Positions 1 to 64,000 of a stretch of DNA of 64,000 nt are shown piece by piece; the first letter of the stretch is position 1, and each line of letters begins with the position of its first letter. Location of the stretch: NCBI RefSeq assembly GCF_003390845.1, contig NZ_QMEK01000004.1, positions 62,001 through 126,000 of the forward strand. The letters run 5' to 3'. A model generated the notes under the pieces. The model was not told where the DNA came from. It searched no databases and was given only the letters and a program-made list of their open reading frames with translations. The stretch comes from Tropicimonas sp. IMCC34043 (GTDB lineage Bacteria; Pseudomonadota; Alphaproteobacteria; Rhodobacterales; Rhodobacteraceae). Made by a program: the position numbers and the translations under genes.

Positions 1-376
1 TCTCATAGACCGGGGCGAGGTGGTCGTGGATGTCGTCCTTGCCCTTCAGCGCGTCGAAATCGGCCTGCGAGGCGATCGTCGACAGCCGCGGCCCTTCACC
101 TGTGGCAAACCACAACTCGGCGCCAAGCGCCTGTGGTACCAGAAGAATGTCGGCAAACAGGATCGCCGCATCAAAGCCAAAGCGGCGAATCGGCTGCAGG
201 GTGACTTCGGCCGCCAGATCGGGGGTATAGCACAGCGACAGGAAATCGCCCGCCTGCTCGCGTGTCGCGCGGTATTCCGGAAGGTAGCGCCCGGCCTGCC
301 GCATCATCCAGATCGGCGGCGTTGGCAGGATCTCTCCGGCTAGGCTGCGCAGCAGCTTTTTGGTCTCGGTCATCAT
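1..376 (-). CDS. hemE: Uroporphyrinogen decarboxylase HemE, N-terminal part (truncated by window edge)
   Basis: Decarboxylates uroporphyrinogen III to coproporphyrinogen III in the cytoplasm, a step shared by haem and (where present) bacteriochlorophyll synthesis. About 125 N-terminal residues are visible, reading leftward. They include the family signature [17 protein letters not shown] near residue 20 with its substrate-binding arginines, and the following [14 protein letters not shown] segment. Two ATG codons lie in tandem at 376 and 373 and either could be the start. It is divergent from hemC with about 100 bases between them, so the two probably share a regulatory region. The remaining two thirds lie outside the window. 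Identification is firm from the signature. Confidence 0.93.
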
Positions 377-479
377 TACCCCCCTCACCAATCGCGTCCG
401 TTGGGTGCGGTCTCTGCGACGGAAAGTCAAGCCGAGGGGGAGTTGCCAGTCAGCGGGGCGGCAATTATTCACCAGTGTC

Positions 480-1442
480 ATGAAACAGCCTCTCCCCTCC
501 CCCGTATCGCCCCTGAAGATCGGTACCCGCGGCTCGCCGCTGGCGCTGTTTCAGGCCAATGAGACAAGGGCGAGGCTGGCATCGGCCTTCGACCTGCCGC
601 TCGACGCCTTCGAGATCGTCGTGATCCGAACCACCGGAGACGACCGCGCGCTGATCGCGGCCGACAAGCCGCTGAAGGATATCGGCGGCAAGGGGCTGTT
701 CACCAAGGAGATCGAAGAGGCCCTGCTGGACGGCACGATCGACATTGCAGTGCATTCGATGAAGGACATGCCGGTCGATCAGCCAGACGGGCTGACGCTC
801 GACTGCCATCTGCCGCGCGAGGATGTGCGGGATGCTTTCGTCACGCTCGACGGCCGGGCGCTGGACGATCTGCCGTCGGGCGCGATTGTCGGCACGTCGT
901 CGCTGCGCCGGCGGGCACAGTTGCTCTATCGCCGGCCCAACCTGCAGGTCGTCGAATTCCGCGGCAACGTGCAGACCCGGATGCGCAAGCTTGCCGAGGG
1001 CGTGGCCGATGCGACGTTTCTTGCCTGCGCCGGGCTGAACCGGCTGGGCCTGACCGAGGTCGCCCGGGTGCCGGTCTCGCCGGAAGAACTGTTGCCGGCG
1101 GTGGCGCAGGGCGCCATCGGGATCGAACGGCGCACCGACGACCCGCGGGTGGCGTCGATGCTGGAAGCGATCCACGACACGCCCACCGGGCAGCGGCTGG
1201 CCGCCGAAAGGGCCTATCTGGCAGCGCTTGACGGCTCCTGCGAGACGCCGATTGCCGGGTTGGCAGAACTTGACGGTGGAACGATCCAGCTTCGGGGCGA
1301 GATCCTGCGCCCCGATGGCAGCGAATGCCTGGCCGATGCCGGCAGCGCGCCGATCGAGGATGCTGCCGACCTGGGGCGCGAACTTGCGCTGCGGCTAAAA
1401 AAAGAAGCAGGTGATGGTTTTTTTGACTGGCGTACCGGCTAA
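480..1442 (+). CDS. hemC: Porphobilinogen deaminase (hydroxymethylbilane synthase) HemC
   Basis: Polymerises four porphobilinogen units into hydroxymethylbilane in the cytoplasm, two steps before HemE. The 320-residue product has the usual family length. It starts with the conserved [12 protein letters not shown] strand, contains [16 protein letters not shown] and AVHSMKDMP in domain 1, the substrate-binding [11 protein letters not shown], and the dipyrromethane-cofactor cysteine in [12 protein letters not shown]. The frame stays open upstream to 360, but the ATG at 480 is chosen because homology begins there and because an earlier start would run into the divergent hemE promoter region. Confidence 0.96.
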
Positions 1443-1565
1443 ACGCCTGCAGGCGCAGCGCGCCTGTACCTGAAGTATCTTTTTCTATCCTTCGATGCTT
1501 TACATCGAGACTGTGGTACCCATATTCCAGTCTTGAGGTGTATTTTTGCAAGAAGGAGAAGGACT

Positions 1566-1664
1566 ATGCATCCATCCCACGGATTTCAGATGCTGATGAA
1601 AGAACGTCCCAACCGTCATCGTACGACATTGTGGACGGTGCTGCGGCGGAACTGGTTTCGCTGA
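1566..1664 (+). CDS. Putative 32-residue small protein with a strong ribosome binding site
   Basis: A 33-codon frame, MHPSHGFQMLMKERPNRH and so on, ending in NWFR. The case for translation is the ribosome binding site: AAGGAGAAGG ends a few bases before the ATG, among the best Shine-Dalgarno matches in the window, in a stretch otherwise without a gene. The product is basic (about 8 Lys/Arg/His in the second half) with two tryptophans, no signal peptide and no family I recognise. It is followed about 50 bases later by a Rho-independent terminator, so it forms a complete small transcription unit with hemC or alone. It could be a leader peptide or a non-coding RNA region instead. Confidence 0.45.
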   Translation: MHPSHGFQMLMKERPNRHRTTLWTVLRRNWFR

Positions 1665-1713
1665 TCCATTGACGCGACGGCCGGACGCGGTTTGACCCCG
1701 GCCTGGAATATAC

Positions 1714-1753
1714 GGCGCCCGCCCGAGAGACCGGACGGGCGCCCTTGCGTTTT
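1714..1753 (+). terminator. Rho-independent terminator
   Basis: An 8-bp stem GGCGCCCG/CGGGCGCC (1714-1721 and 1736-1743) with a shorter inner stem is followed by CTTGCGTTTT. It lies downstream of hemC and the 32-codon gene. The leftward esterase gene also ends just beyond it, so the hairpin may serve both strands, although the T-run supports the plus strand. Confidence 0.7.
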
Positions 1754-1775
1754 GACACAGCCGAGCGCGAGTGGA

Positions 1776-2444
1776 TCACTGGCTTGCGGGTGGGGCGGCA
1801 TCAATCCGCGCCAGCAGCGCTTCGACCTGCGGCCCAAGCGAGCGCACCATCAGCGCGACGCCGGCGGGGTTCGGGTGCAGCCCGTCGGGCTGCAGATAGG
1901 TCTGGGCCAGCGTTTCGCGATCCGGTTGATCGCTGAGGCCCGACAGGAAGCTTTCGGCATAGAGCGTGTGGTGGGCAGCGGCGAGATCGGGGAAGATCGC
2001 ATCGAAGGCCGCCTTGTAGTCGGGGCCGTAATTGCCCGGCGCCTCCATCCCCACCAGCAGGACCTCCACGCCACGCGCCTCGGTCGCCGTCAGGATCCCG
2101 TCGAGGTTGGCGCGGCTGACCGCCGGGTCGATCCCGCGCAGCATGTCGTTGCCGCCAAGCGCGACGATCATGCCCTGCACTTCGGGCGTCAGGGTCCACT
2201 CGATCCGGGACAGCCCGCCTGCCGTGGTGTCGCCCGAGACCCCGGCATTGACCAACACCACATCGTGGCCGCGGTCGCGCAGCCAGGATTGCAGTTGCGG
2301 AACCAGACCCTCGCCATCGGGAAGGCCATAGCCCTGGGTCAGGCTGTCGCCGAAGGCAACCAGCGTGATGGGCTCGGCGCTGGCGGGCAGCGCGGACGAC
2401 AGCCCGATGCCCCAGATGCCAAGACACGCGACGGCAGTCGCCAT
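1776..2444 (-). CDS. Arylesterase / lysophospholipase-like SGNH hydrolase (TesA-type), exported
   Basis: A 222-residue GDSL/SGNH esterase predicted to act in the periplasm on acyl esters, thioesters or lysophospholipids. From the ATG at 2444 it begins with a signal peptide ending near LPASA, directly followed by block I FGDSLTQGYG (nucleophile Ser). Block II glycine is in VNAGVSGDTTAGG, block III is GGNDMLRG, and block V is DGLHPNP with the catalytic Asp/His pair. It is divergent from an ABC exporter with only 70 bases between starts. The same neighbours (tesA, ybbA, ybbP) are found together in Escherichia coli. The natural substrate cannot be read from sequence. Confidence 0.9.
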   Translation of the reverse strand: MATAVACLGIWGIGLSSALPASAEPITLVAFGDSLTQGYGLPDGEGLVPQLQSWLRDRGHDVVLVNAGVSGDTTAGGLSRIEWTLTPEVQGMIVALGGNDMLRGIDPAVSRANLDGILTATEARGVEVLLVGMEAPGNYGPDYKAAFDAIFPDLAAAHHTLYAESFLSGLSDQPDRETLAQTYLQPDGLHPNPAGVALMVRSLGPQVEALLARIDAAPPASQ

Positions 2445-2514
2445 CCCGCCCGCCTTGCGGATCGAGGCGGCAACCCCATATGAAACCCTGCGCAACAGAC
2501 CGGAGGCCAGCCCC

Positions 2515-3200
<686 letters not shown>

Positions 3201-3204
<4 letters not shown>

Positions 3205-5735
3205 GCCTCGCGGTCGCCGCCCGGATCGCGCGGCGCGAGTTGCGGGGCGGCTTGCGCGGCTTCTGGGTGTTTCTCGCCTGTCTGGCGCTCGGCGTTGCCG
3301 CGATTGCGGCGGTGGTCTCGGTGCGCGAAGGGATCACGCGCGGGCTCGCACGTGACGGCGCGGCGCTGCTCGGTGGCGATGCCGAGATGTCCTTCACCTA
3401 TCGCTATGCCGCGCCGGACGAGCGTGCCTGGATGGTGGGTGCGGCCGAAAAGGTCAGCGAGATCGTCGATTTCCGCTCGATGGCGGTGATCGGCGCCGGG
3501 ACCGGCGAAGACCGGGCGCTGACTCAGGTCAAAGCCGTGGACGCCGCCTATCCGCTGCGCGGCACGCTCGCGCTGGACCCGCCGATGCCGCTCGCGCAGG
3601 CGCTGGCGACCGAGGACGGTCTGCCGGGCGGGGTGATGGACCGTGTGCTGGCCGACCGGCTGGGGCTGTCACCGGGCCGCACGTTCCGGCTTGGCACCCA
3701 GGACTTTCGCCTGACCGCCGTCATCGTGTCCGAGCCCGACCGGGCAAGCGATGGCTTTGGCCTTGGGCCGCGGACGCTGGTGCGCACCGCGGATCTGGCC
3801 AATTCCTCGCTGCTGGCACCCGGCACCTTGTTCACCACCCACTACCGGCTTGCGTTGCCGCAGGGCAGCGATCTTGACGCGCTGGAGCAGGATGCGCAGC
3901 AAAGGTTCCGCGACAGCGGGATGCGCTGGCGCGACGCCCGCAACGCCGCCCCGGGCGTGTCGAGCTTTGTCGACCGACTCGGGGCGTTTCTGGTGCTGGT
4001 GGGGCTTGCCGGGCTTGCCGTCGGCGGGGTCGGGGTATCCTCCGCCGTGCGCGCTTATCTTGAGGGCAAGCGCGAGGTGATCGCGACGCTGAAGACACTC
4101 GGCGCCGAATCGCGGACGATCATGGCGGTCTACATGATCCAGATCGTTTTGCTCGCCACGCTCGGGATCGCCATCGGGCTGGTTCTTGGCGGGCTCGCGC
4201 CGGTGCTGCTTGCCCCGCTGATTTCGGCGCGGCTGCCGGTGCCGGGCGAATTTGCGATCTATGTGAAGCCCTTGTTGAAGGCCGCGACCTATGGCGGGCT
4301 GACCGCACTGCTGTTCTCGCTCTGGCCGCTTGCGCGCACCGAGGAGGTTCGCGCCGCCGCGCTCTATCGTGCCGCTATCGACGCGCCGCGGGGCCTGCCG
4401 CGGCCGGTCTATATCGTCGCCACCGCGGTGCTGCTGGCGCTGCTGGTCGGTGCGGCCGCGCGGTTCACCGACGCGCCGCGGCTGACGCTTTATGCGGCGG
4501 GCGGTATCCTTGGCTCGCTGGTGCTGCTGGTGCTGGCGGCGGCCGGGATCGGCCGGGCAGCGCGCTGGCTGGGGCGTCTGGCGATCCTGCGCGGGCGGCC
4601 GGTGCTGCGGCTTGCCCTTGGGGCGGTGGGCGGGCCGGGCGGCGAGACCGCCGCGGTCGTGCTTTCGCTCGGGCTTGGGCTGACGGTGCTGGCCGCTGTG
4701 GGGCAGATCGACACCAACCTGCGCAACGCGATCGAACGCGATCTGCCCGACGTCGCGCCGTCCTATTTCGTGGTCGATATCCAGCCCGACCAGCTTGACG
4801 GTTTCCTTGCCCGGGTGACGGGCGATCCGGGCGTGACGCGGGCCGAGACCGCGCCGATGCTGCGCGGCATCATCACCCGGATCAATGGGCGCCCGGCGCG
4901 CGAGGTCGTGGGCGATCATTGGGTGCTGAACGGCGACCGTGGCGTGACCTATTCGGCCGAACCGCCACCCGGCACGACGCTGACGGCCGGCGAATGGTGG
5001 CCTGCCGATTATGCCGGACCGCCCCTGATCAGCTTTGCCAGCGACGAGGCCGAGGAGATGGGGCTGCAGCTTGGCGACGAGCTGACCGTCAACATCCTCG
5101 GACGGGACATAACGGCGACGATTGCCAGTTTCCGGGTGGTCGACTTTTCGACCGCGGGCATCGGGTTCGTCATGGCGATGAACCCCAAGGCGCTGTCCGG
5201 GGCACCGCACAGCCACATTGCCACGATCTATGCCGATGCGGCGGCCGAGGCGCCGCTGTTGCGCGACCTTGCCCAGGCCTATCCCAATATCACCGCGATC
5301 CGGGTGCGCGATGCCATCGACCGGGTCAGCGGCATCCTGTCGGGCATCGCCGCGGCGATCACCTATGGCGCCGGGGCGACGTTGTTGACCGGGGCCGTGG
5401 TGCTGATCGGCGCGGCGGCCGCAGGGCAGCAGGCGCGGATCTATGAGGCGGCGGTGTTGAAGACCATCGGCGCGGTCCGCGGTCAGATCCTTGGCTATTT
5501 CACGCTGCGTTCGGCGCTGCTTGGGGCCGCGGCGGGGCTGGTCGCGATCTTCTGCGGCGGGTTGGCGGGCTGGGCTGTCACGACCTTCGTCATGAAGACC
5601 GAGTTCACCTTCGAGCCGGTATCGGCCATCGCAATCGTACTCGGCGGGGTTGTTGCAACCTTGCTTGCAGGCCTCGCCTTTGCCTGGCGGCCGCTGGCGG
5701 CACGCCCGGCGCGAGTGCTGCGGGCGCGGGAATAA
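3201..5735 (+). CDS. FtsX-family ABC transporter permease (YbbP-like)
   Basis: An 844-residue inner-membrane permease. It has an N-terminal transmembrane helix (about residues 20-42), a MacB-type periplasmic domain, an FtsX core of three helices near residues 260-390, further paired helices around 400-440, a second large periplasmic domain, and a C-terminal FtsX core near residues 700-840. This two-core architecture of about 10 helices is that of the YbbP family. It pairs with the ATPase just upstream through a 4-base overlap. The family is thought to act in export or in extraction of lipids or hydrophobic molecules from the inner membrane; the cargo is unknown. Confidence 0.9.
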
Positions 5736-6107
5736 CGCCGCATCCTGCAGGCGGTCGTGCGACCTTCGTCTGTGCGTGGAAGATATGGATGCGGCGGATG
5801 GAGTGGGAGCGACCCCATCCGCCGCAAGATGCCGAACCGATGTGCGGGCCGATCTGATTTGCCCGCATGGCCCAGGGGATAGGGCCGTTTCAGTCGGCAG
5901 GAGTCTCGGGGAACGTCCTGAGATCAGAATAGCGCAGCTGACGGCCCTGGGAGGTATCCGTTGCAGGCCGCCATCGTGCTTCGCGGCGGGCTGCGAATTC
6001 TTTCAGCGAAAATCGTTGGCGATGGCGGGAAACCGTGCGGGCATGGATCGCTTCCCGCCGTGGTGGCGACTTTCCCAGCGACGCTTGCTGCGGTATGAGA
6101 GCCTGCC
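5736..6107. other. Intergenic region with a 12-bp inverted repeat
   Basis: 372 bases between the permease and selU with no convincing gene. About 55 bases after the permease stop lies a perfect inverted repeat, TGCGGCGGATGG/CCATCCGCCGCA at 5790-5801 and 5815-5826, around a 13-base loop. No T-run follows, so it may be an mRNA 3'-end stabiliser or a terminator of another kind. I saw no tRNA-Sec or riboswitch here despite the selenium genes that follow. Confidence 0.5.
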
Positions 6108-7160
6108 ATGGCCCATGACCTGCCCGATATTACCCAGCCGCTTGTCCTGCCGTTCGACTCGGTGATCGATGTCCGGTCGCCGGCCGAATTTACCGACGAT
6201 CATATTCCGGGCGCGATCAGCCTGCCGGTCCTCGACAACGACGAGCGGGCGGTGGTGGGAACCATCTACAAGCAGGAAAGCCCGTTCAGGGCGCGCAAGG
6301 TCGGCGCGGCGCTGGTCGCAATGAATGCCGCGCGCCATATCCAGGGGCCGCTTGCCGACATGGACGGCAGTTGGCGGCCGCTGGTCTATTGCTGGCGCGG
6401 CGGGCAGCGGTCGAACTCCTTCGCCTCGATCCTGTCCCAGATCGGCTGGCGCGCCGACGTTCTGGCGGGCGGTTATCGCAGCTATCGCCGGGCGGTGGTC
6501 GAGATGCTCTACGACGGCACGCTCGCGCATCGCATGGTGGTGCTCGACGGCAATACCGGGACGGCCAAGACCGAGCTTTTGCAGCAGGTTGCGGCGCGCG
6601 GCGGGCAGGTTCTGGATCTTGAGGGGCTGGCCAATCACCGTGGATCGGTGCTGGGGCCGCGGCCGGGCGGGCAGCCCGCGCAGAAGATGTTCGAAAGCCG
6701 GCTGGTCGCGGCGCTGGCGGCGCTGTCGCCCGACCGGCCGGTTCTGGTCGAGGCTGAAAGCTCCAAGGTCGGGGACCTGCTGGTGCCGCCGGCAGTCTGG
6801 GCCGCGATGTGCGCGGCCCCCAGAGTGCAGTTGAGCGCGAGTGTCGAGGACAGGGCGCGCTATCTGGCGCGCACCTATGCCGACATCAGCGCCGACCGCG
6901 AGGGGCTGAAACAGATCCTGTCCCTGCTGATCCGGTTGCAGGGCCACGCGCGCGTCGAACACTGGCAGTCGCTGGTCGATCAGGGGGCGTTCGAGACGCT
7001 GGCGCTGGAACTGATCACCGAACATTATGACAGCCGTTATGCCAAGTCGCGCGACACCCACGTGACGCCGTCGCGTGTGCTGCCGCTGAGCCTCGACCCC
7101 GACGGGCTCGCGCGCGCGGCCGACTGGCTGTCGGTCGAAGTCACGGCGCTTGCCGGCTGA
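6108..7160 (+). CDS. selU: tRNA 2-selenouridine synthase SelU/MnmH
   Basis: Replaces the sulphur of 2-thiouridine at the tRNA wobble position with selenium, using selenophosphate and passing through a geranylated intermediate. The 350-residue protein has an N-terminal rhodanese domain with FDSVIDVRSPAEFTDDHIPG and the catalytic cysteine in VYCWRGGQRS. A C-terminal P-loop-like segment follows at VVLDGNTGTAKTELL. This matches the family order and length. The selenophosphate donor enzyme SelD is encoded by the next gene, on the opposite strand, 23 bases beyond the stop. The ATG at 6108 agrees with the usual N-terminus. Confidence 0.94.
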   Translation: MAHDLPDITQPLVLPFDSVIDVRSPAEFTDDHIPGAISLPVLDNDERAVVGTIYKQESPFRARKVGAALVAMNAARHIQGPLADMDGSWRPLVYCWRGGQRSNSFASILSQIGWRADVLAGGYRSYRRAVVEMLYDGTLAHRMVVLDGNTGTAKTELLQQVAARGGQVLDLEGLANHRGSVLGPRPGGQPAQKMFESRLVAALAALSPDRPVLVEAESSKVGDLLVPPAVWAAMCAAPRVQLSASVEDRARYLARTYADISADREGLKQILSLLIRLQGHARVEHWQSLVDQGAFETLALELITEHYDSRYAKSRDTHVTPSRVLPLSLDPDGLARAADWLSVEVTALAG

Positions 7161-7183
7161 TTGCCGGGCAAGGGCGCTTGCGG

Positions 7184-9361
7184 TCAGAGGATGGTGACGA
7201 ACGGCGGGCCGTCGACGATCCGACCGATCCGGGCGGCGGCAAAGCCCAAGGCCCGTAGCCGTTCGAGCCGGTCTTCCGCGGTCTCTGGCGCAACCGCTGC
7301 CAGAAGCCCGCCCGCAGTCTGCGGGTCGAACAGCAGATCGGCGCGCGGTCCCTCGGGCAGGGTCATCCGCGCGGCGACGGCGCGGTTCGCCGGATAAAGG
7401 GTCGACCGGATCCCACCGGCCGCCAGCGCCTCGGCGCCGTCATAAAACGGGATCGCGTCCAGTTCGAGTTCGGCACCCGTGCCTGATGCGTCGCAGATCG
7501 CCATCAGATGTCCGGCCAGCCCGAACCCTGTGACATCGGTCATGGCGCGTGCACCCGTCAGCACCGCGGCTGCGTCCCCCTGCGGACGGCGCATCGCGGC
7601 AAGCGCGGCCAGCACATCCGCACCCCGCGCCTTGCCCTGCATTTCGCCGGCAAGGATCGTGCCGCTGCCGATCGGCTTGGTCAGCAGCAGGACGTCGCCC
7701 GGACGGGCGCCGCCCAGCGTAATCGGCGCGGCGGCGGCAAGGCCCGTCAGGGTGAAGCCAAGGGTCAGTTCGGCCCCGATGCTGGTGTGGCCGCCGACCA
7801 GATCGGCGCCTTCGGCGCGGAATACCTCGGTTGCGGTATCGAGGATCTCGCGCAGGGTCGCGGCCTGCATCTGCTCGGCCATCCGTGGCAGGATGATCTG
7901 GGCAAGCGCTGCCTGCGGGCTTGCCCCCATGGCCCAGATATCGCCAAGTGCATGGACCGCGGCGATCCGGGCGAAGGTAACCGGATCTTCGGTGAAGGCG
8001 CGCAGATGGTCGGTGGTCAGCACCTGGGTTTCGCCGCCGATCCGCAGAACGGCCGCATCGTCGCCGGGCCGGGTCAATACGTCGGCGCGCAGGGGCGGCG
8101 GCAACCGGTCGAGCGCAAATTTCAGGCTGGCGCCCGCAAGCTTTGCGCCGCAGCCGCCACAAAGCGGCGTGTCGCCCAGAACCGCCTCGATCCCTCTGGC
8201 GCGCGGGCTCGGCAGGGCAGGCTCGGCCATCGCGGGCAGGGCGCGGAACTTATCCATGAACCTGCGGTCGATCCTGTCCTTCCACAGCCACAGACCGGGG
8301 AGGGACAGGCTGCGCCCGCCCTTGTCGGCAAGCGCCGATTTCCCGCCAAGCGAGATCAGCTTCAGGTAATCCTTTTGCGGCCGGAACCGGCGCGGGCGCG
8401 TGCCGGCAAGCTCGGCCCTGAGGTTCGCAAACAGGATCGGGGCGGCCCGCACCGCATAGACCCCTGCCTTGGGACGCGGGGCAAAGCCGAGATGGGCGCA
8501 GTCGCCGCTGGCAAAGACCGCGGGATCGGAGGTGCTACGCAGGTGTTCGTCGACGCAGATATAGCCCTCGTGGCTGTCGAGCCCGAGCCTGCCGATCCAG
8601 TCGTGCGGCCGCGCGCCGGCGGCACCCAGAACGAAACTCGATGGAATGAGCCGACCGTCGTCGAGCACCACGCCCTCGGCGGTGACCTCGCGGAGCGCGC
8701 AATGTTCGATCAGCCCGATCCCGCGTCTGGTCAGCATGGCACGCAGTCGGGTGCGGGTTCCGGGCGCAACGGCGCCAAGCGCCTCTGCCGCGTCAAGCAG
8801 GGTGATCTCGGGGCGAACGCCCCGCGCGGCGACGCGGTGCTGCATGGCAAGTGCAAGCTCCACGCCGGCGACGCCAGCGCCGATGATATTGATCTGCGGC
8901 GCCACGGTGCCTGAGGTCAGCCGGGCAAGCCAGTCCTCCCAGGCGGCAACGAACCGGTCCAGCGGCTTTGCGGCCACGGCATGGGCGACAAAACCGGGCA
9001 GATCCGGCAGCGACGTTGTAATGCCGACGTCGATCGACACTACGTCATACCGGATCTCGGGCCAGCCTTGCGCGCGCACCAGCTTGCGCTGGAGGTCGAT
9101 GCCGAAGACCGGCGCGGGCACGAACCGCGCCCCGGCAAAACGGGCGAGCCTGACGAGGTCGATATCGAGCTGTTCCAGCCTGTAGTGCCCGGCGATATGC
9201 CCCGGCAGCATCCCCGAATAGGGCGCGGTCGGCCCGGGGTTCATCAGCGTCAGCCGCACGCCGGGCAGCGGATTCATCCCCCACATTCGCAGCAACAGCG
9301 CATGGCTGTGCCCGCCGCCCACAAGGACGAGATCGCGGATCAGGGGAAGTGCGCCTTGCAT
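7184..9361 (-). CDS. selD: Fusion of an NDH-2-like FAD oxidoreductase with selenide, water dikinase SelD
   Basis: A 725-residue two-part protein. Residues about 8-370 are a pyridine-nucleotide-disulphide oxidoreductase of NADH dehydrogenase type, with an N-terminal dinucleotide motif VGGGHSH, a second one IIGAGVAGVELALAM, and a C-terminal FAD motif around VFASGDCAHL. Residues about 395-720 are SelD, which makes selenophosphate from selenide and ATP. The active-site segment is CGGCGAK, with cysteine rather than selenocysteine, and the ATP-binding acidic residues are in PGDDAAVL and LTTDHLRAFTED. This fusion is known in several bacteria; the flavoprotein may generate or channel reduced selenium, which is an inference. 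The ATG at 9361 is chosen over an upstream frame extension because the first beta-strand begins there. Its neighbour is selU. Confidence 0.93.
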   Translation of the reverse strand: MQGALPLIRDLVLVGGGHSHALLLRMWGMNPLPGVRLTLMNPGPTAPYSGMLPGHIAGHYRLEQLDIDLVRLARFAGARFVPAPVFGIDLQRKLVRAQGWPEIRYDVVSIDVGITTSLPDLPGFVAHAVAAKPLDRFVAAWEDWLARLTSGTVAPQINIIGAGVAGVELALAMQHRVAARGVRPEITLLDAAEALGAVAPGTRTRLRAMLTRRGIGLIEHCALREVTAEGVVLDDGRLIPSSFVLGAAGARPHDWIGRLGLDSHEGYICVDEHLRSTSDPAVFASGDCAHLGFAPRPKAGVYAVRAAPILFANLRAELAGTRPRRFRPQKDYLKLISLGGKSALADKGGRSLSLPGLWLWKDRIDRRFMDKFRALPAMAEPALPSPRARGIEAVLGDTPLCGGCGAKLAGASLKFALDRLPPPLRADVLTRPGDDAAVLRIGGETQVLTTDHLRAFTEDPVTFARIAAVHALGDIWAMGASPQAALAQIILPRMAEQMQAATLREILDTATEVFRAEGADLVGGHTSIGAELTLGFTLTGLAAAAPITLGGARPGDVLLLTKPIGSGTILAGEMQGKARGADVLAALAAMRRPQGDAAAVLTGARAMTDVTGFGLAGHLMAICDASGTGAELELDAIPFYDGAEALAAGGIRSTLYPANRAVAARMTLPEGPRADLLFDPQTAGGLLAAVAPETAEDRLERLRALGFAAARIGRIVDGPPFVTIL

Positions 9362-9475
9362 CCGTGCCTCCGAAGTCTGGCGCGACAAGACCAGAGCATG
9401 GCGGCATGGTAAAGTGCCCCGAACCAGCGGCATCGCAGGCGCCGCGAAATCCCCCTTCGGTCTGCCGCTTTGCCC

Positions 9476-9504
9476 TTGACGGCCCGCGCCGGCTCCTTTA
9501 CCTC
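9476..9504 (+). promoter_or_regulatory. Likely sigma70-type promoter for tRNA-Met
   Basis: TTGACG (9476-9481), a 17-base spacer and TACCTC (9499-9504). The 5' end of the tRNA follows 15 bases later. The -35 match is good and the -10 match weak, so position is the main support. Confidence 0.4.
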
Positions 9505-9519
9505 CCGCCCACGCCTCGG

Positions 9520-9596
9520 GGCGGAGTAGCTCAGTTGGTTAGAGCAGCGGAATCATAATCCGCGTGTCGGGGGTTCAAGTCCCTCCTCCGCTACCA
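9520..9596 (+). tRNA. tRNA-Met (anticodon CAU)
   Basis: A 77-base cloverleaf. The acceptor stem GGCGGAG pairs with CTCCGCT (one G-U at the first position), the D-arm has AGCTCAGTTGGTTAGAGC, the anticodon stem GCGGA/TCCGC holds loop ATCATAA with anticodon CAT at 9554-9556, and the T-arm has GTTCAAGTC. CCA is encoded. The paired 1-72 end and the lack of three anticodon-stem G-C pairs argue against the initiator. Elongator Met is more likely than the lysidine-modified Ile tRNA, but that cannot be fully excluded by eye. Confidence 0.93.
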
Positions 9597-9776
9597 TCGC
9601 TTTCATTTTGGAAATCAGACTTCATCGCCAGGCACTTTCCGGCGGTTTGTCGTCCGATTTGGAATCCTCGTTCTCAATCCCTGCGCTTCCAGTCGGCGAA
9701 CGGCGCCACAGTATGGCGCGGCGTGCGTGATTGCACGGTTTGACGAGCGCAGTTGCATTGTGCCCAGCACCGTCAA

Positions 9777-9953
9777 CCTCTGATAGCGCGCGCGGGCATT
9801 CTGGCGAAGCAGCGCGAATAAGCGGAGACGGACCCGCCCGACCTTGAAGCCATCCTGGATCAGCCATCCCTGCGGCATCCGGCTGCCCGCATAGGGAAAC
9901 TCCCGCTGCAGTTTGTCGATGCGGTGCATGACGTCCAGTCCGGCATCCGAGAC
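9777..9953 (-). pseudogene. Decayed IS3-family transposase (OrfB) fragment
   Basis: Read leftward, this stretch encodes KPHPVSDAGLDVMHRIDKL, then EFPYAGSRM and GFKVGRVRLRL. The pattern matches the N-terminal part of IS3-family OrfB, where typical members have KPxPVSxADLxLMRRIDELH, then PFAGSRM, then IGRxHVxxLM. Only about 58 residues are recognisable. The DDE catalytic core that should follow is absent, and the frame (open from 10160 to 9615) diverges on both sides. No terminal inverted repeats or target duplication were seen. It is a relic inserted between tRNA-Met and the Mla operon. Confidence 0.55.
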
Positions 9954-10336
9954 AGGGTGCGGCTTGGAACAGACCGCCCCCGGCTGATCCCCGGCACTAT
10001 CGCCTGACGACTGACGCTCGGCTTTGCGGACATTCTTTTGCGCTCGGTAACAGACCCGCCCGGAAACTGAAGATTGCCGCATGAACTCCATGGATGCGCC
10101 CCGCTGGGAATGAGGGATTACTCCGAGCCCGCGCAGCGTGATTGCGTCGCCGGAAGGCAACGATGGACGCGATGATTCTCGTAGTGCGATTTACGGTCGT
10201 GACATTCGGCAACGGATGCTGAGACTCTGATACGAAGCGGTGGAATAGCCGCCAGAGCGTGCCGGAGACGACCGGCCGGGACCGGACACATGGCGACGCC
10301 ACCCGTCGCGGTCAGGTCGGAAGATGCGGAAACACG
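9954..10336. other. Non-coding or degenerate stretch upstream of the Mla operon
   Basis: The 383 bases between the transposase relic and mlaE. Open frames here have no recognisable protein pattern, and the composition is slightly less GC-rich than the flanks. The 180 bases on the other side of the relic (9597-9776) are equally uninformative. The whole interval 9597-10336 is probably insertion debris, a common outcome downstream of a tRNA gene. Confidence 0.4.
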
Positions 10337-11434
10337 ATGCCTGCGACCTCCACGCCATCACACTCCCTGACCGTCGCGACCGAGGCCGAGGCGCTGGTCC
10401 TTGCGGGTGCGCTGACTGTGTGGACCATCGACAAGCTGCCCGCCGTTTCCGACCGCCAGACCCGTGTCGAGCTTTCAGGGGTCGATCTGCTGGATACCGC
10501 CGGGGCCTGGTATCTTGCCTGTCAGCGACAGGCAGGGGCAGAGCTGCAAGGTCTGGCAGAGGCGCAGGCTCGTTTGGTCGACGTGGTTGCCGCGGCACTT
10601 CCGGTACCGGAACCGGCTCCCCTCGTCGCCGCCGGTCTGAGGGCCTTTCTGGATCGAACCGGGCGGAACGTGGTCGACATATTCCGCAATCTGGCGGAAC
10701 TGGCCGAATATGTCGGGCGCTTCATTGCCTCGATTGTGCGTGCCTTGCGCCACCCTTCGGAATTCAGCCTGACATCGCTTGTGCATCACTGCGAGGAAAC
10801 CGGGATCAAGGCCCTGCCGGTCGTGACGCTGATGGCATTTCTGATCGGCATCGTGCTGGCATTTCAGGGCGCTGCACAACTGCGCAGCTTCGGGGCCGAG
10901 ATATTCGTCGTCGATCTGATCTCGATCTCGATCCTGCGCGAACTTGGCATCCTGTTGACGGCGATCGTGGTTGCGGGGCGCACCGCCTCGGCGCTGACCG
11001 CGTCGATCGGCGCGATGAAGATGCAGGAAGAGATCGACGCCATGCGAACTCTCGGGCTCGACCCGGACATGGTGCTGATCCTGCCGAGGGTTCTGGCGCT
11101 GGTGCTGATGCTGCCGGTGCTTGGGCTGATTGCCGATGTTGCCGGTCTGGTTGGCGGGGCGCTGATGTCCTGGGTCGAACTCGGGATCTCGCCGGCGATG
11201 TTCACCACGCGTCTCGTTGCCGAAACCAGCGTCGACAACGTGATCGTCGGGCTGTCGAAGGCGCCGGTCTTTGCGGTCGTCATCGGCATCATCGGCTGCC
11301 GTGCCGGGATGCAGGTGCAAAACGATGCGGAATCGCTGGGGACGATGACCTCCAGTTCTGTCGTGCAGGCGATTTTTGCAGTGATTGTCATCGACGCACT
11401 GTTTTCGATCTTCTTCGCCGAGGTCGGGCTGTGA
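10337..11434 (+). CDS. mlaE: MlaE-type lipid ABC transporter permease with N-terminal STAS domain
   Basis: The 365-residue inner-membrane permease of an MCE/Mla lipid transport system that moves phospholipids between inner and outer membranes. Residues about 1-95 resemble a STAS domain (TRVELSGVDLLDTAGAWYLA), which in E. coli Mla is a separate protein, MlaB. Residues about 110-365 are the permease, with five or six helices and the family signatures ELGILLTAIVVAGR, AMKMQEEIDAMRTLG and GCRAGM. The ATG at 10337 is used; the frame is open 26 codons further upstream without coding character. It overlaps the ATPase gene by 4 bases. Confidence 0.93.
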   Translation: MPATSTPSHSLTVATEAEALVLAGALTVWTIDKLPAVSDRQTRVELSGVDLLDTAGAWYLACQRQAGAELQGLAEAQARLVDVVAAALPVPEPAPLVAAGLRAFLDRTGRNVVDIFRNLAELAEYVGRFIASIVRALRHPSEFSLTSLVHHCEETGIKALPVVTLMAFLIGIVLAFQGAAQLRSFGAEIFVVDLISISILRELGILLTAIVVAGRTASALTASIGAMKMQEEIDAMRTLGLDPDMVLILPRVLALVLMLPVLGLIADVAGLVGGALMSWVELGISPAMFTTRLVAETSVDNVIVGLSKAPVFAVVIGIIGCRAGMQVQNDAESLGTMTSSSVVQAIFAVIVIDALFSIFFAEVGL

Positions 11435-12231
11435 CCGGCGGCACGGCCAGCGGGCCCGCCGACAACGTGATCGAGGTGCGCGGTCTGATCACCCGCTTTG
11501 GCACCCACACTGTGCATGACGGGCTCGATCTCGATGTGCGGCGGGGCGAGATCCTGGGGATTGTCGGCGGCTCGGGCACTGGAAAGTCGGTCTTGCTGCG
11601 CGCCATCGTCGGGCTGCTGCAGCCGCAGGGCGGCACCATACGGGTCTTTGGCAAGACCGTTGGGGATCTGTCCGTCGATGACCGCCAGATGCTGGAACGG
11701 CGCTGGGGCGTGATGTTTCAGGACGGCGCGCTTTTTTCGGCGCTGACCGTCTGCGAGAACGTCGAGGTGCCGCTGCGCGTCGTTCCAGACCTTGGCGACG
11801 CCTTGCGGGTGGCGCTGGCGCGGCTGAAGATCTCGATGGCGGGGCTGCCGTGGACGGCCAACGACAAATACCCCTCGGACCTTTCGGGCGGGATGCGCAA
11901 ACGCGCAGGGCTTGCCCGGGCGCTCGCGCTCGACCCCGAAATCGTGTTTCTCGACGAGCCGACGGCCGGGCTCGACCCGATCGGGGCCGATGCCTTTGAC
12001 CGGCTGATTGTCGAACTGCGCGATTCGCTCGAACTGACTGTTGTTCTGGTTACCCACGATCTGGACACGCTGCACGCCTGCTGCGACCGGATCGCAGTAC
12101 TGGCCGAGAAAAAGGTACTGACGACGGGGACCATGGCGGACATGATGCAGGTCGATCACCCCTGGGTGCACGAATACTTCCATGGCCCGCGTGCCCACGC
12201 CGCAATGCAAAGCGGACGACGGAAGGAATAG
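11431..12231 (+). CDS. mlaF: MlaF-type lipid ABC transporter ATPase
   Basis: The 266-residue ATPase of the Mla complex. Walker A is VGGSGTGKSVLLR, the signature is LSGGMRKRAGLARA (the GGMRKR form typical of MlaF/Mkl), Walker B is IVFLDEPTAGLDP, and the H-loop is LVTHDLDTL. The start is the GTG at 11431, which overlaps the mlaE stop as GTGA, so translation is coupled. The stop lies 3 bases before mlaD. Confidence 0.94.
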   Translation: MTGGTASGPADNVIEVRGLITRFGTHTVHDGLDLDVRRGEILGIVGGSGTGKSVLLRAIVGLLQPQGGTIRVFGKTVGDLSVDDRQMLERRWGVMFQDGALFSALTVCENVEVPLRVVPDLGDALRVALARLKISMAGLPWTANDKYPSDLSGGMRKRAGLARALALDPEIVFLDEPTAGLDPIGADAFDRLIVELRDSLELTVVLVTHDLDTLHACCDRIAVLAEKKVLTTGTMADMMQVDHPWVHEYFHGPRAHAAMQSGRRKE

Positions 12232-12234
12232 CCG

Positions 12235-13536
12235 ATGGAAACCAAAGCCAACTACGTGCTGGTCGGTGCCTTCACCGTCGCGGGGTTTCTTGGCATCCTG
12301 ATGTTCATCGTCTGGTTCGCCAAGATCCAGATCGACCGCCAGTTCGACTATTACGACATCTTCTTCGCCGATGTGACCGGGCTCAGCGTCTCTTCGGATG
12401 TGCGATTTGCCGGGCTTTCCGTTGGCAAGGTGATCGCCATGGAGCTTTCCGACAGCGGCGATGGCACGGTCCGGGTGCGGATCGAGATCGCCGAAGATAC
12501 CCCGATCCGCGCCGATTCCGTCGCCTCGCTGGAACCGCAGGGGGTGACGGGGGTGAACAACGTGTCGATCTCGGCCGGCAGCCCCTCGTCGCCGATGCTG
12601 CGCGACGTCGGCGACAATGGCACGCCGGTGATCAAGTCGGGGCTTTCGATGCTGCAGGCGCTCAGCGATCAGGGTCCGAAGATGATCGAGCGGCTTGCCG
12701 ATGTCGCCCGGCAACTGACTGAACTGTTGGGCGAGGCAAACCAGACCCGGGTGAGCAACATTCTCGACAACGTCGAGGAGTCGACCGGCAATCTCGACAA
12801 GGCGCTTTCCAACGTCTCGCACGCGACCGATTCCATCGCCACGGCCGCCGACGCAATCGCCGATTTCGGCTCGCAACTGACCGGCCTTGGCGATGCGGCA
12901 CGGAACACGCTGACCACCGCGGACACCACGCTGAATGCCTTCACCCGGACCGCCGGAGAGGCCGAGGACTTCCTCAAGGCGGGCACCGAAACCGTGACCG
13001 GGGTCGGGGACTATGTCGCCGGCGATCTCAAGTCGCTGACCGGCCATGTCGACGAGACGGCCCAGACGCTGCGCGATGCGGTCCCGGGCCTTGCCGATCA
13101 GATGCAGGCCAGCCTTGGCAAGCTCGATGACACGCTTGATCTGGGGCAGGGCGCGCTGGACTCGGCCGACCGTGCCTTTGACGGGATTGCCGGTGTGATC
13201 GACACCGATGTGGGTCCGGTGGTCGGCGACCTGCGCCAGGCGCTTCAGACCTTCGACAGCACACTCGGCAAGGTTTCGGGCGATCTGCCCGAGATCACCG
13301 GAATGCTGAAGGATGCCGCTGACTCGGCCAGCGCCGCCTTCGCCAGCCTGCGCACGATGGTCGAGGGGGCGAACGCGCCCGTTCAGGTCTTTGCCCGCGA
13401 TGGCCTGCCACAGATCACGCGGGCGGCCTTCGACATGCGGGGGCTGATCGACAATGTGAACCAGCTTGTGTCGGCGCTGCGCCGCAACCCGTCACAACTG
13501 ATCTCGGGGCCCAAAGAGCCCGATTTTCGCCGCTGA
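12235..13536 (+). CDS. mlaD: MlaD-type MCE-domain protein
   Basis: The 433-residue periplasmic substrate-binding component, anchored to the inner membrane by one helix (about residues 7-30: YVLVGAFTVAGFLGILMFIVWF). The MCE domain follows at about residues 38-120, with FFADVTGLSVSSDVRFAGL and GVTGVNNVSI. The rest is a long, Asp/Ala/Leu-rich helical region with heptad-like spacing, as expected for a needle or coiled-coil tail that shields lipid across the periplasm. It is far longer than E. coli MlaD (about 180 residues). SD GGAAGGA precedes the ATG. Confidence 0.92.
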   Translation: METKANYVLVGAFTVAGFLGILMFIVWFAKIQIDRQFDYYDIFFADVTGLSVSSDVRFAGLSVGKVIAMELSDSGDGTVRVRIEIAEDTPIRADSVASLEPQGVTGVNNVSISAGSPSSPMLRDVGDNGTPVIKSGLSMLQALSDQGPKMIERLADVARQLTELLGEANQTRVSNILDNVEESTGNLDKALSNVSHATDSIATAADAIADFGSQLTGLGDAARNTLTTADTTLNAFTRTAGEAEDFLKAGTETVTGVGDYVAGDLKSLTGHVDETAQTLRDAVPGLADQMQASLGKLDDTLDLGQGALDSADRAFDGIAGVIDTDVGPVVGDLRQALQTFDSTLGKVSGDLPEITGMLKDAADSASAAFASLRTMVEGANAPVQVFARDGLPQITRAAFDMRGLIDNVNQLVSALRRNPSQLISGPKEPDFRR

Positions 13537-13548
13537 GGAGCCCGCGAC

Positions 13549-14199
13549 ATGCGCCTGAACATGACCGTCCTGACCGTCCTTCTCGGCTTTTCGCTTTCGG
13601 GCTGCGGCGCGCTTTCGGTGCTGCAGGGAGAGCCGAACCGCGATGTCTATGAGCTGCTGCTGCAGAACGATACGCCGTTGCGCTGCGGGCGCGGCCGGAT
13701 CGCCGATCTGGTGGTCGAGACGCCAAAGACCCGCAGCACGCTCGACAGCGATCGCATCATGGTCCGCCCCTCGACCCTGCAGGTCGCCTATCTGCCCGAT
13801 GCGCGCTGGGGCGATACGGTCCCGACCACGCTGCAAACCCTGCTGATCCGCAGCTTCAGCCGATATGACATCTTCAGCCACGTCGGCAGCGCGCCGCTTG
13901 GGCTGTCTGCGGACTATGCCCTGATCAGCACCATCAACGACTTCAACGCCGACGCCTATGGCGAGGCGCCGCAGGTCCGCCTGTCGGTCGACGCGCAGAT
14001 GGTCCGCGAAAGCGATGCCAGGGTGGTGGCGCGGGGCAGGTTCGAGGCCAGCCGGACCGCCCCGAGCACAAAGGCCCCGGATCTGGCAAGTGCCTTCGAT
14101 CTGGCCGCACAGGACCTGGTAGGCCAGATGACCGGCTGGGGGCTTGGAGCGCTCGGCGTCGCAAAGACGTCTTGCACCCCGGTGTCGGGCCAACGGTGA
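13549..14199 (+). CDS. ABC-type transport auxiliary lipoprotein (PqiC/MCE-associated)
   Basis: A 216-residue predicted outer-membrane lipoprotein. The lipobox is SLSGC with the modified cysteine at residue 19. The mature part carries the auxiliary-lipoprotein pattern: the sheet region IMVRPSTLQVAYLPDARWGD, which is the family's hallmark, then LIRSFSRYDIF and ADYALISTINDF. Such proteins are thought to be the outer-membrane end of MCE tunnels. It is the last gene of the operon, 12 bases after mlaD. No mlaC or mlaA homologue lies in the window. Confidence 0.88.
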   Translation: MRLNMTVLTVLLGFSLSGCGALSVLQGEPNRDVYELLLQNDTPLRCGRGRIADLVVETPKTRSTLDSDRIMVRPSTLQVAYLPDARWGDTVPTTLQTLLIRSFSRYDIFSHVGSAPLGLSADYALISTINDFNADAYGEAPQVRLSVDAQMVRESDARVVARGRFEASRTAPSTKAPDLASAFDLAAQDLVGQMTGWGLGALGVAKTSCTPVSGQR

Positions 14200-14550
14200 C
14201 AAAGACGCCGCCCGATCCTTGCAGGGCCTGTTGTGCGCCACCGGCATCAAGGGTCGGCCGCCGCGTTCCGGCAAGGCAATCCTGATGCCGCGGAGTTCGG
14301 GGCCAACATTGTCCCGGAAAGACCTGCCGCGCATAAAACCGGCATCGGCCCGGCACAGCGAGACCGGTGTCCTGGTTGGCGTGCAATGACGGCCCCTTGC
14401 CAAAGTGCACGTCTGGTGGTTTTTATGTAGCTATCCGTCGTTGCGGGACTTTGCTGCGGCCCCGTCCTCAGGTTCATCGGAACCGAACCGGGGACGTCGC
14501 TTCGGAAAAGGCAGCCTCTCATCATCACAGACCCGGACCCCTGACACGGC
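14200..14550. other. Intergenic region before trkH
   Basis: 351 bases after the Mla lipoprotein gene. No gene, RNA or clear terminator was seen. AT-richer patches near 14410-14435 (GGTTTTTATGTAGC) may hold a trkH promoter, but no convincing -35/-10 pair was found. Confidence 0.4.
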
Positions 14551-15969
14551 ATGAACTTCGTCATCTTCGTCAATGGGCTTCTGTTGCTGGGAATGGGCGC
14601 ATTGATGGGCCTGACCGCGCTTGCGTTTTCCGCAACCCGGGGCATCTTCCTTGAAGCGGCGATCATTTTGCTGTTCACCGGGGGCTGCCTGTGCCTTGCC
14701 TCGGGCGCACATATGGAGCGCTTGCACCGGCTTCATTCCTTCATCCTGACCAGCAGTGCATGGGTCGTCGCGGCCTCTGCGGGCGCACTTCCGCTTTGGC
14801 TGTGGAGATTGTCCCCGACGGATGCGTTTTTCGAGGCCATGTCGGGCATCACGACCACCGGTTCGACCGTCATCACCGGGCTCGACGGGATTGAACCCGG
14901 CATCCTGATGTGGCGCGCGATCCTGCAGTGGATCGGCGGCGTCGGATTCATCATCGTCGGCATCGCCATCCTTCCGATCATGCGGGTGGGCGGCATGCAG
15001 CTGTTCCAGACCGAAAGCTCGGAGCGTGGCGAGAAGGCGTTTGCCAGCGCGGCGCATTTTGCGTCGGCCACGATCTGGGTCTACCTCGGCATCACCGGAC
15101 TGTGCATCCTTGCCTATGCCGCCGGCGGCATGACCGAGTTCGAGGCGATCACGCATGCTTTCGCGACGGTCTCGACGGGAGGATATTCGACCTCTGACGC
15201 CTCCTTCGGGCATTTCGACAGCGCCTATCTGCAGTGGATGGGCACCGTCTTCATGCTGGCCGGGGCGCTGCCCTTTGCCTGGTATATCCGGGTGTTGCAC
15301 CGTCGCGTGATCCGAAGCGAGCAGGTTCAGGGACTGGTTTCCATGCTGGTCGTCGTGGTCCTCCTGCTCACGGCCTGGCGCGTGCTGTCAGGCGGCCAAC
15401 CGATCCTGGAAAGCCTGCGGCTTGTCGCCTTCAACGTGGTGTCGGTTGTCACCACAACCGGTTTTGCGACCGCCGACTACACCACTTGGGGCCCGGTTGC
15501 CGCCGTCGCCTTCTTTCTACTGACCTTCATCGGCGGCTGCACCGGATCGACCGCGGGCGGCGCCAAGATGATGCGCTGGATCGTCTGCATCCGAAGTGTG
15601 AACGCCCAGATGAAGCGCGTCGGCTATCCCAGCGGGGTTTTTACCCCCAGGTACGAGAAACGGGCCATCGAACCGGATGTCGAAAGCGGGGTCACGACCT
15701 TCTTCGTTCTGTATTCTGCGACGATCTTCGCGATCGTGGTCGTTCTCGATCTCTATGGCCTCGACTTCTCGACCTCGATCAGCGGCGCGGTGACGGCGGT
15801 TGCCAACGTCGGACCGGGGATCGGCGACATCATCGGACCGGCCGGGAACTTTGCGCCGCTGCCGGACGGGGCGAAGTGGACGCTGGCCTTCGGCATGTAC
15901 GCCGGCAGGCTCGAGATGCTGACGGTCTATGTTCTGTTCATGCCGAGGTTCTGGGCCGCGCTGAGCTGA
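14551..15969 (+). CDS. trkH: TrkH-family potassium transporter subunit
   Basis: A 472-residue inner-membrane K+ uptake channel subunit that normally works with cytoplasmic TrkA. It shows the four M1-P-M2 repeats typical of the family. Filter-like loops are seen at SGITTTGSTVITG, ATVSTGGYST, VVTTTGFATADY and ANVGPGIGDI, and GGCTGSTAGGAKMMR is the conserved stretch just after the third pore helix. It stands alone, with no trkA adjacent. The C-terminus AGRLEMLTVYVLFMPRFW is characteristic. Confidence 0.95.
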   Translation: MNFVIFVNGLLLLGMGALMGLTALAFSATRGIFLEAAIILLFTGGCLCLASGAHMERLHRLHSFILTSSAWVVAASAGALPLWLWRLSPTDAFFEAMSGITTTGSTVITGLDGIEPGILMWRAILQWIGGVGFIIVGIAILPIMRVGGMQLFQTESSERGEKAFASAAHFASATIWVYLGITGLCILAYAAGGMTEFEAITHAFATVSTGGYSTSDASFGHFDSAYLQWMGTVFMLAGALPFAWYIRVLHRRVIRSEQVQGLVSMLVVVVLLLTAWRVLSGGQPILESLRLVAFNVVSVVTTTGFATADYTTWGPVAAVAFFLLTFIGGCTGSTAGGAKMMRWIVCIRSVNAQMKRVGYPSGVFTPRYEKRAIEPDVESGVTTFFVLYSATIFAIVVVLDLYGLDFSTSISGAVTAVANVGPGIGDIIGPAGNFAPLPDGAKWTLAFGMYAGRLEMLTVYVLFMPRFWAALS

Positions 15970-16014
15970 TACGGTTTGCGACGGCGCATGCGGGCCCTTC
16001 CTGCGGAAGAAGGA

Positions 16015-16929
16015 TCAGGCGGCGGGGAAATCCGACGCGATCCGCCGCAGCTCTTCGCGGTCCGTCACGGGGAACCGCGCCACGTACCGCGTCTTGAACC
16101 CGACCCGGCCGCGGCGGATGCCGAAATTCTCGCCATGGTTGACGATGTAGGTCACCGCCTGTTGGCGCAGCGGGGCAAGGGGGCGGCCTGCGAGCGCGGC
16201 AAGATAGGGGAACATGCGATGTTCATGGGAGGTGAGCGTCGCCAGCCATGCGGCGTCGCAGACACCTTGCGAGAAATCGACCCGGAAGGCCGCGCAACTG
16301 CCGCACATCTTCCAGAACGGCTTGCGCCCCGGCGCCAGCACAGTTTGCGGAGCGCATAGGCCATAGGCGCCGCTTTGGGCATCGCGCACCAGACCCTGGG
16401 TGACGAGATAGCCATTCGGGTCGGCGCGTGTCACCATTTCCTTCACCGCGTTACGGTTCAGCAGGTCGTCGGCGTCGAAGGGCATGGCATAGCCGCCCTC
16501 CGGGCATAAATCCGGCAGGAAGCGGCTGAGCGTGCCGAGCTTGGCCCATTTGTCATTGCCGCTGAAGGCACGGGTGAAGCGCAGGAACCGGACCTGATCG
16601 TCGAACGCAATGCCGTCCGGCCGGGTCTGGCCGCAGATCAGCGCCCTCCAGCGCGGACTGGTCTGCCCGCGGAAACTGGCGATGGTGTCGGCAAGTCGGC
16701 GTTCGACGTCAGCCCAGTTGCCGACGTGATGGCTGCCAACCAGCGGGATCAGGAACACCACCACCGGATCCTTCGGCGGTGCCGGGCGTGGCTGAAGACG
16801 GGTCTGCAGGGCGGCGGTTTCCGATGCCTGCAGGCGCATGTGCTCGAGGCACCACTGCGGGCCGAGCGTCGCCGCGGCAAGCCGGATCAGCACGCGGCGG
16901 GATTTTGGTGTTGCGGGTACCTGGGCCAT
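16015..16929 (-). CDS. Putative glycosyltransferase-like protein (GT-A fold)
   Basis: 304 residues, cytoplasmic, probably transferring a sugar or related group. The middle resembles family-2 glycosyltransferases: FLIPLVGSHHVGNW near residue 59, then the likely metal/nucleotide motif MPFDADDLLNR near residue 149 with an Asp-x-Asp-Asp arrangement. The C-terminal part is not familiar. It lies 4 bases after the DUF2244 gene and probably shares its transcript. Substrate and pathway cannot be inferred. Confidence 0.65.
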   Translation of the reverse strand: MAQVPATPKSRRVLIRLAAATLGPQWCLEHMRLQASETAALQTRLQPRPAPPKDPVVVFLIPLVGSHHVGNWADVERRLADTIASFRGQTSPRWRALICGQTRPDGIAFDDQVRFLRFTRAFSGNDKWAKLGTLSRFLPDLCPEGGYAMPFDADDLLNRNAVKEMVTRADPNGYLVTQGLVRDAQSGAYGLCAPQTVLAPGRKPFWKMCGSCAAFRVDFSQGVCDAAWLATLTSHEHRMFPYLAALAGRPLAPLRQQAVTYIVNHGENFGIRRGRVGFKTRYVARFPVTDREELRRIASDFPAA

Positions 16930-16933
16930 GTCT

Positions 16934-17467
16934 CTATCCCCTCAGAGGAAGGTATCGGGACAGATCGCGGAAAAGGTCAAGGCGTTCGTCGTCCGACAGG
17001 AAGGCGCCGATCTCGACCTCGCGGCCGGCGCCGCGCAGGGTGACATAATCCGCGACCGGCCCGCCGTGCGGATGCAGCCGCACCTCGACCCAATGGGGAT
17101 TGGCCTCCCACCGGCGCGGTGGTTTCAACCGCTGGTGACGATCGAGCCGCACGTGGTCGGACCAGATCCTCAGCACCTCGACGATCTCGCCATCGCGATA
17201 GCTGCGCATGAGGAAGTAGTAGAGCAGCCCGAGCGTTCCCATCACGAAGGGCAGCAGCCCCCAGAGCACCGGCGAGCCAAGGGCCGGAGCAAGCGGGACC
17301 AGCAGCAGGACGAACGTGGTGCCGATGAACCAGACGAAGCCGCGTTTGGGCAGCGAGCGATGCGGCCAAACGTGCAGCTCGGCCCAGGGCGCGGCACCCG
17401 CCCGATGCGAAAAGGCCCCGGTTTGCACCGGGGCCCCTTCTGGTCTGATTACCCAGTCCACAGGCAT
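16934..17467 (-). CDS. DUF2244 family membrane protein
   Basis: A 177-residue protein if started at the ATG at 17467, one base after the ctaD stop. The family core begins at AELHVWPHRSLPKRGFVWF, continues through two transmembrane helices (about residues 48-90), and ends in a cytoplasmic domain with WVEVRLHPHGGPVADYVTL and EIGAFLSDDER. The N-terminal 28 residues before the core look longer than usual, and their coding DNA contains the hairpin terminator at 17410-17435. An alternative GTG start at 17428, inside that hairpin loop, would give a 164-residue protein. The function of the family is unknown; members are often near respiratory oxidase genes. Confidence 0.8.
   Translation of the reverse strand: MPVDWVIRPEGAPVQTGAFSHRAGAAPWAELHVWPHRSLPKRGFVWFIGTTFVLLLVPLAPALGSPVLWGLLPFVMGTLGLLYYFLMRSYRDGEIVEVLRIWSDHVRLDRHQRLKPPRRWEANPHWVEVRLHPHGGPVADYVTLRGAGREVEIGAFLSDDERLDLFRDLSRYLPLRG
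17410..17435 (-). terminator. Rho-independent terminator after ctaD
   Basis: On the minus strand, GGCCCCGG (17435-17428), loop TGCAAA, and CCGGGGCC (17421-17414) are followed by TTTTCGC. An 8-bp GC stem plus TTTT is a canonical terminator, placed 34 bases after the ctaD stop codon. It overlaps the first codons of the DUF2244 gene. Confidence 0.75.
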
Positions 17468-17468
17468 G

Positions 17469-19154
17469 TCAGTGGGCGTGGTCCCCGCTGTGGCCATGGT
17501 CCCAGTCGCTCTGCTTCGGCAGCGTCTCGAACGTGTGTTCGGGCGGCGGGCAGGGCAGGGTCCATTCCAGCGTGTCGGCCCAGGGGTTCCAGTAGTTGTT
17601 CTCGGTGATCCGCTTGCCGTGGCGGAGCGTGTAATAGACGATGCCGAAGAACAGCAGGAACGAGGCAAAGGACAACATGGCGCCAAGCGAGCTGACGTAG
17701 TTCCAGGTCGCGAAGGCCTCGGGATAGTCGACATACCGGCGTGGCATGCCCTGACGGCCAAGGAAGTGCTGCGGGAAGAAGGTCAGGTTCACGCCGATGA
17801 AGAACAGCCAGAAGTGCAGCTTGCCGAGCGCTTCGGGATATTGCCGCCCCGACATCTTGCCGATCCAGAAATAGATCCCGGCAAAGATGGTGAACGCCGC
17901 GCCCATCGACATGGTGTAGTGGAAGTGCGCCACCACGTAATAGGTGTCGTGATAGGCCCGGTCGACGGCCGCCTGAGACAGCACGACGCCGGTCACGCCG
18001 CCCACCGTGAACAGCAGCAGGAAGCCCATGGCAAACAGCATCGGCGTCTTGAACTCGATCGAGCCGCCCCACATCGTGGCGATCCAGCTGAAGATCTTGA
18101 TGCCCGTGGGCACCGCGATCACCATGGTCGCCAGCATGAAATAGCTCTGTTGCGACAGAGACAGGCCCACGGTGTACATGTGGTGCGCCCAGACGACAAA
18201 GCCCAGAACCCCGATTGCGACCATCGCATAGACCATCGGCAGGTAACCGAAGATCGGCTTGCGCGAGAAGGTGGCGATCACCTGGCTTGCGATGCCGAAT
18301 CCGGGCACGATCACGATGTAGACCTCGGGATGGCCGAAGAACCACAGGATGTGCTGGTAGAGGATCGGATCGCCGCCGCCCGCGGGATTGAAGAAGGTGG
18401 TGCCGAAGTTGCGGTCGGTCAGCAGCATGGTGATCGCACCGGCCAGAACCGGCAGCGCCAGCAGGATCAGCCAGGCGGTCACGAAGATCGACCAGGCAAA
18501 CAGCGGCACCTTGTGCATCGTCATGCCCGGCGCGCGCATGTTCAGGAAGGTGGTAATCATGTTGATCGCGCCGAGAATGGAGCTTGCCCCCGACAGGTGC
18601 ACGGCGAAGATCGCCAGATCCATCGAATAGCCGCCCTCGTTGACGCTGAGCGGCGGATAAAGCACCCAGCCCACGCCAGACCCGAGCTGGCCGTTGCCGC
18701 CCGGGCTGAACACCGAGGCGACGGCAAGCGAGGAGCCCGCGACATAAAGCCAGAAGCTGAGGTTGTTCATCCGCGGGAACGCCATGTCAGGCGCCCCGAT
18801 CTGCAGCGGCATGAAATAGTTCCCAAAGCCGCCGAACAGCGCCGGGATGACCACGAAGAACATCATCAGGATGCCGTGGCCGGTGATGAGCACGTTCCAC
18901 AGATGCCCGTTCGGGGTGCAGCCGTCGGTGCTGGAGGCGAACAGCCGGAAGCCTTCGGCGCACATGTGCTGCACGCCGGGGGTCATCAGCTCGATCCGCA
19001 TCAGAACGGTAAAGAAAACCGCAACGAAGCCAAGCGCGGCCGAGACGATCAGGTAGAGTATCCCGATGTCCTTGTGGTTGGTGGACATGAACCAGCGGGT
19101 AAAGAACCCTCGCTCGTCCTTGTGCTCATGCCCATGGATGGCTGCATCGGCCAT
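17469..19154 (-). CDS. ctaD: Cytochrome c oxidase subunit I (aa3 type)
   Basis: The 561-residue catalytic subunit of the aa3-type terminal oxidase, with twelve transmembrane helices. It carries haem a and the haem a3-CuB centre. Visible signatures are the low-spin haem ligand in [10 protein letters not shown], the CuB ligand and cross-linked tyrosine in [17 protein letters not shown], the next CuB histidines in WAHHMYTVG, the K-pathway helix around that region, and the a3/a ligands in [11 protein letters not shown]. The ribosome site GGGAGG lies 8 bases before the ATG. The gene stands apart from other oxidase genes (no subunit II or III here), as in several Rhodobacterales. Confidence 0.98.
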
Positions 19155-19311
19155 ACGAATCCTCCCGGAGAGATTGTCCTGTCTGGCGGCATGTCGCTGC
19201 TGTCGGCATACCGTCGCGTCCAGAAGTCACCGTATTGTGTTGCCGCGCACCGGGCAACATTCAATCCCGGGCCAAAAGGGAAAATCGCGGGCCCCTTGGT
19301 CGGTCGCTGGC

Positions 19312-19983
19312 TCAGGGCGCATCGGTTTCCTGCGTCGCGCCAAACCGCTGCTCGAAACACCAGCGCAGCGCGACGTCGAGATCGGCCATGGTGACGGGCA
19401 GGCCGAGATCGACGAGGCTTGTGACCCCGTGGCCGGTGATTCCGCAGGGCACGATGCCGCCGAAATGGTCAAGATCCGGTTCGACGTTGATCGCGATGCC
19501 GTGGAAACTGATCCATTTGCGCAGACGGATACCGATGGCGGCAATCTTGTCCTCGCGCGGGCTGCCGTCGGGCAGCAGCGGCTTTTCGGGGCGCGCGACC
19601 CAGACCCCGACGCGGCCGGGGCGGATCTCGCCACGGATGTTGAAGGTGTCGAGCGTGTCGATGACCCAGTTTTCGAGCGATTCGACAAAGGCCCGCACAT
19701 CCCGGCCGCGCCGGTTGAGGTCGAGCATGACATAGACCACGCGCTGCCCCGGGCCATGATAAGTATATTGTCCGCCGCGCCGGGTCTCAAAAACCGGGAA
19801 CCGATCGGGGTCTATCAGGTCCTGGCCGCGTGCCGAGGTGCCGGCGGTGTAAAGCGGGGGATGTTCGAGAAGCCAGACCGCCTCGTCCTCGGTGCCCGCG
19901 ATGATGCCGGCCACAAGGGCCTCCATCTCTGCCACGGCCTGCGGATAGGGCACGAGACCTTCGCGAATGATCCAGTTCACCAT
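19312..19983 (-). CDS. lipB: Octanoyltransferase LipB
   Basis: Transfers octanoyl groups from acyl carrier protein to lipoyl domains, the first step of de novo lipoylation. The 223-residue product has [20 protein letters not shown], the lysine in [10 protein letters not shown], and the catalytic cysteine in [16 protein letters not shown]. The ATG at 19983 gives [14 protein letters not shown] two codons upstream at 19989 is also possible. Confidence 0.95.
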
Positions 19984-19989
19984 TGGCAC

Positions 19990-20329
19990 GGCCTCCCAAG
20001 GCTCGCTCGAATCGGTTCAGGGAGTGATCCATAGCCTGCATTTTCGAATCGGGCCATGGCCCGGGATGGAAACCCCCGCGGTTTTCGCCATCCTTTTCCT
20101 CGAGGCTTGTCCTGACGCGACACCGGCCCCCCGCATCCGCATCATTCGTCGCCATGATCCCGATCGCAGCGGCCACCGCCGAGGCCCGTCCGCGATGAAA
20201 ACGTGCCGTTCGAACCGGAAACTCGGGGCGCGGCGGCCCCCAAACGGGTCTGCGCCGGCGCGCGCTCGGGCTCTTTTCGATCCCTCGCAAAGCGGCGCCA
20301 TAAATCAGCGGCACGGGCAAAGAAACTGC
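19990..20329. other. Intergenic region between lipB and tRNA-Leu
   Basis: About 340 bases with no supported gene. Open frames in both directions have no protein pattern. The tRNA-Leu promoter lies at its right end and the lipB promoter should lie at its left, but no strong leftward match was seen. Confidence 0.4.
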
Positions 20330-20358
20330 TTTTCAATGTCTCGGGCCTTCGCTATCTA
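20330..20358 (+). promoter_or_regulatory. Likely promoter for tRNA-Leu and perhaps tig
   Basis: TTTTCA (20330-20335), a 17-base spacer and TATCTA (20353-20358). The tRNA 5' end is 22 bases downstream, a sensible distance for a short leader trimmed by RNase P. Because only 26 bases separate the tRNA from tig, this promoter may serve both. Confidence 0.45.
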
Positions 20359-20380
20359 CGCCCGGCCTACCTGATCACGT

Positions 20381-20467
20381 GCGGTCGTGGCGGAATTGGT
20401 AGACGCGCAGCGTTGAGGTCGCTGTGGGGTAACTCCCGTGGAAGTTCGAGTCTTCTCGACCGCACCA
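20381..20467 (+). tRNA. tRNA-Leu (anticodon GAG)
   Basis: An 87-base class II tRNA. The acceptor stem is GCGGTCG/CGACCGC, the D-arm region is GGCGGAATTGGTAGACGC, and the anticodon stem CAGCG/CGCTG carries loop TTGAGGT with GAG at 20415-20417. The long variable arm TGGGGTAACTCCCG is typical of leucine tRNAs, the T-arm has GTTCGAGTC, and CCA is encoded. Confidence 0.96.
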
Positions 20468-20493
20468 GACATTTTACGGAAAGACGAAGACCG

Positions 20494-21825
20494 ATGCAGG
20501 TGACCGAGACCCAGAACGAGGGCCTGAAGCGGGCCTATCAGATTACAATCACCGCGTCGGAACTCGATGCCAAGGTGAATGAGAAGCTGGCCGAGGCGCA
20601 GCCCGAAATCGAGATGAAGGGCTTCCGTAAAGGCAAGGTTCCGATGCCGCTGCTGAAAAAGCAGTACGGCACCCGTCTTATGGGCGAGGCCATGCAGGAA
20701 GCGGTCGATGGCGCGATGACCGAGCATCTGCAGAACACCGGCGACCGGCCGGCGATGCAGCCCGAGGTCAAGATGGAAGGCGAAAACTGGACGGAAGGCG
20801 ACGACGTTGTCGTGGCGCTGTCCTATGAAAAGCTTCCCGACATCGACCAGCCGGATTTCAGCACCGTCAAGCTCGAGAAGCTGGTGGTGAAGGCCGACGA
20901 CGAGGCCGTCGAGGAAGCCCTGAAGGGGCTGGCCGAACAGGTCAAGAATTTCGAGGACCGCGACGAGGGTGCCGTGGCCGAGTCGGGCGATCAGGTGACG
21001 ATGAATTTCGTCGGCCGGGTTGACGGCGAGGCCTTTGAAGGCGGCTCTGCCGAGGACTTTCCGCTGGTGCTGGGCTCGGGTCAGTTCATCCCCGGCTTTG
21101 AAGAGCAGCTGATCGGCGCCGCCGTCGGCGAAGAGCGTGACGTGACCGTGAGCTTCCCCGAAGCCTACGGTGCGGCTCATCTGGCCGGCAAGGAAGCCGT
21201 CTTCGCCTGCACCGTCAAGGCGGTGAAGGCACCGGTGAAAGCCGAGATTGACGACGAGGTTGCCAAGCAGTTCGGGGCCGAAAGCCTCGATGCGCTGAAG
21301 GAGCAGATCCGCGAACGTCTGGAAGCGGAATATGCCGGTGCTGTTCGGGCGGTGATGAAGCGCGGCCTGCTCGACAAGCTCGACGAACTGGTTGACTTCG
21401 AGCTGCCGTCGAACCTGGTCGAGGCCGAAGCGCAGCAGATCGCGCATCAGTTCTGGCATGACGAAAATCCGGACGTGCACGGCCACGACCACCCCGAGAT
21501 CGACGTGACGGACGAGCACAAGCGTCTGGCCCAGCGTCGGGTCAAGCTGGGGCTGCTTCTGGCGGAACTCGGCCAGAAAAACGAGATCACGGTCTCGGAT
21601 GCCGAAATGACCCAGGCGGTCATGAACCAGGCGCGTCAGTATCCGGGCCAGGAGCGCGAGTTCTTCGAATTCGTCCAGAAGAACGGTCAGATGCAGCAGC
21701 AGATCCGCGCGCCTCTGTTCGAGGAAAAGGTTGTCGACTATATCTTCGAACTGGCCCAGATCGAAGAGGTCGAGGCCGACAAGGAGACGCTGAAGGAAGC
21801 CGTGGACAAGCTCGACGAAGAGTGA
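20494..21825 (+). CDS. tig: Trigger factor, ribosome-associated chaperone and peptidyl-prolyl isomerase
   Basis: Binds nascent chains at the ribosome exit tunnel and catalyses proline isomerisation. The 443-residue product has the three family parts. The N-terminal ribosome-binding domain holds the signature [12 protein letters not shown] near residue 45. The FKBP-type isomerase domain spans about residues 155-245 ([28 protein letters not shown]). The C-terminal substrate-cradle is helical, with a His-rich insert [14 protein letters not shown] near residue 325. The ATG at 20494 follows GGAAAGACGAAG. Only 26 bases separate it from the end of tRNA-Leu, so the mRNA is probably processed from a tRNA-mRNA precursor. 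Confidence 0.97.
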
Positions 21826-21853
21826 CCCGCCGGAACCTTCCGCTGAAGTTTGA

Positions 21854-21879
21854 AACGCCGCCCCTCCGGGCGGCGTTTT
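21854..21879 (+). terminator. Rho-independent terminator after tig
   Basis: A 10-bp stem AACGCCGCCC/GGGCGGCGTT with loop CTCC, followed by TTTTCG, 28 bases after the tig stop. Confidence 0.88.
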
Positions 21880-22052
21880 CGTTCCGGGGCCAATGCGACG
21901 CCAGCGGGGCCGACTATGGCAATGTCTCTTTTCAGTCACCCTTCGGTTGATATTTCCACCAGGACGTTCGCCGTCGTGGCGATATTCCGATGCGCGGCAC
22001 TACGATTGCCCTGGCCCATAGATAAGGCGAGAATAGCAGCGGGGCGTGTGTC

Positions 22053-23198
22053 ATGCTTTTCCGAAGCCACTGCCGACTGACAGGTTTTCCCCTTTTGGGC
22101 TGTGTCCTGGGCGGGATATTGTTCTGTCTCGGGGTCATGCCGCTTCTTGCGCAGGAGGTGCCGCCTGCGGCCGCCGAACCCGCGCAGGCGAATGATGACA
22201 TTACCTATCGGGTCGGCATCATCGACAGCCCGCCATTCGTGATGAATGCGACCACCGACCCATCGGGCATCGCCATCGAGTTGTGGGAGAGCGTCGCCAA
22301 GGATCGGGGCTACGAGTTCAACTACATTGTCTATCCGTCGATCCGCGAGATCCTGCGCGCGACGCGGGCCAGCGAGATCGATGTCGCCGTTGCGGACATG
22401 ACGATTACCCGCGAGCGCGCCGAGACGATGAACTTCACCCAGCCGTGGTATGACGGCGGTCTGCGGATAATGGTCGATGAACCGTCGCAGGGCGGTTTGC
22501 GGCGTCTGTTCAACGGCCTGCGCGATGCCGGATTCCTGCGCTACTACGCCTGGATCGGTGGCCTGATCCTTGTCGGAACGCTGGGGCTCACGCTGTTTGA
22601 CCGCCGCTATACCCCGAACTATCCCGCCCGCTGGCGCGACGGCCTGGCCGAAAGTTTCTACAACATCATGTCGATCGCGACGAGCGGCAAGATGCCGAAC
22701 CGCGCCCATCTATTCGGTTGGATCGGGCGGGTCTGGCAGGCCATATGGCTGGTCGGCGGTGTCGCTGTCGTGGCCTTCGTAACCTCGTCGGTGACGAGCG
22801 TGATGACGACCCAGTCGCTGGAACGCCAGATCAACAGCCTGGAGGACCTGCCGGGCAAGACTGTGGCGGTGCTCGATGGCAGCGTGGCCGAGGATGTCGC
22901 CTATGAGCGGGGGCTGGACGTTGTGGTCTATAACACGATGGGAGAGGCGACCGAGGCGCTTCACACCGACGCGATCGACGCACTGGTCGGCGACGCCCCG
23001 CTGCTGGAATACTATGCGGTATCGCACCCCGAGGATTCGCTCGATGTTGTCGGACCCATCTTCCATCCGGTCAAATATGGCTTTGCTGTGCCGCTCGACA
23101 GCCCGCTGACCCGAGACCTGACGCTCGAGGTTCTCGACGCGCAGGAGGCGGAGGAGGTTCAGGCGCTTCAGAACGAGTATTTTGGACCGCGCGACTGA
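22053..23198 (+). CDS. Prokaryotic ionotropic glutamate-receptor-like channel with non-canonical pore
   Basis: 381 residues with the GluR0-like order: leader helix (about 10-33), ligand-binding half S1 (48-150), helix M1 (164-183), re-entrant pore segment (199-215), helix M2 (228-251), ligand-binding half S2 (260-378). S1 has YRVGIIDSPPFVMN and DVAVADMTITRERAE (the conserved Arg-containing ligand site); S2 has GKTVAVLDGS and DALVGDAPLLEYY. In GluR0 the pore carries a K+-channel filter TVGYGD; here the equivalent position reads IATSGKMP, so K+ selectivity is unlikely. The alternative is a solute-binding protein with a membrane insert that signals rather than conducts. It has no operon partners and its neighbours are housekeeping genes. 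Confidence 0.8.
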   Translation: MLFRSHCRLTGFPLLGCVLGGILFCLGVMPLLAQEVPPAAAEPAQANDDITYRVGIIDSPPFVMNATTDPSGIAIELWESVAKDRGYEFNYIVYPSIREILRATRASEIDVAVADMTITRERAETMNFTQPWYDGGLRIMVDEPSQGGLRRLFNGLRDAGFLRYYAWIGGLILVGTLGLTLFDRRYTPNYPARWRDGLAESFYNIMSIATSGKMPNRAHLFGWIGRVWQAIWLVGGVAVVAFVTSSVTSVMTTQSLERQINSLEDLPGKTVAVLDGSVAEDVAYERGLDVVVYNTMGEATEALHTDAIDALVGDAPLLEYYAVSHPEDSLDVVGPIFHPVKYGFAVPLDSPLTRDLTLEVLDAQEAEEVQALQNEYFGPRD

Positions 23199-23262
23199 GG
23201 AGGCGCAGCGTTGCGTTCGGCAGCGCTCCGATTCAGGTGATCCGGCGTCCGGCAGAAATGAA

Positions 23263-23294
23263 ACGGGCCGCACCGAGTGTTCGGTGCGGCCCGT
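23263..23294 (-). terminator. Bidirectional hairpin terminator between the channel gene and rplI
   Basis: A perfect 14-bp stem ACGGGCCGCACCGA/TCGGTGCGGCCCGT around a 4-base loop. On the minus strand it is followed by TTTCATTT, which fits termination of the rpsF-rpsR-rplI transcript. It also lies 65 bases past the rightward channel gene, though the plus-strand T content is weaker. Confidence 0.82.
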
Positions 23295-23316
23295 CTGATT
23301 GCGATGTCGAAAAGCC

Positions 23317-23931
23317 TCAGTCGGAGCTTTCCGGGGTCTGGACGAGGTTGTCGTCCGAATCTTCGTCATCGAGACCGGCGGCCCCCATATCGTCAAAGAG
23401 CTCGGCAATCTCGAATTCGGCCGCGGCCTCTTCCTCGGCTGCCAGTTCCTGGATCGACTTGCCCGAGGACTGTAGTTCTGCCTCTTCGATCGAACGGGCG
23501 ACGTTGAGAACGATCACCACTTCGACTTCCGGGTGCAGGTTGACGTGCACGTCGTGCAGGCCCAGTTCCTTGATCGGACGGGCGAGCGCGACCTGCTTCT
23601 TGTCGAGGCTGAAGCCGTTTTCGGTCGCAGCATCCGCAGCATCGCGCGGGGTCACCGAGCCATAGAGCGCGCCGGCGTCCGATGCCGAGCGAATCAGCAC
23701 GAACTTCTGGCCGTCGAGACGGGCCGCGAGCTTTTCGGCTTCGGCCTTCGTTTCGAGGTTGCGGGCCTCGAGCTGGGCGCGCTCGACGTCAAAGCGCGCC
23801 TTGTTGGTTTCCGAGGCGCGCAGCGCCTTGCCTTGCGGCAGCAGGAAGTTGCGGGCGTAACCGTCCTTGACCGAGACGACCTCACCCATCTGGCCAAGCT
23901 TGGCCACACGTTCGAGAAGAATGACATCCAT
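23317..23931 (-). CDS. rplI: 50S ribosomal protein L9
   Basis: 204 residues. The N-terminal rRNA-binding domain starts [19 protein letters not shown] and carries the signature [17 protein letters not shown] long central helix follows, then the C-terminal domain with [16 protein letters not shown]. The last 50 residues form an acidic, low-complexity extension ([16 protein letters not shown] and onward) that makes it longer than the usual 150 residues. Extended L9 proteins are common in Rhodobacterales. Last gene of the rpsF-rpsR-rplI operon. Confidence 0.97.
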
Positions 23932-23943
23932 GATCAGGACTCC

Positions 23944-24171
23944 TTACTTCACGGCATAAGGCAGAAGGGCCAGGAACCGTGCGCGTTTGATCGCACGGGC
24001 CAGCTCGCGCTGCTTTTTGGCCGAGACGGCGGTGATGCGGGAGGGCACGATCTTGCCACGTTCGGAAACGTAGCGCTGCAGCAGACGCGTGTCCTTGTAG
24101 TCGATTTTCGGCGCATTATCACCCGAGAAGGGGCAGACCTTGCGGCGGCGGAAAAACGGTTTTGTAGCCAT
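23944..24171 (-). CDS. rpsR: 30S ribosomal protein S18
   Basis: 75 residues, typical length. The signature region is [25 protein letters not shown], and the conserved N-terminal [10 protein letters not shown] is present. It lies between rpsF and rplI, the standard order; S18 and S6 contact each other on the small-subunit platform. Confidence 0.98.
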
Positions 24172-24200
24172 TTGTTACGGTCCTTTCCTGAGGTGATGGA

Positions 24201-24623
24201 TCAACGACGTTCGCGGCGGTCGCCACGATCACCACGATCTCCGCGGTCGCCCCGGTCACCACGATCCCCGCGGTCGCCACGATCTCCGCGGTCACGTTCG
24301 TCGCGCTTCTGCATCTGGACCGAGGGCCCTTCGACGTGCTCGTCGACCTTGATGGTCAGAACGCGCATCACATCGTCATGCAGCCGCATCAGGCGTTCCA
24401 TCTCCTGCACGGCCGGCGCGGGCGCGTCGGTCCTGAGGAAGGCATAATGGCCCTTGCGGTTCTTGTTGATCTTGTAGGCCATGGTCTTCACGCCCCAGTA
24501 TTCCTGGTCGATGACCTTGCCGCCGTTGTCGGAAAGGATGGCACCGAAGTGCTCGATCAGTCCTTCGGCCTGCGCAGAGGAAAGATCCTGGCGCGCAATG
24601 AAGACATGCTCGTAAAGCGGCAT
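24201..24623 (-). CDS. rpsF: 30S ribosomal protein S6 with RGD-repeat tail
   Basis: 140 residues from the ATG at 24623 ([13 protein letters not shown]). The S6 ferredoxin-like fold occupies about residues 1-95, including [21 protein letters not shown]. The C-terminal tail is charged and contains seven consecutive Arg-Gly-Asp triplets before ending RRERR. Extended charged S6 tails occur in many bacteria and vary in length; in E. coli the tail is a site of glutamate addition. First gene of the operon. An ATG 11 codons upstream gives poor homology and was not used. Confidence 0.96.
24219..24281 (-). repeat. Tandem 9-base repeat encoding (Arg-Gly-Asp)x7
   Basis: Seven in-frame 9-base units in the 3' end of rpsF, each encoding RGD with synonymous third-base variation (GGTGATCGT-like units read on the minus strand). 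The variation argues for an old, selected coding repeat rather than very recent slippage, but copy number could still vary among strains. Confidence 0.85.
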
Positions 24624-24906
24624 GTGTGCTCCTGTCATTTCTATAGCGGCCTTCATAGGACGGGGCCGGTCTCCGCTTCCCGTCCACGAGAGGCGCCGCT
24701 GGTCACGTAGCTTGCGGAGATGGGCGCTGTTACGTCAAAGCGCGCGCCGATGCAAGCTGCTTTGGCCCCTCTGGCGCGGTCGGACAGGATTGCTGCGGGA
24801 TGCGCGCGGGCGCCTATGCTGCTGTGCGGCAGTGCGGAATTTCACATCCGGACGCATGCGGCCATGTCCAGTGCATCGTTTTAAAAACTGCAAAGGACCT
24901 GCACGA

Positions 24907-25488
24907 ATGACCTTCCCCCTCCGGACCACAGCGCTTGCCGCGATCGTCTCGCTTGCCGCAACGATGACCGCTTCCGCCGAGACATACGATCTCGATCCAA
25001 GCCACAGCCAGATCGTGTTCACCTATTCCCACCTCGGCTTTTCGACCACCACCGGCATGTTCTCGGGCTTCGAGGGCACGATCGACTGGGACAAGGAAGA
25101 TCCGTCGAAAAGCTCGGTCGAGGTTACGCTGCCGGTCCTGAGCATGTTCACCGGATGGGAGGCACGTGACGAGCATTTCATGTCCGGCGACTTCTTTGGC
25201 GCCAAGGAAGGCGACATGATCAGCTTCAAGTCGACAGGCATCGAACTGACGGGCGAGAACACCGGCAAGATTACGGGCGTGCTGGCCATGAACGGTGTCG
25301 AGAAGGACGTCGTGCTGGATGCCAAACTGGATCAGGCCGGCATGCACCCGATGGAAAACAAGGAATGGGCCGGGTTCAGCGCCACGACCACGGTCAAGCG
25401 GTCGGACTATGGCCTTGGGCTTTATGCGCCCTACATCAGCGACGATGTGCAGGTCGCGATCTCGATCGAGGCGATGAAGGCCGAGTAA
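24907..25488 (+). CDS. YceI family periplasmic lipid-binding protein
   Basis: A 193-residue exported protein with a signal peptide ending near MTASAETYD. The YceI lipocalin-like domain starts YDLDPSHSQIVFTYSHLGFSTT and contains WEARDEHFMSGDFFGAK and GVLAMNGVEKDVVLDA, the family landmarks. Members bind isoprenoid chains; the physiological role is unsettled. It converges on a gene for a cytochrome b561-YceI fusion across a shared hairpin. Confidence 0.94.
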   Translation: MTFPLRTTALAAIVSLAATMTASAETYDLDPSHSQIVFTYSHLGFSTTTGMFSGFEGTIDWDKEDPSKSSVEVTLPVLSMFTGWEARDEHFMSGDFFGAKEGDMISFKSTGIELTGENTGKITGVLAMNGVEKDVVLDAKLDQAGMHPMENKEWAGFSATTTVKRSDYGLGLYAPYISDDVQVAISIEAMKAE

Positions 25489-25510
25489 TCGCTGCCTGAA
25501 TTTGAAACGG

Positions 25511-25542
25511 AAACGGCCGCCGGAGCGATCCGGCGGCCGTTT
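25511..25542. terminator. Bidirectional terminator between yceI and the b561-YceI fusion gene
   Basis: A perfect 14-bp stem AAACGGCCGCCGGA/TCCGGCGGCCGTTT with loop GCGA. The A-rich left and T-rich right flanks allow termination from both sides; both genes end within 25 bases of it. Confidence 0.85.
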
Positions 25543-25560
25543 GCATTTGGGGGCAGGGCG

Positions 25561-26763
25561 TCAGCGCACGCGATGTGCGGTCAGCGCGATCTCGACGGCC
25601 ACATCAAAGCCCAGCGTCGTGTCTGCAGCCTGACTGTCGCCGATGTGGAATGTCCGCCGGTCAAGCGTGGTGGCGCCCGCCATCACTGCGGTGTCGCCGT
25701 CGATCTGGAGTGTGAACGGCAATGCGACCGGCACCTCGACCCCGCGCAGGGTCAGGCTGCCCTCTGCCAGATAGGTGCCATCGGGTCCGGGCAGCAGGTC
25801 GGCGCGGAAGGTTGCGGTCGGGAACTGCGCAGCGTCGAAATAGTCGGCGCCGAGCGCCTGGCTTGTGACCGAACCGAGGCTGAGCGAGCCGATGGCTATC
25901 GTGACCTCGGCGGTTCCGTGCGTGCCGTCTGTCGCCGTTTCGTCGAAATCTATTGCGGCTGTCCAGTCGGCGAAGGAGCCTGCGACCTCGGACCCCATCT
26001 GGCGCACGACGATCCCGAGCGTTCCTTCCTGAACCTGCCAGCCGGTTGCGACGTCATCGAGTGCGGCTGTCTGCGGTGGCTGCGCCTCGGGTGCGAATGC
26101 GCCGCCGAGGGCCGCGACGCCGAGCGCTGCGACGATCGCGGTCAGGACAATCGCCCCGGCCGGGCGGGCATGACGGGGGGCGGGATGGGCCGGCGCGGCG
26201 CGGTCGCCGCGCAGCATCCGCCGCAGCGTCGCGTCGCGGTCGATCACGTGGTGCTTGAGGGCGCCCGCGACATGCAGTCCGAGCGCGAGCACCAGCAGCA
26301 GGACAAAGACCAGATGCAGGCCCGAGAAGGCGGCAGAGACGGCTTCGGATTTCGGCACCAGTGGCAGCGACTGTCCGAAGGGCCACCAGATCGGCGCAAA
26401 GCCCGCGGTGGCGGCGTGGTGGATCCAGCCGGTCAGTGGCGTGGCGACAAGACAGACATAGAGCAGCCAGTGCACCGCCTCGGCCAGCGTGCTTTCAAGC
26501 CGCTTTTCGCCATTCAGAAGCGCCGGCCGCGGCTGCGTCGCGGCCCAGAGAATTCGGGCGAGCGCGAGGAAAAAGACGGTGACGCCAAGTGTCTTGTGCA
26601 GGCTGAAGAGCTGCGCCTTGGCTGCAAGCTGTCCGGCGGTCGCATAGGGCCACTGATCCGCAACGAGACCGAGAGGCAGGAGCACGAGGATCAGGAGGGC
26701 GACGAGCCAGTGCAGCGCGCGCGCGACGGCGCCATAGCTGCTGGTCGTGTTGCGAAGGGACAT
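25561..26763 (-). CDS. Cytochrome b561 domain fused to a YceI domain
   Basis: 400 residues. The N-terminal part (about 8-190) is a four-helix diheme cytochrome b561 with histidines in ARALHWLVALL, LHKTLGVTVF, EAVHWLLYVCL and LHVAGALKHHVIDRD, an inner-membrane electron carrier. A single helix near residues 210-230 leads to a periplasmic YceI domain (about 240-400) with FPTATFRADLL and GSLTLRGVEVPVALPF. The order suggests quinone or lipid-quinone electron chemistry with YceI holding an isoprenoid ligand; this is inference. The ATG at 26763 follows a purine-rich site and starts MSLRNTTSSYG. Confidence 0.92.
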   Translation of the reverse strand: MSLRNTTSSYGAVARALHWLVALLILVLLPLGLVADQWPYATAGQLAAKAQLFSLHKTLGVTVFFLALARILWAATQPRPALLNGEKRLESTLAEAVHWLLYVCLVATPLTGWIHHAATAGFAPIWWPFGQSLPLVPKSEAVSAAFSGLHLVFVLLLVLALGLHVAGALKHHVIDRDATLRRMLRGDRAAPAHPAPRHARPAGAIVLTAIVAALGVAALGGAFAPEAQPPQTAALDDVATGWQVQEGTLGIVVRQMGSEVAGSFADWTAAIDFDETATDGTHGTAEVTIAIGSLSLGSVTSQALGADYFDAAQFPTATFRADLLPGPDGTYLAEGSLTLRGVEVPVALPFTLQIDGDTAVMAGATTLDRRTFHIGDSQAADTTLGFDVAVEIALTAHRVR

Positions 26764-26926
26764 GGGGACTCCGGGAGTTGGGAACTTTGGAACTTTCCTG
26801 ACGATACTGCGATGCAGCATCCCGGCCCACGCCCCTGCGCGCACAGGCAATGTGCGCGTGGCCCGTCGCTTGTGAGGCGGCGCCCGAAACGTTAGAGGGG
26901 GCACAACATGAAGGAAGGGAGTGAGT

Positions 26927-27868
26927 ATGAGCCGAGCATTCGTGTTTCCGGGCCAGGGCGCGCAGACAATCGGGATGGGCAAGGCGCTGGCCGAGATCTA
27001 TCCGGCGGCCAGGGCCGTCTTCGATGAGGTCGACACAGCCCTTGGCGAACCGCTGTCAAAGCTGATCTGGGAGGGCGATATCGCCGAGCTGACGCTGACC
27101 GCGAATGCCCAGCCCGCGCTGATGGCGACCTCGATCGCGGCGATGCGGGCGCTTGGCGAGGAAGGCGTGGAGGTTACCGCGGCGGCCTTTGTGGCCGGGC
27201 ATTCGCTGGGCGAATATTCGGCGCTTTGCGCGGCAGGCGCCCTGGGACTGGCCGATACGGCACGGCTGCTGCGAATCCGCGGCAAGGCAATGCAGCAGGC
27301 GGTGCCCGTGGGCGAGGGCGCGATGGCCGCGATCCTGGGGCTCGGGCTGGCGGAGGTGATCGAGATTGCGGCCGAGGCGGCGCAGGGCGAGGTCTGTGCT
27401 GCGGCGAATGACAACGACCCGGCCCAGGTGGTGGTCTCGGGCACCAGGGCGGCCGTGGAACGTGCCGCGGTGATCGCCAAGGAAAAGGGCGCCAAGCGGG
27501 CGCTGATGCTGCCGGTGTCCGCGCCCTTCCATTGCGCACTGATGCAGCCCGCGGCCGAGGCGATGGCCGAGGCGTTGGCGGGGGTTGAAATCGGGACGCC
27601 CCGCGTGCCGCTGGTCGCCAATGTGCGGGCCGAGGCGGTGAGCTATCCCGAGGAAATCCGCGCATTGCTGGTCGAGCAGGTGACCCATTCGGTGCGCTGG
27701 CGCGAATCCGTCCAGTGGATGGCGGCGCAGGGTGTGACCGAAATCTGGGAAATCGGCGCCGGCAAGGCGCTGAGCGGCATGGTGAAGCGGATCGAGAAAT
27801 CTATCGTTGTGCGCGCCGTGGGCAGCCCCGAGGATGTGGCCGCGGCGGCGGCAAGCCTGGACGGCTGA
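26927..27868 (+). CDS. fabD: Malonyl-CoA:ACP transacylase FabD
   Basis: Loads malonyl groups onto acyl carrier protein for fatty acid synthesis. 313 residues, with FVFPGQGAQTIGMGK at the N-terminus, the catalytic serine in GHSLGEYSAL, the substrate-binding Arg in LLRIRGKAMQ and the catalytic histidine in VSAPFHCALM. The ATG at 26927 is preferred to the GTG at 26921 because AAGGAAGGGAG lies at the right distance. fabG follows 111 bases later, after a dispersed repeat. Confidence 0.97.
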   Translation: MSRAFVFPGQGAQTIGMGKALAEIYPAARAVFDEVDTALGEPLSKLIWEGDIAELTLTANAQPALMATSIAAMRALGEEGVEVTAAAFVAGHSLGEYSALCAAGALGLADTARLLRIRGKAMQQAVPVGEGAMAAILGLGLAEVIEIAAEAAQGEVCAAANDNDPAQVVVSGTRAAVERAAVIAKEKGAKRALMLPVSAPFHCALMQPAAEAMAEALAGVEIGTPRVPLVANVRAEAVSYPEEIRALLVEQVTHSVRWRESVQWMAAQGVTEIWEIGAGKALSGMVKRIEKSIVVRAVGSPEDVAAAAASLDG

Positions 27869-27930
27869 GCCGAAGGGCGGTGCCGCCCGTGGCAGCGGCC
27901 GCGGGGGTTTTGCACCCCCGCACCCCCGCA

Positions 27931-27952
27931 GGATATTTTGAAACAGAAGAAG
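27931..27952 (+). repeat. Dispersed intergenic repeat, copy 1
   Basis: Core GGATATTTTGAAACAGAAGA (continuing AG) preceded by a C-rich run and by GC hairpins such as GCGGGGG/CCCCCGC at about 27900-27926. It begins 62 bases after the fabD stop. Two further copies lie at 33732 (plus) and 55725 (minus). All three sit just past the stop codon of a gene, in the sense direction of that gene. Confidence 0.7.
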
Positions 27953-27979
27953 GCGCGGTGGCGCAGGCAGGAGATGACG

Positions 27980-28717
27980 ATGTTCGATTTGACGGGAAAG
28001 TCGGCGTTGGTGACGGGCGCCTCGGGCGGGATCGGCGGAGCAATTGCGCGGGCGCTGCATGAGGCAGGGGCGGTTGTGGCGCTTTCCGGGACCCGGGTCG
28101 AGCCGCTGGAGGCGCTGGCCGCGGAACTGGGGGAGCGGGCGCATGTGGTGCCATGCAACCTGAGCGACAGTGCGTCGGTCGATGCCTTGCCGAAACTTGC
28201 GGCGGCGGCGATGGGCGGGCTCGATATTCTGGTCAACAACGCCGGGGTGACGCGCGACCAGTTGTTCATGCGGATGTCGGACGATGAATGGGCGCATGTG
28301 ATGGAGGTCAATCTGACCTCGACCATGCGGCTCTGCCGCGGCGCGATCCGGCCGATGATGAAGGCACGGTGGGGGCGGATCATCAATATCTCGTCGATCG
28401 TCGGGGCGACCGGCAATCCCGGGCAGGCCAATTATGCCGCATCGAAAGCGGGGATGATCGGCATGACGAAATCGATTGCCTGTGAAGTGGCAAGCCGGGG
28501 AATCACCGTCAATGCCGTGGCGCCGGGTTTCATCCGCACCGCGATGACCGACAAGCTGACCGAGGACCAGAAGGCCGCGATCAACACCAAGATCCCGGCC
28601 GCACGGATGGGCGAACCCGAGGAGATCGCTGCGGCCGTGCTGTATCTGGCAAGTCCCGAAGCGGGCTATGTCACAGGCGCGACGCTGCACGTGAACGGCG
28701 GCATGGCGATGCTGTAA
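27980..28717 (+). CDS. fabG: 3-oxoacyl-ACP reductase FabG
   Basis: NADPH-dependent reduction of 3-oxoacyl-ACP. 245 residues, classical short-chain dehydrogenase: cofactor motif VTGASGGIGGAIARAL, NNAGV, catalytic Ser in INISSIVGATG, Tyr and Lys in YAASKAGM, and the family C-terminus YVTGATLHVNGGMAML. The ATG at 27980 is chosen because AGGAG ends 6 bases before it; the ATG at 27974 abuts that site. Confidence 0.97.
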   Translation: MFDLTGKSALVTGASGGIGGAIARALHEAGAVVALSGTRVEPLEALAAELGERAHVVPCNLSDSASVDALPKLAAAAMGGLDILVNNAGVTRDQLFMRMSDDEWAHVMEVNLTSTMRLCRGAIRPMMKARWGRIINISSIVGATGNPGQANYAASKAGMIGMTKSIACEVASRGITVNAVAPGFIRTAMTDKLTEDQKAAINTKIPAARMGEPEEIAAAVLYLASPEAGYVTGATLHVNGGMAML

Positions 28718-29030
28718 GCCCGGGGCCGCAAATATCGCAGGGAAAAACACCTGTGCCGGGCTTGCGCTGCACGTAGGCTCCGCCCATGTTGCGGAGCACA
28801 GAATCGCTCGAGTCATTGGGTGGCATCGGGTGCGGCCAAAGCGTTTGCATTTGCAGGGGAACATGCTAAAGGCGGCGCAGTTTTCGGTCCAGACCCCGCC
28901 TTTGCCGGCGGTAAACGGGCAGAAGCCCCGCGCGAGACCGGGCTATGGCGCGCCCCGTCGGGGCAATGGGTCGCCCGGACGGGCACGGAGCAAAAACGGG
29001 GCTTGAAACCCCAGTGAATGAGGAACTGAC
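28718..29030. other. acpP leader region
   Basis: 313 bases between fabG and acpP. A candidate acpP promoter lies at 28845-28872. The 160 bases after it form an unusually long 5' leader rich in short GC stems, with no gene in it that I can support. acpP messages are very highly expressed, so a structured leader would be plausible. Confidence 0.45.
28845..28872 (+). promoter_or_regulatory. Candidate promoter for acpP
   Basis: TTGCAT (28845-28850), a 16-base spacer and TAAAGG (28867-28872), in a locally AT-richer stretch. The match is moderate. Confidence 0.35.
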
Positions 29031-29264
29031 ATGAGCGAGATCGCGGATCGCGTGAAGAAGATTGTTGTGGAGCACCTGAGTGTCGAAGAGGACAAGGTGA
29101 CCGAGAGCGCGTCGTTCATCGACGATCTGGGCGCCGACAGCCTGGACACCGTGGAGCTGGTGATGGCGTTCGAAGAAGAGTTCGGCATCGAGATCCCAGA
29201 CGATGCTGCCGAGACGATCCAGACCTTCGGCGATGCGGTCAAGTTCATCACCGAAGCTGCCTGA
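29031..29264 (+). CDS. acpP: Acyl carrier protein
   Basis: 77 residues, acidic, with the phosphopantetheine serine in [18 protein letters not shown]. This is the carrier for fatty acid synthesis and the octanoyl donor for LipB. It sits between fabG and fabF in the usual order. GAGGAAC precedes the ATG. Confidence 0.99.
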
Positions 29265-29290
29265 AACCCCGGGCTGTCGGACTATCGAAT

Positions 29291-29317
29291 GGCGCTCCCT
29301 TGGTGGGGCGCCGTTTT
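29291..29317 (+). terminator. Rho-independent terminator after acpP
   Basis: Stem GGCGCTCCC paired with GGGGCGCC (one G-U), loop TTGGT, then GTTTTCGTTTC. It lies 26 bases past acpP, ahead of fabF, and would keep acpP message in excess of fabF. Confidence 0.72.
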
Positions 29318-29425
29318 CGTTTCGGCGCTCTGGCGGGGGGCCGCTCGGTCAGGTCGGGGCGTGTTGCGCGGTCGTGCCGGCACGTGTATCACCGCGCAAA
29401 GACTGAATAGAACCGAGGTGTGGAA

Positions 29426-30688
29426 ATGCGGCGAGTGGTTGTCACCGGCTTGGGGATGGTTTCGCCTCTGGCATGTGGCGTCGAGGAGACCTGGGCGCGA
29501 CTTCTGGCCGGAGACTCCGGCGCCGGCCCCATCACCCGTTTCGATGCATCGCGATTGGTGACGGCCTACGCCTGCGAAGTTCCCTATGGCGACGGAAGCG
29601 ACGGCACCTTCAATCCCGACGACTGGATGGAGCCGAAGGATCGGCGCAAGGTTGGCGATTTCATCCTTTATGCCGTTGCGGCGGCCGATCAGGCCGTGCG
29701 GGATTCGGGCTGGATGCCGGAGGACGAGGAAAGCAGGGAGCGGACCGGTGTGATGATCGGTGCCGGGATTGGCGGGCTGACTTCGATCGCCGAGACAGCG
29801 GTGCTGATCAAGGAAAAGGGTCCGCGGCGGGTTTCGCCCTTCTTCATCCCCGGCGCGCTGATCAATCTGGCCAGCGGCCATGTCAGCATCCGCTTTGGGT
29901 TCAAGGGGCCGAACCATGCCGTGGTGACGGCCTGTTCGACCGGAGCGCACGCAATCGGCGACGCATCGCGGCTGATCATGCTGGGCGATGCCGACGTGAT
30001 GGTCGCAGGCGGCACAGAGAGCCCGATCAGCGAGATCGGGATCGCCGGGTTCAACGCCTGCAAGGCGCTGTCGACCAAATACGCCAACGACCCGAGCAGC
30101 GCGAGCCGGCCGTGGGATGCCGACCGCGACGGGTTCGTCATGGGCGAGGGGGCCGGGATCGTGGTGCTGGAGGAATACGAACACGCGCTGGCGCGCGGCG
30201 CCAAGATCTATGCCGAAGTGCTGGGATACGGGATGTCGGGGGATGCCTATCACATCACCGCGCCGGCCGATGATGGCAACGGCGGCTTCAGGTCGATGAC
30301 CGCGGCCCTGACGCGGGCCGGGCTGACGCCGGGCGACATTGATTATATCAACGCCCACGGGACCTCGACCATGGCCGACACGATCGAGTTGGGCGCGGTG
30401 GAGCGACTGCTTGGGGATGCGGCGAGCAAGGCCACCATGTCCTCGACCAAATCCTCGATCGGGCATCTGCTGGGCGCGGCCGGGGCGGTGGAGGCGATCT
30501 TCTCGATCCTTGCGATCCGCGATCAGGTTGCGCCGCCGACGATCAACCTCGATACTCCGCCCGACGGGGTGCGGATCGATCTGGTGGCCAATGCGAAGCG
30601 CGAGCGCGAGATCAACACCGTGATGACCAACAGCTTCGGCTTCGGTGGCACCAATGCCACTCTGGTGCTGGGAAGGGCTGTGGCCTGA
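29426..30688 (+). CDS. fabF: 3-oxoacyl-ACP synthase II FabF
   Basis: Chain-elongating condensing enzyme. 420 residues, thiolase fold: MRRVVVTGLGMVSPLACG, catalytic cysteine in VTACSTGAHAIGDA, histidines in NAHGTSTMADT and KSSIGHLLGAAGAVEA, and C-terminal NSFGFGGTNATLVL. The ATG at 29426 is preferred to the GTG at 29420 because GAGG lies 7 bases before it. The stop overlaps the mltG start (ATGA-type). Confidence 0.97.
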   Translation: MRRVVVTGLGMVSPLACGVEETWARLLAGDSGAGPITRFDASRLVTAYACEVPYGDGSDGTFNPDDWMEPKDRRKVGDFILYAVAAADQAVRDSGWMPEDEESRERTGVMIGAGIGGLTSIAETAVLIKEKGPRRVSPFFIPGALINLASGHVSIRFGFKGPNHAVVTACSTGAHAIGDASRLIMLGDADVMVAGGTESPISEIGIAGFNACKALSTKYANDPSSASRPWDADRDGFVMGEGAGIVVLEEYEHALARGAKIYAEVLGYGMSGDAYHITAPADDGNGGFRSMTAALTRAGLTPGDIDYINAHGTSTMADTIELGAVERLLGDAASKATMSSTKSSIGHLLGAAGAVEAIFSILAIRDQVAPPTINLDTPPDGVRIDLVANAKREREINTVMTNSFGFGGTNATLVLGRAVA

Positions 30689-31842
30689 TGGCCAGGTCCA
30701 TCGCGTCGAATGCGCTGACGATCTTTGTCGTCCTGCTGCTCGGGGTGGCCAGCGCGGTAATCTGGGGCAATCGTGAATATTCCGGCTCTGGTCCGCTGGC
30801 CGAGGCGATTTGTGTTCAGGTGCCCACGGGTGCCTCGCTGGGCTCGGTCTCGCAGGCGCTGAAGGCGCAGGGTGCGATCAGCAGCCCGACGATCTTTCGG
30901 CTGGGCGCGGAATACAGCAAGCGGTCGGATCTGTTGAAAGCAGGCAGTTTCGTGGTGCCTGCCCACGCCTCGATGGAAGAGATCATCTTAGCCATCACGG
31001 CGAGCGGTCGCAGCACCTGTGGCACCGAAGTGAATTATCGGATCGGGGTGGCGATGGCCGATATGATCGTGCGCGATCTCGACCCGGCGACCCAGAAGTA
31101 CGAGGAAGTTGCGGATATCGACATCGGAGTCGATCCGGTACCGGCGGAAGTCCTCGACATTCTGGCCGAGCCGAGCACGCGGATCCGTGTCACGCTGGCC
31201 GAAGGCGTGACGAGCTGGCAGGTGGTCGAGGCGCTGAAGGCGGCGCCGTTCCTTTCCGGCGAACTGGCGACGGTGCCGGCCGAGGGAGCGCTGGCGCCCG
31301 ACAGCTATGAGGTCGGGCGCAATGCCGACCGTGCTGCGCTGGTGGCGCAGATGGAGACGCGACAGGCGGATATTCTGGGCGATCTTTGGGCCGCGCGGGC
31401 GCCGGGGCTGCCCTACGAGACGCCGGATGAGGCGCTGACCATGGCCTCGATCGTCGAGAAGGAAACCGGCGTTGCCGAGGAACGTCCGCTGGTTGCGAGC
31501 GTCTTCGTCAATCGTCTGGAGCAGGGCATGCGGCTGCAGACCGACCCGACGGTGATCTATGGCGTCACCGGAGGCAAGGGCGTGCTGGGGCGCGGGTTGC
31601 GGCAGAGCGAACTGGCGAAGGCCACGCCCTACAACACCTATGTCAATCGCGGGTTGCCGCCGACGCCGATTGCCAACCCGGGCCGGGCGTCGATTGCGGC
31701 GGCGTTGAATCCGGCCGAGAGCGACTATCTGTTCTTCGTGGCCGACGGCAGCGGCGGGCACGCCTTTGCCGCGACGCTGGTCGAGCACAACGCCAACGTC
31801 AACCGTTGGCGGGCCATCGAGGCGCAGCGGGCCAACCAGTGA
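30688..31842 (+). CDS. mltG: Endolytic murein transglycosylase MltG (YceG-like)
   Basis: An inner-membrane lytic transglycosylase that cuts nascent glycan strands and is proposed to set their length. 384 residues: one N-terminal helix (about 8-27), a LysM-like segment (PTGASLGSVSQALKAQG), then the YceG domain with the catalytic glutamate in ASIVEKETGVAEER and the landmarks LQTDPTVIYG, YNTYVNRGLPPTPIANPG and YLFFVADGSGGHAF. The gene overlaps fabF by one base; a fabF-mltG pairing is common. Confidence 0.95.
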   Translation: MARSIASNALTIFVVLLLGVASAVIWGNREYSGSGPLAEAICVQVPTGASLGSVSQALKAQGAISSPTIFRLGAEYSKRSDLLKAGSFVVPAHASMEEIILAITASGRSTCGTEVNYRIGVAMADMIVRDLDPATQKYEEVADIDIGVDPVPAEVLDILAEPSTRIRVTLAEGVTSWQVVEALKAAPFLSGELATVPAEGALAPDSYEVGRNADRAALVAQMETRQADILGDLWAARAPGLPYETPDEALTMASIVEKETGVAEERPLVASVFVNRLEQGMRLQTDPTVIYGVTGGKGVLGRGLRQSELAKATPYNTYVNRGLPPTPIANPGRASIAAALNPAESDYLFFVADGSGGHAFAATLVEHNANVNRWRAIEAQRANQ

Positions 31843-31896
31843 AAGTGTTTAATATTCAGTAACCTGGCGTACGCTGCCCAATGCGGACGGTGCAAA

Positions 31897-31916
31897 GTTC
31901 GCTTGACTTTGCGAAC
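31897..31916. promoter_or_regulatory. Palindrome overlapping the -35 box of the GTA promoter
   Basis: GTTCGC-N8-GCGAAC, a 6-bp inverted repeat whose spacer contains the TTGACT -35 hexamer. The position is that of an operator or activator site. It does not match a LexA (GTTC-N7-GTTC) or CtrA (TTAA-N7-TTAA) box. The binding protein is unknown; GTA regulators are an inference only. Confidence 0.5.
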
Positions 31917-31931
31917 GGTCCAATGTAGAAA
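31903..31931 (+). promoter_or_regulatory. Strong sigma70-type promoter upstream of the GTA cluster
   Basis: TTGACT (31903-31908), a 17-base spacer and TAGAAA (31926-31931). This is the best -35/-10 match I found in the window, in an AT-rich pocket between mltG and the first GTA gene. Transcription should begin near 31938, about 100 bases before the small terminase ATG. Confidence 0.65.
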
Positions 31932-31955
31932 ACAAGCAAGCTGGAAGACGTGGGC

Positions 31956-31985
31956 AAGCGCCGGACCGATGGTCCCGGCGCTTTT
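31956..31985 (+). terminator. Rho-independent terminator in the GTA leader
   Basis: A 9-bp stem AAGCGCCGG (31956-31964)/CCGGCGCTT (31975-31983) with an extra inner ACC/GGT pairing, followed by TTTTCTGTTTG. It lies between the promoter at 31903 and the small terminase gene at 32041. It may end mltG transcripts, produce a short RNA of about 50 bases from the promoter, or act as a control point for GTA expression. Confidence 0.75.
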
Positions 31986-32040
31986 CTGTTTGTCCCATTT
32001 CGCTCGTGCGGAGGAGCATGAGAAAGAGCAGGTTCAATCA

Positions 32041-32382
32041 ATGGATAATTCTATGGCGCCCGTGCCGGCGGGCGATGACGCTGGTCAGTTTTTCGACCAG
32101 GCCGTCGAGCTTTATCGCAGCAGCTCGCGGGAGCTGACCGAGATCATTCGCGAGGTCGGCCTGGGCAAGACCGAGCGCGCCAGGAAGCTCTCCCCGGTTC
32201 TGTCCGAGATCCGGAAGGCATCGGTCACCATGATGGAGGAGGCAAGGCATGTCGAAGACCTTCGCCGCAGACTCGTCGGGAATGTTCATCAGCAGGCTCT
32301 CGACCTTGCCGGGGCCCGCGATGAGATCGGGAGCCGAATGGCTCGTCTGCGCGCCGCACGAGGTGCAGCAGGAATTTCTTGA
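32041..32382 (+). CDS. GTA small terminase-like protein (gp1)
   Basis: 113 residues, mostly charged alpha-helix, with no catalytic motif. By position, as the first gene before the large terminase, and by its pattern (QAVELYRSSSRELTEIIREV, then EEARHVEDLRRRLVG, then LAGARDEIGSRMARLRAARG) it corresponds to RcGTA gp1, the small terminase that presents DNA to the packaging motor. GTA small terminases lack strong sequence specificity, consistent with near-random packaging. The start could be the ATG at 32041 or the one at 32053; the former is kept as the longer plausible form. It overlaps the large terminase gene. Confidence 0.8.
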   Translation: MDNSMAPVPAGDDAGQFFDQAVELYRSSSRELTEIIREVGLGKTERARKLSPVLSEIRKASVTMMEEARHVEDLRRRLVGNVHQQALDLAGARDEIGSRMARLRAARGAAGIS

Positions 32383-33664
32383 CGGGCTGAGCGGCAACGC
32401 ATTGTGTGCACTGCCCTGGCTGTTCGAGTTCTGGGCCATGCCCCACCAGTTGCCCCCCCGGGGCGACTGGAAGACATGGGTGATCCTTGGCGGGCGCGGC
32501 GCGGGCAAGACCCGCGCCGGGTCGGAATGGGTGCGAAGCCAGGTCGAGGGGGCGGGCCCGGACGACCCGGGTCTTTGCCGGCGCGTCGCGCTGGTTGGCG
32601 AGACGGTCGAGCAGGTGCGCGAGGTGATGATCTTCGGCGACAGCGGGATCCTTGCCTGTTCGCCGCCAGATCGCCGCCCGGAATGGCAGGCGACGCGCAA
32701 GCGGCTTGTCTGGCGCAACGGGGCGGTCGCCCAGGTGTTTTCGGCCCATGATCCCGAGAGCCTGCGGGGCCCGCAATTCGACTGTGCCTGGGTCGACGAA
32801 CTGGCGAAGTGGAAAAAGGCCGAGGAGGCCTGGGCAATGCTGCAGTTCGGACTGCGGCTGGGGGAGAACCCGCGGCAATGCGTGACCACGACACCGCGGG
32901 ATGTCGCGGTCCTGAAGGAGCTGTTGGGGCGGGCATCGACAGTCGTCACTTCGGCCCCGACCGAGGCGAACCGGGCCAATCTGGCGGCGAGTTTTCTTGA
33001 AGAAGTCCAGGCGCGTTATGCCGGGACGCATCGCGGACGGCAGGAACTGGACGGCGAGCTGATCGAGGAGGTCGAAGGGGCGTTGTGGACTGCCGCGGCC
33101 ATCGAGGCTGGGCGGGTCGACCGGGCGCCAGAGCTTGACCGGATCGTGGTCGCGATCGATCCGCCGGTCACGGGCCACAGGGGGTCGGACGAGTGCGGCA
33201 TTGTCGTCGTTGGCGTCGTCATGACGGGCAGGCCGCGGGATTGGGAAGCCTATGTGCTGGAGGATGCAAGCCTGAGTGCTGCCTCGCCGCTGGCCTGGGC
33301 GCATGCCGCTGTTGCGGCGCGAGACAGGCATGGCGCCGACAGGCTGATCGCTGAGGTCAATCAGGGTGGCGATCTGGTGCAGGCATTGTTGAACCAGATC
33401 GACCCGATGCTGCCGTTCCGGGCGGTGCGGGCGCAGTTCGGCAAGGCGGCTCGGGCCGAGCCTGTTGCCGCGCTCTATGAGCAGGGACGGGTGCACCATC
33501 TGCGCGGGCTTGGCGTGCTTGAGGACCAGATGTGCCGGATGAGGGTCAGGGGCTACGATGGCAGGGGCTCGCCCGACCGGGTTGACGCGCTGGTCTGGGC
33601 GCTGACCGAGCTGATGATCGAGCCGGCCGGAGAGTTCCGCCGGCCGGGGATCCGGGCGCTTTAG
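32321..33664 (+). CDS. GTA large terminase (gp2)
   Basis: ATP-driven DNA packaging motor and nuclease. About 447 residues from the ATG at 32321. The N-terminal ATPase has Walker A LGGRGAGKTRAGSEW and Walker B-like FDCAWVDELAKWKK, with coupling motif VTTTPRD. The C-terminal RNase-H-like nuclease has its first aspartate in VVAIDPPVTGHRGSDECG and a later one in PDRVDALVWALTELM. Start choice is open: the frame is open to 32249, where AGGAGG lies 6 bases before an ATG but would give a 134-base overlap with gp1; a GTG at 32363 would give a 20-base overlap. I chose 32321 from the expected length of the region before LPWLFEFW. Confidence 0.93.
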   Translation: MRSGAEWLVCAPHEVQQEFLDGLSGNALCALPWLFEFWAMPHQLPPRGDWKTWVILGGRGAGKTRAGSEWVRSQVEGAGPDDPGLCRRVALVGETVEQVREVMIFGDSGILACSPPDRRPEWQATRKRLVWRNGAVAQVFSAHDPESLRGPQFDCAWVDELAKWKKAEEAWAMLQFGLRLGENPRQCVTTTPRDVAVLKELLGRASTVVTSAPTEANRANLAASFLEEVQARYAGTHRGRQELDGELIEEVEGALWTAAAIEAGRVDRAPELDRIVVAIDPPVTGHRGSDECGIVVVGVVMTGRPRDWEAYVLEDASLSAASPLAWAHAAVAARDRHGADRLIAEVNQGGDLVQALLNQIDPMLPFRAVRAQFGKAARAEPVAALYEQGRVHHLRGLGVLEDQMCRMRVRGYDGRGSPDRVDALVWALTELMIEPAGEFRRPGIRAL

Positions 33665-33967
33665 GCCGGTCTGCTCCGGCCGGTCGCGGGAGAGGGGGCG
33701 CTGCCCCCGTCCCGCGGTGCGGGACTCCCCCGGGATATTTTTGAACAGAAGAAGCCTGAATGGAGTGCGAGCGCGGGGCGCGGTCGCGCCACGGCGGGGT
33801 CGTGGACGCGCAGGCAGGTCTGCTGGCGTTCGCGATGGCGGGGATCCCGGGTGCAGTCCTGCGGGGCGGCGCCCTGTCCCTGCGCGACCGCCCCCCTGCC
33901 ATCTGGAAGGGGGCCGGGCGAGCTCATCCGGGGTCCGGCCCCGGCGGAAAACGAGGAGTGAGAGCGC
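33665..33967. other. Gap inside the GTA cluster between terminase and portal genes
   Basis: 303 bases in a cluster where most other genes overlap or nearly touch. The first 90 bases are a GC hairpin array and dispersed repeat copy 2. The rest is G/C-rich. A frame from 33760 to 33999 (MECERGARSRHGGVV and on) has GC-rich third positions over its first 50 codons, but its end runs into the portal gene in another frame and it matches nothing I know. I do not call it a gene. GAGGAGTGAGAGCGC just before 33968 is the portal ribosome site. Confidence 0.5.
33732..33754 (+). repeat. Dispersed intergenic repeat, copy 2
   Basis: Core GGGATATTTTTGAACAGAAG (continuing AAG), preceded by ACTCCCCC and by nested GC hairpins (GCGGGA...TCCCGC with inner GGGGC/GCCCC) at about 33687-33716. 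It begins 67 bases after the large terminase stop. Compare copies at 27931 and 55725. Confidence 0.72.
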
Positions 33968-35173
33968 ATGGTACTGGAATTCCTGCGAGGGTCCCATAGG
34001 TCCGGCCCGGCCGAACTGCCCGAACGCAAGGCCTCGGCCACCGGCCCGGTGATCGCCTGGCAAGGTGCCGGGCGGGCGGTCTGGTCGCCGCGCGATACGC
34101 CGGCGCTGACGCGGACCGGCTTCATCGGCAATCCGGTGGGGTTTCGGGCGGTCAAGCTGATCGCGGAAGCGGCGGCGGCCCTGCCGTTGGTCTGTCAGGA
34201 CGCCAGATGCCGCTATGACACGCATCCGGTGCAGAGCCTGTTGGCACGACCGAATGGGGCGCAGGGCAGGGCCGAGCTGTTCGAGGCGCTCTATGGCCAG
34301 ATCATGCTGTCGGGCGACGGCTATGTCGAGGCGGTGGGCGACGGCGGCCTGCCGTTCGAGTTGCACGTGTTGCGCAGCGACCGGATGAGCCTGGTGCCCG
34401 GTGCCGATGGATGGCCTGTCGCCTATGAGTATTCAGTGGGCGGGCGCAAGCATCGGTTCGAGGTTTCGGGCGAGGTGCCGGCAATCTGCCATATCAAGAG
34501 CTTTCATCCGCTTGACGACCACTATGGTCTGTCACCGATGCAGGCGGCGGCGACGGCGATCGATGTGCACAACTCGGCGACGCGCTGGTCGAAGGCGCTG
34601 CTCGACAATGCTGCGCGGCCATCTGGGGCGATCGTCTATCACGGTTCGGACGGGCGGGCCGGAACGCTTGCGCCCGATCAGTACGACCGGTTGCTGAGCG
34701 AGATGGAGACCTATCATCAGGGCGCACGCAATGCCGGGCGGCCGATGTTGCTGGAAGGTGGGCTCGACTGGAAACCGATGGGGTTCTCGCCGTCCGACAT
34801 GGAGTTTCAGCAGACCAAGGAGGCGGCGGCGCGCGAGATCGCGACCGCCTTCGGGGTGCCGCCGATGCTGCTCGGGATCCCCGGCGACATGACCTATGCG
34901 AATTATCAGGAGGCAAACCGGGCCTTCTATCGCCTGACGGTGCTGCCGCTGGCGGGCCGCGTTGTGGCGGCGCTGTCGGGCTGGCTGGCGCGGTTCACCG
35001 GCGACGAGGTGCAGATCGGTCCCGATCTGGACCGGATTCCGGCGTTGAGTGCCGAGCGTGAGGCGCAATGGGCACGGATCGGGGCGGCGGATTTCCTGAC
35101 CGCCGGCGAAAAGCGCAGCCTGCTGGGGCTGCCGCCGTTGGCCGAGGATGGCCGGTACGACGCAAGGGAGTAG
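33968..35173 (+). CDS. GTA portal protein (gp3)
   Basis: Dodecameric ring at the capsid vertex through which DNA enters. 401 residues, HK97-type portal family: GFIGNPVGFRAVKLIAEAAA near residue 50, LYGQIMLSGDGYVE, HIKSFHPLDDHYGLSPM and the C-terminal crown region EMETYHQGARNAGRPMLLEG and AFGVPPMLLGIPGD. AACGAGGAGTGAG lies at the right distance before the ATG. Together with gp2 it forms the packaging machine. Confidence 0.94.
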   Translation: MVLEFLRGSHRSGPAELPERKASATGPVIAWQGAGRAVWSPRDTPALTRTGFIGNPVGFRAVKLIAEAAAALPLVCQDARCRYDTHPVQSLLARPNGAQGRAELFEALYGQIMLSGDGYVEAVGDGGLPFELHVLRSDRMSLVPGADGWPVAYEYSVGGRKHRFEVSGEVPAICHIKSFHPLDDHYGLSPMQAAATAIDVHNSATRWSKALLDNAARPSGAIVYHGSDGRAGTLAPDQYDRLLSEMETYHQGARNAGRPMLLEGGLDWKPMGFSPSDMEFQQTKEAAAREIATAFGVPPMLLGIPGDMTYANYQEANRAFYRLTVLPLAGRVVAALSGWLARFTGDEVQIGPDLDRIPALSAEREAQWARIGAADFLTAGEKRSLLGLPPLAEDGRYDARE

Positions 35174-35177
35174 CGTG

Positions 35178-35738
35178 ATGGATGATCTTCTCGTGGCCGG
35201 GTTGGAGCGCAAGTTCTGCCAGCTTGATGCTGCACTGACCGTGACGGATGGCTCGGTGATCGAAGGCTATGCCTCGGTCTTCGGTCTGGCGGATCAGGGG
35301 GGCGATGTTGTCCAGCCGGGCGCCTATGCCGCCTCGCTGAGCGCTTTGGCGCAGGCGTCGCGGCGGGTGAAGATGCTGTGGCAGCACGATCCGGGGCAGC
35401 CGATCGGGGTCTGGGACGAGGTGCGCGAGGATAGCAAGGGGCTGTTCGTGCGTGGCCGGATCCTGACCGATGTCGCCAGGGGCCGCGAGGCGGCGGCGCT
35501 GATCGAGGCCGGGGCCATCGACGGGCTGTCGATCGGGTATCGCACAAGGCGGGCCGAGAAGGACAGCAGGGGCCGGCGGCTTTTGCATGATCTGGAGCTT
35601 TGGGAAGTGTCGCTGGTGACCTTTCCGATGCTTCCCGAAGCGCGGGTGGGCGCCAAGGGGGAGAGCCCCGAAGCCTGTCTGATGCGTGCCATGGCGGAAG
35701 CTTTCGAGCAGGCCCGCCTTGACCTGGCGGACGACTAG
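35178..35738 (+). CDS. GTA prohead protease (gp4)
   Basis: 186-residue HK97-family (U35) serine protease that matures the capsid. Signature pieces are EGYASVFGLADQGGDVVQPGA, the histidine in KMLWQHDPGQPIG, the catalytic serine region IDGLSIGYRTRRA, and LELWEVSLVTFPM near the end. Four bases follow the portal stop. The RcGTA small gene between portal and protease (g3.5) is absent here. Confidence 0.93.
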   Translation: MDDLLVAGLERKFCQLDAALTVTDGSVIEGYASVFGLADQGGDVVQPGAYAASLSALAQASRRVKMLWQHDPGQPIGVWDEVREDSKGLFVRGRILTDVARGREAAALIEAGAIDGLSIGYRTRRAEKDSRGRRLLHDLELWEVSLVTFPMLPEARVGAKGESPEACLMRAMAEAFEQARLDLADD

Positions 35739-35778
35739 GCCCGCCGGTTTTCACGACCTCTCAGGAAGGACCCAAGCG

Positions 35779-36948
35779 ATGAACGATGCCGAGACCAAGG
35801 CTCGGGCCGGGAAAGACGTGCCTGACGTCCAGACCGCCATGACGGGGTTTCTGAACGATTTCAGGAACTTTCAGGCAGACATGAAATCCAAGATTCTCAA
35901 CCAGGAAGAGCGACTGAACATGCTGGATCGCAAGACCACCTTCGCCGGGCGCCCGGCGCTTGCCACCGCGGCCGAGCCCATGGGCGCGCCGCACCAGAAG
36001 GCTTTCGAGGCCTATCTGCGGTCGGGCGACGTCGATGCGCTGCGCAGCGTCGAGCTGGAAGCCAAGGCCCTGAGCACCGCGGATGGCGACGGCTATCTGG
36101 TCGGGCCGGATACCGCCGAGACGATCCGGGGCATCCTGCAGAGCGGGGCATCGTTGCGCGCGGTCTCGAACGTGGTGGCGATCGAAGGCTCGTCGTTCGA
36201 GGTCTTCATCGACGAGAACGACCTTGGGTCGACCTGGGCCAACGAGGCCAGCACCATCGTCGACACCGAGTCTCCGGTGATCCATCGCATCCAGATCCCT
36301 CTGCACGAGCTTTCGGCGATGCCGAAGGTCAGCCAGCGGCTGCTCGACGACAGCGCCTTTGACATCGACACCTGGCTTGCGACCCGCATTGCCGACAAGT
36401 TCGCCCGCGCCGAGGCGGCGGCGTTCATCAATGGGGATGGCGTCGACAAGCCGAAGGGCTTTCTGGATTATCCGCTGGTCGCCAACGATGCCTGGGCCTG
36501 GGGCAGCGTGGGGTATATTCCCACCGGGTCGAACGGCGGTTTCAGCACTGCCGATCCGCTGATCGACCTGGTCTATGCGCTGGGGTCGCAATATCGCAGC
36601 CGCGCCAGCTTCGTGATGAACTCGAAGACCACGGGTGTGGTGCGCAAGTTGCGGGACGGCGACGGCCGGTTCCTGTGGGTTGACGGCATGGCATCGGGCG
36701 AGCCGGCGCGCCTGTTGGGGTACCGTGTGCTGATCTCGGAAGACATGCCCGACATGTCGAGCTTGGGCGGCGCCATTGCATTCGGCGATTTCTCGGCCGG
36801 CTATACCATTGCCGAACGGCCCGACCTGCGGGTGCTGCGCGATCCGTTCTCGGCCAAGCCGCACGTGCTGTTCTATGCGACCAAGCGGGTTGGCGGCGAC
36901 GTCAGCGACTTTGCCGCGATCAAGGTCCTGAAGTTCTCGGCCGCCTGA
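35779..36948 (+). CDS. GTA major capsid protein (gp5)
   Basis: 389-residue HK97-fold coat protein. The N-terminal about 80 residues are helical and charged (LNDFRNFQADMKSKILNQEE) and correspond to the delta or scaffold region removed by the protease. The fold then runs from FEAYLRSGD through DGDGYLVGPDTAETI, the E-loop region, and YRSRASFVMNSKTTGVVRKL to RPDLRVLRDPFSAKPHV. AGGAAGGA precedes the ATG at 35779. This is the most abundant particle protein. Confidence 0.95.
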   Translation: MNDAETKARAGKDVPDVQTAMTGFLNDFRNFQADMKSKILNQEERLNMLDRKTTFAGRPALATAAEPMGAPHQKAFEAYLRSGDVDALRSVELEAKALSTADGDGYLVGPDTAETIRGILQSGASLRAVSNVVAIEGSSFEVFIDENDLGSTWANEASTIVDTESPVIHRIQIPLHELSAMPKVSQRLLDDSAFDIDTWLATRIADKFARAEAAAFINGDGVDKPKGFLDYPLVANDAWAWGSVGYIPTGSNGGFSTADPLIDLVYALGSQYRSRASFVMNSKTTGVVRKLRDGDGRFLWVDGMASGEPARLLGYRVLISEDMPDMSSLGGAIAFGDFSAGYTIAERPDLRVLRDPFSAKPHVLFYATKRVGGDVSDFAAIKVLKFSAA

Positions 36949-37107
36949 GGCCGGTCGAGATCGGCGGCTGGCGCCCTGGTGCCGGTCGCAGTCAGGTATG
37001 CGCCCGAAGCCTGCTTCAACCGCGTCGTCCAGCTGCTCCCCCTCCGTCCGAGCGACGCGGGGCGCGTGCCTGTCACTTGCTTCAGGGGCAGTTCAATCCG
37101 GAGAAAC

Positions 37108-37713
37108 ATGAGCATGATGTTGGTCGAGCAGACCTCAGCGCCTGCGGCGGCTCTGCCGGTTGCGGATTTCAGGAACCACCTGCGCCTTGGCACAGGGTTT
37201 GCCGACGAGGGAGCCGAAGACAGCCTGTTGGAGACCTTCCTGCGGGCGGCCATCGCTGCGGTCGAATCCTGGACCGGCAAGGTCCTGTTGCAGCGCGACT
37301 TTTCGCTGACGGTGGCGGGGTGGCGCGACAGCCGGGCGCAAAGCCTGCAGTTGGCGCCGGTGTCGGCGATCCGCGCAGTCAGGATCGTCGATTGCCTGGA
37401 CTGGGAGAGCGTTGTCGATCCGGCCAAGTACCGGTTGCAGCAGGATACCCATCGCCCGGCGCTGATCGCGCGCGGGCTGCTTTTGCCGACGATCCCGCCT
37501 CAGGGGTCCGCGGTGATCGATTTCACCGCCGGGTTCGGCGCGGCCTGGGCGGATGTGCCGGCGGATCTGGCGCAGGCGGTGATGCTGCTTGCGGCCTATT
37601 ACTATGAATATCGTCACGAAATGCGTGTCGGGGGATCGGTCATGCCCTATGGCGTCGCCTCGCTGGTCGACCGCTGGCGCAATCTGCGGGTCGGCGGCGG
37701 GAGGGGGCGATGA
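37108..37713 (+). CDS. GTA head-tail connector protein (gp6)
   Basis: 201 residues, of the phage gp6-like connector family that forms a ring below the portal. The helical N-terminus DFRNHLRLGTGFADEGAEDS and LETFLRAAIAAVESWTGKVLL are characteristic, as is the C-terminal AVMLLAAYYYEYRHEM. CGGAGAAAC sits before the ATG at 37108. The 159 bases before it, after the capsid stop, are non-coding. The stop overlaps the next start by 4 bases. Confidence 0.88.
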   Translation: MSMMLVEQTSAPAAALPVADFRNHLRLGTGFADEGAEDSLLETFLRAAIAAVESWTGKVLLQRDFSLTVAGWRDSRAQSLQLAPVSAIRAVRIVDCLDWESVVDPAKYRLQQDTHRPALIARGLLLPTIPPQGSAVIDFTAGFGAAWADVPADLAQAVMLLAAYYYEYRHEMRVGGSVMPYGVASLVDRWRNLRVGGGRGR

Positions 37714-38057
37714 GCGGCTCTGACCCGGTGCTGAACCGCAAGCTGGTTCTGGAGACGCCAGTGCCGGTGTCTGACGGGGCCGGGGGTGCGCGCCAGAACT
37801 GGTCGTCCCTGGGCGTTGTCTGGGCCGAGGTTCGGGCGAGTTCTGGAAGGGAAGCGGAGGAGGGCGCGGTGGCGGTTTCCTCGGGCGCCTACCAGATCAC
37901 GGTACGCGCGGCACCGCCAGGCCGATTGAACCGGCCGCGGCCGGACCAGCGATTTCGCGAGAACGAGCGGGTGTTCCGAATCCTGGCTGTTGTCGAGACC
38001 GGCACCGATGGCCGGTTTCTGACCTGTTTCGCCCGTGAAGAGGAGATCGCCCCATGA
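37710..38057 (+). CDS. GTA head closure / stopper protein (gp7)
   Basis: 115-residue SPP1 gp16-like head-tail adaptor that holds packaged DNA in place. Mainly beta: LNRKLVLETPVPVSDGAGG at the N-terminus, WSSLGVVWAEVRASSGRE, then PDQRFRENERVFRILAVVE. Four-base overlaps on both sides (ATGA) tie it to gp6 and gp8. Confidence 0.85.
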   Translation: MSGSDPVLNRKLVLETPVPVSDGAGGARQNWSSLGVVWAEVRASSGREAEEGAVAVSSGAYQITVRAAPPGRLNRPRPDQRFRENERVFRILAVVETGTDGRFLTCFAREEEIAP

Positions 38058-38464
38058 GCTATGGCGCCGCGGCCGCATTGCAGGCGGCCGTCTATTCGCG
38101 GCTGATGGCGGACCCGGGTCTGACGGGGCTTGTCAACGGCGCGATCTTCGATGTGCCGCCGGCCGGTGCCGTGCCCGAAACCTATGTCAGCATCGGACCC
38201 GAGGAGGTCTATGAAGCTGACGACGGCACGGGTGTGGGCGCGCGACACCGTTTCACGGTCAGCGTGGTGACGGCCGAGGCGGGGTTTCACGAGGCAAAGC
38301 TCGTCGCCGCGGCGGTGTCGGATGCGCTGCACGGCGCGAGGCCTGCGCTGTCGCGCGGCCGTGTCGTCTGGATCACGTTCCAAAGGGCGGTCGCACGGCG
38401 GTTTGGCGCCGGCAACCGCCGCCGGATCGACCTGAGGTTCGAGGCCCGGGTCGATCTGGACTGA
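38054..38464 (+). CDS. GTA tail terminator protein, DUF3168 (gp8)
   Basis: 136 residues. The DUF3168 pattern starts AAAALQAAVYSRLMADPGL and continues PETYVSIGPEEVYEADD and RHRFTVSVVTAEAG. The family caps the tail tube and joins it to the neck. It overlaps gp7 by 4 bases. Confidence 0.87.
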   Translation: MSYGAAAALQAAVYSRLMADPGLTGLVNGAIFDVPPAGAVPETYVSIGPEEVYEADDGTGVGARHRFTVSVVTAEAGFHEAKLVAAAVSDALHGARPALSRGRVVWITFQRAVARRFGAGNRRRIDLRFEARVDLD

Positions 38465-38511
38465 GACATATCGCGGGCCGCGTCCCGCAAACCTGAACAT
38501 GGAGAACGGAT

Positions 38512-38925
38512 ATGGGTGCACAGGCGGGCAAGGATCTGCTGATCAAGATCGACATGACGGGCGGCGGAAATTTCACGACCGTGGCCGGACTTCGCGCGAC
38601 CAGGGTCAGCTTCAACGCCGAGACAATCGACGTCACGAGCCTTGAGAGCGCGGGCGGGTGGCGCGAGCTGCTGGCAGGGTCGGGGATGCGATCGGCGACG
38701 ATCAGCGGCTCGGGCGTGTTCAAGGATGCCGCGACCGACGAACGCGCGAGGGCGATCTTCTTTGCCTCGGAGACGCCGGACTTTCAGGTCGTGATCCCGG
38801 ATTTCGGCATCGTGGAGGGACCGTTCCAGGTGACCTCGATCGAATATGCCGGAAGCCACAATGGCGAGGCGACGTACGAATTGGCCATGGCGTCGGCGGG
38901 CGTGCTGGCTTTCACTGCGATCTGA
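38512..38925 (+). CDS. GTA major tail tube protein (gp9)
   Basis: 137-residue tail tube subunit of the TP901-1/phage tail tube family. It starts MGAQAGKDLLIKIDMTGG, with VAGLRATRVSFNAETIDVTS and GVFKDAATDERARAIFFA as the landmark strands and the helix. A clear GGAG (ATGGAGAACGGAT) precedes the ATG. Repeated hexamers of this protein make the flexible tail. Confidence 0.92.
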   Translation: MGAQAGKDLLIKIDMTGGGNFTTVAGLRATRVSFNAETIDVTSLESAGGWRELLAGSGMRSATISGSGVFKDAATDERARAIFFASETPDFQVVIPDFGIVEGPFQVTSIEYAGSHNGEATYELAMASAGVLAFTAI

Positions 38926-38928
38926 GCC

Positions 38929-39255
38929 ATGGCCAATCCTTGGACGGGCGAGGTGACGCTGGAACTCGACGGGCGGCCGATGGTCTGCAAGTTGACGCTG
39001 GGCGCGCTGGCGGAACTGGAGGCCGGGCTCGATGAGGGATCGTTGATCGACCTGGTCGAGCGGTTCGAGGCCGGCCGGTTTTCGGCCCGTGACGTGCTGG
39101 CCTTGATCGTGGCGGGGCTGCGCGGCGGCGGTTGGGTTGGAACCGCGGCCGAGCTGCGTGCCGCCGAGATCGCGGGCGGGCCGCTTGAGGCGGCACGAGT
39201 GGCGGCCGAGATGCTGGCGCGCGCCTTTTCGCTGCCGGAGGCGTCTGCGCGATGA
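38929..39255 (+). CDS. GTA gp10-like tail assembly chaperone
   Basis: 108 residues of the GTA_gp10 family: WTGEVTLELDGRPMVCKLTLGALAELEAGL at the N-terminus, then a helical stretch FSARDVLALIVAGLRGGG. In the position of phage tail chaperones, between tube and tape measure. Its stop overlaps the next gene by 4 bases. Confidence 0.88.
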   Translation: MANPWTGEVTLELDGRPMVCKLTLGALAELEAGLDEGSLIDLVERFEAGRFSARDVLALIVAGLRGGGWVGTAAELRAAEIAGGPLEAARVAAEMLARAFSLPEASAR

Positions 39256-39440
39256 GGCTCGACTGGGCGGGGTTGATGCGACTGGGGCTGACCGGGCTCG
39301 GCCTTCGACCGGTCGAATTCTGGCGGCTGACGCCCGTCGAACTGATGGTGATGCTCGGCCTCGATGCGGCCGGCCCACCGATGACCCGCGCGCGGCTGGA
39401 CGAGCTGGCGCGCTCTTTCCCGGACCGGACAGAGGGGTGA
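39252..39440 (+). CDS. GTA small tail chaperone-like protein (gp10.1)
   Basis: 62 residues of the phage tail assembly chaperone family found in GTAs, with LGLRPVEFWRLTPVELMVML as the core and a C-terminal RARLDELARSFPD. In lambda-like phages the second chaperone form is made by frameshifting; here it is a separate overlapping gene. Confidence 0.87.
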   Translation: MRLDWAGLMRLGLTGLGLRPVEFWRLTPVELMVMLGLDAAGPPMTRARLDELARSFPDRTEG

Positions 39441-39443
39441 TTC

Positions 39444-40100
39444 ATGGACATCGAAACCGACGATCTGGAGAATTTCGACCGCCAGGTCGAAGCGCTGAAT
39501 GCCAGCCTGAGCGGTGCAGGGAACATGGCGAGCGCCTTCGACGCAGAATTGAAAAAGATGCAGGAAGGGCTGACGCGGACCGGATCGAGTGTCGGATCGC
39601 TGTCGTCGAGCATTGGCAGCGGGTTGCGGCGCGCCTTTGACGGGCTTGTTTTTGACGGGATGAAGGCCTCGGATGCGCTGAAGCTTGTGGGCCAGTCGAT
39701 CGTCAATGCCACATATTCGGCGGCTTTGAAGCCGATCACCAACCAGCTTGGCGACATGGTCGGCGGCGGGATCTCGAACCTGCTGGGCTTTGCCAATGGC
39801 GGCTCGTTTGCCCAGGGGCGGATCATGCCCTTTGCCAAGGGCGGCGTGGTGACCGGGCCGAGCCTTTTTCCGATGCGCAACGGCACCGGGCTGATGGGCG
39901 AGGCGGGCGCCGAGGCGATCATGCCCCTGACCCGCGGAGCGGACGGACGGCTTGGCGTCAGGTCCCAGGGCGGCGGGCAGCAGCCGGTCAACGTCGTCTT
40001 CAACGTCTCGACACCTGACGTGGCCGGGTTCCAGCGCAGCCGGTCGCAGATTGCCGCGCAGTTCGGCCGGGCGCTGGGCCGCGGGCAGCGGAACCGCTGA
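39444..40100 (+). CDS. GTA tail tape measure protein (gp11)
   Basis: 218 residues, short for a tape measure, in keeping with the short GTA tail. The N-terminal helical part (DDLENFDRQVEALNASLSG) leads to a hydrophobic, glycine-rich middle (NQLGDMVGGGISNLLGFANG) and a C-terminus with FAKGGVVTGPSLFPM and LMGEAGAEAIMPLTR, the typical phage tape-measure tail end. Three bases follow the previous stop. Confidence 0.9.
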   Translation: MDIETDDLENFDRQVEALNASLSGAGNMASAFDAELKKMQEGLTRTGSSVGSLSSSIGSGLRRAFDGLVFDGMKASDALKLVGQSIVNATYSAALKPITNQLGDMVGGGISNLLGFANGGSFAQGRIMPFAKGGVVTGPSLFPMRNGTGLMGEAGAEAIMPLTRGADGRLGVRSQGGGQQPVNVVFNVSTPDVAGFQRSRSQIAAQFGRALGRGQRNR

Positions 40101-40120
40101 GAGCAACAGGGAGGGTGAAC

Positions 40121-40753
40121 ATGTCATTTCACGAGGTCCGGTTTCCGGCGGCGCTGAGCTTTGGTTCGAGCGGCGGGCCATCGCGGCGCACCGATATCGT
40201 GGCGCTGGCCAACGGCTTTGAGGAGCGCAACACGACCTGGGCGCATTCGCGGCGGAAATACGATGCCGGCGTGGGGGCAAGGTCGCTTGATGACATCCAT
40301 ACGCTGATCGCGTTCTTCGAGGCGCGGATGGGGCAGCTTTATGGTTTCCGGTGGAAGGATTGGGCTGACTTCAAATCCTGCAAGCCGTCCGAAACCGTCG
40401 GGCCGCTTGATCAGACCATCGGTGTCGGGGACGGCACGGCGACCGAGTTTCAGTTGACCAAGAGCTACGTCTCGGGGGGCGCTGCCTATGTGCGACCGAT
40501 CCGGAAGCCGGTGGCGGAAACTGTGCGGGTGGCGCTTGACGCGACCGAGGTTGCGGAAGGATCCGGGTGGGAGCTTGACCCGGCAACAGGGCTTGTCCGT
40601 TTCAGTGTTGCACCAGCGGATGGGGTGATCGTGACGGCGGGGTTCGAATTCGACGTTCCGGTCAGGTTCGATACCGACACGATCCAGACCTCGGCCGTGA
40701 GCTTTCAGGCGGGCGAGGTGCCCGACGTGCCGGTGATCGAGGTGCGCTCATGA
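40121..40753 (+). CDS. GTA distal tail protein, DUF2460 (gp12)
   Basis: 210 residues of the DUF2460 family that forms the ring between tail tube and baseplate. Starts MSFHEVRFPAALSFGSSGGP; landmarks are RRKYDAGVGARSLDDIHTLI and FFEARMGQLYGFRWKDWADF. AGGGAGGG is 6 bases before the ATG at 40121, preferred to a GTG at 40115. Four-base overlap with gp13. Confidence 0.91.
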   Translation: MSFHEVRFPAALSFGSSGGPSRRTDIVALANGFEERNTTWAHSRRKYDAGVGARSLDDIHTLIAFFEARMGQLYGFRWKDWADFKSCKPSETVGPLDQTIGVGDGTATEFQLTKSYVSGGAAYVRPIRKPVAETVRVALDATEVAEGSGWELDPATGLVRFSVAPADGVIVTAGFEFDVPVRFDTDTIQTSAVSFQAGEVPDVPVIEVRS

Positions 40754-41676
40754 CACTCGAGTCCGATCTGGCCGAACAGGCGCTGCATGCACACCTTGCT
40801 ACAGGGGCGACCACGGTCTGCAGGTGTTGGCGGCTGGCGCGGCGCGATGGCGTGACCCTCGGTTTCACAGACCATGACGAGGATCTGGTGATCGAGGGCC
40901 TGAACTATCGCGCGAACACCGGGTTTTCGGCCCGGGCTTTCGAGCAGACCACGGGGCTTGCCGTCAACAACGGCGAGGCGCTGGGCGCATTGAGCGACGT
41001 CGCACTGGCTGACGCGGATATCACCGCCGGGCGGTATGATGGAGCGGAGGTCCGGGTCTGGCTGGTGAACTGGCGCGATCCGGCGATGCGATATGTCGAG
41101 TTTGCCGGAACGATTGGCGAGGTTGTGCGGCGCGGCGACACGTTCGACGCGGAATTGCGCGGCCTGACCGAGCCCCTCAACCAGCCTCAGGGGCGGGTCT
41201 TTCAGAGCCAGTGCTCGGCGTTGCTTGGCGACCGGCGGTGCGGCGTGGTCATGGCAGCCCCTGGCATGTCGGTCGAGGCGGTGATCGATACCTGCGAGGG
41301 GGAACGGGTTCTGGGGTTCAGCGGGCTTGGCAGTTTCCAGGCGGGTTGGTTCACCCGGGGGCGCGTCGAATTATTGAGCGGGGCGGGGCGGGGGCTGGTC
41401 GGGCTGGTAAAGGCAGACCGGAGTCTGGGGGCGTCGCGCCAGGTCGAACTGTGGCAAAGCCTTCGTGCGGGTGTGGCCGTGGGCGATACCGTCCGCCTTG
41501 AGGCCGGTTGCGACAAGCGTGCCGCGACCTGCAAAGCGAAGTTCGCCAACTTCCGAAATTTCCGCGGCTTCCCGCACATTCCGACCGAGGATTGGCTGGC
41601 AGCCTATCCCAAACAAAGCGGCATGAACGACGGCGGCAGCACGAACGGTGCGGGTGGCACGGTGTGGGAGGTTTGA
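40750..41676 (+). CDS. GTA baseplate hub protein, DUF2163/BR0599 type (gp13)
   Basis: 308 residues. The N-terminal DUF2163 domain has CRCWRLARRDGVTLGFTDHD and a beta-rich body. The C-terminal phage_BR0599 part has four cysteines at QCSALLGDRRCG, DTCEGE and GCDKRAATCKAKF, then FRGFPHIPTEDWL. The cysteines resemble the metal or iron-sulphur site of lambda tail-tip protein gpL; binding here is inferred. It precedes the NlpC/P60 gene by 5 bases. Confidence 0.9.
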   Translation: MTLESDLAEQALHAHLATGATTVCRCWRLARRDGVTLGFTDHDEDLVIEGLNYRANTGFSARAFEQTTGLAVNNGEALGALSDVALADADITAGRYDGAEVRVWLVNWRDPAMRYVEFAGTIGEVVRRGDTFDAELRGLTEPLNQPQGRVFQSQCSALLGDRRCGVVMAAPGMSVEAVIDTCEGERVLGFSGLGSFQAGWFTRGRVELLSGAGRGLVGLVKADRSLGASRQVELWQSLRAGVAVGDTVRLEAGCDKRAATCKAKFANFRNFRGFPHIPTEDWLAAYPKQSGMNDGGSTNGAGGTVWEV

Positions 41677-41681
41677 CGGCC

Positions 41682-42122
41682 ATGCGGGACGACATCGTGG
41701 AGATCGCGCGGGGCTGGATCGGAACGCCCTATTGCCACCACGCCTCGCGCCGAGGGGCGGGATCCGATTGTCTCGGGCTGATCCGTGGGGTCTGGCGCGA
41801 GTTGTTCGCACGGGAACCGGAGGCCGTGCCGCACTACACATCGGACTGGGCCGAGGCGTCGGGTGAGGAAAGGCTGTGGAGTGCTGCTGGGCGTCATCTG
41901 GTTCTGCGCGACCCCGGAAAACTCCCGGATCCCGGATCCGTCGTCCTGTTTCGCATGCGTTCGGGGGCCGTTGCCAAGCATCTGGGGATCGCGGCGTCGC
42001 GGGATGGCGCGGCAAGCTTCATCCACGCCTATGTCGGTCACGGTGTCGTGGAAAGCGCGCTTTCGCAGCCGTGGCAGCAGCGGATCGCCGCCTGTTTCGA
42101 CTTTCCCCAAGGAGGGAACTGA
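41682..42122 (+). CDS. GTA NlpC/P60-family cell wall peptidase (gp14)
   Basis: 146-residue cysteine peptidase that probably opens the recipient's peptidoglycan during DNA entry. It starts MRDDIVEIARGWIGTPYCHH; the catalytic Cys is in GAGSDCLGLIRGVW and the histidine in GAVAKHLGIAA. GGGAGG lies 10 bases before the ATG at 41682. The stop overlaps the next start (TGATG). Confidence 0.92.
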   Translation: MRDDIVEIARGWIGTPYCHHASRRGAGSDCLGLIRGVWRELFAREPEAVPHYTSDWAEASGEERLWSAAGRHLVLRDPGKLPDPGSVVLFRMRSGAVAKHLGIAASRDGAASFIHAYVGHGVVESALSQPWQQRIAACFDFPQGGN

Positions 42123-45100
42123 TGGCCACACTCGTTCTTTCGGCGGTCGGCGCGGCCGCCGGCAATGCGCTGGGCGGTTCGGTCCTGGGCCTGTCGACCG
42201 CCGTGATCGGCCGTGCGCTGGGCGCGACGCTCGGCCGGGTGATCGACCAGAGGCTGCTGGGCGGCGGCAGTCAGGTCGTCGAGACCGGCCGCATCGACCG
42301 CTTTCGCATCACCGGCGCCGGCGAGGGCGGCCGGGTCGACAACATTTATGGCCGGATGCGGACCGGCGGGCAGGTGATCTGGGCTACCAACTTTCGCGAG
42401 CATGTGGATACCGAGGAAGCTGGTGGCAAGGGTGGCGGGATGCTGGGCGGCGGTGGCGGTGCGACGACGCGCAGCTACAGCTATTCGATCAGTCTGGCGA
42501 TTGCGCTTTGCGAAGGCGAGATTCTGACGGTCGGGCGGATCTGGGCGGATGGCGAGGAGATCGGCCGCGACGAATTGGACATGCGGGTCTACAAGGGCGC
42601 CGAAGACCAGCTGCCCGATCCCAAGATCGAGGCCGTCGAGGGCGCCGGGAACGCGCCGGCCTATCGCGGGCTTGCCTATGTCGTCCTGGAGGATGTCGAG
42701 CTTGGCCGGTTCGGCAACCGGGTGCCGCAATTCTCGTTCGAGGTCATAAGGCCGACCAGCGCAGAGTTCGTTCCCGATCATGCGCGCAGCCTGTCGCAGA
42801 TCATCCGCGGGGTCGCGCTGGTCCCCGGTACGGGCGAGTACGCGCTGGCCACCACGCCAGTCCATTATTCCACGGGCCTCGGGTGGAACCGGTCGGCCAA
42901 CGTCAACTCCTCCAGCGGCAAGACCGATTTCCGCACCTCGCTGGAACAGTTGAGCAACGAGTTGCCGGTCTGCCAGACCGTGTCGCTGATTGTGTCCTGG
43001 TTTGGCGACGACCTGCGCTGCGATCGCTGCCAGATCAAACCCAAGGTCGAGCAGAACGGGGTCGACGGGGCGAGCATGCCGTGGCGCGCCGGCGGCGCTG
43101 TTCGTGACGATGCTGGGGAAATCGCCAAGGTCGACGGTCGCCCTGTCTATGGCGGCACGCCGACGGACCAGTCGGTCGTGGAAGCGATCCGCGCATTGCG
43201 AAACGCGGGCAAGGCGGTGACGTTCTATCCGTTCCTGTTGATGGAGCAGGCGCAGGGCAATTCCCTTGTCGATCCCTGGTCGGGAGCTGTTGGCCAGCCG
43301 CCCTTTCCCTGGCGGGGCAGGATTACCACATCGCTGGCGCCGGGCGTCGCGGGATCTGCTGATGGCACGCTTGCTGCCCGCGCGGAAGTGCGCGCATTCT
43401 TCGGCGATGCCATGGTCGATGACTTCCCGGTTGCCGGGGACGAGGTCGGCTATTCCGGGCCGGCCGAGTGGTCGTTCCGAAAGTTCATCCTGCATTATGC
43501 GCATTTGTGCGCGGTGGCCGGAGGTGTCGACGCCTTCTGCATCGGATCGGAGATGCGCAGCCTGACCCAGATCCGGGCCGAGGCGAACAGCTTTCCGGCC
43601 GTGGAGGAGCTTCGCCAGCTCGCGGCAGAGGTGCGCGCGGTTCTCGGTCCCGAAGCAAAGATCGGCTATGCCGCCGATTGGAGCGAGTATTTCGGCTATC
43701 ACCCCGAAGATGGCAGCGGTGACGTGTTCTTTCACCTCGATCCCCTTTGGGCAGACCCCGCGATCGATTTTGTGGGGATCGACAATTACATGCCGCTGTC
43801 GGATTGGCGTGACGGGGGCGATCATGCCGACGCGTCCTATGGGTCGATCTATGACGTGGCCTATCTGAAGTCGAACGTTGCCGGCGGCGAGGGGTTCGAT
43901 TGGTACTATGCCGACGAGGCCGGCCGCGACGCCCAGGATCGATTGCCGATCACCGATGGCGCCCATGGCGAACCCTGGATCTATCGTTACAAGGACTTGC
44001 GAAGCTGGTGGTCGAACGCTCATCACGACCGCGTCGACGGTGTGCGAGGCGCTGCACCAACGGCGTGGATCCCCGAGAGCAAGCCGATCTGGTTCACCGA
44101 GATGGGCTGCGCGGCCGTCGACAAGGGCACCAACCAGCCCAACAAGTTCATCGACCCGAAGTCGTCGGAATCGAGCCTGCCCTATTACTCGGATGGAACG
44201 CGGGACGACTTTGTTCAGGCTCAGTACCTGCGGGCGATGTATTCGTTCTGGGGCGATCCCGTGAACAACCCCGCTTCCGGCATCTATGGCGGTGCGATGG
44301 TTGATCTGTCGCGTTCGCTGGTCTGGGCTTGGGATACGCGGCCCTTTCCGCATTTCCCGCTTAATTCAGAGCTCTGGAGCGACGGCGAGAACTATTTCAA
44401 GGGTCATTGGCTGAATGGGCGCACCTCGTCGGAATCGCTGGCTGCGGTGGTCGCCGAAACCTGCGGGCGCGCGGGTCTTCCGGAGGTCGATGTGAGACGG
44501 CTGTATGGCAGCGTCCGCGGCTATACTCTGGCAGAGGCGAGCCATGCGCGGGCGGCAATCCAGCCATTGATGCTGGCACATGGGTTCGATGCCTCGGAGC
44601 GCAACGGCGTCTTGCATTTCCGCAGCCGAACCGGGCTGACGGATTTCACCATCAATGCGGATGCGCTTGCCGTCACCGAAGAGGTTGGGCCGGATGTGGA
44701 AACGCAGCGCGTGCCCGAGGTCGAAATCGCCGGGCGGGTGCGGCTCAATTGTCTGCGCGCCGGCCGCGATTTCGAGGTGATGTCGGTCGAGGCGGCGTTT
44801 CCCGACGAGACCAACCCTGCGGTCTCGTCAAGTGAGCTGGCAATGTGCCTGACGACCGAGGAGGCCCGCGCGATTGCCGAGCGTTGGCTGACCGAGTCGC
44901 GGGTGGCACGCGATTCCGTTCGCCTGGCGCTGCCTGGCTCGCTGCGCAAAGTCCGGGCGGGCGATGTGATCGAAACCACGTCGCCGAATCGTGAAGGGCG
45001 ATACCGGATCGACCGGGTCGAAAGCGGTGATGTCCAGATTGTCGAGGCCGTACGCGTCGAAGAGGCAGTCTTTCGGCTGGGAGAGGCGGTCCCAGACGAG

Positions 45101-46060
45101 ATCCGGGCCAAACCCGTGCAATCGCCGGTGCCTGTCTATTCGGTGTTTCTCGATCTTCCGCTGCTGACCGGCAAGGAAGATCCGATTGCGCCTCATGTTG
45201 CGATCACGGCCAATCCCTGGCCGGGATCGGTGGCGATCTATTCGTCATCCGAAAACGACGGCTATCGATTGAACAGCCTGATCGGCAAGCGTGCGGTCAT
45301 CGGCCTGACCGAAACGGTGCTGGAACCGATATCGCCTGGGATCTTCGATCGTGGGGCACCGCTTAGGGTGCGCTTCAGTTCCGGCGCCACCAGCCCCTGT
45401 TCGGAAGAGCGGATGCTCAACGGGGCGAATGCAGCTGCGATCGGAGATCCCGCGACCGGGATTTGGGAAGTGTTCCAGTTCGCGGAAGCGACACCGCTAG
45501 GTGGCTCGACCTTCGAACTTGGTCACAGGCTGCGCGGACAGCTCGGGACCGACGCGGAAACGCCGATGGCCTGGCCGGTTGGCAGCCACGTTGTCCTGCT
45601 TGACGGAGCGCCGGAACAGATCGATCTGGCGGCATCGGCACGGGGATTGGAGCGGCACTATCTGTTCGGCCCGCAGAACCGGCCCTTTGACGATGCCTCG
45701 TATCTGCATGAAATCCATGCCTTTGCCGGCGTGGGCCTTCGCCCCTATGCTCCCGTCCATTTGCGGGTCCGCGACGTCGGCGGGGACCTGCAGTTCACCT
45801 GGATCCGGCGGACGCGGATCGATGGCGACAGCTGGGAATCGCTCGACGTGGCTTTGGGCGAAAGCGTCGAGCAATACCTTGTGCAGGTGCTCGTCGCCGG
45901 CGTGGTCGTGCGCGAGGAATTCGTCGGATCGCCGGTATGGACCTATGACGCAGCGCGGCGGTCGGCTGACGGAGCGGCGGGTGCGTTTTCTGTCCGCGTG
46001 GCACAGGTTTCCGACCGCTTTGGGCCGGGACAATTCAGAAGGATCGACATCCATGAGTAA
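42122..46060 (+). CDS. GTA TIM-barrel hub / host-interaction protein (gp15)
   Basis: 1312 residues, the largest protein of the particle, forming the central baseplate spike. The N-terminal 50 residues are hydrophobic and glycine-rich (LSAVGAAAGNALGGSVLG). A hub domain follows to about residue 300. A glycoside-hydrolase-like TIM barrel occupies about residues 430-760, with AGGVDAFCIGSEMRSLTQ, IGYAADWSEYFGYHPEDG, DFVGIDNYMPLSDW and PIWFTEMGCAAVDKG. A phage tail-type (fibronectin-like and Ig-like) C-terminal region follows. The barrel may bind or cut a surface polysaccharide. AGGAGGG precedes the ATG; the frame is open a further 82 codons upstream, inside gp14. Confidence 0.94.
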   Translation: MATLVLSAVGAAAGNALGGSVLGLSTAVIGRALGATLGRVIDQRLLGGGSQVVETGRIDRFRITGAGEGGRVDNIYGRMRTGGQVIWATNFREHVDTEEAGGKGGGMLGGGGGATTRSYSYSISLAIALCEGEILTVGRIWADGEEIGRDELDMRVYKGAEDQLPDPKIEAVEGAGNAPAYRGLAYVVLEDVELGRFGNRVPQFSFEVIRPTSAEFVPDHARSLSQIIRGVALVPGTGEYALATTPVHYSTGLGWNRSANVNSSSGKTDFRTSLEQLSNELPVCQTVSLIVSWFGDDLRCDRCQIKPKVEQNGVDGASMPWRAGGAVRDDAGEIAKVDGRPVYGGTPTDQSVVEAIRALRNAGKAVTFYPFLLMEQAQGNSLVDPWSGAVGQPPFPWRGRITTSLAPGVAGSADGTLAARAEVRAFFGDAMVDDFPVAGDEVGYSGPAEWSFRKFILHYAHLCAVAGGVDAFCIGSEMRSLTQIRAEANSFPAVEELRQLAAEVRAVLGPEAKIGYAADWSEYFGYHPEDGSGDVFFHLDPLWADPAIDFVGIDNYMPLSDWRDGGDHADASYGSIYDVAYLKSNVAGGEGFDWYYADEAGRDAQDRLPITDGAHGEPWIYRYKDLRSWWSNAHHDRVDGVRGAAPTAWIPESKPIWFTEMGCAAVDKGTNQPNKFIDPKSSESSLPYYSDGTRDDFVQAQYLRAMYSFWGDPVNNPASGIYGGAMVDLSRSLVWAWDTRPFPHFPLNSELWSDGENYFKGHWLNGRTSSESLAAVVAETCGRAGLPEVDVRRLYGSVRGYTLAEASHARAAIQPLMLAHGFDASERNGVLHFRSRTGLTDFTINADALAVTEEVGPDVETQRVPEVEIAGRVRLNCLRAGRDFEVMSVEAAFPDETNPAVSSSELAMCLTTEEARAIAERWLTESRVARDSVRLALPGSLRKVRAGDVIETTSPNREGRYRIDRVESGDVQIVEAVRVEEAVFRLGEAVPDEIRAKPVQSPVPVYSVFLDLPLLTGKEDPIAPHVAITANPWPGSVAIYSSSENDGYRLNSLIGKRAVIGLTETVLEPISPGIFDRGAPLRVRFSSGATSPCSEERMLNGANAAAIGDPATGIWEVFQFAEATPLGGSTFELGHRLRGQLGTDAETPMAWPVGSHVVLLDGAPEQIDLAASARGLERHYLFGPQNRPFDDASYLHEIHAFAGVGLRPYAPVHLRVRDVGGDLQFTWIRRTRIDGDSWESLDVALGESVEQYLVQVLVAGVVVREEFVGSPVWTYDAARRSADGAAGAFSVRVAQVSDRFGPGQFRRIDIHE

Positions 46061-46760
46061 CACAGCCTCCTTGGGGTTACCCCTGATCCAACCCAGTCAG
46101 GCTCAGAAACACGTCACGGTGAACGAGGCGCTGGTACGTCTGGACGGGTTGGCCCATCTGGTATTGCGGTCGCGCAGTCTGCCCGCGCCGCCGGTGACGT
46201 TTGCCGATGGCGATTGCTATGCTGTCCCGAGCGCAGCGTCCGGTGTTTGGTTCGGCCACGGCGGAGACGTGGCGATTGCGAGCGGCGGCGGATGGATCTT
46301 TGTCCCGCCGCGGGATGGCTGGCGCGGCTGGATTGAGGATGAATCCTGCGAGGCGGTGTTCTTCGGCGGCGCTTGGCAGGAGGGGGTTCTGGCCCTGTCC
46401 CCGAATCTTGCAGTGTCACGGTTTGTCGTCGTCGAGGCCGAGCATGCCGTGGTCGCCGGTGGCGCCCAGTCGGTCGCTCTCGACATTCCGGCCAATGCGA
46501 TGCTGTTTGCCTGCTCGGCGCGGGTAGTCGAGGATCTGACGGGCACGGCCAGCGCCTGGAGCCTTGGGCTTGGTGGCGAGGCGACGAAGTTCGGAACCGG
46601 GATGGGCACCGGGGCGGGGTCGTATTGCACCGGGATCCTGTCGCAGCCGACGACCTATTATTCCGCTGTTCAGCCGCTTCTGTCACCCGTCGGGGGCGCG
46701 TTCGTGGCGGGACGGCTTCGTGTCGCCGCTCACTACTATTCGATCCGGCTGCCCGATTGA
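46053..46760 (+). CDS. DUF2793 protein, GTA tail-fibre-like
   Basis: 235 residues of the DUF2793 family, which in Rhodobacterales follows the GTA hub gene and is thought to be a tail fibre or receptor-binding component. It starts MSNTASLGLPLIQPSQAQKH, the family signature for a short tail-attaching segment, then VTVNEALVRLDGLAHLVL, a beta-rich middle and a C-terminal domain ending AGRLRVAAHYYSIRLPD. The start lies 8 bases inside gp15, so translation is coupled. It closes the GTA operon. Confidence 0.88.
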   Translation: MSNTASLGLPLIQPSQAQKHVTVNEALVRLDGLAHLVLRSRSLPAPPVTFADGDCYAVPSAASGVWFGHGGDVAIASGGGWIFVPPRDGWRGWIEDESCEAVFFGGAWQEGVLALSPNLAVSRFVVVEAEHAVVAGGAQSVALDIPANAMLFACSARVVEDLTGTASAWSLGLGGEATKFGTGMGTGAGSYCTGILSQPTTYYSAVQPLLSPVGGAFVAGRLRVAAHYYSIRLPD

Positions 46761-46768
46761 CCCGGTGA

Positions 46769-46800
46769 AAGGTGCCGGTCCCGCGGCCCGGTTACCTTTT
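46769..46800 (+). terminator. Rho-independent terminator at the end of the GTA cluster
   Basis: AAGGTGCCGG (46769-46778) pairs with CCGGTTACCTT (46788-46798) with one G-U and one bulged T, followed by TTTTG. It lies 8 bases past the DUF2793 stop. Confidence 0.7.
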
Positions 46801-46887
46801 GTCGACGATCATCACTGGAGAGTGACGTTCTGTCGACGAGGCGACGGAAACAGTCAGGGTTTCGGTCCCGGACGGCTTCAGGTAAGA

Positions 46888-47760
46888 ATGGTCAAAACCG
46901 AACTCCATTCCGGACCCGATCGGGAGCGACGCATGATGCTTGGTACGATGGACCAAATTGCCACTCTGGACCCTGTGTGGGGCCGGATCACGCAGGAAGC
47001 CCGTGTGGCCGTGGCCGATGAGCCGCTGCTGGGCGGGTTGATCCATTCGAGCGTGCTGCACCATCCGACGCTGGAGCGGGCGCTGGCCTATCGGATTTCG
47101 ATGAAGCTTGCGTCAAGCGAGATGTCCGAACAGATCCTGCGGGAGATCGCTGACGAGGCCTATGCCGCGGATCCCGATCTCGGCGCCGCGGCGCGAGCCG
47201 ATCTGGTGGCGACATTCGACCGCGATCCGGCCTGCCACCGGTTGCTGCAGCCAATCCTGTTCTTCAAGGGTTTTCAGGCACTGCAAGCCTATCGCGTCGG
47301 CAACTGGTTGTGGCGTCAGGACCGTCGCGATTTCTCCTATTTCATTCAGATGCGGGTTTCCGAAGTCTTTGGCGTCGATATCCATCCGGCGGCCGTGCTT
47401 GGCCGCGGGATCATGATCGACCACGCGCATTCGATCGTCATTGGCGAAACCGCAGTGGTCGGCGACAATGTCTCGATGCTGCATTCGGTCACGCTTGGCG
47501 GGACTGGCAAGGAGGATGGCGACCGTCATCCGAAGGTCCACAACGGCGTCATGATCGGCGCCGGGGCAAAGATCCTCGGGAATATCTCGGTCGGGTCGTG
47601 CAGTCGTATCGCAGCGGGATCGGTCGTGCTGGAGGATGTTCCGCCGAAAGTGACCGTTGCCGGCGTGCCGGCACGGATCATCGGCAAGGCGGGATGCTCT
47701 CAACCCTCGATCTCGATGGATCAGATGCTGTCCGGACGCAGTTCGTCTGCGGGGGAATAG
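46888..47760 (+). CDS. cysE: Serine O-acetyltransferase CysE
   Basis: Acetylates serine for cysteine synthesis. 290 residues: helical N-terminal domain (WGRITQEARVAVADEPLLGG, LAYRISMKLAS) and a left-handed beta-helix of hexapeptide repeats with catalytic histidines in GIMIDHAHSIVIGETAVVGD and HSVTLGGTGKEDGDRHPKV. The ATG at 46888 is the best start for the family N-terminus. It is a host gene next to the GTA cluster in the same orientation, separated by a terminator. Confidence 0.95.
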   Translation: MVKTELHSGPDRERRMMLGTMDQIATLDPVWGRITQEARVAVADEPLLGGLIHSSVLHHPTLERALAYRISMKLASSEMSEQILREIADEAYAADPDLGAAARADLVATFDRDPACHRLLQPILFFKGFQALQAYRVGNWLWRQDRRDFSYFIQMRVSEVFGVDIHPAAVLGRGIMIDHAHSIVIGETAVVGDNVSMLHSVTLGGTGKEDGDRHPKVHNGVMIGAGAKILGNISVGSCSRIAAGSVVLEDVPPKVTVAGVPARIIGKAGCSQPSISMDQMLSGRSSSAGE

Positions 47761-47848
47761 GGGCTTTGATGCGGCGTGATGGCCAAGGCGTCACCGCCGT
47801 ATCTTGCCGTGGATTGACCCGATCTTCCGCAGGCGTCATCAACGCTGC

Positions 47849-50647
47849 ATGACGTTCGCAAATCAAATCGTTCGCGTCCCGATCCCGTTTGACCCGGAGG
47901 CGGGAACGGATATGGCCGCCGGTCTGCCGCCATTTGCGCCTGAGATCCGCGAGCTTTTGCTGGGGGCAGGAGGCTGCAGCTCTTACCTTCGGGGGCTTAT
48001 CCAGAAGGAGGCCGAGTGGCTTTCGGAAGCGCTCGAGCGGGATCCTGGCGAGATTCTTCCGGAACTGACCGCCCCCGCGGCGTTGGCGCCGCAGGAGGAT
48101 GTGAAGCGCGGACTGAGGCGGGCCAAGGGCCGGCTCGCGCTTTATACCGCCCTTGCGGATCTTGCGGGCGTCTGGTCGCTGCGGGAGGTCACCGAGGCGC
48201 TCACCGTCTTTGCGGACTATTCTGTTGATCGGGCGCTGAAGACTTCAATTGCCATTGAGATCGAAAAGAAGAAGCTGCCCGGCCTGTCCGCGGACGCAGT
48301 CGCGACTGGCGGCGGCATGTTTGTGCTGGCAATGGGCAAGATGGGCGCCCTCGAGCTGAACTATTCCTCCGATATCGACCTGATCTGCCTGTTCGACGAG
48401 ACCCGTTTTGCGGACAAGGACTATCTGGACGCGCGCGCGACGTTTATTCGAGCAACGCGGCGGGCGATGGCGATTCTGAGCGACAAGACCGAGGATGGCT
48501 ATGTCTGGCGCACCGATCTGAGGCTTCGTCCAGATCCTTCAGTCACGCCGGTCTGTCTGTCCATGGATGCCGCTGAGCGATACTATGAATCGGTCGGACG
48601 CGCCTGGGAACGGGCTGCCTTTATCAAGGCACGCCCCTGTGCCGGGGACATCGACGCCGGCGAACGGTTCCTTGAGCATATCCGGCCATTTGTCTGGCGG
48701 CGCCATCTGGACTTTGCCGCGATCCAGGATGCCTACGACATGCGGCTGAAAATCCGCGCACACCGGGGACAATACGAGACCGGCAGTCTGACCGGCCGAA
48801 ACGTGAAGCTTGGCCCCGGCGGCATTCGCGAGATCGAGTTCTTCACCCAGACCCAGCAGATCATCGCGGGCGGCCGGGACCCTGACCTTCGGGTCCGCGG
48901 AACCGTTCAGGCGCTGTCCTGCCTGTCCGAGGCAGGCTGGATTCCAGCGCATGTCGCCGCGGAGCTATCCGATCACTACAGCGTCTTGCGAGAAATCGAG
49001 CACAGGCTGCAGATGGTTTCGGACGCACAGACCCAGATACTGCCGACGAATGACGAAGGCTTTGACCGTATCGCCCGGATGTGCGGCGAGGCGGACACTG
49101 CCCGGTTCAAGGCGCGTCTGCAGGAGCGGCTGACGGCTGTGCGGGACAGGACCGAGGAGTTTTTTGCCCCCGGATTGAAGGGGGCAGAAGAGAGCCCCGC
49201 AGTTGCAGACCCCGAGATCGTTGAACGCTGGCGTGGCTATCCGGCACTGCGGTCGAGCCGCGCGCAGGCAATTTTCGAGCGGCTGAAGCCCGATCTGCTG
49301 GCCCGCTTGAACGCGGCCCCTCGTCCGGAAGAGGCGCTTTCGGCCTTTGACGGGTTCCTGTCCGGATTGCCGGCGGGAGTGCAGCTGTTTTCGATGTTCG
49401 AGGCCAATCCCAATCTGCGCGCTTTGATCGTTGATATTGCCGCGACTGCACCGGCGTTGGCACGGTATCTTTCCCGGAACTCCCAGGTTCTGGATGCCGT
49501 GATCGGTGGGTCATTCTTTGATGAATGGCCCGGCCCGGCGGCATTGTCTGCGGAGCTCTCGCAGCGACTTTCCGAAAGCTCCGACTACGAACGACAGCTC
49601 GACGCCGCGCGCCATTGGCACAAGGAATGGCACTTCCGGATCGGCGTGCATCTGTTGCGCGGCGTTATCGACGTTCCCGAGGCGGGGCGGCAATACGCCG
49701 ATCTGGCCGAGGCCGTTCTAAAGGCCCTGCTTCCGGTGGTCGCGGCCAACTTTGCACGCGCGCACGGCCCCTTGCCCGGCCGCGGCGGTGTCGCGCTCGG
49801 GATGGGGTCTCTCGGTGCGGGCTGGATCAATTCCCAATCCGATCTCGACCTCATCATGATCTATGATGCCGCGGGTATCGAGGCTTCGGAGGGGCCGCGT
49901 CCTCTGTCCGTTGCAACCTACTATGCCCGGCTGACCAAGGCGATTGTGACCGCCCTGAGCGCTCCGACGGCCGAGGGCAAGCTTTATGAGGTCGACATGC
50001 GGCTTCGCCCCTCGGGCAAGCAGGGGCCGGTTGCTACTGCGCTTTCGGCCTTCGAGAGTTACCAGCGAACAGATGCCTGGACCTGGGAGCATCTGGCGCT
50101 GACCCGCGCGAGGCCTGTTGCCGGTTCGGCCGCGGTCGTGGGGGACGTCGAACGGATCCGGTCCGAGGTTCTTTGCCTGCCGCGAGATCCGGCAAGGATC
50201 CTGGCCGACGTACGCGACATGCGGGCCCGTCTGGCCGAAGCGAAGGCGCAAGCCGGGCCGTTCGACGTGAAATCGGGGCCGGGTGGCCTGCAGGACATCG
50301 AACTGGCGGCGCAGACCGCGGCACTTCTACAGGGATCACAGGCGCGCACCACGGCGCGACAACTGCTTGCGGCGGCTGCGGGGGGCTGGCTCACCACGGA
50401 CGAGGCTGATCAGCTGACCGCAAGCTATCGGCTGGCGCGCTCGGTTCAGAGCATCGGCAAGCTGATCGTCGATGGTCCGTTCGAGCCAGACAGTCTGGGA
50501 CTGGGCGGCTGGGAGGTGATGGCACGCGAGACCGGGGCGCCGGATGTCGAGGCTCTGATCGAAATGATTGCCGGGCGTCGGCAGACCGCGGCCGAGATCG
50601 TTGATCACATGCTTGCCCGTACCGGACCCCAAAAGGTAGACGGCTGA
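47849..50647 (+). CDS. glnE: Bifunctional glutamine synthetase adenylyltransferase/deadenylase GlnE
   Basis: Adds and removes AMP on glutamine synthetase in response to PII state. 932 residues. Two nucleotidyltransferase halves are visible: the deadenylase half with GKMGALELNYSSDIDLICLF near residue 160, and the adenylylase half with LGMGSLGAGWINSQSDLDLI near residue 645. Each is followed by a helical domain (GPGGIREIEFFTQTQQ; GPGGLQDIELAAQTAALL). The ATG at 47849 (MTFANQIVRVPIP) resembles alphaproteobacterial starts; an ATG at 47912 after GGAGG is an alternative. Confidence 0.95.
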   Translation: MTFANQIVRVPIPFDPEAGTDMAAGLPPFAPEIRELLLGAGGCSSYLRGLIQKEAEWLSEALERDPGEILPELTAPAALAPQEDVKRGLRRAKGRLALYTALADLAGVWSLREVTEALTVFADYSVDRALKTSIAIEIEKKKLPGLSADAVATGGGMFVLAMGKMGALELNYSSDIDLICLFDETRFADKDYLDARATFIRATRRAMAILSDKTEDGYVWRTDLRLRPDPSVTPVCLSMDAAERYYESVGRAWERAAFIKARPCAGDIDAGERFLEHIRPFVWRRHLDFAAIQDAYDMRLKIRAHRGQYETGSLTGRNVKLGPGGIREIEFFTQTQQIIAGGRDPDLRVRGTVQALSCLSEAGWIPAHVAAELSDHYSVLREIEHRLQMVSDAQTQILPTNDEGFDRIARMCGEADTARFKARLQERLTAVRDRTEEFFAPGLKGAEESPAVADPEIVERWRGYPALRSSRAQAIFERLKPDLLARLNAAPRPEEALSAFDGFLSGLPAGVQLFSMFEANPNLRALIVDIAATAPALARYLSRNSQVLDAVIGGSFFDEWPGPAALSAELSQRLSESSDYERQLDAARHWHKEWHFRIGVHLLRGVIDVPEAGRQYADLAEAVLKALLPVVAANFARAHGPLPGRGGVALGMGSLGAGWINSQSDLDLIMIYDAAGIEASEGPRPLSVATYYARLTKAIVTALSAPTAEGKLYEVDMRLRPSGKQGPVATALSAFESYQRTDAWTWEHLALTRARPVAGSAAVVGDVERIRSEVLCLPRDPARILADVRDMRARLAEAKAQAGPFDVKSGPGGLQDIELAAQTAALLQGSQARTTARQLLAAAAGGWLTTDEADQLTASYRLARSVQSIGKLIVDGPFEPDSLGLGGWEVMARETGAPDVEALIEMIAGRRQTAAEIVDHMLARTGPQKVDG

Positions 50648-50852
50648 CGACGCAAGCCCGGGTTCAGAACCGGTAACTGTCGGGTCTGTCGTATCGACGG
50701 ACCTGACGGGGTTGTGGCCCGCCGATCCCCTTTCGATCTGTACCCCGGATGCAGAAGGCGACCCGCCAGTCTGTGCAGGACGCCGCCGGCCGGAGTAGAG
50801 GCGCCGCGATCAACAGCGCCGCTTCCCCGAAACGGCTATCCCCGGTCGGCCA

Positions 50853-51494
50853 TCAGAGGGCGAGCTTGGTCGCTTCCCGGGCCAGGGCTTCGATTGCGTC
50901 CCAGTCCTCGGCATCGACCAGATCCTTTGGTGCGACCCAGCTTCCGCCCACGCAGATCGTGTTGCTGAGCGCCAGGTATTCCCTTGCGTTCTTGGGGCTG
51001 ACACCACCCGTCGGGCAGAAGGTGACCTGGGGCAGGGGCGCACCGATCGCCTTCAGGGCGGGCACCCCGCCATTGATCTCGGCCGGGAAAAACTTCTGTA
51101 GTGTATAGCCGCGCTCGAGCAGGGCCATAACTTCAGTCACTGTCGCCGCTGCAGGCAAAAGCGGCAGGTCGGCCTCCTCGCAGGCCGACATCAGGCGGTC
51201 GGTGGCGCCGGGCGAGACGCCGAACATCGCGCCGGCGTCCTTGGCCGCGGCGACGTCAGCGGGGGTAAGCAGGGTGCCTGCGCCGACGACCCCGCCCGGC
51301 ACTTTGGCCATCTCGCGGATCACCTCGAGCGCTGCGGGAGTGCGCAGTGTGACCTCGAGCGCGGGAAGCCCGCCGGCCACCAGCGCCTCGGCTATCGGCC
51401 GCGCCTTTGCCGGATCCTCGACCACGAGGACCGGAACCACAGGCGCCAGACGGCAGATTTCGGCGGCACGTTTGCTTGCTTCTTCGGGTGTCAT
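50853..51494 (-). CDS. eda: 2-dehydro-3-deoxy-6-phosphogluconate aldolase Eda
   Basis: Last enzyme of the Entner-Doudoroff route, cleaving KDPG to pyruvate and glyceraldehyde 3-phosphate. 213 residues, TIM barrel: catalytic Glu in ALEVTLRTPAALE, GAGTLL, FGVSPGA, Schiff-base lysine in LQKFFPAEINGG and phosphate-binding FCPTGGVSPKNA. It follows edd by 78 bases and probably shares its promoter and operators. Confidence 0.96.
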   Translation of the reverse strand: MTPEEASKRAAEICRLAPVVPVLVVEDPAKARPIAEALVAGGLPALEVTLRTPAALEVIREMAKVPGGVVGAGTLLTPADVAAAKDAGAMFGVSPGATDRLMSACEEADLPLLPAAATVTEVMALLERGYTLQKFFPAEINGGVPALKAIGAPLPQVTFCPTGGVSPKNAREYLALSNTICVGGSWVAPKDLVDAEDWDAIEALAREATKLAL

Positions 51495-51572
51495 CAGTTC
51501 ATTCCTCCGCAGCGCGGGTTGGCGGGTAGATCCGCGGGTGTTGTTGCAGCCATCGCGTGCGGTGACAACGGG

Positions 51573-53378
51573 TCAGAGCACCGCGCAGGCCCCGGTGGTC
51601 GACGGCCCCGCGTTGCGGCGGAAATTGGCAAAAAGCTCGCGCCCCATCCCGAATTCGTTGCCCGACAGGTCGATCACGACCGGTGCGCGTTCGGCGAAGC
51701 CGTCCTCCAGAACGTCGAGCGTCCCGGCCAGCGAGTCGACCCGAACAAGGTCACCGTCTCGCAGGCGCGCAATTGGTCCTCCGGCGGCGGCCTCGGGACT
51801 GACATGGATCGCTGCAGGCACCTTGCCGCTGGCCCCCGACATCCGTCCATCTGTTACCAGCGCAACCCTCAGCCCGCGGTCCTGCAGGACGGACAGCACC
51901 GGGGTCAGGCCGTGCAGTTCGGGCATGCCATTGGCGCATGGGCCCTGAAAGCGGACGACGACGACCGTGTCCTCGGTGAACTCGCCGGCCTGGAATGCAG
52001 TCTTGACCGAGGCCTGGTCGTGGAACACCCGAGCTTTCGCCTCGATCACCTGGCGGTCGGGGGCGACGGCCGAGACCTTGATTACCCCGCGACCCAGTGA
52101 ACCATCGAGCTGCTTCAGCCCGCCGCTCGCCTGGAACGGATTGGAGGCGGGGCGCAGGATCCTGTCGTTCAGGCTTTCTTCCGGGCCATCTTCCCAGACC
52201 AGCGCGCCGTCGCGCAGCTTGGGCTCGCGGGTATAGCGCGCCAGCCCCTCGCCAGCCACGGTCCGTGTGTCGGGGTGCAGCAGACCTGCGCCCAGCAATT
52301 CGCCGATCATATAGCCGAGTCCGCCGGCAGCGTGGAAATGGTTCACGTCGGCAAGGCCGTTGGGATAGACCCGCGCCATCAGCGGTGTCGCGTCCGAAAT
52401 CTCGGAAAAATCCTCCAGCGTCAGATGGATCCCCGCCGCACGCGCCATTGCCGGCAGGTGCAGCACCAGATTGGTCGATCCGCCGGTTGCCATCAGCCCG
52501 ACCATGCCGTTGACGAAGGCACGTTCGTCCAGCACCTCGCCCACGGGCGTATATTCGTTGCCGAGGGCCGTGATCGCGGCCGCACGCTCCACCCCGGCAA
52601 TGGTCAGGGCATCCCTGAGCGGCGTGTTCGGGTTCACGAAACTTGCGCCCGGCAGGTGCAGCCCCATGAATTCCATCAGCATCTGGTTGGTATTGGCGGT
52701 GCCGTAGAAGGTGCAGGTGCCCGGACCGTGGTACGAGGCCATCTCGGCCTCCATCAGCTTGTCACGGCCGACCTCGCCGGTGGCAAAAAGCTGGCGCACC
52801 TTCGACTTCTCGTCATTGGGCAGGCCCGACGTCATCGGCCCGGCCGGCAGAAACACCGTCGGCAGGTGCGAAAAGCTTGCCGCCGCCATGATCAGTCCCG
52901 GCACGATCTTGTCGCAGACGCCGAGGAACAGCGCCGCATCGAAGGTGTTGTGGCATAGCGCGACACCTGCCGCCATGGCGATCACGTCGCGAGAGAACAG
53001 GCTCATTTCCATGCCGGTCTGGCCTTGGGTGACACCGTCGCACATCGCGGGAACCCCGCCGGCCACCTGGGCTGTCGCGCCTGCCTTGCGCGCGGCCTCG
53101 CGGATCAGCTCGGGATACCTCTCGAAGGGCTGGTGGGCCGACAGCATGTCGTTATAGGCGGTGACGATGCCGATGTTCGGCGCCCGTCCCTCGGCAAGAA
53201 GGTCCTTCTCGGCCCCCATCGCCGCATAGGCATGGGCCTGGTTGCCGCAGCTCAGATGCGCCCGCGCCGGCCCCGTTTCGGCTGCGCGCCGCATCCGCTC
53301 GAGGTAGTCCTTCCGGCTGTCCTGACTGCGTTGCACGATACGTTCGGTCACTCGGGCGATCGTGGGGTTGAGGTCCAT
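51573..53378 (-). CDS. edd: Phosphogluconate dehydratase Edd
   Basis: Dehydrates 6-phosphogluconate to KDPG with a [4Fe-4S] cluster. 601 residues, IlvD/Edd family: [20 protein letters not shown] at the N-terminus, [20 protein letters not shown], cluster cysteines around [16 protein letters not shown] and [22 protein letters not shown] (Edd-specific), [14 protein letters not shown] and C-terminal [19 protein letters not shown]. The ATG at 53378 is the family start; the frame is open to 53486 but that part covers the operator at 53416. Confidence 0.97.
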
Positions 53379-53415
53379 CGAACTCTCTCCTTCGCTGCTG
53401 CGAACGGTATAGCTG

Positions 53416-53427
53416 GTTAGCGCTAAC
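53416..53427. promoter_or_regulatory. Operator-like palindrome GTTAGCGCTAAC upstream of edd
   Basis: A perfect 12-base palindrome with core TAGCGCTA, 38 bases before the edd start. The shape (central CG, about 12-14 bases) is that of LacI-family repressor sites. A second site with the same core lies about 98 bases upstream, a spacing that would allow looping. Confidence 0.6.
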
Positions 53428-53513
53428 GCCGCAATTCCCGGCCGCGATGTCGCCGGGTGTTTCCCGGGGATATTGACGCCTGCCATGTGGTTTCTGCAAG
53501 GCGGGCTTTCACT

Positions 53514-53525
53514 GATAGCGCTATC
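53514..53525. promoter_or_regulatory. Operator-like palindrome GATAGCGCTATC upstream of edd
   Basis: A perfect 12-base palindrome sharing core TAGCGCTA with the site at 53416. On the minus strand it lies directly after TTGACC (53533-53528), a plausible -35 box, so it would occupy the spacer of an edd promoter. It could equally affect the rightward 58-codon gene. Confidence 0.6.
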
Positions 53526-53595
53526 TAGGTCAAGTATGTTGAACTATATCGGTTGGCAGGGAGGGACCGCTAGTTCATTTGAAAAGGCAGGACCC

Positions 53596-53772
53596 ATGAC
53601 AGTTCAATCGCTCGACCACTTCAGCGACACAAATACCAAATTCAGCGACTTCTCCGAGATCGAACGCGAGGCGGCACGGCTTCGGGCCGAATTCATCCGT
53701 GAGCAGGCTGTCGCATTTTCCAGCTGGCTGCGCGGTGTGTTCCGCGGTCGTCCGCTTCGTCACCCGGCCTGA
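53596..53772 (+). CDS. 58-residue small protein of unknown function
   Basis: Starts MTVQSLDHFSDTNTKFSDF and continues with a charged helix (EIEREAARLRAEFIREQAV) ending in a basic, tryptophan-containing tail. The last 35 residues look like an amphipathic helix, a pattern seen in short Rhodobacterales proteins of unknown role. GGCAGGA precedes the ATG at 53596, and a strong terminator follows at 53846, so it forms its own unit. It shares its upstream region, with two LacI-type palindromes, with edd. Confidence 0.65.
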   Translation: MTVQSLDHFSDTNTKFSDFSEIEREAARLRAEFIREQAVAFSSWLRGVFRGRPLRHPA

Positions 53773-53845
53773 CCCACCGCGGCGGCGGTCACAGGACCGC
53801 AGGACCACCCCTGAGATCGGTTCCCATGACCCGTTTGCCGATAAG

Positions 53846-53882
53846 GCCCCGGCAGTTCCACACGCCGGGGCTTTATCCTTTT
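53846..53882 (+). terminator. Rho-independent terminator after the 58-codon gene
   Basis: An 8-bp stem GCCCCGGC/GCCGGGGC (53846-53853 and 53864-53871), loop of 10 bases, then TTTATCCTTTT. Confidence 0.78.
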
Positions 53883-53906
53883 CCGGGGACCGGATAGGTC
53901 GGGCAT

Positions 53907-55133
53907 ATGTCTGACGCTCCCTTGCCCGATTCACGCCCCGACACGTCCCGCGCCACGGTTCGCCTGCGCCCCAATGCCGATGCCCGCGCGATCCGCCACG
54001 GCTTCCCTTGGGTCTATGCCGACGAACTGGTGATCGACCGGCGCACCCGCGGCCTTGCCCCGGGCGCTATCGCCCTGCTCGAGGATGCCGCACGCACGCC
54101 CCTTGGTCTCGTGGCCGTCAACCCGTCGTCCAGAATCATCGCCCGAATGCTCGACCGCGATCCCGAGGTCAGCATCGACCAGCGGTGGTTCAAGGCGCGC
54201 CTGATCCGGGCGCTTTCGCTGCGCGAACGGCTTTTCGACACCCCGTTCTATCGTCTCGTCCATGCCGAGGCCGACGCGCTGCCAGGTGTGGTGATCGACC
54301 GTTTCGGCGACGCCGCGGTGATCCAGCCGAACGCTGCCTGGGCCGATCGGCTGCTCGGCCCGCTCTGTGACGCGCTGACCGAGGTCACCGGGATCCGGAC
54401 ACTGGTGATGAACGGAACCGGGCGGTCCCGGACGCTGGAGGGCCTGCCCGAGGAAACCCGGATCCTGAGCGGCGCGCTCGACGTTCCGGTGCCGGTGCCG
54501 ATGAACGGAGCAATCTACATGGCCGACCTGATCGGCGGCCAGAAGACCGGACTGTTCTTCGATCAGCGCGACAACCATGCCTTTGCCCAGCGTCTGGCCC
54601 GCGGCGGCCGCGTTCTCGACGTCTTCTCCCATGTCGGGGGGTTCGGCCTTGCGGCACTGGCCGGCGGGGCGGAAAGCGCGCTCTGCATCGACGGATCGGC
54701 CCCGGCCCTCGAGCTGGCCGAGGCCGGTGCCCGGGCCATGGGCGCGTCCGAACGCCTTTCCATCCGCCGCGGCGACGCCTTCGATGCGATGGAAGCGCTC
54801 GCCGCCGAATCCGCGACCTTCGATCTCGTGGTCTGCGACCCGCCCGCTTTCGCCCCCTCGAAACAGGCGCTCGACGCGGGACTGCGCGCCTATGAGCGCG
54901 TTGCGCGCCTTGCCGCGCCGCTCGTTGCCCCGGGCGGCTATCTGGTGCTCTGCTCGTGCTCCCACGCCGCCGATCTCTCGCGTTTCCGCAATGCCTCGGC
55001 CCGTGGCATCGGGCGCGGCGGGCGTCGTGGCCAGCTTTTGCACACAGGGTTTGCCAGCCCCGACCATCCGATGCTGCCGCAACTGGCCGAAAGCGGCTAT
55101 CTCAAGGCGCTGGCGTTCCGGCTCGCTCCGTGA
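53907..55133 (+). CDS. RlmI-like class I SAM-dependent rRNA methyltransferase
   Basis: 408 residues. The N-terminal PUA domain (about 15-95: LRPNADARAIRHGFPWVYADE) recognises RNA. A connecting EEHEE-like domain follows, then a Rossmann methyltransferase with SAM motif VLDVFSHVGGFGLAALAGG, DGSAPALELAEAGA, and the catalytic VVCDPPAFAPSK (NPP/DPP type) with LCSCSHAADL. RlmI in E. coli makes m5C1962 of 23S rRNA; the target here is inferred. The stop overlaps the next start by 4 bases. Confidence 0.9.
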   Translation: MSDAPLPDSRPDTSRATVRLRPNADARAIRHGFPWVYADELVIDRRTRGLAPGAIALLEDAARTPLGLVAVNPSSRIIARMLDRDPEVSIDQRWFKARLIRALSLRERLFDTPFYRLVHAEADALPGVVIDRFGDAAVIQPNAAWADRLLGPLCDALTEVTGIRTLVMNGTGRSRTLEGLPEETRILSGALDVPVPVPMNGAIYMADLIGGQKTGLFFDQRDNHAFAQRLARGGRVLDVFSHVGGFGLAALAGGAESALCIDGSAPALELAEAGARAMGASERLSIRRGDAFDAMEALAAESATFDLVVCDPPAFAPSKQALDAGLRAYERVARLAAPLVAPGGYLVLCSCSHAADLSRFRNASARGIGRGGRRGQLLHTGFASPDHPMLPQLAESGYLKALAFRLAP

Positions 55134-55711
55134 CTATCCCAGTGACGATCCCCGGGCCGTTTCGCGGCAAGCGGATCGTGATCGACGCCTGCGTGCTCTA
55201 TCCGACCGTCCTGCGCGAGATGGTGCTTGGCGTGGCCGGGCAGGGGCTTTTCGTGCCGCTCTGGTCCGATCGCCTGCTCGAGGAGTGGGCCCGCGCCGTT
55301 GCCCGCCTTGGTCCGGTCCAAGAGGCGCAGGTTCGCGGCGAGATCGCGCTCCTGCGCGCCGCCTGGCCGCACGCCAGCGTCACCCCCCGCCAGGGCGATC
55401 TTGCGCGCCTCTATCTGCCCGACGAAAATGACGTCCACGTCCTCGCCGCCGCCATCGCGGGCTCTGCCGATCTGATCCTCACGCTGAACGCCCGCGACTT
55501 CCCGCGCCATACCCTGGCCGAGGAAGGGCTCGCGCGCATCGACCCCGACGGCCTGCTGACCCGGCTCTGGCTGTCCGATCCCGCAGCCGTCGCCACCGTG
55601 GCCGAAACCGTCCTGGCCGAGGCCGAACGGCTCGACAACGCCCCCCACGATCTTCGCAAACTGCTGAAAAAGGCCGGCCTGCCCCGCCTCGCCAAGGCCA
55701 TCACGGCTTGA
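55130..55711 (+). CDS. PIN-domain protein, probable ribonuclease
   Basis: 193 residues, started at the GTG at 55130 (GTGA overlap with the methyltransferase stop). PIN nuclease landmarks: first aspartate in RIVIDACVLYPTVLRE, second acidic position in RLLEEWARAV, third and fourth in DENDVHVLAAAIAGSADLIL and TLNARDFPRHTL. It resembles RSP_2648-type PIN proteins of Rhodobacterales. No antitoxin gene is next to it; translational coupling to an RNA methyltransferase instead suggests an RNA-processing role. Function unproven. Confidence 0.82.
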   Translation: MTIPVTIPGPFRGKRIVIDACVLYPTVLREMVLGVAGQGLFVPLWSDRLLEEWARAVARLGPVQEAQVRGEIALLRAAWPHASVTPRQGDLARLYLPDENDVHVLAAAIAGSADLILTLNARDFPRHTLAEEGLARIDPDGLLTRLWLSDPAAVATVAETVLAEAERLDNAPHDLRKLLKKAGLPRLAKAITA

Positions 55712-55724
55712 AGCCGCGGCCCGG

Positions 55725-55748
55725 CTTCTTCTGTTCCCAAATATCCCC
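55725..55748 (-). repeat. Dispersed intergenic repeat, copy 3
   Basis: Read on the minus strand the core is GGGGATATTTGGGAACAGAA (continuing GAAG), preceded by CCTCCGGC and by the hairpin ACGATCCGCC/GGCGGATCGT at about 55758-55783. It begins 51 bases past the stop of the leftward M48 gene. Compare copies at 27931 and 33732. Confidence 0.72.
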
Positions 55749-55799
55749 GCCGGAGGCACGATCCGCCAAAGGCGGATCGTTCCGACTCAGCGCGCTCCC

Positions 55800-56495
55800 T
55801 CAGCCTTCCGGCAGGATCTGCCAGCGCGCCTCCAGCGCCTCGATTGCGGCCACCCGCTCGCCGGTCTTGGGATGGCTCATCAGCCAGGCGGGCGTGCCGC
55901 CACCCAACCCTCCGGTCAGATGCCCCAGCTTCGAAAGCAGGCTCTTCTGCGCTCCGGTGCCGATACCGGACTTGACCAGCAGGGCGGCGGCATAGGCATC
56001 GGCCTCGTACTCGTCCTGCCGGCTCAGCCGGGCGGCCAGAAGCGAGGTCACGGCGGTCGCGATCCAGACCCCGAGACCGGGCAGGAACCGGTTCAGCACG
56101 GTCGCAAGGGCCACACGTATCGCGTTCTGGCCGGAAAAGTCGATCATCCGGCGCCGCGAATGCCCCAGCGCCACATGGCCCAGCTCATGGGCGATCACGC
56201 TCGCCAGTTCATCGGCACTGACCTCGCCCGCGCGATAGCGTTCGTAAAAGCCCCGCGTCAGAAAGATCCGCCCGTCCGGCGCCGCCAGCCCGTTGATCGG
56301 CGCGACTTCGTAAAGATAGACGCGGATCCGCTCGATCCCGAGCGCCGCGGCCATGCGGTCGGTCAGACGCTTCAGCCGCGCATCGGCCAGTTCGGTCGAC
56401 CGCGCATCCAGCTCCCGCGCCGTGCGCCAGGCCGAGAAGTGATACATCGCCAGCCCATAGGCCAGCATCAGCAGCAGGGGGGTCAGCTTCAGCAT
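55800..56495 (-). CDS. M48-family metalloprotease
   Basis: 231 residues, with one N-terminal membrane anchor (about 4-22) and a zinc protease domain. The HExxH motif is in LASVIAHELGHVALGHSRRR and the third ligand in SRQDEYEADAYAAALLV. Upstream is VAPINGLAAPDGRIFLTRGF, typical of the M48 family. A short-lived membrane-anchored or periplasmic quality-control role is the usual inference. Start is the ATG at 56495; a GTG precedes it at 56498. Confidence 0.9.
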   Translation of the reverse strand: MLKLTPLLLMLAYGLAMYHFSAWRTARELDARSTELADARLKRLTDRMAAALGIERIRVYLYEVAPINGLAAPDGRIFLTRGFYERYRAGEVSADELASVIAHELGHVALGHSRRRMIDFSGQNAIRVALATVLNRFLPGLGVWIATAVTSLLAARLSRQDEYEADAYAAALLVKSGIGTGAQKSLLSKLGHLTGGLGGGTPAWLMSHPKTGERVAAIEALEARWQILPEG

Positions 56496-56559
56496 CACCG
56501 GGATATGGGGCCGAAGCGGGCTCCGGGCAAGCGGCGGGGCCGCGCCGGCGCGGCGTCGC

Positions 56560-57438
56560 TCACTTTGCCGGGGCGCGGTAGGGCGCGCGATGCGGCGCCA
56601 GCGTTACCACCAGCACGGCAATCGTGATCGTCACCGCGCCCGCCAGCCCCAGCGGTCCCGGCGGCGTGGCAAAGACCAGCACGTCGAACCCCAGCGCCAG
56701 AATCAGCCCAGTATAGTCGAGCGGTGCAAGGCTCGAGACCGGCGCACGGGCCACGGCCTCGGTCACCGCGATCTGCGCCAGACCACCGATCAGCCCGGTC
56801 ACGGCCAGCAGCAAAAGGGTCGTGCCATCGGGGCTGACCCAGCCGAGCGGCAGGCTCGCAAGGCCAAGGATCGTCCCGGTCGCCGTGAAATAGAAGGCGA
56901 TCGTCACCGGACGCTCGGTCCGGGTCATGGTCTTGATATGAACCTTCACGAAGGCCGACACGAAGGCAAAGGCGAACCCGGCCGAGACCCCGATCAGCGC
57001 GCCGTTCCCTGGCACCTCGAGCGATTCCCAGACCATCGCAATCACCCCGGCGAACCCCAGCGTCGTGGCGCTGATGACCAGCCAGCTCACCTTCTCGCGC
57101 GCCACGATCACCGCCATGGGCAGCACCAGGATCGGCGCCAGATAGCCCAGTGCCTGGGCGTTCGCGACGTGCAGATAGCGCAACGACAGAAACGACAAGG
57201 TCATGCCGCACATGCCGACAAGGCTGCGGGTCACGTGCTTGCCGGGATGGCCGGTCTTCAGCGCCGCCGGAAACTCGCGCCGGATCGTCATGTGAATCAT
57301 GATCGGGACCAGCGCCATCGACGACCGCCAGAAGATCACCTGGCCCAGCGGAACGCTGTCAGACACCTTGTGGACAAGTGCCGACATCGTGGTGAACAGC
57401 ACGATCGAAAACAGATACAGCGCGATGCCGGGAAACAT
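56560..57438 (-). CDS. EamA-family (DMT superfamily) transporter
   Basis: 292 residues with ten predicted helices in two EamA repeats (about 5-140 and 150-285). Landmarks include FWRSSMALVPIM, LRYLHVANAQALGYLAPILV and the second-repeat equivalent VSSLAPLDYTGLILALGF. An inner-membrane drug/metabolite exporter; substrate unknown. Neighbours give no clue. Confidence 0.9.
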   Translation of the reverse strand: MFPGIALYLFSIVLFTTMSALVHKVSDSVPLGQVIFWRSSMALVPIMIHMTIRREFPAALKTGHPGKHVTRSLVGMCGMTLSFLSLRYLHVANAQALGYLAPILVLPMAVIVAREKVSWLVISATTLGFAGVIAMVWESLEVPGNGALIGVSAGFAFAFVSAFVKVHIKTMTRTERPVTIAFYFTATGTILGLASLPLGWVSPDGTTLLLLAVTGLIGGLAQIAVTEAVARAPVSSLAPLDYTGLILALGFDVLVFATPPGPLGLAGAVTITIAVLVVTLAPHRAPYRAPAK

Positions 57439-57510
57439 GGGAGATCCGAGGGGGAAAGCGGCGACATTTCGGCGATACTCCCGCCTCGCCGTTCCCGCAA
57501 GCCTATTGCG

Positions 57511-58692
57511 TCAACGCAGGATCCGCATGCCCCGGGTGATCCCTTCCAGCGTCATCGGCACCATGCGATCCTCGAAGATCTCGCGGATGATTTCGATGGT
57601 CTGGGTGTACTGCCAGTGCCGCTCGGGAACCGGATTGATCCACAGATGGTCCGGCCATTGCGCGCGCGCCCGGTTCAGCCAGACCTGCCCGGCCTCCTCG
57701 TTCCAGTGCTCGTTCGCGCCGCCGCGGTGGATGACCTCGTAGGGGCTCATCGAGGCATCGCCGACGAAGATGCATTTATAGTCCGACCCGAACCGGTTCA
57801 GCACCTCCCAGGTCGGGGTCTGCTGGTCCCAGCGGCGGTTGTTGTCGCGCCAGACGCCTTCATAAAGGCAATTGTGGAAATAGTAGTGTTCGAGGTGCTT
57901 GAATTCGGTCCGCGCGGCCGAAAACAGTTCCTCGACCACACGCACAAACGGGTCCATCGATCCGCCGGCATCGAGAAAAAGGAGGACCTTGATCGCATTG
58001 TGCCGCTCGGGCCGGGTCCGGACATCGAGATAGCCATGATCGGCGGTCGCCCGGATCGTGCCGTCGAGGTCGAGTTCCTCCTGCGCTCCGGTCCGCGCCC
58101 ATTGCCGCAGCCGTTTCAGCGCCACCTTGATGTTGCGGGTACCCAGTTCGACCGTGTCGTCGAGGTTGCGAAACTCGCGCCGGTCCCAGACCTTGACCGC
58201 GCGCCTGTGGCGGCTTTCGTCCTGGCCGATCCGCACGCCCTCGGGGTTAAAGCCATAGGCGCCGAAGGGCGAGGTTCCGGCGGTGCCGATCCACTTGCTG
58301 CCGCCCTGATGGCGCCCCTTCTGTTCCTCCAGCCGCTGTTTCAGCGTCTCCATCAGCTTGTCGAACCCGCCAAGCGCCTCGATCTCGGCCATCTCCTCGG
58401 CGCTCAGGTGCTTTTCGGCCAGCTTGCGCAGCCAGTCCTCGGGCAGGTCCACCGCCTGCAGCACATCCTCGAGCGTGATCGCCTCGAGCCCGCGGAAGGC
58501 TTCGGCAAAGGCGCGGTCGAAACGGTCGAGGTGGCGTTCGTCCTTCACCATGATGCTGCGGGCGAGGTAGTAAAACGCCTCGACGTCATAGGTGGCAAGC
58601 CCCGCCGCCATCCCTTCGAGGAAGGCGAGAAACTCGCGCAAGCTCACCGGCACACCACCGGCGCGCAGGGCCTGGAAGAAGGGAAGAAACAT
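57511..58692 (-). CDS. CoxE-like VWA domain-containing protein
   Basis: 393 residues. The N-terminal about 190 residues are helical and charged (MFLPFFQALRAGGVPVSLRE). The VWA domain follows with a metal-site motif LLFLDAGGSMDPFVR (Gly replaces the first Ser of the usual DxSxS), then FVGDASMSPYEV and ITRGMRIL at the end. The family usually works with a MoxR-type AAA ATPase in metal-centre assembly or protein remodelling; no MoxR gene adjoins it here. The ATG at 58692 follows AAGGAGCGGCG. Confidence 0.9.
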   Translation of the reverse strand: MFLPFFQALRAGGVPVSLREFLAFLEGMAAGLATYDVEAFYYLARSIMVKDERHLDRFDRAFAEAFRGLEAITLEDVLQAVDLPEDWLRKLAEKHLSAEEMAEIEALGGFDKLMETLKQRLEEQKGRHQGGSKWIGTAGTSPFGAYGFNPEGVRIGQDESRHRRAVKVWDRREFRNLDDTVELGTRNIKVALKRLRQWARTGAQEELDLDGTIRATADHGYLDVRTRPERHNAIKVLLFLDAGGSMDPFVRVVEELFSAARTEFKHLEHYYFHNCLYEGVWRDNNRRWDQQTPTWEVLNRFGSDYKCIFVGDASMSPYEVIHRGGANEHWNEEAGQVWLNRARAQWPDHLWINPVPERHWQYTQTIEIIREIFEDRMVPMTLEGITRGMRILR

Positions 58693-58884
58693 CGCCGCTC
58701 CTTGTTGGGCTCGGCGCAAGGATCCGCCGCGGCGGCGGGATCGTCAACCACTCCCGGCCGTTCGATCATAAGCGCCGAAAACCGCGCCCCGGCCGACCGC
58801 GCCCGCAGGGCGCCCTGGCCCAACGCTTTGTGCAAGCGCGCCAGCGCGCGCAGAAGGGCGGGAGCCTCTGGTTGCGGCGGGCCG

Positions 58885-59049
58885 CTACATCATCCGTTCG
58901 AGGAAGATGGTCACGAACACCCCGATAAGCGCAAAGGCAATGGCATAGCCCGCACCGTACTGCGCCATGTCCAGCCGCGTGCCGCCGCGTGCTCTGGCCA
59001 CGAACACGCCCCGGATCGCTCCGATCAGGGCTGCCAGTATCACGATCAT
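58885..59049 (-). CDS. 54-residue membrane protein
   Basis: MIVILAALIGAIRGVFVARA, then RGGTRLDMAQYGAGYAIAFA and a final helix ending FLERMM. Two transmembrane segments (about 2-16 and 32-49) flank a short basic loop. AGGAG lies 6 bases before the ATG. Similar short proteins near this position exist in Rhodobacterales, sometimes mislabelled as apolipoprotein acyltransferase; it is far too short for that. Function unknown. Confidence 0.72.
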   Translation of the reverse strand: MIVILAALIGAIRGVFVARARGGTRLDMAQYGAGYAIAFALIGVFVTIFLERMM

Positions 59050-59100
59050 CGCCTGCTCCTGCCGCTCTTCGATGCGCCTGCCGTGTGCGCGCCTTGTGAC

Positions 59101-60474
59101 CTATCCGCCCGGGCCTGGCACGGCAAGGGCAGCAACCCGATCGGTGCGGGCCTCAGCGACCGCCGGGGTGCCAAAGCCATAGCGCGCCCAACCCAGCGCT
59201 TCGGTCTGAACGGCCTTCGCCTCCTTGCGCTGTCCCATACGTTCCAGCGCCTCGGCACGCAGCATCAGCAGCGTCGACAGCAGCACCGCGTTTTCGGACG
59301 CCCTGGCCACCGGCACGTTCTGTTCGACCAGCGCAAGCGTCGCCTCGGGTTCGCCCGCGCTCAGCGCGAAGGCGGCAAGCTGCATCGCGACATGGGCTTC
59401 CTGCACCCGGGTGTCGGGCAGCGCGCGATAGAGCTTTCCGGCCTCGATGAAATCGGTCAGCGCCTCGGTCGAGTTGTGACCCAGCGCCAGCCGCCCCGAG
59501 GCATAAAGCGAAAAGCCAAGCCGCGTGTCGTTCCATCCGGCCTCCCTGGCCAGACGCACGGCGCGGCGGGCGGCATTCTGGCGCCGGGTGTGCGACCCGC
59601 GGGGGCCAAGTGCGGTCTCGATCGCATCGACCCAGGCCTCGGTGGTCGGTTGAACGGGCACATAGGGCCGGCGGGTTCCGGCCGGATTGAGCCGCGCCAG
59701 GATCGCCGGCAGCCGGCTTGCGACCTCGTCCCGTGTCATTCCGTTCTGCAGCGCCGGATCGTAATAGACCTCCAGCATCAGCATGTCGAAGCCGGTCAGA
59801 ACGGTGTGAAAGTTGTCATCGTTGAACACCGAATCGGGCAGCCGGTAGAGGTCGTTCAACGGTCCCAGCGCTTGCGCGATCTCCTCGTGCAGGCAGTCGC
59901 GGGCCTCTTGCGGGCTGACATCGCCGGGCAGGAACACCGAGGCGTGTTCGCGCCGGTCGAGCGTCGTCCAGTCGGTCACGCTGGACCGCCAGGTGCTGCG
60001 GAATTCGTCCCAGCCGTCGACCCGAGGCACCACGAAACAGGCCGCGCGCGGCACCGCGCGCTCCAACTCTCGGCGCGGCAGCACCTCGACCACGATCCCG
60101 GCCGTCTCGCCCGCCTTGGCGCGGCGGATCTGCAGATGCGCCTCGTGGCGCAGCCGGGCGATCAGCTGGTCGAGGTCGCGCGACAGGACAGGGTCGGTCG
60201 ATCCGCGCAGCTCGACCGTGATCTCGCCCTCATAGCGGGTCATCCGCGGCACCGGCCGGCCGCTTTCGAGCAGGAAGCTGAGGTCGAGGAAATCCTGCGC
60301 AAGCTGGCGATTGTTGCGGATCGTCGGTGTGACCGGCGCGGCGGAAAATGTCCGCATAACGGGCAGGTTGATCACCGACACGTCGAGGCGGTCGACCTGT
60401 TGCGGCTCTGTGCAACCGGCCAGTGCGCCGACCAGCCCGGCCACAGCTAGGATCCGGGCGCGGCCCAGTGTCAT
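59101..60474 (-). CDS. DUF2927 domain lipoprotein
   Basis: 457 residues. The lipobox is ALAGC with cysteine at residue 21, so it is an outer or inner membrane lipoprotein. The DUF2927 domain runs from about residue 55 to 210, with NRQLAQDFLDLSFLLESGR, LRHEAHLQIR and CLHEEIAQALGPLNDLYRLP. The C-terminal half (about 290-440) is alpha-helical with TPR-like spacing (GRLALGHNSTEALTDFIEAG, MLRAEALERMGQRKEAKA). Function unknown. Start ATG overlaps the acetyltransferase stop (TGATG). Confidence 0.85.
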   Translation of the reverse strand: MTLGRARILAVAGLVGALAGCTEPQQVDRLDVSVINLPVMRTFSAAPVTPTIRNNRQLAQDFLDLSFLLESGRPVPRMTRYEGEITVELRGSTDPVLSRDLDQLIARLRHEAHLQIRRAKAGETAGIVVEVLPRRELERAVPRAACFVVPRVDGWDEFRSTWRSSVTDWTTLDRREHASVFLPGDVSPQEARDCLHEEIAQALGPLNDLYRLPDSVFNDDNFHTVLTGFDMLMLEVYYDPALQNGMTRDEVASRLPAILARLNPAGTRRPYVPVQPTTEAWVDAIETALGPRGSHTRRQNAARRAVRLAREAGWNDTRLGFSLYASGRLALGHNSTEALTDFIEAGKLYRALPDTRVQEAHVAMQLAAFALSAGEPEATLALVEQNVPVARASENAVLLSTLLMLRAEALERMGQRKEAKAVQTEALGWARYGFGTPAVAEARTDRVAALAVPGPGG

Positions 60475-60932
60475 CACGGGTGCCGGGTGTATTTGACGAA
60501 CGGAGATTTCTCGCCGATCCGGTCATAAAGCTGGCGCGCCGTGGTGTTGAACTCCTGCGTCATCCAATAGACCCAAGGACAGCCCGCGGCATCGGCCGCG
60601 GCATAGACCGCCTCGATCAGCGCCCGGCCGGCGCCGGTGCCGCGGACCGCGGAATCGACATAGAGGTCCTGCAGATAACAGACATTGTCGACCCGCCACA
60701 TGTGACGGTGGAACAGATAATGGACGAGCCCGACCGGCCGGTCGCCGTGGAGCGCGAGAAACCCGTGATACTCGTGCGGATCGTCGGTCAGAAGCCGTGC
60801 GAACGAGGTGCGATAGACCTCTTCGTCGACCTTGGACTCATAGAACGTCAGATACCCGGTCCAGAGCCGGCGCCATTCGGCTTCGTCCTCGGACGTGATC
60901 GGACGAACGGTCAACTCTTGCCTCTCGGACAT
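60474..60932 (-). CDS. GNAT-family N-acetyltransferase
   Basis: 152 residues, complete GNAT fold: RPITSEDEAEWRRLWTGYL (motif C), HGDRPVGLVHYLFHRHMW, LQDLYVDSAVRGTGAGRALIEA (acetyl-CoA loop, motif A) and YDRIGEKSPFVKY (motif B). The RGTGAG loop fits CoA binding. Substrate unknown. It overlaps the DUF2927 gene downstream. Confidence 0.92.
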   Translation of the reverse strand: MSERQELTVRPITSEDEAEWRRLWTGYLTFYESKVDEEVYRTSFARLLTDDPHEYHGFLALHGDRPVGLVHYLFHRHMWRVDNVCYLQDLYVDSAVRGTGAGRALIEAVYAAADAAGCPWVYWMTQEFNTTARQLYDRIGEKSPFVKYTRHP

Positions 60933-61104
60933 TCAGGGTCCCCGCCTCTGATTGGACTGTCTTGCGACAGGATCTTTTGTCGGACCCTAGCCGCCGGAAT
61001 GGTCCGGGGGAAACGCCTGAGTCGGGGGCGAGGCTAGCACCCGCCCGACAGTTGCGGCAGTGCCTCTGTTCGCTTGGCAGTCGGTGCCGACTGACCTGTG
61101 ACCC

Positions 61105-62547
61105 TCAGGTCCCGCAGAATGTCCTCTGTACCCGCTCGTCCTCGGTCGGCGGAAAGGTCAGCGGGCGGGTGTCGGCATCGGGATCGTCGAAGGGCCTCGC
61201 CAATGCCCGGACCAGCCGCGCCGCGGGATCGAGGTTGCCCTCCATTGCCGCCTCTATCGCCTGTTCGACCCGGTGGTTGCGCGGGATGATCGCCGGGTTG
61301 GCGGCCTTCAGCCGCTGTTCCAGATCGCCCGCCTCCGGTTCGCGCGCCAGCCGGTCCTGCCAGGCCGTCTCCCAGGCGTCGAAACCGGCGGGGTCGAGGA
61401 ACTGATCGCGCGCCGTGCCATCTGCAAGCGCGCGGAACGTGTTGGTGAAATCCGCCTCGCCCGCGGCCATGCGGGCCAGCAGATCGCCAATCAGGTCGGC
61501 ATCCCCGTCCTCGGCCGTCCTCAGCCCGATCTTGCGGCGGAACACCCCGGTCCAGGCATTGCGCACAAGTTCGGGAAATTCGTTCAACGCCGCCTGAGCT
61601 TCGGCCAGCGCGCTGTCCTCGTCGCCGTCGATTACCAGCAGCAGGCAGGAGGCAAGCTTGGCGAGGTTCCACATCAGGATGTCGGGCTGCTTGTCATAGG
61701 CATAGCGCCCGTGATGATCGATCGAGGAATAGACCGTCGCCGGATGAAAGCTGTCCATGAAGGCGCAGGGGCCGAAGTCGATGGTCTCGCCCGAGATTGC
61801 GGTATTGTCGGTGTTCATCACCCCGTGGATGAACCCGAGCCCCATCCACTGCGCCACCAGCCGCGCTTGTGCCGCGATCACCGCCTTCAGCAACCCCAGC
61901 GCGCCCTCTGCCTCGGGATAATGGCGCGCGATCACATGCGTGGTCAGCAGCTTCAACGCCTCGGTGTCGCGGCGGGCGGCAAAGAACTCGAAGGTGCCGA
62001 CGCGAATGTGGCTCGATGCGACTCGTGTCAGCACGCCGCCCGGGTATGGGCGCTCGCGGCGCACCTGTTCGCCGGTGGCGACCGCGGCAAGCGCCCGGGT
62101 GGTTGGCACGCCAAGCGCGTACATCGCCTCGCTGACGATGAACTCGCGCAGCACCGGGCCGAGGGGGGATCGCCCGTCGCTGCCCGGCCGGCTGAACGCG
62201 GTGCGGCCGGCCCCCTTCAACTGGATATCGCGCCGCTTGCCCGACCGGTCGATGATCTCGCCCAGCAACAGCGCCCGCCCGTCGCCCAGAACCGGCGAGA
62301 ACCCCCCGAACTGATGCCCGGCATAGGCCTGTGCCAGCGGGTCGGCGCCCGCCGGAACGGCATTCCCGGCCAGCACCGCAACCCCGTCGGGCGACTGCAG
62401 GGCCGCTGCATCGAGCCCCAGTTCCTCGACCAAAGCCAGGTTCAGAAGCAGCAGTTCGGGCTGCGCAACCGCCACGGGCGGCTGACGGACATAGAACCGG
62501 TCGGGCAGACGGGCATAGGAGTTGTCGAAGGCGATGGCGAGGGTCAT
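61105..62547 (-). CDS. selO: SelO (YdiU) protein adenylyltransferase
   Basis: 480 residues, pseudokinase fold that transfers AMP to serine, threonine or tyrosine of target proteins. Signatures: [61 protein letters not shown], the catalytic-loop equivalent [10 protein letters not shown] and the metal-binding [10 protein letters not shown]. The C-terminus ends FCGT, with cysteine where some eukaryotic homologues have selenocysteine. The ATG at 62547 ([15 protein letters not shown]) is the family start. Confidence 0.95.
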
Positions 62548-62842
62548 GCGGGTCTCCTTTCCCCAAAGGTAGGGCGCGACGGGCCGCGATGCCAGTGCGG
62601 GTGACCGGACACGGCGCATTGTGCCAGGGCCCGGCACGCATGTCGCGGCCGCTTTGCCCCGTCGATCCTTGCGGCCGCCGGGACGGGCTGGTACCGAGGA
62701 CCCGACGATGCCGAAAGGCTGAGCGGGAGAAAGGCAGGTCCGACCCATGTCGGGGGATCTGTCGATCATCGTCGGACCGGCGCCCATCGAGGCGCGGTCA
62801 CGGCCCCCGTCATGCCGACGGCGCAGCAACGGGAGCCACGTC
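62548..62842. other. Intergenic region upstream of the CbiX gene
   Basis: 295 bases between divergent selO and the chelatase gene. A GC hairpin (GCGGCCGC-rich, 62645-62680) and a GTCCGACCCATGTCGG palindrome-like element near 62738 are visible. A cobalamin riboswitch would be expected here by function but the core elements were not found. Confidence 0.4.
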
Positions 62843-64000
62843 ATGACCGCCACCTTGCCATCGACCTCGGACGAAAAGATCGGCGTGCTGCTGTGCGGCC
62901 ACGGCTCGCGCAGCCAGGCGGCGGTCGACGAATTCGCGGTTCTGGCCCAGAAACTGCCGGCCCTGCTGCCCTCGGACTGGCATGTCGACTACGGCTATCT
63001 CGAATTCGCCAACCCGGTGATCCGCGTCGGGCTCGACAATCTGCGCGAGGCCGGTTGCACGAGGATCCTCGGCGTGCCGGGGATGCTGTTTGCCGCCATG
63101 CACGCCAAGAACGACATCCCCTCGGTGCTGAACGCCTATGGCCGGGAGCACGGGATCGCGGTCGATTACGGCCGTGACCTCGGCGTCGATGCCCGCATGA
63201 TCCGCGCCGCCGCCGACCGCATCAATGCCGCCATGGCCGAGGCCGACGCCACCCAAGGCCCGGTTCCTGCGCACGAGACCTGCCTTGTCGTGATCGGCCG
63301 CGGTGCCTCGGACCCTGACGCCAATTCCAACGTGTCGAAGATCGCCCGCATGTTGTGGGAGGGGATGGGCTTTGGCTGGTGCGAGACCGGCTATTCCGGT
63401 GTCACCTTCCCGCTGGTCGAGCCCTGCCTCGATCACGCCGCAAGGCTCGGGTTCCGGCGCTATCTGGTGTTTCCCTATTTCCTGTTCACCGGGGTGCTTG
63501 TCGACCGGATCTATGGCTTCACCGACATGGTTGCCGCCCGCAATCCGCAGGCGCAATGGGTCAAGGCCGGCTATCTCAACGACCATCCGCAGGTGCTGGA
63601 AACCTTCGCCGAGCGGGCGACCGAGATCCTCGTCGGCAAGACCGACATGAACTGCGGGCTTTGCAAGTACCGCACCCAGGTTCTGGGGTTCGAGGCCGAG
63701 GTCGGGCGCGCTCAGGAAAGCCATCACCACCATGTCGAAGGGCAGGGGGCGAGCGCACCGGGATCGAATGTCGCCGACTGCAAGCTGTGCGATACATTCT
63801 GCACCGGTGTCTGCCGGCTCGACGCCGGTCAGGACCCGCATCACCACGGCCATCACCACGGCCATGGTCACGAACACGCCCACGATCACGGCCACCATCA
63901 TGCCCATGGGCACGACCACGATCACGACCACGACCATGCGCATGACCATGGCCACGATCACCACCATCCGCCCTATCCCCACGCCAAACACCCGCTTGGC
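62843..64000 (+). CDS. cbiX: CbiX-type sirohydrochlorin cobaltochelatase with iron-sulphur motif and His-rich tail (truncated by window edge)
   Basis: Inserts cobalt into sirohydrochlorin in cobalamin synthesis. 386 residues are visible. Two class II chelatase halves: [19 protein letters not shown] (metal-binding His) and [20 protein letters not shown], with [15 protein letters not shown] and [14 protein letters not shown] as landmarks. A MNCGLC motif matches the MxCxxC iron-sulphur site known in Bacillus CbiX, followed by [12 protein letters not shown]. The visible end is a run of over 30 histidines mixed with Asp and Gly, which likely stores or delivers metal. The stop is beyond the window. 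Confidence 0.93.

Follow-up and report, generated by a model that had tools for sequence, protein, structure and literature searches.

A sigma70-like promoter and an intrinsic terminator, both of which we consider real, precede the first GTA gene (g1) in the 64,000-nucleotide stretch of Tropicimonas sp. IMCC34043 DNA analysed here (contig NZ_QMEK01000004.1, positions 62,001 to 126,000; hereafter the window). Judged by sequence comparison, promoter and terminator are one conserved leader unit of GTA g1 in the Rhodobacteraceae. It is probable, in our estimation, that this leader acts as an antitermination gate for the GTA cluster, opened by GafA and representing a variant of the GafZ system of Caulobacter. 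Established here, and behind the proposal, are the conserved anatomy of the leader, a covarying terminator tied to both promoter and g1, and a gafA gene in the genome; published GafA binding in R. capsulatus and GafZ antitermination in Caulobacter support it by analogy. The features of the locus are listed in Table 1.

Table 1. Features of the GTA leader and its neighbours in the window (positions of the window; a full stop marks features without strand).
Feature	Position	Strand	Basis or remark
mltG (YceG-like), upstream neighbour	30688..31842	+	relatives; Pfam YceG
CtrA-like TTAA-N7-TAAC upstream of promoter	31849..31863	.	pattern search in leaders
6-bp palindrome GTTCGC-N8-GCGAAC	31897..31916	.	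arms 31897-31902 and 31911-31916; without conservation
-35 hexamer TTGACT	31903..31908	+	sequence; leader conservation
Spacer element CGAACGGTC between -35 and -10	31912..31920	+	conserved; proposed site of the GafA C-terminal (GafZ-like) part
-10 hexamer TAGAAA	31926..31931	+	17 nt from -35; leader conservation
Terminated leader RNA, ~50 nt, predicted including its start	31938..31987	+	motif and terminator position
TGGAAG, -10-like element of the initial transcribed region (family TRGAAG)	31942..31947	+	column conservation
Intrinsic terminator stem-loop AAGCGCCGGACC-GAT-GGTCCCGGCGCTT	31956..31983	+	sequence; conservation; covariation
Terminator T-run TTTTCTGTTT, overlapping stem end	31982..31991	+	sequence
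Second hairpin CTCGTGC-GGAGGA-GCATGAG, between terminator and g1	32003..32022	+	conserved
g1, GTA small terminase	32041..32382	+	named by position and relatives
g2, GTA large terminase	32249..33664	+	Pfam Terminase_6N, 6C

Taken alone, the window promoter is a modest match to consensus (5/6 positions in the -35, 4/6 in the -10). A consensus promoter scan of the region, which requires T as the last -10 base, returned no promoters, and the same scan did not list the window hairpin as a terminator, with four others listed where 1.2 were expected. Since the scan listed neither, comparative support was needed for both promoter and hairpin. Within the genus, the large terminase gene was present in all nine genomes searched, and the leaders share TTGACT, CGAACGGTC, GTAGAAA, GCTGGAAGA and a hairpin with T-run whose arms change together. 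A terminase match was found in 264 of 295 genomes of the family. From these searches 137 leaders were assembled (nine from the genus, 28 loci from the terminase search and 100 fetched regions), drawn from the better-scoring terminase matches with a few near contig ends skipped. A two-block motif of promoter and initial transcript, seeded on the genus and then refined on matches, scored above 18 in 118 of the 137 leaders; the median of the real scores was 63, a value flattered by refinement on the same leaders, and the reverse strand of these loci gave -15.7 at best. Some strict hairpin with T-run lay anywhere between mltG and g1, its position left free, in 13 of the 19 leaders below the cut, and none in the other six. 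Search patterns written for a wider scan matched 0 to 25 of the 137 leaders in early versions and up to 96 later. The preliminary description had placed a sigma70-like TTGACT-17-TAGAAA promoter ahead of g1, and that is where the conserved motif lies; its weight comes from this conservation rather than from the consensus match alone.

Column counts across the 118 leaders show where conservation is concentrated. The -35 columns, in TTGAC order, are T 118, T 117, G 118, A 117 and C 115, and within the spacer four columns have C 106, G 115, C 118 and G 108. A conserved spacer element is therefore present in the promoter of the first GTA gene, and it differs from the palindrome reported for Caulobacter. 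Early in the predicted transcript, the TRGAAG columns (T 118, G 115, A 94, A 106, G 110) form a -10-like element, possibly a sigma-dependent pause site. The whole 5′ part of the leader RNA preceding the stem is conserved almost as well as the promoter.

The hairpin and T-run, described earlier as lying about 50 bases past the start, also proved to be a conserved unit in that position. The window example is not striking in itself, its T-run being less perfect than those of most relatives and the fold energy of the short RNA only mildly better than that of shuffles (z -1.6). Among the 119 leaders above a slightly lower motif cut (16), however, a strict hairpin with T-run occurred in 111, against 8 of 357 control windows placed at random in the same loci, and in the 111 the stem ended 44–58 nt past the predicted start. 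In an alignment of 37 of these hairpin leaders, 90.1% of the cells were paired, a percentage inflated by selection of the leaders for a hairpin; double changes, which are less affected by that selection, were seen in 8 of 12 pairs. None of 500 shuffles reached an equally high value by any measure. At the sequence level, a terminator is present downstream of the promoter of the first GTA gene.

A covariance model (R1) found the leader in 211 of the 295 family genomes, or 210 of 294 sampled genera, and matched two R. capsulatus genomes and R. viridis at 67–72 bits. More than one match occurred in only seven of the 211 genomes, the extra matches being weak (24.1–31.2 bits), and the model revealed no second strong copy elsewhere in any of them. 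Among 289 genomes of the class there were seven matches, two of them within the family at 78–86 bits and the other five at 23.9–28.5 bits; strict filters were used in both large scans, with the loss of weak matches. No model match was obtained in 84 of the 295 family genomes, of which 55 have a strong match to the large terminase gene (terL). Searches of plasmids gave no match to the leader. Large-terminase relatives in phages were all below 60% identity, viral contigs, most of which end close to the terminase, having been left out. Rfam covered the window with two tRNAs only, no leader or riboswitch family reaching its gathering threshold.

The conserved spacing bears on whose terminator this is. 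A simpler reading offered in the preliminary description was that the hairpin ends mltG transcripts and that the GTA promoter lies elsewhere, and in a scan of the window the interval from the end of mltG to the promoter indeed contained no further T-tailed hairpin, save one at 31883–31902 whose tail overlaps the -35. However, the leader starts 52 to 637 nt past the mltG stop (89 leaders) whereas the spacing of stem and promoter is fixed, and therefore the terminator belongs with the promoter. The unit also occurs at loci, such as L029–L031, without an mltG match in about 1.1 kb upstream. Moreover, in R. capsulatus SP108 (L257), R. capsulatus DSM 1710 (L258) and R. viridis (L259), mltG is followed by a hairpin and T-run of its own, then the promoter, then the leader terminator. 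Given the variable distance and these separate mltG terminators, a role of the hairpin in ending mltG transcripts was rejected, and the simpler reading as a whole is disfavoured as extremely improbable.

The earlier proposal of a regulator binding a palindrome over the -35 fared less well than that of the promoter it covers. The sequence GTTCGC-N8-GCGAAC is present as written, yet when the 66-nt promoter stretch was shuffled 1000 times, 14% of the shuffles contained an exact 6-bp inverted repeat with a spacer of 3–12, as did 16% of 2000 windows of 66 nt drawn at random from the same DNA. Genome-wide there is one exact copy, and allowing up to one mismatch gives 43 copies, close to the 36 obtained with the reversed pattern as background. 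The left arm, GTTCGC, is missing in all eight other genomes of the genus and within the genus occurs only in the window genome; the right arm is conserved, though as part of another element, CGAACGGTC. Five or six of the six arm positions were complementary in 3 of 118 leaders, the window leader counted, and mean arm complementarity was 1.88 against 1.78 (sd 0.07) under permutation in the same 118. Aligning leaders across relatives, as had been suggested, thus bore out conservation of the hairpin and not of the palindrome. With the left arm not conserved and occurrence at chance level, the palindrome was rejected as an operator, and on comparative grounds it is probably a product of chance.

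The window genome encodes GafA, matched at 208.8 bits, as a 380-aa protein with DUF6456 at residues 234–370. A CtrA-type TTAAC-N6-GTAAC lies some 65 bp upstream of the probable gafA start codon (at 802; locus L155:722-802), and the same kind of site is printed upstream of R. capsulatus gafA in the account of PMC6363796. By hand cross-reading, DUF6456 at E<=1e-30 was found in 204 of the 211 genomes with a model match against 59 of the 84 without one. Gel shifts in R. capsulatus placed GafA binding 76–125 bp upstream of g1 (PMC6363796), and the C-terminal part of GafA is described as binding the same fragment (PMC9638019). Counted from the g1 start at 7625, the bound interval is L258:7500-7549, mapped here on DSM 1710, where spacing may differ by about one base from that in the published strain SB1003, as a printed primer suggests. 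It spans the inside of the -35, the spacer element, the -10, the start site, GCTAGGAGAGGTGGGCA and the first base of the stem. The RNA-seq interval given for the transcription start in R. capsulatus (PMC6363796) contains the predicted start of the leader RNA. As the spacer element CGAACGGTC falls inside the GafA-bound interval, we infer that it is itself the GafA site.

These findings suggest the following sequence of events. RNA polymerase would start, presumably constitutively, at the sigma-70 promoter with its consensus-like -35, and transcription would normally end at the hairpin some 50 nt later, yielding a short RNA. GafA is made by a minority of cells; there, its C-terminal DUF6456 part, which resembles GafZ, would bind the conserved spacer element, and GafA may then load onto a polymerase that pauses soon after initiation, possibly at TRGAAG. 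Polymerase so loaded would pass the hairpin into g1 and on through the whole cluster. Gating by antitermination had been raised beforehand and is the best mechanism on present evidence, GafZ being a reported antiterminator and GafA binding the same stretch in R. capsulatus.

The Caulobacter system supplies both the closest parallel and the main objections. In Caulobacter the protein homologous to the GafA C-terminus is GafZ, for which antitermination and a binding element in the -35/-10 spacer have been reported (PMC11150451). Its promoter, PgtaT of Caulobacter crescentus, thus resembles the leader promoter described here in being that of a GTA cluster, with a GafA-homologous activator, a protein-binding element between -35 and -10 and a terminator to bypass. 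PgtaT differs in being weak (-35 AATCAT) and dependent on GafY and IHF, whereas the leader has a consensus-like -35, and in its terminator, which according to that paper consists of three 150-bp repeats after the first gene rather than a simple hairpin about 50 nt from the predicted start and ahead of g1. When PgtaT was given a near-consensus -35 it no longer needed GafYZ to be active, though its activity was then about sixfold lower (PMC11150451). Since the -35 of the leader is of this consensus-like kind, control at termination is the economical reading. Against the gate, the Caulobacter system would, by analogy, argue for partial control at initiation, its promoter being weak and GafY- and IHF-dependent and its terminator lying beyond the first gene. 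The 19 leaders below the motif cut, the 55 strong-terL genomes without a model match and 7 of the 211 model-positive genomes without a gafA match also count against it. In the text of PMC11150451, antitermination by GafA in R. capsulatus is put forward as a suggestion, GafA sites are described as not mapped at nucleotide resolution, and predicted GafZ structures are said to resemble no known antiterminator.

An alternative is that GafA acts at initiation only, through omega and sigma, with the terminator as a passive brake on leak that is overrun on induction. In R. capsulatus GafA is explained by recruitment via the RNA polymerase omega subunit, a GafA-omega interaction being described alongside promoter binding (PMC9638019), and GafY with IHF activates the weak Caulobacter promoter (PMC11150451); a TTAA-rich element also lies upstream of some leaders. 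A consensus-like -35 would nevertheless leave transcription constitutive under such control, as the altered Caulobacter promoter illustrates, and the fixed position of the hairpin together with the conserved spacer element suggests more than a brake. We regard this alternative as unlikely. The R. capsulatus RcGTA promoter carries the same leader, found in both R. capsulatus genomes, and the RcGTA papers, as far as their available text goes, explain GafA by omega recruitment and not by a terminator; the word "terminator" has no occurrence in the main texts of PMC6363796 and PMC9638019. No description of this leader terminator was found in the portions searched of the open-licence GTA literature.

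Upstream of the promoter, a CtrA-like pattern lies within 100 nt in 38 of 118 leaders, nine of which belong to a single genus; after one shuffle of each, none of the 118 has it. Positions near -54 or -26 relative to the -35 are frequent, and by eye many leaders show an extended TTAA...CCGTACGGTTA block in this region. Downstream, the likely start of g1 is the ATG at 32041; read upstream, its frame meets no stop as far as 31903, passing through promoter and terminator (159 codons counted from a TTG).

A 7-bp hairpin at the position of the second hairpin occurred in 78 of the 111 leaders, against 20.3 expected from shuffles, with loops starting GGA or GGG in 40 of the 78. Its conservation past the terminator is what would favour relief of the leader hairpin by some other signal (a ligand, an RNA-binding protein or translation), with the second hairpin as part of a switch. 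The consensus fold of the alignment, however, gives the terminator stem only, and no Rfam leader family reaches threshold in the window; such a switch seems very unlikely.

Layout offers a further comparison. The lambda promoter pR' is known for an early pause, the terminator tR' and the 6S RNA. The leader resembles the pR'/Q/tR' arrangement in its element between -35 and -10, its -10-like motif early in the transcript and a terminator soon after, and is much shorter than lambda 6S. The spacer element and TRGAAG would together complete a pR'/Q-like layout, Q-like loading itself being an analogy. Among GTAs, antitermination reportedly controls Bartonella BaGTA, to go by the title of a 2025 study by Korotaev, so that the likeness is that of a GTA under antitermination; BaGTA belongs to a different GTA lineage. 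The Q element of lambda is likewise located between -35 and -10 (PMC11150451).

Genomes in which the GTA cluster has decayed fit the gate less comfortably. Cross-tables of terL, leader and gafA, read by hand from result rows, gave a leader in 186 of the 241 genomes whose terL match was strong, in 18 of 21 with a weak, truncated-type match (best E 1e-41 to 1e-91), in 0 of 2 with poorer matches (4e-10 and 8e-4) and in 7 of the 31 lacking one. Wherever the model found the leader in a genome with a weak or absent terL match (25 cases), gafA is retained as well. Fifteen such loci were inspected (13 of the 18 with weak terL and two of the seven with none); because they were chosen as model-positive, retention of the leader in 15 of 15 is circular. 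Thirteen genomes (L161–L165 and L168–L175) have lost a large internal part of the GTA cluster but keep both the leader and gafA. A near-identical junction, from terL codon ~185 to codon ~715–733 of g15 (identified by GTA_TIM and Rcc01698_C), is shared by 11 of the 13 deletions, and in nine of the 13 loci terL and g15 are fused in one open frame that exceeds 800 codons, counted from stop to stop. In these nine frames pN/pS was 0.21–0.51 for the terL part and 0.41–0.65 for the g15 part, values which include any history before the deletion. At L166 the cluster is almost wholly lost, with mltG, an intact leader (86 bits), a short open frame and remnants followed by cysE; L167 ends at a contig edge and carries no information on deletion.

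The leader and gafA, being kept where the cluster is largely deleted, therefore outlive the particle genes. Their persistence does not fit an antitermination gate. It would reflect either a useful fused gene that GafA continues to control or a separate function of the leader RNA. One form of the latter is that the ~50-nt RNA is a trans-acting small regulatory RNA, the GTA being merely downstream. The conserved 5′ part of the RNA and the presence of the leader both in the weak-terL genomes and at L166 speak for such an RNA, yet the retention of gafA in all 25 genomes ties the leader to GafA, and no short leader RNA is reported in the titles and opening lines of abstracts of the GTA literature on small RNAs and transcription starts. 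We consider a purely trans-acting role doubtful. A more tentative synthesis, itself rather unlikely, is that the leader is a standing Rhodobacteraceae unit, a constitutive promoter with a terminator yielding a ~50-nt RNA whose role is independent of particles, and that in genomes bearing a GTA, GafA antitermination reuses this leader as an on-switch. If so, the RNA might for example tune GafA or act in trans, and would be kept together with gafA after loss of the GTA.

Taken together, the leader bears on why RcGTA-type particles arise in few cells and on how GafA works. With a terminator resolved to the base and a candidate binding site, antitermination by GafA becomes directly testable.
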